Assembly: GCA_947629405.1 (NCBI GenBank)
Contig: CANRDL010000013.1
Location: 1-32,046, forward strand
Direction: 5' to 3'
DNA length: 32,046 bases
From: an uncultured Bacilli bacterium
GTDB taxonomy: Bacteria; Bacillota_I; Bacilli_A; RF39; UBA660
A program made the position numbers and the translations under genes. Below the pieces are notes generated by a model. That model made no database searches. It saw only the letters and a program-made list of their open reading frames with translations, and had not been told where the DNA came from. Of this stretch, positions 1 through 32,046 are shown piece after piece (within the stretch, counting starts at the first letter, position 1; each line of letters begins with the position of its first letter).

Positions 1-58
1 TCCATTAAAAAGGCTTATGCTTCTCCTTTCGTGACCTTATCTCTTAATTTAACGTGTC
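1..58. other. Left edge, no gene recognised
   Basis: No coding region or RNA could be assigned to this AT-rich edge. On the minus strand it contains an AAAGGAG Shine-Dalgarno-like run (around 29-23), but any gene it serves would lie outside the window. Confidence 0.3.
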
Positions 59-88
59 AAAAAAAAAGACTTGTATTACAAATCTTTA
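58..88 (-). terminator. Rho-independent terminator of the 885-aa gene
   Basis: On the minus strand an AAAGA...TCTTT stem with an inner TGT/ACA pairing (65-87) is followed by a run of at least eight T residues. It lies about 60 nt past the stop of the gene ending at 147, the right place to end that transcript. Confidence 0.6.
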
Positions 89-146
89 TAATTTTTTTAT
101 AAAATACGAAAATACCAAAACTTTCAAATTTTATCTAAATTACCAA

Positions 147-2804
147 TTATTTAATGTTTCTTCTAAGTTTTAACATTTTTTCATCAGTTATTGTAAATTG
201 TTCTTGAGCATCTGTTGAAATATTATTTCTTCTTGGATAATTGCAAGGATTTTTATCTTCGCAAATTAAATTTTGTTGTTCTGCATATGTGAATATTTCC
301 CACGATGCAGTTCCTGGATCCTTACCAACATTAACTTTAATACAAGGAATATTAAGTTCATTCATTTGGTGATAAATTCCATTGGCATAGCGAATAATAG
401 ATTCGGCCATCAAAGGGATGGATTTAGCATTACATTCATCTATTTTACTAAATTGACCTTCTACATTATCAATGCAAACTACCTTTTCTTCTTGATCATA
501 CCAAACTAATCCATCAAAAAATGTTCTATTAGGCGATGTAAAAGTGACATATCGCCAATTTGGATCAGTTATAACATGAGTTAAGCGATCTTGAGCTAAC
601 CCACCATATCTTGAGCAGCAATTTGTTTTTCTACCACTAAGAAATACTCGAGGATTACTCTTCAAATAAGATGTATATTTCATTAAATTTGTTGTTATAT
701 CTTCTATATTTGGAATAATTACTTTTTGTTCATCAATTATAAGAGCTTGTTCATAAAGTCCTATAGCCCATTTAATTTCATTTTCACTTGCCCCAAATTT
801 CATCAATAATTCTACAAGATGAACATATCGTTCATCATCAGCTTTTTCACCAAGTATTTTTTTATCTATTCTAACATTAGTAATTGATGCCATGGCATCA
901 TTTGGTGTTAACAATTTATTTCTTGTACGTGTTTTTATTTTTTTCTCTGGTCGATAATTAAGAACTTCATCAAATCTTTCAAAAAGTTCACCTGTCATAT
1001 TAGTGCCAAGATCAGGTTCAATAAACGCTTGACTATCTTTAGCATAATGTTGCATAAAAAAGTCAGCAAACTGTTTATTATAACCTTTCCTCAAATCTAT
1101 TGCCCCATAAGTAGTATGAAGTTCATCAGCAGTTATTCCTTTTTTTAGAAAATAATCAATAATATAATTTAATGCTTTTTCACTTATTGATTCTTTACTA
1201 TTAAATAGTCCTAAAATATAACCAAGAGCGACTATTCCTTCCATTTCTTCTAAATTACTTGGTTGATATTCATCTTTTAAAACTTTAAGACGTTTATGAT
1301 TATTATTGTAAAAATATTCGTAGCTTTTATCTGCTGGTATTTTATTAATAACTGCTGCTGAAGGAATCCATTTTTTTGCAGTATAAGGAAGCCATTCAAA
1401 CAATTTTTTACTAATACTATTATTATTTATTATAGATAATAAATTTTTTTCACTTTCAGTTAAATTTCCATTATTTTTATCAGATAATTCTTTAAGTTTT
1501 ACAATTTTGTTTATTTGTTTTCGACTAATAATTTTTTCTTGATTATTTCTATCAAATACAACAATATATGGTTGTTTTTTATCAAATAAATTACTATAAT
1601 CTTTAAAACTATAACCATTTTGCATACATATAATAATCATTTCTAAAATATTAGCAAATTCTTTGCGAACAACAAATCGTTCTTTACCACTTGGATCAAT
1701 AACTTTTAAAGATTCTTGATTCATATTAAATAAATTATCATTATCTGGAAAAGAAAAGCCTAGATCCAAGCTTTTTTTAATAACTCTAAACCATTCGGCA
1801 GAAATAGCTGATAATACATCACGCGTAATTGTTAAATTATGTTCTTTATCAAAATTATCAAGACATCTTAAATCAATATTTTTTACTCTTTTATCACAAA
1901 GATCAATAATATCAGGAATTTTAAAATTTTCTTTATTAAGGGTTTCTAGCACATTAACATATTTATTTACATCTGGTTCTAAATAACGACGATTAAAAAT
2001 AATTTCATTTTCATTAGGATCAATTAAAGTAATGTTATCACATTTTGAATCAAATATGTATGCAGGATTTAAAAATTTGTAATTATTTCTTTTTAAAAAA
2101 TATACTAGATTTAATAAATTATTACTCATTTCACAAGCAAGTTTTTTATTTAATACAAATGTATTTTCTCCATTAGTCTGTTTAAACACAATATCTTTTA
2201 TTGTTTCATTAAATAAGCAATCTAATTCTGGAAAATCATAACCTTGGCGAACTAGAAAACGAACAGTTCTATAAAGTTTTCCATCTATCTTTTTTTCTTC
2301 TTTATATTCATTCAGGTGATGGTATTCTTTATCATAATTATTTGAAAATCTATAATATAAATCATCTTTATTAGGAATAAATACATATCTATCATTTTTA
2401 TCATAACAAAAAGACATTAGCATTTTAGTATTGTTATTTGAATTAGAAAGTTTTGCTATTCGTTCATCACTAAAATAACTCCCATATTGATTTTTAATTT
2501 CAATCTTTGACATTCCATATACGATTTTTATGATACCTTTAGTGAATTTATAAGGATCATCATAAGGCTCAATATGGCCATGAATGTAAAAATCTGTAAT
2601 TTCTTTATTAGTTAGTCCTAGATCAATTAATGCATCTAATATCCCAAATAATCCTGTTTTCTTCATATCCATAACAGGTTCTCTATAATATTGTAAATGG
2701 AATATTTTCTGGCTAACATCAAATTCATCGCCCTCAAATTGTAATAAAAATGCTAGTTCTTTATAATCATTATCCACTTGCCAAGTTTTTTCTTGTTTTT
2801 CCAT
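147..2804 (-). CDS. 885-aa protein of unknown function with five tandem ~50-aa repeats
   Basis: I do not recognise a named family. The ATG at 2804 follows GGAGG by 8 nt; an in-frame upstream ATG would put that GGAGG inside the gene, so 2804 is preferred. There is no signal peptide or membrane segment, so it is probably cytoplasmic. Residues ~181-435 hold five degenerate repeats of about 50 aa, each with a pattern like L-x-x-x-x-Y-x-F...LF-D/N...(V/I)-x-D-x-x-x-x-E...R-K. The C-terminal third has a Cys-Cys pair (residues 729-730, in GRKTNCCSRYGG), a TSPN segment and a FDGLVWY...CIDNVEG stretch. This recalls the NCC...G...SP...W...DN(I/V)E pattern of uncharacterised GNAT-like domains found with phage or plasmid PcfJ-type proteins; that likeness is from memory and weak. 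It is a single-gene unit with its own promoter and terminator. Confidence 0.85.
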   Translation of the reverse strand: MEKQEKTWQVDNDYKELAFLLQFEGDEFDVSQKIFHLQYYREPVMDMKKTGLFGILDALIDLGLTNKEITDFYIHGHIEPYDDPYKFTKGIIKIVYGMSKIEIKNQYGSYFSDERIAKLSNSNNNTKMLMSFCYDKNDRYVFIPNKDDLYYRFSNNYDKEYHHLNEYKEEKKIDGKLYRTVRFLVRQGYDFPELDCLFNETIKDIVFKQTNGENTFVLNKKLACEMSNNLLNLVYFLKRNNYKFLNPAYIFDSKCDNITLIDPNENEIIFNRRYLEPDVNKYVNVLETLNKENFKIPDIIDLCDKRVKNIDLRCLDNFDKEHNLTITRDVLSAISAEWFRVIKKSLDLGFSFPDNDNLFNMNQESLKVIDPSGKERFVVRKEFANILEMIIICMQNGYSFKDYSNLFDKKQPYIVVFDRNNQEKIISRKQINKIVKLKELSDKNNGNLTESEKNLLSIINNNSISKKLFEWLPYTAKKWIPSAAVINKIPADKSYEYFYNNNHKRLKVLKDEYQPSNLEEMEGIVALGYILGLFNSKESISEKALNYIIDYFLKKGITADELHTTYGAIDLRKGYNKQFADFFMQHYAKDSQAFIEPDLGTNMTGELFERFDEVLNYRPEKKIKTRTRNKLLTPNDAMASITNVRIDKKILGEKADDERYVHLVELLMKFGASENEIKWAIGLYEQALIIDEQKVIIPNIEDITTNLMKYTSYLKSNPRVFLSGRKTNCCSRYGGLAQDRLTHVITDPNWRYVTFTSPNRTFFDGLVWYDQEEKVVCIDNVEGQFSKIDECNAKSIPLMAESIIRYANGIYHQMNELNIPCIKVNVGKDPGTASWEIFTYAEQQNLICEDKNPCNYPRRNNISTDAQEQFTITDEKMLKLRRNIK

Positions 2805-2821
2805 AATATATGCCTCCATTT

Positions 2822-2849
2822 ATATTATGATATTATACTTTTTTATCAA
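2822..2849 (-). promoter_or_regulatory. Sigma-A-type promoter of the 885-aa gene
   Basis: On the minus strand TTGATA (2849-2844) and TAATAT (2827-2822) are separated by 16 nt, about 18 nt upstream of the start codon and just before GGAGG. It lies immediately downstream of the lipoprotein gene stop at 2855, so the two genes can be transcribed separately. Confidence 0.55.
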
Positions 2850-2854
2850 TTAAT

Positions 2855-3778
2855 TTAATGTTTTATTAATTTTGGTGCAGATGTTTGTTTTTTATTTTTT
2901 GTTGCATAAAATGATTCAAAATAATCTTGATAATATGTTCCAGCATCAAGATAGGATTTGTAATCATCTTTACTAATATACCATTCTTCTATTTCATCTC
3001 TAGTGGAAGTACCAATAATCTCTAAATTTTCATCATAAAATGTATATATGTCATTGTCAATATCGTTATCACTATAATCATACTCAACACCTATTAAATA
3101 ACTTATTTCTTCTTCTGAAGCAATTTGTGAAGGAAAAAAAGAATCAAATTTTTTACTTTTTTTGCCTGTTTCATAATCATAGAAATAAATTTCAGGAGCT
3201 AATGAATCTTTATCTTCTCCTTCAGAATAATCTTGAATTACAACCTTATTTCCAATTAACGCATTAAAGTAACCATTAAAAGAGCAAAGTTCCGATCCAT
3301 TATTATCTAATAATGTTATTCTAGGATTTAAAGTACTACCATTTGCATCTTTTCGCAAAGTTTTTCCTACAAAATAATCATATTCTTTATCAGTAAGAAC
3401 TTTTTCCGAGCTACCCAATAATACTTCATCAGTTGATAAATAACTATAACTATAATTAAAATAACTATAATTACTTAACAAACTTATTTCATCAAAATTA
3501 TCAGATAATCTATTTCCATCTTCATCTGATAAATATACTTTATTATCTGTTGATAATATTATTCCTCTTTTTTCACCATTGGTTAAAGTTTCTACTCCAA
3601 CAATTTCGAGTGATTCACCATCTATAAATGAAGTTGTTATTTCCTCTTGACTTTCGGAACTATTATTAGATTTTGAATTTGAGCATCCAGCTGTAGTCAT
3701 AGCCATAACGCCGGCTAATGATAAAGCACATAATCTTCTTTTAATATTTTTTAATGTCCTTAAATTATTAACATTCAT
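2855..3778 (-). CDS. Putative lipoprotein of unknown function
   Basis: The 307-aa product begins with a basic, hydrophobic export signal and a lipobox-like end, MTTAGC, with Cys32 as the likely lipid-modified residue. A Ser/Asn-rich linker (GCSNSKSNNSSESQEE) follows, so the mature protein is probably tethered to the outer face of the membrane. The rest is acidic and Tyr/Asp-rich with short phrases such as IILSTDNKVYLSDEDGN and ITLLDNNGSELCSFNGY, suggesting a beta-propeller or WG-repeat-like fold. That fold is a guess. The ATG at 3778 follows GGAGA by about 7 nt. The lipobox -3 position is Thr rather than the usual Leu, which lowers certainty on lipidation but not on secretion. Confidence 0.8.
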   Translation of the reverse strand: MNVNNLRTLKNIKRRLCALSLAGVMAMTTAGCSNSKSNNSSESQEEITTSFIDGESLEIVGVETLTNGEKRGIILSTDNKVYLSDEDGNRLSDNFDEISLLSNYSYFNYSYSYLSTDEVLLGSSEKVLTDKEYDYFVGKTLRKDANGSTLNPRITLLDNNGSELCSFNGYFNALIGNKVVIQDYSEGEDKDSLAPEIYFYDYETGKKSKKFDSFFPSQIASEEEISYLIGVEYDYSDNDIDNDIYTFYDENLEIIGTSTRDEIEEWYISKDDYKSYLDAGTYYQDYFESFYATKNKKQTSAPKLIKH

Positions 3779-3806
3779 AAAAATTTCTCCTTTTTAAGCA
3801 TAGCTT

Positions 3807-3835
3807 ATTAAAGCATATTATTTGGTTTTTGTCAA
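3807..3835 (-). promoter_or_regulatory. Sigma-A-type promoter of the lipoprotein gene
   Basis: On the minus strand a consensus TTGACA (3835-3830) and TTTAAT (3812-3807) are spaced by 17 nt, about 29 nt before the start codon at 3778. Confidence 0.7.
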
Positions 3836-3863
3836 TTTACAATCATAAATTGGATAATTATGA

Positions 3864-3902
3864 GAATAAAAAAAATACAAATTAATTATGTAACTTGTAT
3901 TT
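3864..3902 (-). terminator. Terminator downstream of the glutamine amidotransferase gene
   Basis: The inverted repeat AAATACAA (3873-3880) and TTGTATTT (3895-3902) is followed on the minus strand by a run of T residues. It sits just after the stop at 3925. Confidence 0.55.
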
Positions 3903-3924
3903 CTTTGAATTTCGCCATGTTTTA

Positions 3925-4557
3925 TTAACATAAATCGATAAAAGTTTGAAATAAATTATCCATATTATTCATAATTTCAGGATGAAATTCTACACCAATA
4001 ATAAATTTTTTATTTTTATATTCAATTGCTTCAATTACGCCATCGTCGCTAGTAGCTGCTACTAAAAAATCATTAGAAACTTTATCTATTTTATAATGAT
4101 GTAAACTATTTACTTTAATTCTTTCTTTTTTTAATATATCATAAAGTTTGGAATCTTTATTAATATTAATATAATGGCTCAATTTATTAATATCTTTCTT
4201 ACTATTAATATCATCATAATGATTATTTGCCAAAACTAAATTATTTTTAGATTTATACATGCCAATTGTCTGATGTCCCATACAAATACCAAGTAAAGGT
4301 TTATCATTTTTTATCGCATATTTTACAACTTCTTGATAATCATCAATAATATTAATACCACCTGGTATTAAAAATCCATCACATAAATCTAATGACTCTT
4401 TAATTAATTTATCGTCAAAAAATAAAATACTAATTGGAACTGCTTTATGTTCAACTATTTTTTTAACATAATTATTTAAAGTATAATAACGATAAGCAAA
4501 AGGATTGTCACTATTTTTATTGATAGAATTAGAAATTATGCCAATAATTTTTTTCAA
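3925..4557 (-). CDS. Class I glutamine amidotransferase-like hydrolase (peptidase C26 / PuuD type)
   Basis: This 210-aa protein has the class I glutaminase triad: Cys92 in the nucleophile elbow GICMGHQ, and His192 and Glu194 in GVEFHPEI. The FLIPGG segment (residues 62-67) forms the usual oxyanion region. Families with this lone-domain architecture include gamma-glutamyl-GABA hydrolase PuuD and other C26 gamma-glutamyl hydrolases; the exact substrate cannot be read from the sequence. It has no signal peptide and should be cytoplasmic. The start is most likely TTG at 4557, 7-8 nt after a GAGGTGG Shine-Dalgarno, because no ATG or GTG is suitably placed. At 210 aa it is slightly shorter than PuuD (about 250 aa). 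It appears to be a single-gene unit between two terminators. Confidence 0.9.
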   Translation of the reverse strand: MKKIIGIISNSINKNSDNPFAYRYYTLNNYVKKIVEHKAVPISILFFDDKLIKESLDLCDGFLIPGGINIIDDYQEVVKYAIKNDKPLLGICMGHQTIGMYKSKNNLVLANNHYDDINSKKDINKLSHYININKDSKLYDILKKERIKVNSLHHYKIDKVSNDFLVAATSDDGVIEAIEYKNKKFIIGVEFHPEIMNNMDNLFQTFIDLC

Positions 4558-4563
4558 AAAAAT

Positions 4564-4590
4564 CCACCTCTTTTTTCCACCTCTTTTTAT
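4564..4590 (-). promoter_or_regulatory. Tandemly duplicated Shine-Dalgarno segment
   Basis: On the minus strand AGAGGTGGA occurs twice, about 14 nt apart, just before the TTG start at 4557. The proximal copy is at normal ribosome-binding distance; the distal copy is too far to serve this start directly. Confidence 0.55.
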
Positions 4591-4599
4591 AATATATTA

Positions 4600-4633
4600 A
4601 AAAAAATCATTTTTATTTAAAAAATGATTTTTA
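4600..4633 (-). terminator. Terminator of the 108-aa gene
   Basis: A long hairpin, AAAATCATTTTT paired with AAAAATGATTTT, is followed on the minus strand by eight T residues. Its ascending arm overlaps the last codons of the gene ending at 4631. Confidence 0.65.
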
Positions 4634-4957
4634 TTTATTATATTTTTTATAATTTTTTATCGTAGGTCTTATGGCTCTATTTTCAGCTAAAAGGCTTAAT
4701 CCAAATCTATATTTTTTTATATTGTGTAATGATAAAATTCTTGTATGACCATACACCTGATAATTATTTTCAAATAAATCTCTTTCATAATAATAAACCT
4801 TATCTGTTTTTAGTTCTTGATATCCAGGTATGCCATATTCTGTTTCTATTTTTTTGACTAAAATAGTTTCTTCAATTCCATCTGTTTCACTTGTCATAGT
4901 ATTTTCAGTAGGAATCCATTTTACAGCAAAATATAAATTGCTAAAATCTAATTTCAT
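4631..4957 (-). CDS. 108-aa protein of unknown function
   Basis: I do not recognise a family. The ATG at 4957 follows GGAGT with good spacing, and coding is further supported by its position between polC and a terminator that overlaps its stop. The sequence is Tyr- and Lys-rich with no signal peptide, membrane helix or Cys cluster, so a small soluble cytoplasmic protein is likely. It starts 51 nt after the polC stop and could be co-transcribed with polC. Confidence 0.7.
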   Translation of the reverse strand: MKLDFSNLYFAVKWIPTENTMTSETDGIEETILVKKIETEYGIPGYQELKTDKVYYYERDLFENNYQVYGHTRILSLHNIKKYRFGLSLLAENRAIRPTIKNYKKYNK

Positions 4958-5002
4958 ATATTTACTCCTTTGTTAAACTATTATATATTTATGATTTTTA
5001 AA

Positions 5003-5028
5003 TGTCAATTAAAACAAACTTAATTGAT
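5003..5028 (-). terminator. Possible weak terminator at the polC 3' end
   Basis: The inverted repeat TCAATTAA (5005-5012) and TTAATTGA (5020-5027) overlaps the polC stop. On the minus strand it is followed only by a short mixed A/T tract, so termination would be partial. Confidence 0.3.
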
Positions 5029-8000
5029 TAGATTCATTTAAACCATCTAATACACCTAATGTCTTTAGTTTATCAATAGTTGTATTATTAACTTTACATC
5101 TATTTTGAAAGTCTTCAATACTTATAAAAGGATGATCTTCTCTTTCTTCAATTATTTTAGTAGCTACATTATCGCCAAGTCCATCTAGCGCTCTAAATGG
5201 AAAATATAATGATTTTTGATCTTCATCAATTACAAAAAAGCGAGAATCAGACTTTTCTAAATCAATATTTTTAAATGAAAATCCTCTCAATGTCATTTCC
5301 AAAGCAACATTTAAAACATCTAAAGTATTTTTTTCTTTATTTGTTACATCATATCCTTTAGCAAGAATTTCCGAAATTTTAGCTCTTATACCACTTGAAC
5401 CTTTAAGCATTGATTCAATATCAAAATCAAAGCATCTAATACCAAAGAAATTAGAATAATAATTTATTGGTCGATATAATTTAAACCAAGCTACTCTAAA
5501 GCCCATCATAACATAAGCTGTGGCATGAGCTTTAGGGAACATGTATTTTATTTTTTTACAACTGCCAATAAACCATTCAGGAATATTAAATTTGCGCATT
5601 TCTTCTTCATAAATTGCCCATTGTTCTGGTTCTTTAGAAGCTCTACCTTTTCTTACGAATTCAGATATTTTAAATGATAAAGATGGTTCCATATTATAAT
5701 TCATTAAAGTTACTAATATGTCATCACGACAACCAATAATATCTTTAAAAGGACAAATATTTTGTAATATTAAGTCACGAGCATTACCATTCCAAACATC
5801 AGTACCATGTGAAAGTCCAGATATTTTAACTAACTCAGCAAAAGTTTTAGGTTTTGTTTCATCAAGCATTTTTATAACAAAATTAGTTCCAAATTCCGGA
5901 ATTCCTAAAGTTCCCGAAGTACAGTTAATATCACTTTGTTTAACTCCTAAAGCATCAGGTGATGAAAATAATGATAATACTCCTTTATCATCAAAAGGAA
6001 TTGTCATTATATCTATTCCTGTTGTATCCCCTAAATACTTAAGCATAGTTGGATCATCATGACCAAGTATATCAAGTTTTAAAATATTATCATGAATAGC
6101 ATGGAAATCAAAATGAGTTGTATACCAAGTAGCTTCTGTATCATCAGCAGGATATTGATAAGCAGTAAAATCAAATACATCCATATAATCAGGAATAACA
6201 ATTATACCACCAGGATGTTGACCAGTAGTTCTTTTAACACCTGTTACTCCTTTAGCCAGTCTTTCAATTTCAACATTTCTTTTGATTATATTATAATTTT
6301 CAAAATAACCTTTTACAAAACCAAAAGCAGTTTTTTCAGCAACTGTGGAAATAGTTCCCGCACGATAAACATTGTGTTCCCCAAATAATACCTTAGTATA
6401 ATTATGAGCATCAGCTTGATTTTCACCAGAAAAGTTAAGATCGATATCTGGTACTTTTTCCGCTTTAAATCCAAGGAATGTAGCAAAAGGAATATCTTGT
6501 CCTTCTTTTCGCATCTTTATATTACAATCGGGACACATTTTATCAGGCAAATCATAGCCACTAGCATAATTTAAACTAAATTTAACTCCATTTTCTTCCC
6601 AAATTGATTTCTTACATTTTGGACACAAATAATGAGCAGGAAGGCCATTTACTTCGGTAATACCCATCATAGTTGCTACAAATGATGAGCCAACTGATCC
6701 TCTACTACCAACAAAATAACCATCATCATTACTTTTCTTTACTAATTTTTCAGCAATTAAATAAAGTACAGAGTAACCATTGCTAATAATACCATTAAGT
6801 TCAGCTTCAATTCGGTCCTTAACAATATCTGGTAAAGGGTCACCATACATTTCGTGAGCTCTTTCATAAACCATATCTTTAGTTATTTTATCCGAATTTT
6901 CCATTTTTGGTGTATATAATTTATCTTTAATAATTTGGACTTCTTCAACCATATCGGCAATCTTATTTGTATTATTAACAACAATATCTTCAATTAATTT
7001 TTCATCTTCTAAAAATGAAAATTCTTGTTTCATTTCTTTCGTAGTCATAAAATACATATTAGGTATATTTTTAACATGATCTCTATATAACGGATGAAAA
7101 CCTAAACCAGGTACTTTTTGATAAGTAATTATTTTTCGATAAATTAAATCTTCTTTTTTTAAGTTGTGAACATCACCAGTGGCACAGACAATTTTACCAG
7201 CTGCAATTGCTGTATTAATAATCTTTCTTATATTATTTTGAATTTCCAACATACTTCCCATATTAGAAGTTTCAATTAAATATTCCGAAATACTAGGAGG
7301 ATTAACTTCAATAAAATCATAAAAATTCATTTTATTTGCTAATTCAGATTCTTCTTTTGTCTTAGCGACATTAAATATTTCGCCATTTACACAACCACTA
7401 CCAATAAGTAATCCTTCTCGATGTTTTTCGACAACACTTTTTGGTACTTTTGGCTCTTTAAATAAATATTTAGTATTAGCAAGAGAAATTATTTTAAATA
7501 AGTTTTTAAGACCAGTGGCATTTTTAACAAGTAAAGTAATATGAAATGTTCTGGCAAATTTAATTAAATTAGCTGGATCGATATCTTCATATAAAGCATC
7601 AATATCTTCAATATTACGATCATATAAAATAAGACACATTTTATAAAAAGCTTTAGCGGTTGCCAAGGCATCATAATCTCCTCTATGATGTTCATCTTCA
7701 TTAAATTCAATATCATAACGCTTTGTTAAGGCTGAAAGACTATGCCTAGATAGTTCGGGATTTAGTATTCGACTAATCTCCATCGTATCACATACTGTAG
7801 TGTCAAAAGTTTTTATATTATATTGATTACAAGCTCTTACAATAAAAGATGTATCAAACCTAGCATTGTGAGCAACCATAGGATCATCTTTTGCCCATTC
7901 TAAAAATCTTTTTACTACATTTTCTTCATTATCACAATCTTTAACTAAATCATCATCAATTTGGGTAAGTTCAGTTATTTTTTTAGGAATAGGTCGATTA

Positions 8001-9292
8001 GGATTAATTAATTCATCAAATTTATCCAATATTTCCCCATTTTTAATTTTTACAGCCCCAATTTCAATTATGGAATCACTGTTAGCATTAAATCCCGTTG
8101 TCTCAATATCAAAGACAACAAATTCTTCTTTTAAGAAATTATAATTTTTTTTGTTAATGACAATATCTACTTCATCATTAATTACGGAAAGTTCAGCTCC
8201 ATAGATAATTTTTATACCATCTTTAAATTTACAATTATAAGCATCCGGAAAAGCCTGCAAAGAGTTATGATCCGTAATAGCCACTGCTTTATGACCAAAT
8301 TTTTTAGCTTGGGCAATTAGATCTTTGACATTGATTACGCCATCCATTTGACTCATCATTGTATGAGCATGAAGTTCTACTCTTTTATTTTCCGCATCAT
8401 CAACAATTTCATCTTCAGAATGTTCAATTTTTTCAACTGATTTAATATCTAAAACTAAATCATGAGCATACTCATCATTTTCCACATTACCAAAAAATCT
8501 ATACCAATTACCTTCTTTTATCGATTTTTTTACCTTAGGATAAAGATGCATATCTTTTTTAAAAAATTTTATTTTGGCTAAAAGACTATCAGTATTATCA
8601 CTTATTTTTAAAGTTATAACACAAATTTTTTCTTTTTCTAAATATTCTGTTCCAAAAACAAAAGCATCAACAGCAGCATTTTTTATTTCCCCAATTATAT
8701 TTTCTATAGAAGATGGAACTAATTTGCATTTATTACCATATATTAATGGTGATTCTTTTGTTTCTTCAATTTCCTTTTCTTTTTTATTTTTTATTTCTTT
8801 TTTATTATCTTCTTGAAGTTTAACATCTAGTTTTATATCAATGTTAATATCGTTATAACCATATTTTTTTAAATCTTTAATTAAAGATAGTACTTCTTCT
8901 TTTAAATTAATCTCTTCTACTTTGCTACTAACTGTTAAAGTTAATTTATTATTTTCAATTTTAATTTCATTATTTAAAACATCTTGTAAAGAAGGCCTTC
9001 TTTTAATAACATTAGCAAATAAATATTTAAAAGCAGTTAAAATATTTTCATTTGTTATTTGTTCATATTTTATACTTATATTTATTTTTTTTATATTATC
9101 AAAACCATTTTGACAAATATTAATTAGTTTATCAATTATTTCTATATCAATTACTTCAGGAGCTTCTATAAAAACTTTTAGTGTTTCTTCTTTTTTATTT
9201 AAAATAACTTTATCTACTTTAGCTTCTTTAAAGTAATCAAGATAATCAGTAAAATTAATTTTTTTTAAAAATCTTTCAAGTTCATAATTCAT
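5009..9292 (-). CDS. polC: DNA polymerase III alpha subunit, Gram-positive PolC type
   Basis: PolC is the essential replicative DNA polymerase of Bacillota, with built-in 3'-5' proofreading. The 1427-aa product matches the usual ~1440 aa. In order it has an N-terminal region and OB fold, the PHP domain start (VELHAHTMMSQMDG, about residue 307), and a DEDDh exonuclease inserted in the PHP domain (FVVFDIETTGF, about residue 390; later HNARFD and HHRGDYDA). Then come a zinc ribbon (CPKC...CPDC, about residues 885-920), the polymerase palm motif PDIDLNFSG (about residue 947) and the C-terminal thumb and duplex-binding regions. The start is ATG at 9292, preceded by GTGAGG; an in-frame GTG five codons upstream overlaps that Shine-Dalgarno. 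No residue loss is seen. In B. subtilis polC follows rseP and proS, whereas here rseP lies 17 kb away on the other side of the spoIVA region. Confidence 0.98.
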   Translation of the reverse strand: MNYELERFLKKINFTDYLDYFKEAKVDKVILNKKEETLKVFIEAPEVIDIEIIDKLINICQNGFDNIKKINISIKYEQITNENILTAFKYLFANVIKRRPSLQDVLNNEIKIENNKLTLTVSSKVEEINLKEEVLSLIKDLKKYGYNDINIDIKLDVKLQEDNKKEIKNKKEKEIEETKESPLIYGNKCKLVPSSIENIIGEIKNAAVDAFVFGTEYLEKEKICVITLKISDNTDSLLAKIKFFKKDMHLYPKVKKSIKEGNWYRFFGNVENDEYAHDLVLDIKSVEKIEHSEDEIVDDAENKRVELHAHTMMSQMDGVINVKDLIAQAKKFGHKAVAITDHNSLQAFPDAYNCKFKDGIKIIYGAELSVINDEVDIVINKKNYNFLKEEFVVFDIETTGFNANSDSIIEIGAVKIKNGEILDKFDELINPNRPIPKKITELTQIDDDLVKDCDNEENVVKRFLEWAKDDPMVAHNARFDTSFIVRACNQYNIKTFDTTVCDTMEISRILNPELSRHSLSALTKRYDIEFNEDEHHRGDYDALATAKAFYKMCLILYDRNIEDIDALYEDIDPANLIKFARTFHITLLVKNATGLKNLFKIISLANTKYLFKEPKVPKSVVEKHREGLLIGSGCVNGEIFNVAKTKEESELANKMNFYDFIEVNPPSISEYLIETSNMGSMLEIQNNIRKIINTAIAAGKIVCATGDVHNLKKEDLIYRKIITYQKVPGLGFHPLYRDHVKNIPNMYFMTTKEMKQEFSFLEDEKLIEDIVVNNTNKIADMVEEVQIIKDKLYTPKMENSDKITKDMVYERAHEMYGDPLPDIVKDRIEAELNGIISNGYSVLYLIAEKLVKKSNDDGYFVGSRGSVGSSFVATMMGITEVNGLPAHYLCPKCKKSIWEENGVKFSLNYASGYDLPDKMCPDCNIKMRKEGQDIPFATFLGFKAEKVPDIDLNFSGENQADAHNYTKVLFGEHNVYRAGTISTVAEKTAFGFVKGYFENYNIIKRNVEIERLAKGVTGVKRTTGQHPGGIIVIPDYMDVFDFTAYQYPADDTEATWYTTHFDFHAIHDNILKLDILGHDDPTMLKYLGDTTGIDIMTIPFDDKGVLSLFSSPDALGVKQSDINCTSGTLGIPEFGTNFVIKMLDETKPKTFAELVKISGLSHGTDVWNGNARDLILQNICPFKDIIGCRDDILVTLMNYNMEPSLSFKISEFVRKGRASKEPEQWAIYEEEMRKFNIPEWFIGSCKKIKYMFPKAHATAYVMMGFRVAWFKLYRPINYYSNFFGIRCFDFDIESMLKGSSGIRAKISEILAKGYDVTNKEKNTLDVLNVALEMTLRGFSFKNIDLEKSDSRFFVIDEDQKSLYFPFRALDGLGDNVATKIIEEREDHPFISIEDFQNRCKVNNTTIDKLKTLGVLDGLNESNQLSLF

Positions 9293-9353
9293 AACATAAA
9301 GCCTCACTTATAATTTTATTTTATCAAAATATTGATAAAGTTTAAAGAAAAAA

Positions 9354-9385
9354 AGCATAAAAAAATAACCCTTTAAGGGTTATTT
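9354..9385 (-). terminator. Terminator of hup
   Basis: A strong hairpin AATAACCC-TTTA-AGGGTTATT (9363-9383) is followed on the minus strand by seven T residues, just after the hup stop. Confidence 0.85.
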
Positions 9386-9392
9386 TAACTAA

Positions 9393-9665
9393 TTAATTAA
9401 TAGCTGCTTTTAATTTGCTTCCAGCTTTGAAAGAAGCAACTGTTTTAGCAGGAATTTTTAAAGGTTCTTTAGTAAGTGGATTAATTCCTTCTCTTGCAGC
9501 TCTTTCTTTAGTAGCAAAAGTTCCAAATCCAACTAAAGCAACTTTTCCTTCTTTTTTAAGACCTTCAGTTATTCCTTCTATTGTAGCATCTAAAGCACGA
9601 GTAGCATCAGCTTTTGAAAGACCAGCTTTTGCAGCAATAAATTCTACTAATTCTGTTTTACTCAT
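9393..9665 (-). CDS. hup: HU-family nucleoid DNA-binding protein
   Basis: The 90-aa product is a full-length HU/IHF-family histone-like protein, a homodimeric DNA-bending protein of the nucleoid. It shows the N-terminal helices (MSKTELVEFIAAKAGLSKADA), the conserved GFGTF turn (about residues 46-50), the beta-arm segment GINPLTKEPLKIPA, whose Pro intercalates into DNA, and the closing FKAGSKLKAAI. The ATG at 9665 follows GGAGG by 8 nt. It is monocistronic, with its own promoter and a strong terminator. Codon use in this short gene looks less AT-biased than its neighbours (many GCA and GCT Ala codons), as expected for a highly expressed gene. Confidence 0.97.
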   Translation of the reverse strand: MSKTELVEFIAAKAGLSKADATRALDATIEGITEGLKKEGKVALVGFGTFATKERAAREGINPLTKEPLKIPAKTVASFKAGSKLKAAIN

Positions 9666-9703
9666 TTTTCTACCTCCTAAATGTTTTTTTATAAGGGTCT
9701 TTT

Positions 9704-9751
9704 TTATTATCCTTACATTTACAAGATATCAAAATTTAGTAGAAAAATCAA
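9704..9751 (-). promoter_or_regulatory. hup promoter region with two overlapping candidate promoters
   Basis: Two sigma-A-like pairs with 17-nt spacers overlap on the minus strand. One is TTGATA (9732-9727) with TAATAA (9709-9704); the other is TTGATT (9751-9746) with TATCTT (9728-9723). Either gives a 30-60 nt leader ending in GGAGG. Confidence 0.45.
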
Positions 9752-9779
9752 GATAAATTGTACATTTTTCGTAAATTAC

Positions 9780-9808
9780 AACATAAAAAATAGGTTTTAA
9801 CCTATTTA
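9780..9808 (-). terminator. Terminator at the spoIVA 3' end
   Basis: The inverted repeat AAATAGGTTT/TAACCTATTT (9788-9807) overlaps the spoIVA stop codon. On the minus strand it is followed by a short T-rich tract. Confidence 0.6.
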
Positions 9809-10921
9809 TATTACTAAAGCAATTAAATTATTAGCTCCTTTATTGACTATTTTAGTTATAGTTTTACCTAATTTATAACGAGTATTTTCTGGCATAATAG
9901 AAAGTTTGGCTTGGATTCCTTCTTTGACAATTTCATCTAAACTTCTTCCAAATATTTCACTTTTCCAAATATTAGATGGATTAGTTTCATAATCTTTCAT
10001 CAAGTAATCAATTAATTCTTTACTTTGAAGTTCACTACCAATAATTGGTTCAAAAGTAGATTCTACATCAACTTTTATTAAATGAATTGATGATGCTAAA
10101 GCATTTAATTTAACTCCATAACGGGAACCTTGTTTAATTATTTCTGGAGTTTCTAATTTCATTTCTTTTAAAGTTGGATACACAATGCCATATCCTGTAC
10201 TTTTGGCTTGTTTTAAAGCATTTTTAATTTGATCATATTCTTCTCTACCACTTGAAAATTCTTTAAATACTTTTAATAAAGAGGCTTTCGTAGCAATAGT
10301 TGATCCCATCATATTTTTTAAAACTTCATTATATAATGATGGATCACTATCAATAGAAAGAGTAATAATTCCTTCTTTAGTATCTAGTTCAGTAATTTTG
10401 GCCGTTTTTATATATTCATCTGCTTCAAAATGACTAATTATATTATCTACATCTTTAATTTTATCAACTTCAATAACACTTTCTTTTATTTTTTCAAGAT
10501 AGTGTTTCTTTATTTCATGATCATTGTCTAAAACATCTATCCATTCAGGAATATTAACATTAATTTGCATGACTGGGAATTCATATAAAGCCTTTTTTAA
10601 AATATCATAAATTTCAGTTTCATTCATTTTTTCAACACTTATAGGGACAACTGGTACATCATAAGTTTCTTTTAAATCATTAGATATTCTTAATGCTTTT
10701 TCTCCTTGAGGATCCGCACTATTTAAAATTACAATAAATGGTTTTCCCATACTTTTTAATTGACTAATTACTTTTTCTTCAGCTTCAATATATGAATTTC
10801 TTTTGATTTCACCAAAAGAACCATCACTAGTTATAACTATTCCAATTGTTGAATGATCTTTAATTACCTTTTCTGTTCCAATTTCCGCAGCTTCTATAAA
10901 AGGCATATTTTCATCAAACCA
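9806..10921 (-). CDS. spoIVA: SpoIVA, C-terminal 3' part (codons 123-492) of a split spore-coat ATPase gene
   Basis: SpoIVA is the ATPase that coats the outer forespore membrane in the mother cell and forms the basement layer of the spore coat. This part encodes FDENMPFIEAAEIGTEKVIKDHSTIGIVIT through the C-terminal RYKLGKTI...LIALVI. It closely follows the B. subtilis protein as I recall it (PFHEAAEIGTRKVIQEHSTIGVVIT; ARYKLKETL...LIAIIL). It has no start of its own: the first ATG (10906) lacks a Shine-Dalgarno and lies inside the conserved region, with homologous codons FDEN before it. The TGG at 10921-10919 is the copy shared with the N-terminal part at 22023-22021. Joined there, the gene is 122 + 370 = 492 codons in frame, with no frameshift or internal stop. 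As it stands it should not be translated; the intact 370-codon frame argues for continuing selection or a recent insertion. Confidence 0.95.
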   Translation of the reverse strand, partial: WFDENMPFIEAAEIGTEKVIKDHSTIGIVITSDGSFGEIKRNSYIEAEEKVISQLKSMGKPFIVILNSADPQGEKALRISNDLKETYDVPVVPISVEKMNETEIYDILKKALYEFPVMQINVNIPEWIDVLDNDHEIKKHYLEKIKESVIEVDKIKDVDNIISHFEADEYIKTAKITELDTKEGIITLSIDSDPSLYNEVLKNMMGSTIATKASLLKVFKEFSSGREEYDQIKNALKQAKSTGYGIVYPTLKEMKLETPEIIKQGSRYGVKLNALASSIHLIKVDVESTFEPIIGSELQSKELIDYLMKDYETNPSNIWKSEIFGRSLDEIVKEGIQAKLSIMPENTRYKLGKTITKIVNKGANNLIALVI

Positions 10922-10946
10922 CCGTGAACTTAAAAAGTGATACCTT
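10919..10946. other. Attachment site at the left end of the spoIVA element (recombinase side)
   Basis: The TGG core is on the minus strand at 10921-10919. Fifteen nt into the element begins AAAAGTGATACCT (10934-10946), a 13-bp exact inverted copy of the repeat at the other end. The outer flank is spoIVA codons FDEN. Distance and symmetry fit one arm of a large serine integrase attP joined to half of attB. Confidence 0.8.
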
Positions 10947-10981
10947 AGTGGCTAAAAAAATATGTATCTTATTAAATATAG

Positions 10982-12568
10982 TTAATCTAATACTTCACTT
11001 TTAGCAATTCTATAATGAATTTCTAATTTTTTATCTTTTGTTACATAGATTTTAGCAATTAATTTATTAAGCATTTCTTTAGTTGGATTTTTCATTTTTA
11101 AAAAGTTTTCTACTACAGTTAAATAGTCTTCTAAAACTACTGATGAATCACTTATTGAGTTTATTTCCCTTCTATATTTTTTTATTTTTGTATGGGCTAT
11201 ATTTATTTCTTCATCAGTTTGATTATATAACCTTTGGTAAGTATCAATACTAATGATACCATTAAATTTATCATCATATAATGAATCTTGTTTTAATTTT
11301 AGCTTTTCAATACTTTTAGTTAAAGTATCTATTTTCTTATTAAGTTCATTTTTAGGATTAACATAATCTTTTTTAATTATTTTGGCAAATTCTTCTTTAT
11401 CTTTCATATATTTCAAAGATAATTCACTAATTTTACATAAAATAGTCTTTTCGAGTTTTGTATAATTCATATAATGAGAGAAACATATACCATATTTACT
11501 AAACTTTCTATAATTGTTACAATTCATTGTTATCCGGTTTCTTTTTTTATCATAACTAATGCTCATTTTTGCACCACAGTCTTTGCAATAAATAAAATCC
11601 GATAATATATATTCTACATTCCTTCTATTTTTATTATAATTATTTGCTTTATCCTTAATTTGTTGAGCTAAATTAAAAGTTTCTTTACTAATTAGTGGCT
11701 CATGAGCATGTTCTTTTATGCACCATTCACTTTTAGCTACTTTTTTTCTTTTCTTAATTTTATAATTTATATTTTGAGAAGTATGTTGTATAAGAACTCC
11801 AGTATATATTGGATTTTTAATAATGTTTCTGACAGAACAATGTTTCCATATTTGCGGATGGTTACATTTTATTAAATTTTTTTCTTTATTCTTTAACATA
11901 ATAGGCGTTGGTATTTCTTCTTTAGTTAAAATTTCCGCAATTTTAGAACTACCATAGCCACTTATATATAAATCAAATATTTTTTTTACTATTGGAGCAG
12001 TTTTAGGATCAGGTATCAATTGATGTTTATTATCTGGATGGCGCATATAACCATAAGATGGAACACTACCACAAAACTTTCCATCTTTTTTCATTTGCAG
12101 TAAATTAGAACGAACTTTTTTAGATATATCTTTAGCATACATATCATTCATACTTAATTTAAACGGCATCATATCACTACCACTTGTTTCATAAAAAGTA
12201 TCTATATCATCATTTACAGCAATATATCTAATACCTTTTTCTGGAAAATAATTTTCAACATAATATCCTGTTTGAATATGATCTCTACCTAATCTTGACA
12301 AATCTTTAGTAAGTATCATATTTATACGATTATCTTCTATATCTTTGATTAATCTTTTAAACTCCGGACGATTAAAATTACCACCAGAATAACCATCATC
12401 TACATATTCATCAACTACATGTAGCCCATTTGCTTTTAAATAACCCATTAATAAACATCTTTGATTAGTGACTGACTCACTCTCTAAATCATCACCATCT
12501 TCTCGAGATAATCTTATATATAAACCAATTTTATAATTAATATTGTCATTATTGTAATGCCTATACAT
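10982..12568 (-). CDS. Large serine recombinase (site-specific integrase/excisionase of the spoIVA element)
   Basis: This 528-aa enzyme should cut and rejoin DNA at the element ends through a phosphoserine linkage. The resolvase-type catalytic domain (about 13-155) has the nucleophile Ser21 in YIRLSREDG, and the conserved DLSRLGRDH (89-97) supplies the active-site arginines. A recombinase domain follows (about 170-290; GSVPSYGYMRHP, NPIYTGVLIQ). A zinc ribbon has Cys328, Cys331, Cys350 and Cys362, and a Lys/Glu-rich coiled coil (about 395-470) is typical of this class, where it controls synapsis and directionality. The DGDDLESESVTNQR segment is typical of TnpX/TndX-like and related clostridial recombinases. 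It looks intact, ends 60 nt from the left attachment site, and its start overlaps the 41-aa ORF by 8 bp, so the two are translationally coupled. SpoIVCA (skin) and SprA (SPbeta) play the equivalent role in B. subtilis. Confidence 0.95.
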   Translation of the reverse strand: MYRHYNNDNINYKIGLYIRLSREDGDDLESESVTNQRCLLMGYLKANGLHVVDEYVDDGYSGGNFNRPEFKRLIKDIEDNRINMILTKDLSRLGRDHIQTGYYVENYFPEKGIRYIAVNDDIDTFYETSGSDMMPFKLSMNDMYAKDISKKVRSNLLQMKKDGKFCGSVPSYGYMRHPDNKHQLIPDPKTAPIVKKIFDLYISGYGSSKIAEILTKEEIPTPIMLKNKEKNLIKCNHPQIWKHCSVRNIIKNPIYTGVLIQHTSQNINYKIKKRKKVAKSEWCIKEHAHEPLISKETFNLAQQIKDKANNYNKNRRNVEYILSDFIYCKDCGAKMSISYDKKRNRITMNCNNYRKFSKYGICFSHYMNYTKLEKTILCKISELSLKYMKDKEEFAKIIKKDYVNPKNELNKKIDTLTKSIEKLKLKQDSLYDDKFNGIISIDTYQRLYNQTDEEINIAHTKIKKYRREINSISDSSVVLEDYLTVVENFLKMKNPTKEMLNKLIAKIYVTKDKKLEIHYRIAKSEVLD

Positions 12569-12686
12569 TACTTTTTCCTTTCTTAGACAATATTACATTT
12601 TTAATGTAATAATTATGAATACAACTTTTTAATATATCTTTTAAATTATTTCCATCTACGGCATAAAACTCTTCTATTTCATACAT
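12561..12686 (-). CDS. 41-aa ORF coupled to the recombinase
   Basis: I do not recognise this peptide (MYEIEEFYAVDGNNLKDILKSCIHNYYIKNV...). The ATG at 12686 follows GGAGG by 8 nt, an excellent ribosome-binding site; the longer frame upstream (MFFFFFLVH...) would read through a terminator hairpin and is rejected. Its stop overlaps the recombinase start by 8 bp, so it is the first gene of a two-gene recombinase operon. Small proteins encoded beside large serine recombinases can be recombination directionality factors (SprB of SPbeta is one), so this is a candidate. It could equally be a leader peptide that only couples translation. Confidence 0.65.
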   Translation of the reverse strand: MYEIEEFYAVDGNNLKDILKSCIHNYYIKNVILSKKGKSNV

Positions 12687-12711
12687 AGATTTATCCTCCG
12701 TTATCATAAAA

Positions 12712-12719
12712 ATTGTATG
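12712..12719 (-). promoter_or_regulatory. Sigma-E-like -10 element of the recombinase operon
   Basis: CATACAAT on the minus strand (12719-12712) equals the B. subtilis sigma-E -10 consensus as I recall it (CATACA-T). It lies 26 nt before the 41-aa ORF start and directly after a terminator. The -35 position falls in a pyrimidine run with no good match, and a sigma-A reading (TTGTTC, 20-nt spacer, TACAAT) is also poor, so this is a suggestion only. Confidence 0.35.
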
Positions 12720-12723
12720 AACT

Positions 12724-12772
12724 AAAAAAAAGAAAAAGAACAATGTTATATTTATTAGACATTATTCTTTTT
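12724..12772 (-). terminator. Hairpin separating the cargo operon from the recombinase operon
   Basis: Arms AAAAAGAACAATGT (12733-12746) and ACATTATTCTTTTT (12759-12772) pair with one mismatch around a 12-nt loop. On the minus strand a long T run follows. It would stop cargo transcripts before the recombinase. Confidence 0.65.
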
Positions 12773-12809
12773 TTAATTTAAATATTTTTGAAATATTTAC
12801 ATAAATTTA

Positions 12810-12845
12810 TTTTAAAAAAAGTAGATTATTTATGTAATCTACTTA
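12810..12845 (-). terminator. Terminator of the thioredoxin-like gene
   Basis: The inverted repeat AAGTAGATTA (12819-12828) and TAATCTACTT (12835-12844) overlaps the 3' end of the gene and is followed on the minus strand by seven T residues. With the hairpin at 12724-12772 it forms a double block. Confidence 0.75.
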
Positions 12846-13392
12846 ATAGTTTTTTCTTCTTAATTATTAAACCTGCACCTATAAGCAAACAAATACTAAC
12901 AATAACTATGATAACTTTTATAAAAACAGAAAATTTTTTTTGTTGATTATAAATACCTTTATTTTGTGCTATACAATCTTTAATATCTTCATTTTTTCGT
13001 ATTTTTGATACTACATCACAATAATCACTTGTATTTTCATAAGATTTTATTGCTTCTGTTAGATTTTCTTTAATTTTATTGTTGAATCCAATAAAGTAAT
13101 TAGTTCCTATTATAATTAAAGGAGTATCTTCTTTTTTTATATTTAATGCTTCTCTAAGTTTTTTGTTCAATTCTTTATTACTATCAACTTTAATATATTC
13201 TGGTCTAACACGATTGTTGTCTTTTAAATGTTGTTGTAAAAATTCTTTTCCTTTATCACAATTATTACAATTATCTTCATAAATGAAATATACTACAATG
13301 TTATTGTAAGAAGAGTTAGTTGCAAGTGCCTTTGATGTAGTTGGTAAACATAAAAGTACTAGAAGAAAAAACATATATAATAGTTTTTTCAT
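12826..13392 (-). CDS. Secreted membrane-anchored thioredoxin-like protein
   Basis: The 188-aa product has an N-terminal signal peptide (about residues 1-25), an extracellular thioredoxin-like domain with a redox Cys pair C42-N-N-C45 in VVYFIYEDNCNNC, the family's beta-strand/cis-Pro region (EDTPLIIIG), and a C-terminal membrane helix (about 158-176) followed by KKKK. It is therefore predicted to be held on the outer face of the membrane, thiol side out. Two further Cys (about 129 and 139) lie before the membrane helix. It is the last gene of the cargo operon, 53 nt after the giant secreted protein, so it may act on the folding or disulfides of its neighbours; that is inference. The ATG follows GGAG with good spacing. 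Confidence 0.8.
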   Translation of the reverse strand: MKKLLYMFFLLVLLCLPTTSKALATNSSYNNIVVYFIYEDNCNNCDKGKEFLQQHLKDNNRVRPEYIKVDSNKELNKKLREALNIKKEDTPLIIIGTNYFIGFNNKIKENLTEAIKSYENTSDYCDVVSKIRKNEDIKDCIAQNKGIYNQQKKFSVFIKVIIVIVSICLLIGAGLIIKKKKLLSRLHK

Positions 13393-13408
13393 TTTATCTC
13401 CTTATATT

Positions 13409-13447
13409 TTAAATAAAGGTGTAATGTCGTCATCACACCTTTATTTT
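13409..13447 (-). terminator. Hairpin between the giant-protein gene and the thioredoxin-like gene
   Basis: A 12-bp inverted repeat, AAATAAAGGTGT (13411-13422) with ACACCTTTATTT (13434-13445), overlaps the stop of the 2317-aa gene. The minus strand has no clear T run after it, so it may attenuate or protect the message rather than fully terminate. Confidence 0.5.
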
Positions 13448-16400
13448 ATTCTGAATATACAGTTGATCCTGTATGTTTTTCCCACCATTTGATTCCTTTG
13501 TTATAAAAATCAATGATATCTTGTTCAGTAAGAGCTTTGTCATTTTCTGCTAAAAATTCTTTTGGTGCTTTTATTTCAGTTGAATTTACATTTTCAAAAG
13601 AAACATTAAATGTATTATCTGAACTTTTTTGACTTGTTTTTATGCTCTTTATATATTGTTCATTATCATCTAGTTTAATTTCAACTTCTACTATTTCATT
13701 TAAAGCCCATTCAGCAGAACTATATTTTGAGTTTGAAAGATAATTCTTTTTTACCCAATCATTATATTTGTCTCTATTTAAAGTTGCTATATAAGTATGC
13801 TCTTTTCCTTCAGCTAATTTTACCTTATCTATAGCATTGATGTAAGTTTCTCCCATAACATCAGTTAGCATTGTAACTTCTTGAATAGCACGACCTACTT
13901 GAATTGGATGAATATATTCCCAATCATTGATATATACTTTTCCTTCTTCATGTTTAGTTTGTTTTCTTGTTACTACACTAACTTTAGAATCTTCTTTTCC
14001 AACATATTTTAAAGAGAATGTATATTCTTCTACATTATCTTTAGTTGACGTTAAATGAGTTAAACCTAATTCACTATTATATTTATAAGTAAATTCTTCA
14101 GTATAACCATTTATATGATTATCTTTTTTTACTGTAAAACTCTTAGAATTTAATGTGTTTTTTGCTGCTGCATTAACCTTTTCTTCTAAAGTTTCTACAC
14201 CACTATAATCAATTGTATATGTATTATCTGTTTTTTTATCACCATTATAATCAATAGCAATATTATAAACTTTTCCAGCTTCATTATTGATTTTTGAAGA
14301 TTTTATAGCTTCCAAGTTTAATTTCATAGTATTAGCACTACTTATTACTGCTACACCATTATTACTTTTTAAAGAATATAAATATTTCTCACTATTTTCA
14401 TTTGGATCTGTAACAGTTACTGTAGATACTCTATCATCAAATTTACTTGATGTTAAAGTCAATGGTAAATAAAATTTACCATCATCACTTTGACTTACTA
14501 ATCCAGAGTATTTATTCCCATTTTTAGTTAAACCTGAAATAGTTGCAGACTCAGGAACATTTGAAGGAACCATTTCAATTTGATTTATAAAAGTTAGTCC
14601 TGTTACACCTTGTGGGGCTTTTTCATAAGTTTTTCCATCTTTGTCTATATAAGTAACTTTAACTTTTGATAAATCTGCATCAAGTAAAATACTACCAAAA
14701 TCTTTGTTTTCATCACTATATTCAACAGCAATGTTTATATTAGAATTATTTGCTAAAGATATATTTGCTTTTGTACCTGATGCATCTTTTTCAAATTTAA
14801 TAGCATAATCATTTTCATTAAATGTATTACTATTTATTTTAATATTATCGTCTTCTTGTAAAATATTTTCAGAAGAAAATTTGCTAATAATTACTGCTGT
14901 TTTCTTTAAATCTTCTGAAGATAATTGTCTAAATGTGTTATAAGAAATATTGGAACCTGTAGCTAGTTCGTTAGCAACATAAATATAACCTTTATTAAAT
15001 TTATTACCACTATTGTTAAATGTTGACCACCTAATATCGACAATAGACTTATTATTACCATGATAATAAATAGCATAATCAACAGCATCCCCAGAATTAT
15101 TAATAACACATTGCCACATTGAAACATCTTGTGCATTTCCTGTTATATCAATTAATGCATTATTGCTTGAACCTTGAGTAAATTCCAAATTCAAACGAGA
15201 TAAGAATACATTATCTGCAGAAATTTTAATGTTTCCAACTTTAATTTTTGAAATTTCAGGTTTACCAATAATTGAAACTGATCTAGAAAGATTAATTTCA
15301 GGCATTACATTAGTCATATCAATTTCATTAATTGTATCAATATATATTTCAGTTATTTCTTGGTTTTCAAGTGCTTCTTTTAAAGCAGTTGCAGTTGTAA
15401 CTTTAGTAACATTTTTAGGTAATGATACCTTATATGAAGAATAATAAGTTTTATCATCTGTTGCTTTTAATTCGTCTTTTTGAACAATACCTTCTGGTAA
15501 TGTTGAATAATCTCCATTTCCATCATAAACTGTCTTATCTCTTGATTCAGTAAATCCTAGTAATTCATAAACATTGCCATCATAAGTAAGCTTATAAAAT
15601 GCTTTAAATACACTCTCTGGTGGTAAAGAAACTTTCTCATTATAATAATTGTAACTTACAAATTTTAAAATTTGACGCCCCTCATAATTATGGAAAATAG
15701 TCTCATATATTTTAGAATTGTTAGAATCATTGTAGTAATTATAATACTTATAATCAAGATCTTCTTCTTTGACATCACCGTAACTTCCAACAACTTTACT
15801 ACTATATTTTGTTATTTTCTCTTTTGTAACTCTTAGTGCCGTTTTAGATTCTTTGTCTTTTAAATCAACTTTTGTATTTTCTTTTTCTGCTTTAACTAAT
15901 GGTTTATTATAGTGTTCACTATCAAATGTCATATTTGATGCTGTTAAACTAGCACCATCTTTAACTTCAATACCAGCTTCAAATGATTCAGGGATAGAAT
16001 CACTATGTGTTATTTTTACCCCTGCTGTAGTTAATGAACCATTTTCAACAATAATTGCTTGGTTTTGAGAATTTTTTAATTCAATATTCTTAATAGTTAC
16101 AGCATTGCTTTTAACTGTAAATATTGTATTTACACCACTTCCAGCAGTAATAGTGTAACTACTAGAACCGCCATCTATTTCTACTTTTCTTTCAATATCT
16201 ATAGTTTTATCAACTTTGAAATTATCGCCTATAAATATATGTTCTGCCTTACTACTTAATGCATTTTCTAATTCTTGTTGTGTTTTAACAACAACCATAT
16301 CTGATTCAAATGTAAACTTGTAATCAGTTGGTACTTCTATATTACTTGCAAGTGAAATTCCTTGTTGAGCAGGTGCTTTTACAAGTGTAACTGTTTTTGA

Positions 16401-19400
16401 AACTTTTTCTGGATTAAATTTCAATGTGAAGCTTTCATATCCTTCTTTATTAGCAAGGTCACTTAAAGTTACATCTTCATCAGTTTTACCATCAAAATTT
16501 TCTTTTAATATTTTTGAGTATAATTCTTTTGCACCATCTTGAATTGCTTTCTTTAATTGTGCTTGGTCTTCTATACCATTTTTTGTAAATGTTTTTTCTT
16601 CTCCATTAACTGATAATGTTATTTCGTTAATTTCTTCTTTTGATAATATATAAGCTATTGCCCCTGGAATGCTTGTATCATTCATTCTTGATAATTTAGT
16701 TGTAGGATCAATTACTGTAATAGTAATTTCTCCACTATTTTCTACATAATCTTCGATTTTAAATTCACTACTAAAGTCTTCTGATTTTGAATCTTCTGTT
16801 TTATTTAAATCTTCAAGAACATCAGCTATAAATTTATCTGAATACAAATTCCAATGTGGTTCTAAAGTTATATTATCTTCTGTATCAGAAGTAATTACTG
16901 TACCTACAATATTTGTACCTTCTTCATTTGCCCAATAAGCAAAATTATGATATGAATCAGAAACCTCTGGTGTATCTTCTGGTAACATATCTTCTGTAAT
17001 TGTATCACCATCATATACTGTTAAACCTGTTTTTAGCCCATTAAATGTTAATTTATGTGCTTCTTCAAAGCTTAATTTACTATAATCAATTGTATATTCA
17101 TATGGTAAGAAGGCATCTCCATCTCCATCAAAATCGATTTCATATTTAATTTTCTTATCAGAACTATCATCTAATCTAAATAAAACCATTACCCAACCTT
17201 GTTCATATTCCTCAGAAGTTGGTTCATAAGTTTTTTTAACTTTACTTTCAGTATTTAATATTAATTTCCAAGTATTTTTATAATCTGCAAACCAATCTTC
17301 ATCTTTTGGAACTGATATTTTAATAGGTACAAAATATCCTTTATTATTTGTAAAACCACTTTTTAAAGTTTGTTCTTTAATTGTACCTTCAATTCCTTCA
17401 ATATAAGGTTCTATATCAGGTTGTTCCGCATTTAATTTATCTTTTACTTCATCTACTGTTGTTGAATCAAAATCATATCCTTCTAGTTCTTTTTTCTCTG
17501 GAGAATTATCATCTAAATTTTCTGTATCTAATAAAGCAAAACTAGCGCCAGAAGAAGAATCTTGAAATTTCAATTCACTATAATCAATTGTTACTGTATA
17601 AGGAGCATATTCCTCTTTATCCTTACCATCTAAATCAACTGTTATCGTAAAATACTTGTCTTCAGGAGCTACTGGAGAGCCATCATCATTAGCAGCCCTT
17701 AAAGCTTTTAAAATATATAATTCTTTATTACTATAAAAATCATGATCAAATATATCAATTGCTGATTCAGTTTCATCATTTTCATCATGGAAGAATTTAA
17801 CATTAATTGTATCTTCATCAATTGAACCATCTGGTCCCATATTTTCTGGAGCATTTGTTAATTTTAAAAGTAATCCCAAGTAATAAAGAACATGATCTGA
17901 TTCAAATGGATTCTCGTTATCTTCCCATTCTTCATCTGTAAATATTGGAAGTACTCCACTTACTTTATAAGTATTAGCTTTTTCTGGATCTAATTCTACT
18001 TTAGTATAATAGCCTTCTTTAGTAAGCCATCCATCATCAACAAATTGACTACCATCTTTAGAATCTAACCCTTCGATTGTAAATAATGATGATTTTTCAA
18101 AAGTAAGTTTGCTGTAATCTATTGTTACTAATGTAGGTAAATATTCATCACCTGTACCATCATAATCTACACTGTAATATAATTTACAATTTCCAGAATT
18201 AGTTTTGCATTTAGGATCTTCTGTGAATTGATAAAGAATTGTTAAACTATTATCTTCTTTGTCATATTCACTTTCCTTAAACGTTTTTTTAACATTTCCA
18301 CTGCCATTTAAATTATTGTCAGTTAAACGTGATATTTTAACATTTTCAGGTTTTACACCTTCTGGTAATTTAAAGGTAAAATCAAAATAGTATCCTGTTT
18401 TTTCAGCAAAAACATTATCATTAAGTACTTGTTCAACTAATTTACCTTCTAATGTATAATTTCCATCAGTTCCAGAAATTTTAACGCCTGAATTAACTTC
18501 AGATTTATAACCATATCCTTTTAATTGTTCTTTATCAGTTGCTGATGCACCATCAACTTTAACTTCAGCAATTGTTTTTTCTTGAAGTTTTAATTCACTC
18601 CAATCAAATGTAATTGTATATGGAGCATACTCTTCTCCGTCTCCATCCATATCTACTATAATTTCAAATGTTCTATCTGTAGCTTTTTTATCAAGATGCC
18701 TTAAAATATAAAGTACATCTTTTCCATCAAAAGATTCAGATGTAATAGTTTTACCTTCTTCTCCTTTATGGATAAATTGAACAGTTACTTTATCACTTCC
18801 ATTAGTTGTTTTATCTAAAGTTTTAATTACAAATGGTAAGTAATATCCTGTTGCTTCATCATCTTCAAATGGTTTTTTACCTTCTTCAAATGATTCTAAT
18901 ATTGGTAATAATCCTGTTACTTTTACAGTTGTTCCTGTAGTATCAAATTTAACATTAAATTTACTTGGTTCTGTCCAACCATAAGCTGTATCAAGTGCAG
19001 TCTTTCCAGATTCATCAATAGATTCTACACTAAATTTAGATGATTTTTCTAAAATTAAGTCTTTTAAATCAATTTCGTAATCAACTGGGAAATATTCATC
19101 GCCATCTTCACCATCTAAATCAACTGTTATTGTAATTGGTTTACTTTTATTGGCATCAGATGTAGAAAATAAAATAGTTACACCAGTTGAATCGGTAATT
19201 TTGCTTGTTTTATTACCCTTATTTCCAGGATATGTAACAGTTGCTTTATTATATAAACTTTCATCAATATTTTGCCCAACACTTAATAAGAAATAAAATC
19301 CTGTTTTTTCATCTTTTGAGAAAACATTTTCATTGATTTCTTGTTGAACAATAGTACCAGTTAATTTATATTTATTAGCACCATCAACATCTTTTAATTC

Positions 19401-20399
19401 ATAAGTATCTGCTGAACTTTTAGTGTATCCCCAATCTTTTGAGATACTTTCAACATCTGCTGTTGGAAGATCTTTTGTTGTTAAATTCATTTCAGATTTT
19501 TCTTGAAATTTTAACTCACTTAAATCTAATTTATATTCAGTTGCAGCATATTCATTTTTTTCAATATCACCATCAACATCTACAGTTATAGTAATTTGTT
19601 TATCAGCACTATCTTCCCAATCTTTCTTATCAATTGGTAATAATATAACAATACCTGGTGTCCCACTTTGAACATCAAATTCATTCCAAGTAGCTTTCTT
19701 TGTTTCACCATTTAAATTTGTTATTGTTATAATGGTATTTTTATTAGCTTCTGGCACTTCCACAATAGTAGCAAAATAATATTCTTCATCAGCGTATTTT
19801 TCATCATCTTCATCATTAAAATACAAGTCAGTATGAGATTTCTTCAATAATAAACCAGTTACTTTATTATTTTCTATTTTTACTTTAGCATCTTTTGCAT
19901 AAAATGTATCAGTTTTAAAATTTAATTTATCACTTAATACATTTTTATAAGTTGAGTATTTACTATCTTCTATGTCTGCAGAAAGTGTTGCTTTCGATTT
20001 TTCAAGGATATGATGCATATCAATCCATTTTACATTAAATTTACTAGGTATTTTCTTTGTTCCTAGTACATTCTTACCTTCTTTCCAACCAATTGGATTA
20101 TAATTTTCATCACGCTTTCTTTCAATTTGATATATAACCGCTTGTGATAAATCAGTTGGATTTTCTAATTTTAAACTTGTAGCTGCAATAATTAAATCTT
20201 CTTGGTGAATATTATAATTTGACGTAAATGCATATTCTCCAAGAATGTAAACATAACCGGCATCTGGTTGTATTTTACTTGCTTCTTCACCTAATTCATC
20301 AATACCCATTTCTCTTGCCAAAACTGATACTGAAGATATAAAGAAAGCTAATAAAGTAAATATAAATAATTTAGAATATTTTTTCATACATTTATTCAT
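13446..20399 (-). CDS. Giant (2317-aa) secreted repeat and beta-helix surface protein
   Basis: The product begins with a signal peptide (about residues 1-28, ...ISSVSVLA-RE). Residues ~30-1100 hold six degenerate repeats of about 155-175 aa, each ending in an acidic DxDGxxxxEY(A/F/L)P...(I/L)D(L/Y)S(E/K)L block (near residues 270, 425, 581, 741, 920 and 1086); a late related copy is IDYNGDKKTDNTYTIDYSG (near 2043). The acidic loops resemble Ca-binding loops, but this is unproven. An InlB-type B repeat (Flg_new: LTFNGLKTGLTVYDGDTI...FAYWANEEG...LEPHW) lies at about 1105-1180. Two right-handed beta-helix (pectin-lyase-like) regions follow, near 1376-1490 and 1670-1850, with stacked VxIxN-type strands. 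No LPXTG motif or C-terminal membrane anchor is seen, so it is released or held through partners. It starts 9 nt after the upstream anchored protein gene. An adhesin or surface role is inferred from the architecture. Confidence 0.9.
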   Translation of the reverse strand: MNKCMKKYSKLFIFTLLAFFISSVSVLAREMGIDELGEEASKIQPDAGYVYILGEYAFTSNYNIHQEDLIIAATSLKLENPTDLSQAVIYQIERKRDENYNPIGWKEGKNVLGTKKIPSKFNVKWIDMHHILEKSKATLSADIEDSKYSTYKNVLSDKLNFKTDTFYAKDAKVKIENNKVTGLLLKKSHTDLYFNDEDDEKYADEEYYFATIVEVPEANKNTIITITNLNGETKKATWNEFDVQSGTPGIVILLPIDKKDWEDSADKQITITVDVDGDIEKNEYAATEYKLDLSELKFQEKSEMNLTTKDLPTADVESISKDWGYTKSSADTYELKDVDGANKYKLTGTIVQQEINENVFSKDEKTGFYFLLSVGQNIDESLYNKATVTYPGNKGNKTSKITDSTGVTILFSTSDANKSKPITITVDLDGEDGDEYFPVDYEIDLKDLILEKSSKFSVESIDESGKTALDTAYGWTEPSKFNVKFDTTGTTVKVTGLLPILESFEEGKKPFEDDEATGYYLPFVIKTLDKTTNGSDKVTVQFIHKGEEGKTITSESFDGKDVLYILRHLDKKATDRTFEIIVDMDGDGEEYAPYTITFDWSELKLQEKTIAEVKVDGASATDKEQLKGYGYKSEVNSGVKISGTDGNYTLEGKLVEQVLNDNVFAEKTGYYFDFTFKLPEGVKPENVKISRLTDNNLNGSGNVKKTFKESEYDKEDNSLTILYQFTEDPKCKTNSGNCKLYYSVDYDGTGDEYLPTLVTIDYSKLTFEKSSLFTIEGLDSKDGSQFVDDGWLTKEGYYTKVELDPEKANTYKVSGVLPIFTDEEWEDNENPFESDHVLYYLGLLLKLTNAPENMGPDGSIDEDTINVKFFHDENDETESAIDIFDHDFYSNKELYILKALRAANDDGSPVAPEDKYFTITVDLDGKDKEEYAPYTVTIDYSELKFQDSSSGASFALLDTENLDDNSPEKKELEGYDFDSTTVDEVKDKLNAEQPDIEPYIEGIEGTIKEQTLKSGFTNNKGYFVPIKISVPKDEDWFADYKNTWKLILNTESKVKKTYEPTSEEYEQGWVMVLFRLDDSSDKKIKYEIDFDGDGDAFLPYEYTIDYSKLSFEEAHKLTFNGLKTGLTVYDGDTITEDMLPEDTPEVSDSYHNFAYWANEEGTNIVGTVITSDTEDNITLEPHWNLYSDKFIADVLEDLNKTEDSKSEDFSSEFKIEDYVENSGEITITVIDPTTKLSRMNDTSIPGAIAYILSKEEINEITLSVNGEEKTFTKNGIEDQAQLKKAIQDGAKELYSKILKENFDGKTDEDVTLSDLANKEGYESFTLKFNPEKVSKTVTLVKAPAQQGISLASNIEVPTDYKFTFESDMVVVKTQQELENALSSKAEHIFIGDNFKVDKTIDIERKVEIDGGSSSYTITAGSGVNTIFTVKSNAVTIKNIELKNSQNQAIIVENGSLTTAGVKITHSDSIPESFEAGIEVKDGASLTASNMTFDSEHYNKPLVKAEKENTKVDLKDKESKTALRVTKEKITKYSSKVVGSYGDVKEEDLDYKYYNYYNDSNNSKIYETIFHNYEGRQILKFVSYNYYNEKVSLPPESVFKAFYKLTYDGNVYELLGFTESRDKTVYDGNGDYSTLPEGIVQKDELKATDDKTYYSSYKVSLPKNVTKVTTATALKEALENQEITEIYIDTINEIDMTNVMPEINLSRSVSIIGKPEISKIKVGNIKISADNVFLSRLNLEFTQGSSNNALIDITGNAQDVSMWQCVINNSGDAVDYAIYYHGNNKSIVDIRWSTFNNSGNKFNKGYIYVANELATGSNISYNTFRQLSSEDLKKTAVIISKFSSENILQEDDNIKINSNTFNENDYAIKFEKDASGTKANISLANNSNINIAVEYSDENKDFGSILLDADLSKVKVTYIDKDGKTYEKAPQGVTGLTFINQIEMVPSNVPESATISGLTKNGNKYSGLVSQSDDGKFYLPLTLTSSKFDDRVSTVTVTDPNENSEKYLYSLKSNNGVAVISSANTMKLNLEAIKSSKINNEAGKVYNIAIDYNGDKKTDNTYTIDYSGVETLEEKVNAAAKNTLNSKSFTVKKDNHINGYTEEFTYKYNSELGLTHLTSTKDNVEEYTFSLKYVGKEDSKVSVVTRKQTKHEEGKVYINDWEYIHPIQVGRAIQEVTMLTDVMGETYINAIDKVKLAEGKEHTYIATLNRDKYNDWVKKNYLSNSKYSSAEWALNEIVEVEIKLDDNEQYIKSIKTSQKSSDNTFNVSFENVNSTEIKAPKEFLAENDKALTEQDIIDFYNKGIKWWEKHTGSTVYSE

Positions 20400-20408
20400 T
20401 CCTTTCTT

Positions 20409-21341
20409 TTATCTTTTCACCACTGTTGCAGTGACTACTGTTCCATTTGATAATTTTAGACTTGCTTGACTTCCACCAGAATTTACTACAGTTGATGAAA
20501 CAGAACCTTGATCTTTTCCAACTGGTGTACCATTATAAGTAAAACCTAAATAATCAGTAAAATTAGAACCATCTTTTTCTACTCTAAAATCGTATTGGAT
20601 TGCTCCACCAGCAACAGCTAATTCTCTTTTTGTTAAATAAATAATATAAGAAGGTTCTTTAGGTTGTTCTTGTTGTTGTCCTCCATTATTACCAGAATTT
20701 CCATTATTAGAATTTCTTACATTATGTTTGGTGCCACTCTTACTGCTAGAAGTATTTTGTCCTGTTTCATTTTTTGAACTTTCTTCTACTACTTCTTCTT
20801 CAGTTATAGTAACTTCTATAGAAGAACTATATCTACCATCTTTAGATTTTACAGTAATTATTACTTTACCTTTTTTAAGACCTTTTATATTACCATTTTT
20901 ATCAACTATTGCAATACTTTCATCACTAGATGAATATATTAAGTCTTTTTCACTTATTCCATTAGGTAATTTTAATATTTCAATTTTTTCTTGTTGGCCA
21001 ACATTCAAAACCATTTTCTTATTTAAATTAATACCATTACTCCAATGAGCTTTCAAAGTAATATTTTTAGTTATTTTAGTATTAAAATTAAATAATTTAT
21101 TTTTATAATACCAACCATCAAAGTAATATCCATCTTTAGTAGGATCCTTTGGTTTTTTTATTTTTTCATTTTCTTTTACCTCAATAGCTTTTACAATAGT
21201 TCCACCATCAGAATCGAACTTAACAGTATATTTTTTTATTGCACAACCTTTAATTAATAAAAAGATAAGAACAATTAAAATTAAAATACCAATTATAACC
21301 CCCATTTTTATTTTAGTTGTTTTTTTAGATTTATCTTTCAT
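20409..21341 (-). CDS. Membrane-anchored surface protein with InlB-type repeat and Ig-like domain
   Basis: The 310-aa product has a short cytoplasmic Lys-rich N-terminus, one membrane helix (about residues 14-32) and an extracellular part. That part holds an InlB B-repeat (YTVKFDSDGGTIV...DGYYFDGWYYKNK...LKAHW, about 36-100), a BIG2-like immunoglobulin fold (residues ~105-180; SSDESIAIVDKNGNIKGLKKGKVIITV), a low-complexity Ser/Asn/Gly/Gln linker (about 185-225), and a C-terminal beta-rich domain (about 225-310). The ATG at 21341 is chosen because AAAGGTGA lies just before it; an ATG ten codons earlier has no Shine-Dalgarno. It is first in the cargo operon and shares the InlB-type repeat with the giant protein that follows 9 nt later, which suggests they work together at the surface. 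Confidence 0.85.
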   Translation of the reverse strand: MKDKSKKTTKIKMGVIIGILILIVLIFLLIKGCAIKKYTVKFDSDGGTIVKAIEVKENEKIKKPKDPTKDGYYFDGWYYKNKLFNFNTKITKNITLKAHWSNGINLNKKMVLNVGQQEKIEILKLPNGISEKDLIYSSSDESIAIVDKNGNIKGLKKGKVIITVKSKDGRYSSSIEVTITEEEVVEESSKNETGQNTSSSKSGTKHNVRNSNNGNSGNNGGQQQEQPKEPSYIIYLTKRELAVAGGAIQYDFRVEKDGSNFTDYLGFTYNGTPVGKDQGSVSSTVVNSGGSQASLKLSNGTVVTATVVKR

Positions 21342-21648
21342 AACTTCACCTTTCACTTCCTTATAAATCATAGTAATGTTTCTAATTTATCATATGAAAA
21401 AATCACTTAAAGTTTAAGCAAATAATTTTTTTATTAAATTACCACTCCTTTTAAATAAAATAACAATTGATAAAAATTTCCTACATCTACATAAATTTTA
21501 ACATTGATGAAAGGTTTAGTCAATGAATAAATCTTTAATTATATAAGGAACTAAGTTCAATGTCTTTATCACAGTTATTATAAAGAATTTAATGTAATAT
21601 TTTTTTATAATGTTTAATAATTATCAGCTAAAATATTTTTTTTAAAGT
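21342..21648. promoter_or_regulatory. Divergent intergenic region between the cargo operon and XRE regulator
   Basis: This 300-nt AT-rich stretch holds no ORF that can be supported. A TATAAT -10 on the plus strand (21606-21611) fits the XRE gene, but no good -35 lies 16-18 nt before it. For the minus-strand cargo operon no clear sigma-A pair was found; TATGAT/TAAATT-like sequences near 21385-21400 are possible. The layout suggests that the XRE protein binds here and controls both directions. Confidence 0.4.
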
Positions 21649-21663
21649 TTGGAGGCGAAGCAT

Positions 21664-21960
21664 ATTAATTTAGAAAGCAAAGATATTTTGGCAATAAATC
21701 TTAAATATTATAGACATCTAGCAAAATTATCCCAAGAAAAATTTGCCGAAGCAATAGATACTAGTCTAATTTATATTAATCAATTAGAAAAAGGAAAAAG
21801 AAATACATCTTTGGAAATGTTAGATAGAATATCAATAAGTATTTCTAATTTATTGGGAAAAAACATTTCAAGTTCTGAATTAATTGCCTATGATGAAGAA
21901 AAAATTATTATTGCTAAAAGAATTGATGAAGTAAAAAAGAGTCAACAAATTAATTGTTGA
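21664..21960 (+). CDS. XRE-family helix-turn-helix regulator carried by the element
   Basis: A small Cro/C1-type HTH protein. ILAINLKYYRHLAKLSQEKFAEAIDTSLIYINQLEKGKRNTSLEMLDRISISI shows the full five-helix fold: SQEKFAEAI is helix 2 and the TSLIYINQLEKG segment the recognition helix. A short Lys/Glu-rich tail follows. The start is unusual. GGAGG (21651-21655) is followed at normal spacing by ATT (21664) in frame, with no ATG, GTG or TTG there; the in-frame TTG at 21649 overlaps the Shine-Dalgarno and the next TTG (21688) is too far away. An ATT start giving 98 aa is proposed. It is divergent from the cargo operon and convergent with spoIVA. It is clearly related to the regulator at 23069-23317, outside the element. 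Confidence 0.85.
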   Translation: MNLESKDILAINLKYYRHLAKLSQEKFAEAIDTSLIYINQLEKGKRNTSLEMLDRISISISNLLGKNISSSELIAYDEEKIIIAKRIDEVKKSQQINC

Positions 21961-21966
21961 CCTTTT
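21941..21966 (+). terminator. Terminator of the element's XRE gene
   Basis: The stem GTCAACAA/TTGTTGAC with a 5-nt loop (21941-21961) overlaps the stop and is followed by CTTTT. It ends transcription before the right attachment site and the convergent spoIVA segment. Confidence 0.6.
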
Positions 21967-21996
21967 AATTATTTTATAATTTCTTGTTCTAAAATT

Positions 21997-22023
21997 AGGT
22001 ATCACTTTTAGGTATACATCCCA
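21997..22023. other. Attachment site at the right end of the spoIVA element
   Basis: AGGTATCACTTTT starts at 21997 and is a 13-bp exact inverted copy of the left-end repeat. Fifteen nt separate AGGTATCAC from the core CCA (22021-22023, TGG on the spoIVA strand), the same distance as at the left end. The outer flank is the spoIVA codons ...VKTP(W). Confidence 0.8.
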
Positions 22024-22386
22024 TGGAGTTTTAACCATACGAGGGTTTCCATCCTCGTCTTCAAATCCCGTTGCTCCATCAACAATATAACCTACACAAT
22101 CAATGAGTTTAACATTTGCTTGAAAATCATCAATTTTAATATTAGCGCCAGTTGATGGAACAAATTTAGGTTCTGTAGTCATAATTGCTTTACCTTGAGC
22201 ACTTTGAGGTATTTCATCTAAACATCTTTTTTTCTCGTATTCATCTTCAATATTAGGTACTACTAAATTTTCGATAAATCTTTTAATAAATGTTGACTTA
22301 CCACTTCTAACTGCTCCAACTACTCCTAAATATATTTCGCCATTACCATGATGTGCAATGGACTCTAATATTTTTTCCTTTTCCAT
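22021..22386 (-). CDS. spoIVA: SpoIVA, N-terminal 5' part (codons 1-122) of the split gene
   Basis: This segment encodes the start of the spore-coat morphogenetic ATPase SpoIVA: MEKEKILESIAHHGNGEIYLGVVGAVRSGKST, with the Walker A motif at about residues 24-32 and Lys30 as the nucleotide-binding lysine, then DEIPQSAQGKAIMTTEPKFVPS (switch/sensor region) and LIDCVGY, a Walker B-like Asp96. It tracks B. subtilis SpoIVA residue for residue as I recall it, up to KTPW (residue 122). The ATG at 22386 follows GGAGTG by about 6 nt. In the integrated state the frame runs 44 codons into the element (DVYLKVIPN...) to a stop at 21880, giving a 166-aa truncated protein with an ATP site but no polymerising domain. 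The homologous continuation lies at 10918-9806. It begins 58 nt after the SpoVIF-like gene and has its own sigma-E-like promoter. Confidence 0.95.
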
Positions 22387-22414
22387 AAAATTCACTCCTA
22401 TCAATTTATAGTAA

Positions 22415-22443
22415 AATTTATGAATAAAAGAAAAATATTATTA
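22415..22443 (-). promoter_or_regulatory. Sigma-E-like promoter of spoIVA
   Basis: On the minus strand TAATAAT (22443-22437), a 14-nt spacer and CATAAATT (22422-22415) fit the mother-cell sigma-E pattern (KMATATT, 14-15 nt, CATACA-T), with one mismatch in each box. It starts right after the SpoVIF-like stop and 28 nt before the spoIVA ATG. B. subtilis spoIVA is a known sigma-E gene. Confidence 0.55.
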
Positions 22444-22444
22444 C

Positions 22445-22687
22445 TTAAAACATTTTTTCAACATTTTTAGGTACTTTATCTTGAAGAATAGCATTGACAA
22501 TTTTATCCTCTTTTTCTTTAGAAACCTCTTTTTTAGTCATTGTACTTAAAGTTCTTATTACTTCTCGTAATGTTTTTTCATCTTTTAAAGAATTTTTTTG
22601 TAATTTTTCAGCTAAAGAAATAATTGTATCTTTATCTACATTTGTTTTTTTCTCTACTTTTTTAAAAAAATCATCTTTAAACTTCAT
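22445..22687 (-). CDS. spoVIF: SpoVIF-like sporulation protein
   Basis: The 80-aa product (MKFKDDFFKKVEKKTNVDKDTIISLAEKLQKNSLKDEKTLREVIRTLSTMTKKEVSKEKEDKIVNAILQDKVPKN...) resembles the stage VI sporulation protein F family, small proteins linked in B. subtilis to coat assembly and spore resistance under sigma-K control. Shared features are the N-terminal FF-x-K-V/L-E-K-K-T start, the 'LKDEKTLRxxI' centre and the late 'P-K/x-N' segment. The match is from memory of the family, so the name is probable rather than certain. The ATG at 22687 follows GGAGG. A sigma-K-type promoter precedes it, and it lies directly upstream of spoIVA, which supports a sporulation role. Confidence 0.75.
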   Translation of the reverse strand: MKFKDDFFKKVEKKTNVDKDTIISLAEKLQKNSLKDEKTLREVIRTLSTMTKKEVSKEKEDKIVNAILQDKVPKNVEKMF

Positions 22688-22705
22688 TAAAAAAACCTCC
22701 TACAA

Positions 22706-22732
22706 TAGTATATGTAAAAGATTTCATTTGGT
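22706..22732 (-). promoter_or_regulatory. Sigma-K-like promoter of the spoVIF-like gene
   Basis: On the minus strand AC (22732-22731), a 16-nt spacer and CATATACTA (22714-22706) match the sigma-K consensus (AC, about 16 nt, CATAnnnTA). GGAGG follows 10 nt later. The -35 box is only two bases, so the -10 carries the weight. Confidence 0.5.
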
Positions 22733-22733
22733 T

Positions 22734-22928
22734 TTAATCATAAAAAATATCATCCGGTTTAAGATTGAAAATTTTACTTATTTTTTTGGCCATTTTATAG
22801 TATAAATTTCTATGACCATTTTCGATTTTCCAATAATGAGCTTTAGTTATTCCCAACAATTTTGCCATTTCTTCACATGTATAATTATTATCATGGCGCA
22901 ACTTAATTAATTTTTCTAATTTTTCCAT
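22734..22928 (-). CDS. Small XRE-family helix-turn-helix regulator
   Basis: A 64-aa single-domain HTH protein: MEKLEKLIKLRHDNNYTCEEMAKLLGITKAHYWKIENGHRNLYYKMAKKISKIFNLKPDDIF is a complete Cro/C1 fold with CEEMAKLLGI as helix 2 and KAHYWKIENG as the recognition helix, closing with the usual LxPDDIF. The ATG at 22928 is used; a TTG three codons earlier is possible. No strong Shine-Dalgarno is visible, but a strong promoter gives a leader of only about 20 nt. It is divergent from the XRE gene at 23069. Its target is unknown; proximity to spoVIF and spoIVA makes control of that cluster possible. Confidence 0.8.
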   Translation of the reverse strand: MEKLEKLIKLRHDNNYTCEEMAKLLGITKAHYWKIENGHRNLYYKMAKKISKIFNLKPDDIFYD

Positions 22929-22956
22929 ACTACACAAACACTACTTTCTAAAATTT

Positions 22957-22985
22957 ATAATATCGTATTTTATAATCAAAGTCAA
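22957..22985 (-). promoter_or_regulatory. Sigma-A promoter of the 64-aa XRE gene
   Basis: On the minus strand TTGACT (22985-22980), a 17-nt spacer and TATTAT (22962-22957) lie about 29 nt before the start codon. Confidence 0.7.
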
Positions 22986-23068
22986 CTTGTAAAGTTATAA
23001 CTAGGTAGACTTCCTATAAATTTATTAATAATATTAAATTGGTAAATATTGGTAGTCGGAGTTGTTTT

Positions 23069-23317
23069 ATGAAGTTAAAAAATATTATCGCAATTAATTT
23101 AAAATATTATAGATATCAAGAAAATTTAAGTCAGGAAAAATATTATACTAAATATGGATTAAGTCCTAAATATTTAGCAGCAGTTGAAAGAGCAGAAATT
23201 AATTTTACAGTTGATTTTTTAGAAAATCTTGCAAAAACTTTAAAAATTAATGTTAATGATTTAATAACTTATAATAAAAATCATATTATAAATAAAAAAA
23301 GAATAGATAATAAATAA
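23069..23317 (+). CDS. XRE-family helix-turn-helix regulator, paralogue of the element-borne one
   Basis: An 82-aa Cro/C1-type protein. The ATG at 23069 follows GGAG by 8 nt; a longer frame from 23039 would read through that site. It shares IIAINLKYYRYQENLSQEK at the N-terminus with the element regulator (ILAINLKYYRHLAKLSQEK), and the same closing phrase (LITYNKN...KKRID versus LIAYDEE...AKRID), so the two are paralogues. The middle has diverged, including the recognition helix (YGLSPKYLAAVERAE against IDTSLIYINQLEKGK), so DNA targets probably differ. It lies about 1 kb outside the right border of the element, on the strand opposite to spoIVA. Confidence 0.85.
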   Translation: MKLKNIIAINLKYYRYQENLSQEKYYTKYGLSPKYLAAVERAEINFTVDFLENLAKTLKINVNDLITYNKNHIINKKRIDNK

Positions 23318-23331
23318 TATCTATTTTTTTT
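23302..23331 (+). terminator. Terminator of the 82-aa XRE gene
   Basis: The stem AATAGATA (23302-23309) and TATCTATT (23318-23325) is followed by seven T residues on the plus strand and overlaps the stop codon. The convergent der gene ends at 23346. Confidence 0.75.
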
Positions 23332-23345
23332 ATAAAATAACCTAC

Positions 23346-24659
23346 CTATTCTTCATTTTTATTTTTAAATTGCATAATTATAGGAGTACCTTGTAAATCA
23401 AAATTTTCTCTTATTTTATTTTCTAAATATCTTTCATAACTAAAATGAATTAAGCCTTTATTATTTACAAAAAAAGTAAATTTAGGAGGCATTACTCCAG
23501 TTTGAGAAACAAAATAAATTTTTAATCTTTTATTTTTATATGATGGTGGCATATGAAGTTTTACAGCATCATTAATTACATCATTTAATAAAGAAGTTTT
23601 AATAGTTTTCGTATAATTTTGATAAGCACCTACAATTAATGGCATTAATTTACCAACTTTTTCTTTTTTTAATGCTGATAAAAATACTGTATTAGCATAA
23701 GGAATAAATTGAAAATTATTTTTTATTTCTTCTTTCCATTTTTTCAAACTTTTTTCTTTATCTTTTATTAAATCCCATTTATTTATTACTAAAACAATTG
23801 CTTTATTTTCAGATATAGCATAAGAAACAATATGCTTATCATGTTCGATAATTCCCGTATTAGCATCAATTACAATAACACAGACATCACTTTTAGTTAT
23901 TGCCTTTATTGATCTAATTAGACTATATTTTTCAATTGCTTCATCAATTTTACCTTTTTTTCGCATTCCAGCAGTATCTACAACTTTAAATTTTTGACCA
24001 TTATATGTAAAAGAATCTTCAGTAGCATCTCTTGTTGTTCCCGCAACATCACTTACTATTGCTCTTTCTTTATCTAATAATGCATTAATTAAACTACTCT
24101 TTCCAACATTTGGTCTTCCGATTACACAAAAATTAATATAGTCATCATTACTTAAGGTTTTGGTTTCCTTAAAATTTTCTACTACTTTATTTAGTAAATC
24201 GTTTATACCCTTATTGTGTTCAGCACTGATAGGTATAACTTCTTCAAAACCTAAAGAATAAAATTCATACAAATCATTTTCGCGATTTTTATTATCAATT
24301 TTATTTACAGCTACAATAACTTTTTTTTGACTTTTTAATAATAAATCTCGTACTAGAAGATCATCAGATGTAATACCCGTTTTAACATCAACAACAAATA
24401 TAATGACATCGGATTCTTCAATAGCAATATTGGCTTGAATTTTTATTGATTCATTAAAATTCCCAGAGCCGCTTTCTATTCCCCCAGTATCTATAAGTAA
24501 AAAATTATAATTTAAATAATTAACATCTCCATAAATACGATCTCTAGTAACACCAGGAGTATCTAATATAATTGATTTTTTTTCTTTAATCAAACGATTA
24601 AACAAAGTACTTTTGCCAGTATTAGGTTTACCAATTAAACATACTGTTTGTTTTTTCAT
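23346..24659 (-). CDS. der: Ribosome biogenesis GTPase Der (EngA)
   Basis: Der is the essential double-GTPase that matures the 50S subunit. The 437-aa protein has two G domains in tandem. The first has GKPNTGKST (about 10-18), DTPGVTRD and NKID; the second has GRPNVGKSS (about 180-188), the matching DVAGTTRD, DTAGM and NKWD. A C-terminal KH-like domain follows (about 350-437; PPKFTFFVNNK, ENKIRENFDLQGTPI). Length and motifs are normal. The ATG at 24659 follows GGAGG by 8 nt. It is the last gene of a minus-strand set with the pseudopilin and engB; each has its own Shine-Dalgarno and a gap of about 55-60 nt. Confidence 0.98.
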   Translation of the reverse strand: MKKQTVCLIGKPNTGKSTLFNRLIKEKKSIILDTPGVTRDRIYGDVNYLNYNFLLIDTGGIESGSGNFNESIKIQANIAIEESDVIIFVVDVKTGITSDDLLVRDLLLKSQKKVIVAVNKIDNKNRENDLYEFYSLGFEEVIPISAEHNKGINDLLNKVVENFKETKTLSNDDYINFCVIGRPNVGKSSLINALLDKERAIVSDVAGTTRDATEDSFTYNGQKFKVVDTAGMRKKGKIDEAIEKYSLIRSIKAITKSDVCVIVIDANTGIIEHDKHIVSYAISENKAIVLVINKWDLIKDKEKSLKKWKEEIKNNFQFIPYANTVFLSALKKEKVGKLMPLIVGAYQNYTKTIKTSLLNDVINDAVKLHMPPSYKNKRLKIYFVSQTGVMPPKFTFFVNNKGLIHFSYERYLENKIRENFDLQGTPIIMQFKNKNEE

Positions 24660-24718
24660 ATTATATTTTCCTCCTTTGTGACTATTTTAATATATTTTCC
24701 AAAAAAAAGAAATAATTT

Positions 24719-25114
24719 TTAACTTATTACTTCTTTAGACGCTTTATAAACTTTATGGCCGCTTTTAGTTGTTTTAATTTTTACATAAATTTTATTTATA
24801 ACATAATTATCTTCACTTTCGGGATCATAAACATCATCAACATATCCCTTATCTTCTAAATTTTTGGTAGTTACATAGATATTTTCTCCATCAAAAGTAA
24901 AATAATCTTTATCACCCGTATAATATGCATCTTTATTATCTTTTAAATATTCTTCAGCAGCATCAACAATTATTTCAATTTTTTGTTCTTTTAAATTAGC
25001 TTTTTGTTTTTTAGAAATATTTATAACAGATGGAACTGCAAAACCTAATAAAATTCCCATAAGTACTATAACTGCAAGTATCTCAACTAAAGTAAAACCT
25101 TTTTTATTTTTCAT
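24719..25114 (-). CDS. Orphan type IV pilin-like / pseudopilin protein
   Basis: The 131-aa product starts MKNKKGFTLVEILAVIVLMGILLGFAVPSV, a textbook class III prepilin signal: a short basic leader, cleavage after G6 with F7 as the new N-terminus, T8-L9-V10-E11 with the essential Glu5 of the mature protein, then the hydrophobic helix. The soluble domain (about residues 45-131) is acidic with a short pilin-like beta region. It would need a prepilin peptidase and assembly ATPase (ComGA/PilB type), none of which is in the window. It resembles ComGC-type major pseudopilins in length but lies alone between engB and der. The ATG follows GGTGAT at 6-7 nt. Confidence 0.85.
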   Translation of the reverse strand: MKNKKGFTLVEILAVIVLMGILLGFAVPSVINISKKQKANLKEQKIEIIVDAAEEYLKDNKDAYYTGDKDYFTFDGENIYVTTKNLEDKGYVDDVYDPESEDNYVINKIYVKIKTTKSGHKVYKASKEVIS

Positions 25115-25155
25115 ACTATCACCAATTTTATTATAAACGAATATATTTTTTCTTA

Positions 25156-25183
25156 CAAGAAAAAAAGAATCAATTTGATTCTT
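25156..25183 (-). terminator. Terminator of engB
   Basis: The palindrome AAGAATCAA/TTGATTCTT (25165-25183) overlaps the engB stop and is followed on the minus strand by six T residues. Confidence 0.7.
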
Positions 25184-25763
25184 CTAAAAAGCTATTAATA
25201 ATTGAATATATTTCTTCTCTACCCTTTTTGCTTACAGAAGAAAAGAAAACTAATTTATCATTATCTTGAAGTTTTAAGGATTCAGTCAATATTTTTTCAG
25301 TTTTAACTCTTTTACTTGGTGAAACTTTATCATATTTAGTAGCTACTATAGTAACTGGTAACTTATAATATTTTAAGAAATCATACATAATTTTATCATC
25401 TTCAGTTGGTTTATGACGATAATCAATTAACATAAATACATTTTTTAAAGATTTACGATTTTTAATATATTCTTCAATCATTAAACCAAATTTTTTATAA
25501 ACTGATTTACTCACTCTAGCATATCCATATCCAGGAACATCTACTAAATGAAAAGAGTTATTTACTAAATAAAAATTTAAAGCTTGAGTTTTACCAGGTT
25601 TTGATGAAGTACGAGCATAATTTTTTCTTTGAATTAAAGCGTTTATAAAACTACTTTTACCTACATTACTTCTACCCACAAGTAAAAACTCAGGTAAATT
25701 TGTCTCAGGATATTGACTAATTCTTACGGCAGTCGAATTTATTTCTACACTTTCAATTTTCAT
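25170..25763 (-). CDS. engB: Ribosome biogenesis GTPase EngB (YsxC)
   Basis: EngB/YsxC is a single-domain TRAFAC GTPase needed for late assembly of the 50S subunit. The 197-aa protein shows G1 GRSNVGKSS (about residues 30-38), the G2 region around RTSSKPGKTQ (about 51-60), G3 DVPGYGYA (about 74-81), G4 TKYDK (about 141-145) and G5 SSVSKKG (about 174-180). The length is typical. The ATG at 25763 follows GGTGAT. It has its own terminator, so the downstream pseudopilin gene may be separately controlled. Confidence 0.97.
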   Translation of the reverse strand: MKIESVEINSTAVRISQYPETNLPEFLLVGRSNVGKSSFINALIQRKNYARTSSKPGKTQALNFYLVNNSFHLVDVPGYGYARVSKSVYKKFGLMIEEYIKNRKSLKNVFMLIDYRHKPTEDDKIMYDFLKYYKLPVTIVATKYDKVSPSKRVKTEKILTESLKLQDNDKLVFFSSVSKKGREEIYSIINSFLEESN

Positions 25764-25817
25764 ATTTTATCACCACTAGTCCTTATTATATTAAAATATA
25801 CCTAAAATTGCAAATTT

Positions 25818-25841
25818 AAAAGATGGATTAAATCCATCTTG
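25818..25841 (-). terminator. Hairpin at the 3' end of the 119-aa gene
   Basis: The inverted repeat AAGATGGAT/ATCCATCTT (25820-25840) overlaps the stop codon. The following minus-strand tract is short (TTTAAATT), so termination may be incomplete. Confidence 0.5.
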
Positions 25842-26187
25842 TTATATATATTTTTCTTGTAGTTCCTTCTTCATAACGATCAAAAATCTTAAAAATATTT
25901 TCAATAATTACTTGTAAAATATTTTTTTCATGAACACTAACTCTAATCTTTCTTAAACCATCTTGCATTTCTGTACGAAAATAATAATCGTCCATATAGC
26001 GAGCAATAATTTTATCAAGATTAGTAATATTATTTAAAGCTTGCATATCATTAACATCAATTTTAAAAATATAATCTTGATATATTTTAACTAATTTATC
26101 AGAAATGACATCGCCTTCATAATATTCATAATTTATAATCTTATAAAAGTTTGGACAATGTTTTAAAATGATTTTGTTCTTGTTCAT
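25828..26187 (-). CDS. 119-aa protein of unknown function
   Basis: I do not recognise a family. The sequence is charged and helical (ILKHCPNFYKIINYEYYEGDVISDKLVKIYQDYIFKID...), has no signal peptide or membrane segment, and ends RKIYITRWI. A 3' hairpin overlapping its stop and a consistent long frame support coding. A GATAGGG Shine-Dalgarno-like run lies about 11 nt before the ATG. It stands between rseP and engB, on the same strand, in a cluster of housekeeping genes. Confidence 0.75.
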   Translation of the reverse strand: MNKNKIILKHCPNFYKIINYEYYEGDVISDKLVKIYQDYIFKIDVNDMQALNNITNLDKIIARYMDDYYFRTEMQDGLRKIRVSVHEKNILQVIIENIFKIFDRYEEGTTRKIYITRWI

Positions 26188-26241
26188 GTATTATGCACAC
26201 CCTATCTTCTAATAACATAATAGCAAGAACTTTGTCATTTG

Positions 26242-27285
26242 TCAAAACAATTTTATAATATCATTAATAGTTATTATAATCATTAAAATCATCAGTAAGA
26301 TAAATCCTATTGTATGACAGGTATTTTCAAATTTTTGATTTATTGGACTACCTTTTATTTTTTCAATTATCATAAACATTGCTCTTCCACCATCAAAGGC
26401 TGGTATTGGTAAAATATTAATAAAACCTAAGTTTAAAGAAAGCAAAGCAACTAAATATACAATTTGCGAAATACCATAAGCCGTACTTTCCTCTACAATT
26501 GAATACATACCAACTGGCCCAGATAAAGCCGATAAAGATAGATGACCAGTAATTAAATTAATTATTACCATCCACATTTGTTCAACTAATAAGCCAAATT
26601 TAACAAAGGCATATTTTAATGAAGAAAAGAATCCTCTTAATGTTTTTTGTTTTATAGCAAAACCAAATTGTTTAGTTTTTGTTCCATCTTCATTTTTGAT
26701 AGTTTTAGGAATTACATCATATGATTTTATTTGACCATTTGGTTTTTGAACTTTAAAAGTATAAGCTTTTTTGTCATTTTTTAATTGCAATACTAATACT
26801 GCTTTATCCCAAGTTTTAACTTTATAATCATTGATACCAACAATTTTATCACCAACTTCAATTCCTGTCTTTGAAATCGCTGAGCCTTTTTGAATTTTTC
26901 CGATTATTGGATCAAAAGTTGTAGAACCCCAAATTAGAGCAATTACAAAAAGTAAAACTAAAGCTAAAATAAAATTCATTGTAACACCCGCAATTATAGT
27001 TAAAAAGCGTAAATGCCAAGGTTTATTACATAATAGTTTATTTTTAGGAAGTTTATCATCATCTTCATAAACTTCTCCAGCCATAGATACAAATCCCCCA
27101 ATTGGTAGTAATCTCACACAATAATCTACTTTATCTTTTCCTTTATGGCAAAAAATTTTAGGCCCCATTCCAATCGAAAATTCATAAATATGAACTTTAC
27201 TAATTTTAGCCATAGTAAAATGTCCAAGTTCATGAATAAAAACTAAAAATCCTAAAATTAATATTAACAAAATAATTGATAACAT
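26242..27285 (-). CDS. rseP: Site-2 membrane metalloprotease RseP (RasP/YluC)
   Basis: An intramembrane zinc protease that cuts anti-sigma factors, signal-peptide remnants and similar substrates within the membrane. The 347-aa protein has the zinc site H18-E-L-G-H22 in the first membrane helix (VFIHELGHF). A PDZ domain lies at about 115-195 (KGSAISKTGIEVGDKIVGINDY). The second catalytic region near the C-terminus reads NILPIPAFDGGRAMF, which supplies the third zinc ligand, and there are four membrane helices in all. The ATG at 27285 follows GGAGG by 8 nt. It is 13 nt downstream of cdsA, the usual cdsA-(dxr)-rseP order, but dxr is absent between them. Confidence 0.97.
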   Translation of the reverse strand: MLSIILLILILGFLVFIHELGHFTMAKISKVHIYEFSIGMGPKIFCHKGKDKVDYCVRLLPIGGFVSMAGEVYEDDDKLPKNKLLCNKPWHLRFLTIIAGVTMNFILALVLLFVIALIWGSTTFDPIIGKIQKGSAISKTGIEVGDKIVGINDYKVKTWDKAVLVLQLKNDKKAYTFKVQKPNGQIKSYDVIPKTIKNEDGTKTKQFGFAIKQKTLRGFFSSLKYAFVKFGLLVEQMWMVIINLITGHLSLSALSGPVGMYSIVEESTAYGISQIVYLVALLSLNLGFINILPIPAFDGGRAMFMIIEKIKGSPINQKFENTCHTIGFILLMILMIIITINDIIKLF

Positions 27286-27298
27286 TTATATGTCCTCC

Positions 27299-28084
27299 TT
27301 AAATAAATTTAACGGCTATTACAAATATAATTGTTAAAAACAAAAAACTATCAATTCGATCAAGTATTCCCCCATGAGCAGGTATTATATTAGAAAAATC
27401 TTTTTTACTATATAATCTTTTTATGGCAGAAAATAACAAATCCCCAAACTGAGAAATAACACTCAATATGAAAATAACTAAAACAACTTGAAAGACATTT
27501 TCATTAATACTTATAACATTAATATAGTACATAGAAGCAATAAAAGTTGCCATTAAGGTACCAACTAAGCTTCCTTCAATTGTTTTATTTGGGGAAATTT
27601 TAGTCAATTTATGTCTACCAATTAGTCGACCAATAATCTGGGCAAAAGAATCAGTCATTACGGTAATTATTAACATTAGGAAAAAATATTTTAATGAGTA
27701 ATGATAAATACTAGTTAAAAAGCTAAAACATATTCCTAAAAATATAACATTACCAATTAAATAAAAAGCATCATTAGTATTATATTTTTTAAAATTTCCA
27801 TAAATCATAATGGGTATCGTTAAGGATAATAAAGTAAGGCATATTGGCCAAACATTTAATTTGTATATATTATTATTGCCAAAAATTAAGCATTCTAAAC
27901 TTATTAGTCCTAATATCTTTATAACAAAAGGTAACTCTTTGGAATCAAATTCTAAATCTATAATTTCTTTATAGGCAAGTGCACTAATAATTAAAATAGC
28001 AATATTAAAGTATACTCCTCCTACTAAAATAATTGGTATAATTAAAGCTAAAATTAATAAAGCCACTAATGTTTTCTTTTTCAT
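27299..28084 (-). CDS. cdsA: Phosphatidate cytidylyltransferase (CDP-diglyceride synthase)
   Basis: CdsA makes CDP-diacylglycerol from phosphatidic acid and CTP, the branch point of phospholipid synthesis. The 261-aa protein has about seven membrane helices and the diagnostic C-terminal signature S-A-I-K-R...K-K-D-F...P-A-H-G-G-I-L-D-R-I-D (residues ~216-243), including the essential Asp residues that bind metal. It is close to the usual 260-270 aa. The ATG at 28084 follows GGAGG. It has its own strong promoter and is followed after 13 nt by rseP, so the pair forms an operon. uppS and frr, often upstream, are not here. Confidence 0.97.
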   Translation of the reverse strand: MKKKTLVALLILALIIPIILVGGVYFNIAILIISALAYKEIIDLEFDSKELPFVIKILGLISLECLIFGNNNIYKLNVWPICLTLLSLTIPIMIYGNFKKYNTNDAFYLIGNVIFLGICFSFLTSIYHYSLKYFFLMLIITVMTDSFAQIIGRLIGRHKLTKISPNKTIEGSLVGTLMATFIASMYYINVISINENVFQVVLVIFILSVISQFGDLLFSAIKRLYSKKDFSNIIPAHGGILDRIDSFLFLTIIFVIAVKFI

Positions 28085-28102
28085 AGTGTCCTCCTAAAAG
28101 TA

Positions 28103-28131
28103 AGTATACTAGTATTTATTCTAACAGTCAA
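28103..28131 (-). promoter_or_regulatory. Sigma-A promoter of the cdsA-rseP operon
   Basis: On the minus strand TTGACT (28131-28126), a 17-nt spacer and TATACT (28108-28103) precede GGAGG and the cdsA ATG at 28084. Confidence 0.8.
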
Positions 28132-28160
28132 AAAAAATTGCCTTTTACTATACTTTTATT

Positions 28161-28197
28161 TTACAAAAAAAGTTGTTTTGTTTCTAAAACAACTTTT
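28161..28197 (-). terminator. Terminator of the rpsP-khpA operon
   Basis: A strong stem, AAAGTTGTTTT (28169-28179) with AAAACAACTTT (28186-28196), is followed on the minus strand by seven T residues. It lies at the khpA stop. Confidence 0.85.
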
Positions 28198-28441
28198 AAA
28201 AAGAATCAATATTAATTTTAACTTTTTTAATATTGTTTAAATAAGCATAAGCTTGAACGATAGTTCTAATTGAAGTAGCCATTTTACCATTTTTACCAAT
28301 AACTACACCCATATCATTTTCATGTACCATTATTTCTAAAAGAATTGTATCTTCATCACTTTCAAATTGTTTAACTTTTACCATATCTGGTTCATGAACA
28401 ATACTTTTTACTAAATTTTCAGTAAATGAAATTAAATCCAT
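28196..28441 (-). CDS. khpA: KH-domain RNA-binding protein KhpA (YlqC)
   Basis: KhpA is a small KH-domain RNA-binding protein that pairs with KhpB/EloR in Gram-positive bacteria and affects cell elongation and sRNA stability. The 81-aa protein is a single KH fold: LVKSIVHEPDMVKVKQFES, then VHENDMGVVIGKNGKMATSIRTIV with the GxxG loop (GKNG), then a final strand (KKVKINIDSF). The 2-nt gap after rpsP shows a two-gene operon, as in B. subtilis, where ylqC follows rpsP. Confidence 0.96.
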   Translation of the reverse strand: MDLISFTENLVKSIVHEPDMVKVKQFESDEDTILLEIMVHENDMGVVIGKNGKMATSIRTIVQAYAYLNNIKKVKINIDSF

Positions 28442-28443
28442 AT

Positions 28444-28842
28444 TTATTTACCTTCTTTTTTAGTAGTAGTTTTAGATTTAGTTGTAGTTTTCTTTACCGG
28501 TTTTTTCTCTACTTTCTCAGTTTCTTTCTTTTCAACCTTTTTTTCTACTTTTTTAGTAGTTTTTTTTGGAGCTTTTTTCTTTTTAGTTTTTGCAAATTTT
28601 TCCATTATACCATTTTTAGATAAAATACTTCTAACTGTATCAGTAGGAATTGCTCCTTTTGATAACCAATTCATAATTGATTCTTCTTTAAGAGTAATTT
28701 CAGCCTTTTCAGGTATTGGATTATAAGTACCGACTACTTCAATAAATCTACCATCACGTGGGCTTCTTGAATCAGCTACTACAATTCTATAAAATGGTCT
28801 TTTTTTTGCTCCCATTCTCTTTAATCTAATTTTTACTGCCAT
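28444..28842 (-). CDS. rpsP: 30S ribosomal protein S16 with a long Lys-rich tail
   Basis: Residues 1-80 are a normal S16: [46 protein letters not shown], then the domain that ends near [18 protein letters not shown]. Residues ~82-132 are an extension built almost wholly of Lys, Thr, Glu and Val ([20 protein letters not shown]...), which makes the protein 132 aa against a common 80-90. The tail is encoded by near-repetitive codons and looks like a disordered RNA-binding or rRNA-contact tail; similar basic tails occur in some other Bacillota S16 proteins. The ATG follows GGAGGAG and a sigma-A promoter. Confidence 0.97.
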
Positions 28843-28869
28843 ATTTTCTCCTCCTTAATTACTACCAAT

Positions 28870-28898
28870 ATATTACAATATTTTAAAATTTATGTCAA
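28870..28898 (-). promoter_or_regulatory. Sigma-A promoter of rpsP-khpA
   Basis: On the minus strand a consensus TTGACA (28898-28893), a 17-nt spacer and TAATAT (28875-28870) lie 28 nt before the rpsP start. The -35 overlaps an inverted repeat, GTCAAC (28895-28900) with GTTGAC (28908-28913), at the 3' end of the M23 gene. Confidence 0.75.
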
Positions 28899-28912
28899 CC
28901 TTTTTTAGTTGA

Positions 28913-29599
28913 CTAAAGTTTTTGTAAAGAACTTGCTTTAAAATAGCCCGAAACCCCAGTAGAATTACCAACTTGATATGGATAATTTCTTCCACTATAA
29001 ATTTTTAAAATATCTCTTGTACTTCCAATTAATTTTTTATTAACTGCAGTAGTAGAAGTAGACGAAGAAGCATATTTACCTATGATTTTTACTTTATCTC
29101 CCACTTTAAGTTCACCACTTGTGGGATTAGATGGATTAAAAGAATTATCTTCATAATTAATTTTATAATTAGCTTTAGTATTAGGGTTTATTATATTTGA
29201 ACTATTGGCATATAAATAAGGTAAAGGATCTACTTTATTAGAATCTTTTAAGACTGTTGATTTATATAAAGATAAATGAACATGATTTCCAGTTACTACG
29301 CCAGTACCACCCATAGTAGCAACAACTGAACCACGAGATACTCTAGTTCCTACTTTATATCGATAACTATTCTTTTTTAAGTGAGCATATAAAGAAACCA
29401 TTCCATTATCATGTTTAATATAAAGACAATATCCTCCTTTTTTTTGAATTTCTGTTTTATAAATTACACCATCATTAATTGCTAAAATATTAACATTATT
29501 TCCACCATAAGCACTACTCCACCCGAAGTCCACTCCTTTGTGAGAAGATGAATACTTATTTGTTATTTTTATATACTTAGTTGGAAAAATATTATTCAT
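28913..29599 (-). CDS. M23-family metallopeptidase, endolysin-like, with SH3-like tail
   Basis: The 228-aa protein is a LytM/M23 peptidoglycan endopeptidase: metal ligands H20 and D24 in SHKGVDFG, H73 in YAHL, and H106 with H108 in GNHVHLSLY. After a Ser/Asn/Pro linker (about 130-160) comes a C-terminal SH3-like wall-binding region (VGDKVKIIGKYAS...GYFKASSLQKL). There is no signal peptide, so it would need a holin to reach the wall, which fits the small membrane protein encoded just before it. The ATG at 29599 is chosen because AGG is 9 nt upstream; an ATG two codons earlier is too close. It overlaps the holin-like gene by 8 bp. It could be a phage remnant or a kept autolysis cassette. Confidence 0.9.
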   Translation of the reverse strand: MNNIFPTKYIKITNKYSSSHKGVDFGWSSAYGGNNVNILAINDGVIYKTEIQKKGGYCLYIKHDNGMVSLYAHLKKNSYRYKVGTRVSRGSVVATMGGTGVVTGNHVHLSLYKSTVLKDSNKVDPLPYLYANSSNIINPNTKANYKINYEDNSFNPSNPTSGELKVGDKVKIIGKYASSSTSTTAVNKKLIGSTRDILKIYSGRNYPYQVGNSTGVSGYFKASSLQKL

Positions 29600-29777
29600 T
29601 ATCATTATCCTTTCTTTTTGAAAAAAAGTATGTCATAACACTTCCGTAACTAGCACTAAAAATTGCAAGTAATGAATCATTTATAGCTGAACCTTTAATA
29701 ATTAAAATTCCCATAATTATTGTTAATAAAATAGCTATGATATTTTTTACACTTAATATTTTTAAAAATGTTTTCAA
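29592..29777 (-). CDS. Holin-like small membrane protein
   Basis: The 61-aa product (MKTFLKILSVKNIIAILLTIIMGILIIKGSAINDSLLAIFSASYGSVMTYFFSKRKDNDNE) has two hydrophobic segments (about 11-30 and 33-52) with a short turn and a charged tail, the pattern of small holins. The start is TTG at 29777, 8 nt after AGGAGG. An ATG inside that spacing is in another frame and stops after two codons, and the longer frame to 29831 would make the Shine-Dalgarno internal. It overlaps the M23 peptidase start, so the two form a holin-lysin style pair. The holin call rests on size, topology and this neighbour, not on a family match. Confidence 0.65.
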   Translation of the reverse strand: MKTFLKILSVKNIIAILLTIIMGILIIKGSAINDSLLAIFSASYGSVMTYFFSKRKDNDNE

Positions 29778-29839
29778 AAAACATACCTCCTTCACTTTAT
29801 AGTATTCAGGATATTTTTTTATTTGTAGCAAAACAAACC

Positions 29840-29870
29840 AAAAAAAATAAGGAAATTAAATTCCTTATTC
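29840..29870 (-). terminator. Terminator of glmS
   Basis: The stem AATAAGGAA (29847-29855) and TTCCTTATT (29861-29869) overlaps the glmS stop and is followed on the minus strand by eight T residues. Confidence 0.85.
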
Positions 29871-31646
29871 TACAGTTACTGATTTAGCTAAATTTTTAGG
29901 TTTATCTATACTACATCCTCTTAATTTCGCAACATGATATGATAAAAGTTGAAGAGGAATAATTGCCAGTATCGGCTCTACAAGTGGACTTAATTTAGTA
30001 ATTTTTATCAGTTTGTCATAAAAATCATTATTCTCAGGTTGAGTATTTGTAAGATAAATTACATAAGCCCCTCTTGCTTTTACTTCTTTTATATTACTAA
30101 TTGTTTTAGGTAATATATCATCGTCTGTATTTATAGCAATAACTGGTGTATCTTTATCTATTAAAGCAATTGATCCGTGTTTTAATTCACCCGCAGCATA
30201 TGCCTCACTATGAATATAAGATATTTCTTTTAATTTTAAACTTCCTTCCATACATAGAGCATAATCAATTTGTCTTCCTAAAAAGAAAACATTATTTTCT
30301 TTATATATTATTGAAGCTAATTTAGAAAAATCTTGATTTAAAATTTCTTTTACTTTTTGGGGTAAAATTTTCATATCTTGAATATCTTTAGAAATTGCAT
30401 CATTTTTAGCTTTAAAATACATTGTCATTAGAGAAAATATAGCAACTTGCGAAACATAAGCTTTAGTTGTAGCAACAGCAATTTCTGGTCCAGCTTTAGT
30501 ATAAATAACTTCATCTGATTCTCTTGCTATTGAAGATTCATAAACATTTACTATTCCTAAAGTTTTAGCTCCATTTTCTTTGGCTATTTTTAAAGCTGCT
30601 AAACTATCAGCTGTCTCACCTGATTGAGAAATTATTATTACTAATGTTTTAACATTAAAATTATGTTTTTTATAACGATATTCTGAAGCAATATCTATAT
30701 CAATTTTAATATCACTATATTTTTCTATTAAATATTTACCTATAAGTCCAGCATGATAAGCACTACCACAAGCAACTATTTCTATTTTTTCAAAATCGTC
30801 TAAAAATTTAAATTTTGATTTAAGTTCTTTTTCACTTATTATAAAAGGCGCTACGGTTTTTTTAATAACTTCATCAATTTCATTTATTTCTTTTAACATA
30901 AAATGTTCATATTCACCTTTAGATGTATTACTGGCTTCTAAATCATATTCACACTCTTTTTTGTTAATTGGTTGTAAATTTTCATCATAAAAATTAATTT
31001 TTTGATTTATTTCTATTATATCTTTATTATTAAGTAAATAATATTTGTTAGTATATTTAAGTATTGCTGGTACATCTGATGCTAGAAAAAATTCATCATT
31101 TTTATTAGCAACAATTAAAGGACTATTATTTCTTGTTGCATACAATTTATCACTTTCATCACTACATAGAATTAAAAAGGCATAACTACCCATAAAAGTA
31201 TCTATTGATTTTTTTATTGCTTTTAACATATTATTTGTTTTTTTATAATTATAATCTATTAAAGCACAAGCAACTTCAGTATCAGTTTCACCATAAAAAT
31301 CATAACCAGATTTTTGTAATTCTTTTTTTATTTCTCCATAATTTTCAATAATTCCATTATGAACTAAAGTTATTTTTCCAACTTGATGAGGATGACAATT
31401 ATCAAGATTTACTTTTCCATGAGTCGCCCATCGAGTATGACCAATTCCTAAATTTGATTGATCTTTATAATTTATTTGATTTTTTAGGTTTTTAATTTGC
31501 CCCAAAGCTTTTACTATTTTTATCTTATTATCAATAAAATAAGCTATACCTGAAGAATCATATCCTCTATATTCAAGGCAACTTAAACCATTAGTTAGAA
31601 TATCTTGAGCATTTTTATCTCCTTTATATCCAACTATTCCACACAT
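29865..31646 (-). CDS. glmS: Glutamine-fructose-6-phosphate aminotransferase (isomerising)
   Basis: GlmS makes glucosamine-6-phosphate from fructose-6-phosphate and glutamine, the first step to UDP-GlcNAc and hence to wall and teichoic-acid precursors. The 593-aa protein has an N-terminal Ntn glutaminase domain (MCGIVGY, with Cys2 as nucleophile once Met1 is removed; GHTRWATHGK; HNGIIEN) and two SIS sugar-isomerase domains (CGSAYHAG and SQSGETADS near 290-350; FLGRQIDYALCMEGSLKLKEISYIHSEAYAAGELKHG near 450-480). It ends PKNLAKSVTVE, the usual C-terminal sugar-site lid. The ATG at 31646 follows GGAG. A glmS ribozyme occupies its leader, so it should be down-regulated by its own product. Confidence 0.98.
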   Translation of the reverse strand: MCGIVGYKGDKNAQDILTNGLSCLEYRGYDSSGIAYFIDNKIKIVKALGQIKNLKNQINYKDQSNLGIGHTRWATHGKVNLDNCHPHQVGKITLVHNGIIENYGEIKKELQKSGYDFYGETDTEVACALIDYNYKKTNNMLKAIKKSIDTFMGSYAFLILCSDESDKLYATRNNSPLIVANKNDEFFLASDVPAILKYTNKYYLLNNKDIIEINQKINFYDENLQPINKKECEYDLEASNTSKGEYEHFMLKEINEIDEVIKKTVAPFIISEKELKSKFKFLDDFEKIEIVACGSAYHAGLIGKYLIEKYSDIKIDIDIASEYRYKKHNFNVKTLVIIISQSGETADSLAALKIAKENGAKTLGIVNVYESSIARESDEVIYTKAGPEIAVATTKAYVSQVAIFSLMTMYFKAKNDAISKDIQDMKILPQKVKEILNQDFSKLASIIYKENNVFFLGRQIDYALCMEGSLKLKEISYIHSEAYAAGELKHGSIALIDKDTPVIAINTDDDILPKTISNIKEVKARGAYVIYLTNTQPENNDFYDKLIKITKLSPLVEPILAIIPLQLLSYHVAKLRGCSIDKPKNLAKSVTVE

Positions 31647-31734
31647 TATTTTTTCTCCTTAATATAATATTTATGTAATACAATTTTTAATAACAAGAAA
31701 TATTTTGTTACTTTGTTATGTATTTAACGAATAT

Positions 31735-31838
31735 ATATCCGTAGTAGCATCCGCCGAATTTTTCGATTACTACTATCCTCGTCACCACTTTTGTGGCCAT
31801 GGCGCTAAGCTTTTGCTACCCTCACTTTCAGCTTTCAT
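31735..31838 (-). promoter_or_regulatory. glmS ribozyme-riboswitch
   Basis: On the minus strand the leader carries the conserved core of the glmS ribozyme: AGCGCC at the cleavage site (cut expected between 31806 and 31805), then GTGGTGACGAGGATAG, ATCGAAA, and TTCGGCGGATGCTACTAC. ATAGTAGTA can pair with TACTAC to form a long stem. Glucosamine-6-phosphate acts as cofactor for self-cleavage, and the cut mRNA is degraded. It starts within a few nt of the predicted transcription start and lies about 90 nt before the glmS ATG. Confidence 0.9.
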
Positions 31839-31843
31839 ATAAT

Positions 31844-31872
31844 ATTATACATAAAAATTTATTTAATTACAA
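31844..31872 (-). promoter_or_regulatory. Sigma-A promoter of glmS
   Basis: On the minus strand TTGTAA (31872-31867), a 17-nt spacer and TATAAT (31849-31844) place the start of transcription near 31837, at the 5' edge of the ribozyme. It is divergent from the tRNA promoter. Confidence 0.75.
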
Positions 31873-31888
31873 ATTAGCGAAAAAAATC

Positions 31889-31916
31889 TTGCATTAATAA
31901 AATATTATGATATAAT
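31889..31916 (+). promoter_or_regulatory. Sigma-A promoter of tRNA-Gly
   Basis: TTGCAT (31889-31894), a 16-nt spacer and TATAAT (31911-31916) predict a start near 31923, about five nt before the mature tRNA 5' end. Confidence 0.75.
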
Positions 31917-31927
31917 TTATATTGCAT

Positions 31928-32001
31928 GCAGGTGTAGTTTAATGGTAGAACTTCAGCCTTCCAAGCTGACCACGTGGGTTCGATTCCCATCACCTGCTCC
32001 A
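31928..32001 (+). tRNA. tRNA-Gly (anticodon TCC)
   Basis: A full 74-nt cloverleaf. The acceptor stem is GCAGGTG paired with CACCTGC. The anticodon stem TCAGC/GCTGA (31953-31957 and 31965-31969) encloses the loop CTTCCAA with anticodon TCC (31960-31962). The T-arm has GGTTCGATTCC, followed by discriminator T and an encoded CCA. It reads GGA and probably other GGN glycine codons. Confidence 0.96.
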
Positions 32002-32011
32002 TTGACGAATC

Positions 32012-32030
32012 TGTTCGAACTTTTCGAACA
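32012..32030 (+). terminator. Hairpin downstream of tRNA-Gly
   Basis: An 8-bp perfect stem, TGTTCGAA (32012-32019) with TTCGAACA (32023-32030), has a 3-nt loop. No T run follows within the window, so it may be a processing signal, a weak terminator or part of a longer tRNA transcript. Confidence 0.35.
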
Positions 32031-32046
32031 TTGATATATAGAAAAG

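What the first reader, a model, noticed from the sequence alone, without database searches (positions are those of the whole stretch)
9806..22386. spoIVA is split by an 11.1-kb element whose precise removal restores a 492-codon gene
Seen: an N-terminal SpoIVA segment ending ...RMVKTPW (codon 122) and a C-terminal segment starting FDENMPFIEAAEIG lie 11.1 kb apart on the same strand. Both share TGG at the break. Joining there gives 122 + 370 = 492 in-frame codons, the length I recall for B. subtilis SpoIVA, and the junction reads TPWFDEN where B. subtilis has TPWYEEP. Known: sporulation intervening elements (skin in sigK, SPbeta in spsM, others in gerE and similar genes) interrupt mother-cell genes and are excised by a serine recombinase during sporulation. 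Inference: this is a skin-like element in spoIVA, a target I do not recall being described. SpoIVA acts only in the doomed mother cell, so excision costs the lineage nothing. The clean frame of the untranslated 3' part suggests selection still acts on it, or that the insertion is recent.
Basis: partly seen in the sequence, partly recalled or inferred. Interest (0 to 1): 0.96.

Follow-up and report, generated by a model that had tools for sequence, protein, structure and literature searches.

The report
Removable element splitting spore gene spoIVA
In a tiny-genome gut bacterium, a mobile DNA element sits inside an essential spore-building gene, carries its own cutter enzyme behind a spore-type switch, and looks built to be cut out when a spore is made; related elements recur in this gene in many species.

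Summary
spoIVA codons 1-122 (22386-22021) and 123-492 (10918-9806) lie on one strand, separated by an 11,102-bp unit with TGG at both ends. A same-genus genome has the uninterrupted gene, and alignment puts the break exactly at TGG. A large serine recombinase lies beside the 3' half; both ends carry mirror-image arms (GGTATCAC, GTGATACC), each 15 nt from TGG.

It is not a one-off. In 24 related genomes whose junction DNA was fetched, 20 (17 genera) show these arms at codon 122. Recombinases at least 59% identical to the window's directly precede the spoIVA 3' half in 35 of 39 loci; contig ends cut off the other 4. Identical recombinases occur in hosts whose SpoIVA 3' halves are only 62-75% identical, so the element moves. 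None of 32 3' halves has a stop. A small ORF (candidate directionality factor) precedes the recombinase, behind a box matching the family's own spoIVA promoters (24 of 24 distinct upstreams; 2 of 142 control genes). Distant sister recombinases split pdaA, another sporulation gene, in Clostridia.

Best reading: a skin-like sporulation gene-intervening element in a target that my paper searches did not find. Excision and its timing are inferred, not shown.

The parts
22021..22386 (-). spoIVA 5' part, codons 1-122 (last codon is the TGG core copy)
   Evidence: SpoIVA_ATPase 1-123; empty-site alignment; joined frame
9806..10918 (-). spoIVA 3' part, codons 123-492 plus stop
   Evidence: SpoIVA_ATPase 127-237, SpoIVA_middle, SpoIVA_C; empty-site alignment
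10919..10921 (-). TGG core copy at the 3'-half end of the element
   Evidence: 3-bp overlap in the alignment to the empty site
22021..22023 (-). TGG core copy at the 5'-half end of the element (codon 122)
   Evidence: 3-bp overlap in the alignment to the empty site
10937..10944 (-). att arm GGTATCAC, 15 nt from the core
   Evidence: C-side arm found in 20 of 24 genomes whose junction loci were fetched
21998..22005 (-). att arm GTGATACC, 15 nt from the core, mirror image of the other arm
   Evidence: N-side arm found in 16 of the same 24 genomes (the N side was not fetched for G022, G357 and G370)
10982..12568 (-). large serine recombinase, 528 aa, next to the 3' half
   Evidence: Resolvase, Recombinase and Zn_ribbon_recom domains; relatives
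12561..12686 (-). 41-aa ORF overlapping the recombinase start; candidate recombination directionality factor, shorter here than most relatives (38-73 aa)
   Evidence: conserved in 34 of 39 spoIVA-type loci by one regular expression; alignment A2
12711..12743 (-). sigma-E-like promoter box TTGTTCTT-16-CATACAATT of the small-ORF/recombinase operon
   Evidence: score 14.0 with a motif learned from spoIVA upstreams
12826..13392 (-). cargo: 188-aa secreted/membrane protein with a weak glutaredoxin match (below cut-off)
13446..20399 (-). cargo: 2317-aa secreted protein, no Pfam match at E 0.01
20409..21371 (-). cargo: 320-aa membrane protein with Listeria-Bacteroides repeat and Big_2 domains
21649..21960 (+). 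cargo: HTH regulator, 103 aa (TTG start)
   Evidence: HTH_3 match
22414..22422 (-). -10-like box CATAAATTT of spoIVA
   Evidence: score 16.3; position; this upstream was among the sequences the motif was learned from

Best explanation
A skin-like sporulation gene-intervening element in spoIVA. In growing cells and in the spore line the element stays in codon 122 and is inherited. When sigma-E becomes active in the mother cell it transcribes both spoIVA and the element's small-ORF/recombinase operon; the small protein acts as directionality factor and lets the large serine recombinase recombine attL with attR at the TGG core, releasing an 11.1-kb circle and restoring the 492-codon spoIVA when SpoIVA is needed to build the spore coat platform. 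The mother cell dies, so excision there costs the element nothing. The element is also horizontally mobile and uses codon 122 of spoIVA as its attB in many hosts. Shown: architecture, empty site, recurrence, transfer, open 3' halves, promoter-box match. Inferred: the directionality-factor role, sigma-E control, excision and its timing.
For: Exact 3-bp junction against an intact same-genus gene. Same split and arms in 20 of 24 fetched genomes, 17 genera. 35 of 39 loci with recombinases >=59% identical have the spoIVA 3' half next to it, the other 4 cut by contig ends; 0 of 52 loci with more distant recombinases have spoIVA. Recombinase and SpoIVA identity unrelated over 496 pairs. 0 of 32 3' halves with a stop. 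G222/G370: 3'-half omega 0.06 at dS 0.675, recombinase dS 0.717. Sigma-E-like box before the small ORF in 24 of 24 distinct elements against 2 of 142 control genes, 0 of 142 at the same position. Host has Spo0A and sporulation-type sigma factors. Sister recombinases with the same operon layout split pdaA in Clostridia. Contigs that end exactly at TGG: both halves in G003 and G190, the 3' half in G141 and G291.
Against: No attP match in 386 family genomes. No expression, read-level or culture data. The small ORF is not a recognised directionality factor, is shortened in the window, and is not demonstrably homologous to that of the pdaA group (hhalign probability 6%). L145 and L146 lack the box. 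The neighbouring sporulation gene SpoVIF scores -2.5 with the motif. Some relatives at about 43% identity abut genes with no known link to sporulation (P-type ATPase-like, by eye). Six of 23 genomes with an element contig also hold a full-length spoIVA; flank DNA, where it could be compared, is only 67-83% identical, so these look like other strains or mis-binning and prove nothing.
Confidence: 0.82

Rival explanations
1. An ordinary serine-recombinase genomic island that uses a conserved spoIVA site. Insertion inactivates sporulation, or carriers no longer sporulate; the 3' half is open only because most insertions are recent. No developmental excision.
For: Several copies are recent transfers (recombinases identical). 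Recombinases at about 43% identity sit beside other genes. No excised junction found. The order RF39, where I place this lineage by inference, is described as mixing species predicted to sporulate or not (PMC10868615 passages).
Against: Sigma-E-like box on the recombination operon in 24 of 24 distinct elements; old insertion with a constrained 3' half in G222/G370; 0 of 32 3' halves broken; sister clade in a second sporulation gene; host with the sporulation sigma factors.
Confidence: 0.12
2. A reversible switch: the element excises and reinserts at random in a fraction of growing cells, so only part of the population can finish a spore (bet-hedging), without mother-cell control.
For: Contigs ending exactly at TGG in four genomes suggest two states in one sample. 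The yin element of C. botulinum was found excised at all time points (PMC10747680 passages).
Against: The promoter box is that of spoIVA, not of the housekeeping genes tested; such a switch does not explain why sister recombinases also sit in a sporulation gene.
Confidence: 0.05
3. Assembly or binning artefact.
For: All genomes compared in the family are draft assemblies; contigs often break near the junction.
Against: Exact 3-bp junction against the empty site; both halves on one contig in the window and in L116-L120, L143, L153, L074, L075; many separate assemblies.
Confidence: 0.01

Closest known systems
skin elements in sigK (B. subtilis; C. difficile skinCd with recombinase CD1231 and directionality factor CD1234)
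   Same: Element splits a mother-cell sporulation gene and carries a serine recombinase; CD1234 is a small protein (72 aa) under sigma-E and SpoIIID control and is needed for excision (PMC5025042 passages).
   Different: Target is spoIVA, not sigK (sigK is intact in the window's genome); small ORF and recombinase overlap in one operon, whereas CD1231 is expressed in growing cells too; excision is unproven here.
gin in gerE of Bacillus cereus ATCC10987
   Same: Intervening element without phage genes; serine recombinase (GirC) plus GirX needed for gene reconstitution (PMC5595907 passages).
   Different: gin is 28.6 kb with three recombinases in one strain; here one recombinase, elements of 3.1-13.9 kb read in full, recurring over many genera in spoIVA.
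SPbeta in spsM, vfbin in spoVFB, vrin in spoVR, yin in yabG
   Same: Intervening elements in sporulation genes, excised by serine recombinases in the cases shown (PMC4191935, PMC10747680 passages).
   Different: Different genes; prophage or prophage-like; none reported in spoIVA or pdaA in the papers I searched.
Other large serine recombinases (TnpX; CcrB, CcrC; XisF)
   Same: Sequence relatives: TnpX catalytic domain (2mhc); CcrB, XisF and CcrC models match far below their cut-offs.
   Different: They serve transposons, SCC cassettes and a cyanobacterial element (recalled), not spoIVA.

Membership tests
sporulation gene-intervening element (skin type) | Inserted inside the coding sequence of a sporulation gene expressed in the mother cell | tested here: met
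   spoIVA split at codon 122; mother-cell expression of spoIVA is established knowledge for B. subtilis and a sigma-E target in C. difficile, not measured here
sporulation gene-intervening element (skin type) | Precise removal at a short shared core restores the gene | tested here: met
   3-bp core; 492-codon frame; intact congener
sporulation gene-intervening element (skin type) | Element-encoded site-specific recombinase next to an att site with inverted repeats | tested here: met
   528-aa serine recombinase; arms 15 nt on each side
sporulation gene-intervening element (skin type) | Recombination directionality factor encoded in the element | tested here: inconclusive
   conserved small ORF in the recombinase operon; role not tested
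sporulation gene-intervening element (skin type) | Recombinase or directionality factor expressed in the mother cell | tested here: inconclusive
   sigma-E-like box in 24 of 24 distinct upstreams; no expression data
sporulation gene-intervening element (skin type) | Host is a spore former | tested here: inconclusive
   Spo0A above cut-off, SigK above cut-off, SigE-, SigG-, SigF- and SpoIIID-like genes below cut-off; spores not observed
sporulation gene-intervening element (skin type) | Excision during sporulation with joined gene and circle | not testable with these tools
   no reads; attP pattern found in 0 of 386 assemblies
prophage-type intervening element (skin, SPbeta) | Phage-related genes in the element | tested here: not met
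   no phage-type Pfam or NCBIfam family among the window's element ORFs scanned (PHROGs was not run, and the 2317-aa ORF was scanned against Pfam only)

The most novel reading that the evidence does not exclude
A wide, horizontally spreading class of compact intervening elements (about 3.1 kb at the smallest seen) in which a sigma-E-driven small-factor/recombinase operon lets the element occupy essential mother-cell genes at no cost, working like a DNA-level intron removed once per spore: spoIVA codon 122 across a family of reduced-genome gut Bacilli, and pdaA in gut Clostridia through sister recombinases, with exchangeable cargo.
Probability: 0.65. Interest if true: 0.9.

Novelty: new variant of a known kind. 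Interest (0 to 1): 0.84.

Why it matters
Known intervening elements are scattered cases in sigK, spsM, gerE, spoVFB, spoVR and yabG of cultured spore formers. Here one recombinase clade has made spoIVA, an early and essential spore gene, its address across at least 17 genera of tiny-genome gut bacteria, and sister recombinases use pdaA in Clostridia. If right, programmed DNA rearrangement is a routine part of sporulation in gut commensals; genome surveys that score a split spoIVA or pdaA as lost sporulation would be wrong; and contig breaks at such sites may record excision. It also gives a testable case of a mobile element that makes itself harmless by using a doomed cell type.

Tried and rejected
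Excised circle: attP pattern in 386 family genomes, none; two IMG/VR matches contain neither recombinase nor spoIVA and look like chance. Recombinase relatives in viral contigs: 5 loci, 29-33% identical. Coexistence of intact and split forms inside a bin: 6 of 23 genomes hold an element contig and a full-length spoIVA; where flanks could be compared (L114, L146, L252) they are 67-83% identical, L122 and L128 gave no match, and L149 (a contig cut inside the recombinase) gave only a 31-base match of no use, so I dropped this as evidence. G009 in the family survey is a case of the same kind: full-length spoIVA and a truncated 73% recombinase.

The start of some 3' halves near codon 93 (e.g. G315, G111) is probably alignment run-on into the element end, since arm and TGG lie at the usual place; stops reported upstream (G395, G397, G401, G403) fit that. 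G282 turned out intact. Partial spoIVA matches that are contig ends or frame breaks elsewhere (e.g. G292, G324, G252, G100) are not counted. Homology between the small ORFs of the spoIVA and pdaA groups is not established. The codon-400 element (L078, L079, L112) has a motif score of 5.7 at the ORF before its recombinase, so I make no claim about its excision. G+C of element and flanks is alike (26.0% and 25.6%). Structure prediction was not run.

Count limits: the 20-of-24 count comes from 37 junction loci fetched after (plus the window), chosen because their spoIVA looked split, not from all 341 spoIVA-bearing genomes; genera were counted by hand. Six of the nine sigma-factor hits were identified. 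The 27 loci were picked by hand from L154-L192. Note 8 gives 18 and 17 for the pdaA-type small ORFs and boxes; recounting one search gives 19 and 18, used here.
Full report
Observation. The window carries spoIVA in two pieces on the - strand: codons 1-122 at 22386-22021, codons 123-492 plus stop at 10918-9806. Joined, they form 492 codons without an internal stop, 93.9% identical to the uninterrupted SpoIVA of a same-genus genome (L002 of G001; 121/122 and 341/370 identical in the two parts). DNA alignment of the window to L002 breaks exactly at a shared TGG, and Der, an HTH gene, SpoVIF and HU are found in L002 too. The unit between is 11,102 bp. No other spoIVA piece was found in the window's own genome, a 1.13-Mb assembly at 88.7% completeness.

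Anatomy. Next to the 3' half lies a 528-aa large serine recombinase (Resolvase, Recombinase and zinc-ribbon domains); its nearest solved relative by profile is the TnpX catalytic domain. Overlapping its start is a 41-aa ORF. The rest is cargo: a 188-aa protein with a weak glutaredoxin match, a 2317-aa secreted protein without Pfam match, a 320-aa membrane protein with Listeria-Bacteroides repeat and Big_2 domains, and an HTH regulator. GTGATACC stands 15 nt inside the element from one TGG and GGTATCAC 15 nt from the other, so a circle closed at TGG would have a symmetric attP-like site.

Recurrence. Of 386 genomes of the same family, 341 have a SpoIVA match. A second search of 53 of them, those with two or more or only partial matches plus the window's genome, showed many with one piece ending near codon 122-130 and another starting near codon 120. 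Junction DNA was fetched for 24 genomes, window included: the C-side arm was found in 20, the N-side arm in 16 (not all N sides were fetched), against 1 and 0 chance matches in 30 intact loci. The 4 without an arm are G003, G141, G190 (contigs end at the core) and G170 (one-letter variant arm, N side only). The 20 genomes belong to 17 genera. Host codons differ between genomes while element ends stay alike. In the same 386 genomes, 18 have a recombinase 69-100% identical to the window's, after which identity drops to 44%. In a scan of one genome per species (84,980 species), 39 loci carry a recombinase at least 59% identical: 35 have the spoIVA 3' half directly after it, and 4 end at, just after or before the junction (L122, L128, L140, L149). 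None of 52 loci with more distant recombinases (at most 50% in the lists) holds spoIVA. Of 23 genomes reached through the spoIVA-type loci, 17 have only split spoIVA pieces (two of them only the 3' piece), 3 have only a full-length gene, and 3 have a full-length gene plus a piece. Elements seen whole in one locus run from 3.1 to 13.9 kb; on two contigs the halves lie about 32 and 44 kb apart (G399, G397). Cargo differs from element to element: Fic-like, AbiE-like, DnaJ-like, ATPase-like and giant secreted proteins, named by eye (not scanned against families).

Movement and selection. Over 32 hosts (496 pairs) recombinase identity and SpoIVA 3'-half identity are unrelated (Spearman -0.04). Fifteen pairs have recombinases above 95% identity; in 11 of them the SpoIVA 3' halves are below 75%. 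The element has moved between hosts and landed at the same codon. None of the 32 3' halves has a stop. Against the intact congener the window's 3' half has omega 0.066 at dS 0.78 and the 5' half 0.004 (Nei-Gojobori); much of that divergence may predate the insertion. More telling is the same-genus pair G222/G370 (L134/L152): 3' halves differ by dS 0.675 with omega 0.06 and the recombinases by dS 0.717, as expected if the insertion is as old as the host split and the 3' half stayed under selection. It is one pair, and two separate insertions of related elements are not excluded; two other members of that genus, G105 and G305, have full-length spoIVA.

Control by sporulation. A two-box motif learned from random starts on 70 non-redundant spoIVA upstream regions (TTGTCATA, spacer 15-16, CATATATTT; intact and split genes, window included) resembles the sigma-E promoter consensus, which I recall. 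It lies 18-24 nt before the small ORF in 24 of 24 distinct upstream sequences (from 35 elements), each beating at least 98 of 100 shuffles. Among 142 other genes with a ribosome-binding site it reaches that score in 2, and in 0 at the same distance. In the window spoIVA scores 16.3 and the small ORF 14.0; HU, Der, polC, the recombinase itself and the three cargo genes tested score 2.2 or less, and so does SpoVIF, a sporulation gene (-2.5). The small ORF was found by one regular expression in 34 of 39 spoIVA-type loci and the window. Within 330 nt upstream of the recombinase, 36 of 38 spoIVA-type loci reach the threshold (L145 and L146 do not), but so do 19 of 50 other recombinase loci, which led to the next point. 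Of nine sigma-factor hits in the own genome six were identified: RpoD, SigK over its cut-off, and SigE-, SigG-, SigF- and a second SigK-like one below theirs; Spo0A is over its cut-off, SpoIIID below.

A second gene. Many of the other recombinases (about 31-46% identical, mostly Clostridia MAGs) lie directly before the 3' part of a polysaccharide deacetylase; the L160 segment matches PdaA (TIGR02884) best, the L154 segment PdaB best. In 23 such genomes 19 have separate PdaA N (about 1-97) and C (about 92-223) pieces, 2 only the C piece, 2 a near-full-length gene. In three loci read through, the two halves share GGAAATCATAC and would join as ..GHIVGNHTVNHKSMP.., as in the intact gene of L269. 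In 19 of 27 loci examined a 39-45-aa ORF precedes the recombinase, 18 of the 19 with the box at 10.7 or more. The small ORFs of the two groups are not demonstrably homologous (hhalign probability 6%).

Mechanism. [quoted passage not shown] together they excise the element at TGG and restore spoIVA; the spore keeps the element. Indirect support for two coexisting states comes from contigs that end exactly at TGG: both halves in G003 and G190, the 3' half in G141 and G291, with an intact junction on the other G141 contig. This is an assembly argument, not a read count. Against it stand the lack of any attP match in 386 genomes and the absence of expression or culture data.

Comparison. Targets named in the papers consulted are sigK, spsM, gerE, spoVFB, spoVR and yabG (passages of PMC5025042, PMC4191935, PMC5595907 and PMC10747680). 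Searches combining spoIVA or pdaA with intervening element, prophage, recombinase or integration site listed no such report (open-licence PMC only, no preprints; listings read, not every paper). [quoted passage not shown] I rate this a new variant of a known kind: the principle is that of skin; the gene, the host range, the compact form with an all-in-one operon and the repeated occupation of one codon are what I have not seen described.

Noticed in passing
L154-L192 (Clostridia MAGs), e.g. L304, L305, L306: Sister recombinases (about 31-46% identical) split pdaA, a spore-cortex gene family, with the same box / small ORF / recombinase / 3' half layout; 19 of 23 genomes have separate N and C pieces.
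   Followed up: partly
L078 (G346), L079 (G172), L112 (G191): A second, different serine-recombinase element splits spoIVA near codon 400-405; G346 carries both elements, so its spoIVA is in three pieces.
   Followed up: partly
L211/L264 (G305), L221/L266 (G080), L210/L263 (G001), L214/L265 (G016): Recombinases at about 43-44% identity in the same family; in L211 the recombinase is directly followed by the 3' part of a LysM amidase-like gene. The others lie near LysM/amidase or SleB-like genes by eye.
   Followed up: partly
L212, L213: Two more 42% relatives abut what looks like the 3' part of a P-type ATPase gene, with a 46-aa ORF before the recombinase.
   Followed up: no
window 13446-20399: A 2317-aa secreted protein without Pfam match fills most of the element; another element (L120) carries a 2740-aa secreted protein in the same position.
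   Followed up: no
G397:C9:17442-62999: The two spoIVA halves lie about 44 kb apart on one contig, so some elements in this site are far larger; content not read.
   Followed up: no

Follow-up and report, generated by a model that had tools for sequence, protein, structure and literature searches.

What controls the large serine recombinase encoded in this DNA, and does the small open reading frame (ORF) in front of it take part in a developmental switch? The window, i.e. the whole stretch of 32,046 nucleotides that was analysed, is one contig of a 1.13-Mb draft genome (25.7% GC) of an uncultured Bacilli bacterium. A first-pass annotation, made from the DNA letters, had suggested that a sigma-E-like promoter turns on the recombinase operon in the mother cell only, and that a 41-aa protein encoded ahead of the recombinase sets excision over integration. 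Judged from the sequence, this developmental-switch interpretation is partly supported. The recombinase lies in an element that splits the mother-cell gene spoIVA. This split, which the first-pass annotation had not recognised, provides the setting that such a switch needs.

An element within spoIVA

The spore coat is built on SpoIVA, whose gene is known from other species to be expressed in the mother cell. Pfam analysis identified the two halves of SpoIVA in the neighbouring ORFs, one preceding the element and one following the recombinase.

22021..22386, minus strand: spoIVA 5' part, codons 1-122 (Pfam SpoIVA_ATPase positions 1-123, E 1.3e-53; joins the 3' part in frame)
9806..10918, minus strand: spoIVA 3' part, codon 123 to stop (Pfam SpoIVA_ATPase positions 127-237, SpoIVA_middle and SpoIVA_C)
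10919..22020, minus strand: spoIVA-intervening element, 11,102 bp (from the in-frame spoIVA join and the unsplit gene in G035)
21998..22020, minus strand: attL, element half, with the inverted arm GTGATACC at 22005-21998 (kept in relatives with both ends)
10919..10944, minus strand: attR, element half, from the arm GGTATCAC at 10944-10937 up to TGG at the crossover (kept in nearly all relatives)
Predicted attB junction (slash, crossover): CTCCATGG/TTTGATGA
Predicted attP junction: GGTATCACTTTT...TGG/GATGTATACC...GTGATACC

Joining the spoIVA flanks at CCATGG/TTTGATGA gives a 492-aa SpoIVA in frame, with no further change needed. Genome G035, which belongs to the same genus, carries an unsplit spoIVA (L118) with 94% identity across all 492 aa. 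TGG is left at both element ends, and the inverted arms GGTATCAC and GTGATACC flank the crossover, as expected for the attP of a large serine recombinase. As in an intervening element, a sporulation gene is split and its frame would be restored by precise excision at the predicted join. Since SpoIVA forms the coat base, no spores would form without excision.

The genome of the window also contains sigE, an unbroken sigK, sigG- and sigF-like genes, and spoIIID. A survey of yabG in the family found YabG retained, and spoIVA was undetectable in 34 of the 243 family genomes. Contigs C1 and C21 of genome G000 encode three RpoD-like sigma paralogues (L179, L180 and L184) with unusual N-terminal regions, besides a normal sigA; two of them lie about 1 kb apart on C21.

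Between the recombinase operon and the attL end are the following genes.

12826..13392, minus strand: thioredoxin/glutaredoxin-like secreted protein (weak: Pfam Glutaredoxin below the cut-off, PHROG thioredoxin E 4.9e-5)
13446..20399, minus strand: 2317-aa surface-type protein with signal peptide and repeats, identified as an ORF; no Pfam match
20409..21371, minus strand: protein with Listeria-Bacteroides repeat and Big_2 domains (Pfam)
21649-21960, plus strand (all other genes of the element are on the minus strand): XRE-type regulator next to attL

The XRE gene was considered as a conserved regulator and rejected, being absent from other elements. The cargo varies from element to element, with surface proteins in the window, a DnaJ-like ORF in a 3.1-kb element, and a helicase-like or ATPase-like ORF (the latter reading made by eye) in others. 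The small ORF and the recombinase gene recur in every element, even at 3.1 kb, and no other gene does.

The recombinase and its relatives

10982..12568, minus strand: large serine recombinase, 528 aa, with Resolvase, Recombinase and Zn-ribbon domains (Pfam; PHROG integrase E 2.7e-98)

About 60 bp separate the end of the gene from the attR crossover. The nearest solved structure is that of TnpX (2mhc), the best PDB match (E 5e-32), which covers the catalytic domain only. In the TnpX-type layout (Resolvase, Recombinase, Zn-ribbon, coiled-coil) the first three domains were matched by Pfam in the window recombinase. TnpX-type recombinases, which belong to Tn4451-like elements, excise without a recombination directionality factor (RDF).

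Relatives were searched for in 243 genomes of the host family and in a genome collection. Approximately 40 distinct close relatives, 59-88% identical, were found, nearly all in uncultured gut Bacilli. In all of those with a downstream flank on the contig, the sequence that comes next is spoIVA, beginning at codon 123. Recombinases of less than 50% identity were never inside spoIVA. Ten loci had both element ends on one contig; these elements measure 3.1 to 11.1 kb, and in 10 of 10 the ends join spoIVA in frame with both halves open. A phage origin was rejected: the viral collection held only distant recombinases (29-37%), none of them in spoIVA. Two draft genomes, those of L071 (labelled Tissierellia) and L070 (unlabelled), also have the module in spoIVA, with the most diverged peptides. 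By these two loci the module family reaches beyond gut Bacilli, unless the binning is wrong.

Other split sporulation genes occur in the family. At L051 (8280-15310) a second, different intervening element occupies the same spoIVA gene near codon 409; it has its own large serine recombinase (13719-15357) with a 91-96-aa ORF directly ahead, the latter giving a weak SHOCT_2 match. spoIVA is also broken near codon 391-415 in G184, G009, G191, G081 and G172. The yabG gene is split near profile position 110-125 in G060, G050 and also G056, and possibly in G042, G071 and G046. Its halves lie about 9-11 kb apart on one contig in G060 (C9:568-12649) and G050 (C1:19881-30234). The split yabG loci are probable yabG-intervening elements of this family.

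A small protein encoded ahead of the recombinase

12561..12686, minus strand: conserved 41-aa ATG ORF, candidate RDF (conservation, selection, profile search)
12695..12699, minus strand: GGAGG, ribosome-binding site of the 41-aa ORF (sequence; present in nearly all relatives)

The last 8 bp of the 41-aa ORF are shared with the recombinase gene, which starts at 12568. This arrangement, with GGAGG and CATACAAT at 12719-12712, is on the minus strand just as first described. The conservation of the frame, which had been left as a check, was confirmed: a small ORF is found directly ahead of the recombinase in every relative with upstream sequence. Its length ranges from 34 to 73 aa, mostly 46-73 aa, and across relatives the N-terminus reads MYExxEFYxxDGxDLKEVLKSCIYNYYxKN. 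The window's copy is internally shortened: it lacks the linker that connects this core with the stretch overlapping the recombinase start. For 28 distinct 30-codon cores, mean pN/pS was 0.36 in the true frame against 0.98-1.00 in the two other frames, which argues that the small ORF is a selected protein.

A profile of the small ORF run over the 243 whole genomes gave 12 matches (E 1e-31 to 3.5e-18), followed by noise only (E 5e-4 or worse, mostly with internal stops). The 12 genomes are exactly the 12 that carry the recombinase. Profile searches detected no relatives of the small ORF beside the distant recombinases (<50%; L021-L038, L075 and L079-L117). A small protein is thus encoded and conserved with its recombinase, as looked for in an RDF. 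Searches of Pfam, PHROG and further libraries gave no credible match of the peptide to a known RDF or any other family; RDFs are without common sequence (PMC5025042). AlphaFold predicted only a helix for residues 15-37, with moderate confidence (pLDDT 71). On these library searches, the peptide appears to represent a new small-protein family.

The promoter region

12712..12719, minus strand: CATACAAT, predicted mother-cell-type (sigma-E/K) -10 (CATAnnATT conservation)
12738..12740, minus strand: TTC, partial -35, 18 nt from CATA (spacing as in family promoters)
12724..12772, minus strand: A+T-rich hairpin and T tract, probably terminating transcription that reads through from the cargo (folding)

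CATAnnATT was found 24-36 nt ahead of the small-ORF start in 25 of 26 distinct upstream regions, where shuffled sequences lead one to expect 0.16. In the window, CATACAATT fits the CATAnnnT-type -10 of sigma-E/K promoters. The promoter was judged by the host family's own spoIVA and yabG upstream regions, with a -35 spacing of 14-16 bp. The former contain [GT]nATA-N15/16-CATAnnnTT in 36 of 51 cases (6 expected) and the latter CATATAATT with weaker -35s; the element -10 is compatible with both. An ATA-containing -35 is present in only one of the 26 element promoters, and the window lacks it. In the promoters of group A the spacing of TTC equals that of the TTC in the family's spoIVA (TTCATAA) and yabG (TTCTAAA) promoters, and group B has GTAA instead of TTC at the -35 place. 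The -35 whose absence had kept the first reading tentative is therefore absent as regards ATA, and group A has a correctly spaced TTC. The sigma-E-like character of the -10 is supported by its conservation across the recombinase clade, in a form that does not separate sigma-E from sigma-K. The timing of SpoIVA fits sigma-E better; the -10 sequence does not choose between the two.

A vegetative start had been named as the alternative. A promoter scan of the gap between the hairpin and the 41-aa ORF found no sigma-70-type promoter on the same strand, and a sigma-70 promoter for the operon was rejected. Other candidates were also set aside. A GTTC box, seen by eye in part of group A, resembles the core of a classical SpoIIID site on the other strand; because it breaks in other members, a SpoIIID site ahead of the promoter is not claimed. 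GTTC-N18-CATA as a general host motif had one exact genome match, the window's own. SpoIIIAA was tried as a source of sigma-E promoters and its family model found almost nothing. The spoIIID promoters have GTATAAA and TATATAATT, and therefore do not help with the CATA question.

The hairpin pairs 12772-12759 with 12746-12733, and its T tract runs to about 12724. Its fold of -11.4 kcal/mol is significant (z = -4.9 against dinucleotide shuffles). It was not called by a generic terminator scan, since the scan demands three G-C pairs. Eleven of 16 distinct group A promoters keep it, several members having changed on both sides of the stem (e.g. L040 and L045); it is missing from the remaining ones and from group B. 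The hairpin, first described as cutting off cargo transcription, probably does stop cargo read-through, and its distribution suggests that such insulation is common and not essential.

Spread between species

Across 31 loci the DNA identity of the module is not correlated with that of the flanking spoIVA (Spearman -0.02). At four loci the peptide-recombinase module is 100% identical and the spoIVA genes only 69-75% identical. Identical modules in diverged spoIVA genes indicate that the module moves between species, always into the same codon. Genome G008 contains an unsplit spoIVA and a module contig within one draft genome, and contigs of G002, G141, G190 and G233 break at this same spoIVA codon. 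Mixed populations would explain this coexistence and these breaks, and assembly effects could account for them too.

Perhaps these are self-spreading cassettes which use a single spoIVA codon as a refuge, the peptide-recombinase unit hopping among reduced-genome gut bacteria. Hosts would tolerate them since spoIVA is restored by the mother-cell switch, and the spore would carry them on in the germ line. The peptide would then be the founder of a new RDF family compatible with integration despite constant co-expression. We regard this wider proposal as one that could fall either way.

Proposed mechanism and alternatives

The layout resembles that of skin, in which skr lies ahead of spoIVCA under a sigma-E promoter. 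Mother-cell expression of an RDF and a recombinase, with restoration of spoIVA, is therefore the likeliest mechanism, and from the sequence we consider it probable that this spoIVA-intervening element is excised in the mother cell in such a manner. A mother-cell sigma factor (E or K) would read the CATACAAT promoter, while the hairpin ahead of it would keep out vegetative read-through from the cargo. One transcript would yield the small protein and then, through the 8-bp translational overlap, the recombinase. With the small protein acting as RDF, the recombinase would join attL and attR. The 11.1-kb element would leave as a circle, the 492-aa spoIVA frame would be restored in the mother cell only, and the forespore would keep the element.

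The main rival accepts the same developmental element and denies the peptide its RDF role, on the ground that TnpX, which is closest to the recombinase among solved structures, is of a type that excises alone. The promoter by itself would then set the timing, and the peptide might be a translational coupler, a recombinase regulator or an integration helper. Since its C-terminal end overlaps the ribosome-binding site of the recombinase, part of the conservation may serve translation. Integration is also hard to reconcile with an RDF and a recombinase on one transcript, although the modules are clearly mobile; the entry into new hosts of a module that never makes one protein without the other is a puzzle for the RDF reading. 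Against this rival, it is the N-terminal 30 aa and not the overlap that are conserved, under selection at the protein level; the peptide never occurs apart from this recombinase in the 243 genomes; and in skin, which is laid out in the same way, the RDF is proven (PMC6957869). We judge the rival unlikely. A chance origin of the 41-aa reading frame, which its shortness and lack of a family match might suggest, is a practically negligible possibility in view of pN/pS (0.36 versus about 1.0 in other frames) and the profile matches (E 1e-31 to 3.5e-18) in exactly the 12 recombinase genomes.

It could also be argued that the insertion merely inactivates spoIVA in lineages losing sporulation, the CATA box being fortuitous or vegetative. 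All genomes are draft metagenome assemblies in which no excision was seen, and some members of the family (34/243) are without detectable spoIVA. We nevertheless find this very improbable, given that in each of the ten two-ended elements both halves have stayed open and their join is exactly in frame, that sporulation sigma factors are retained along with SpoIIID and YabG, and that the -10 and the peptide are conserved over approximately 40 loci.

The approximately 40 elements in many genera of uncultured gut bacteria, including minimal 3.1-kb forms, offer a natural series for defining the essential parts of the putative switch. By this series they are the recombinase, the att sites and the small ORF together with its CATA promoter. 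The element, surface-protein cargo included, may also act in these organisms as a mother-cell/vegetative gene switch. The two proteins are in addition a small candidate RDF-recombinase pair for genome engineering.

Comparison with known intervening elements

Intervening elements are known in sigK, spsM, spoVFB, spoVR, gerE, yabG and kamA, and the sporulation elements bear the names skin, SPbeta, vfbin, vrin, gin and yin. A literature search of open-access papers found no report of one in spoIVA. The closest in layout is skin of Bacillus subtilis: the gene of its RDF Skr (64 aa) immediately precedes spoIVCA, overlaps it and is under a sigma-E promoter (PMC6957869). Both split a mother-cell sporulation gene, and both have a mother-cell promoter followed by a small ORF whose 3' end overlaps the gene of a large serine recombinase. 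They differ in target (sigK versus spoIVA) and overlap (101 versus 8 nt), skin is a defective prophage, and the RDF is proven in skin (PMC6957869). Skr and the window peptide are likened by gene layout. For Skr, SprB and CD1234 the predicted site of contact on the recombinase is its C-terminal coiled coil (PMC10747680). In skinCd of Clostridioides difficile a large serine recombinase (CD1231) is likewise combined with a small RDF (CD1234, under sigma-E and SpoIIID), and the recombinase gene immediately precedes the 3' part of the interrupted gene. The target there is sigK, the recombinase is constitutive and the RDF gene separate, whereas in the window both genes form one unit (PMC5025042).

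The promoter is most reminiscent of SPbeta in spsM, with recombinase SprA and the 58-aa RDF SprB. The mother-cell-specific sprB promoter has a perfect sigma-E/K -10, an imperfect -35 and a short leader, transcription starting 20 nt before the ATG. SPbeta differs in being a full prophage, in having its recombinase and RDF genes apart and in possessing a second, stress-inducible promoter (PMC4191935). Like the spoIVA elements, gin in gerE (girC/girX) has no phage genes, and combines a large serine recombinase with an RDF; it measures 28.6 kb, carries three recombinases and is described from one species, in contrast to the single recombinase, sizes down to 3.1 kb and many species of the spoIVA elements (PMC5595907). 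Lastly, yin in yabG of Clostridium botulinum shares a mother-cell target gene, a predicted small RDF and a CATA-type promoter, but lies in another gene and is reported to be unique to one strain (PMC10747680). The kind of element is thus already known, and what appears to be new, as judged from sequence comparison, is spoIVA as the target, the small-protein family and an unusually clear horizontal spread.
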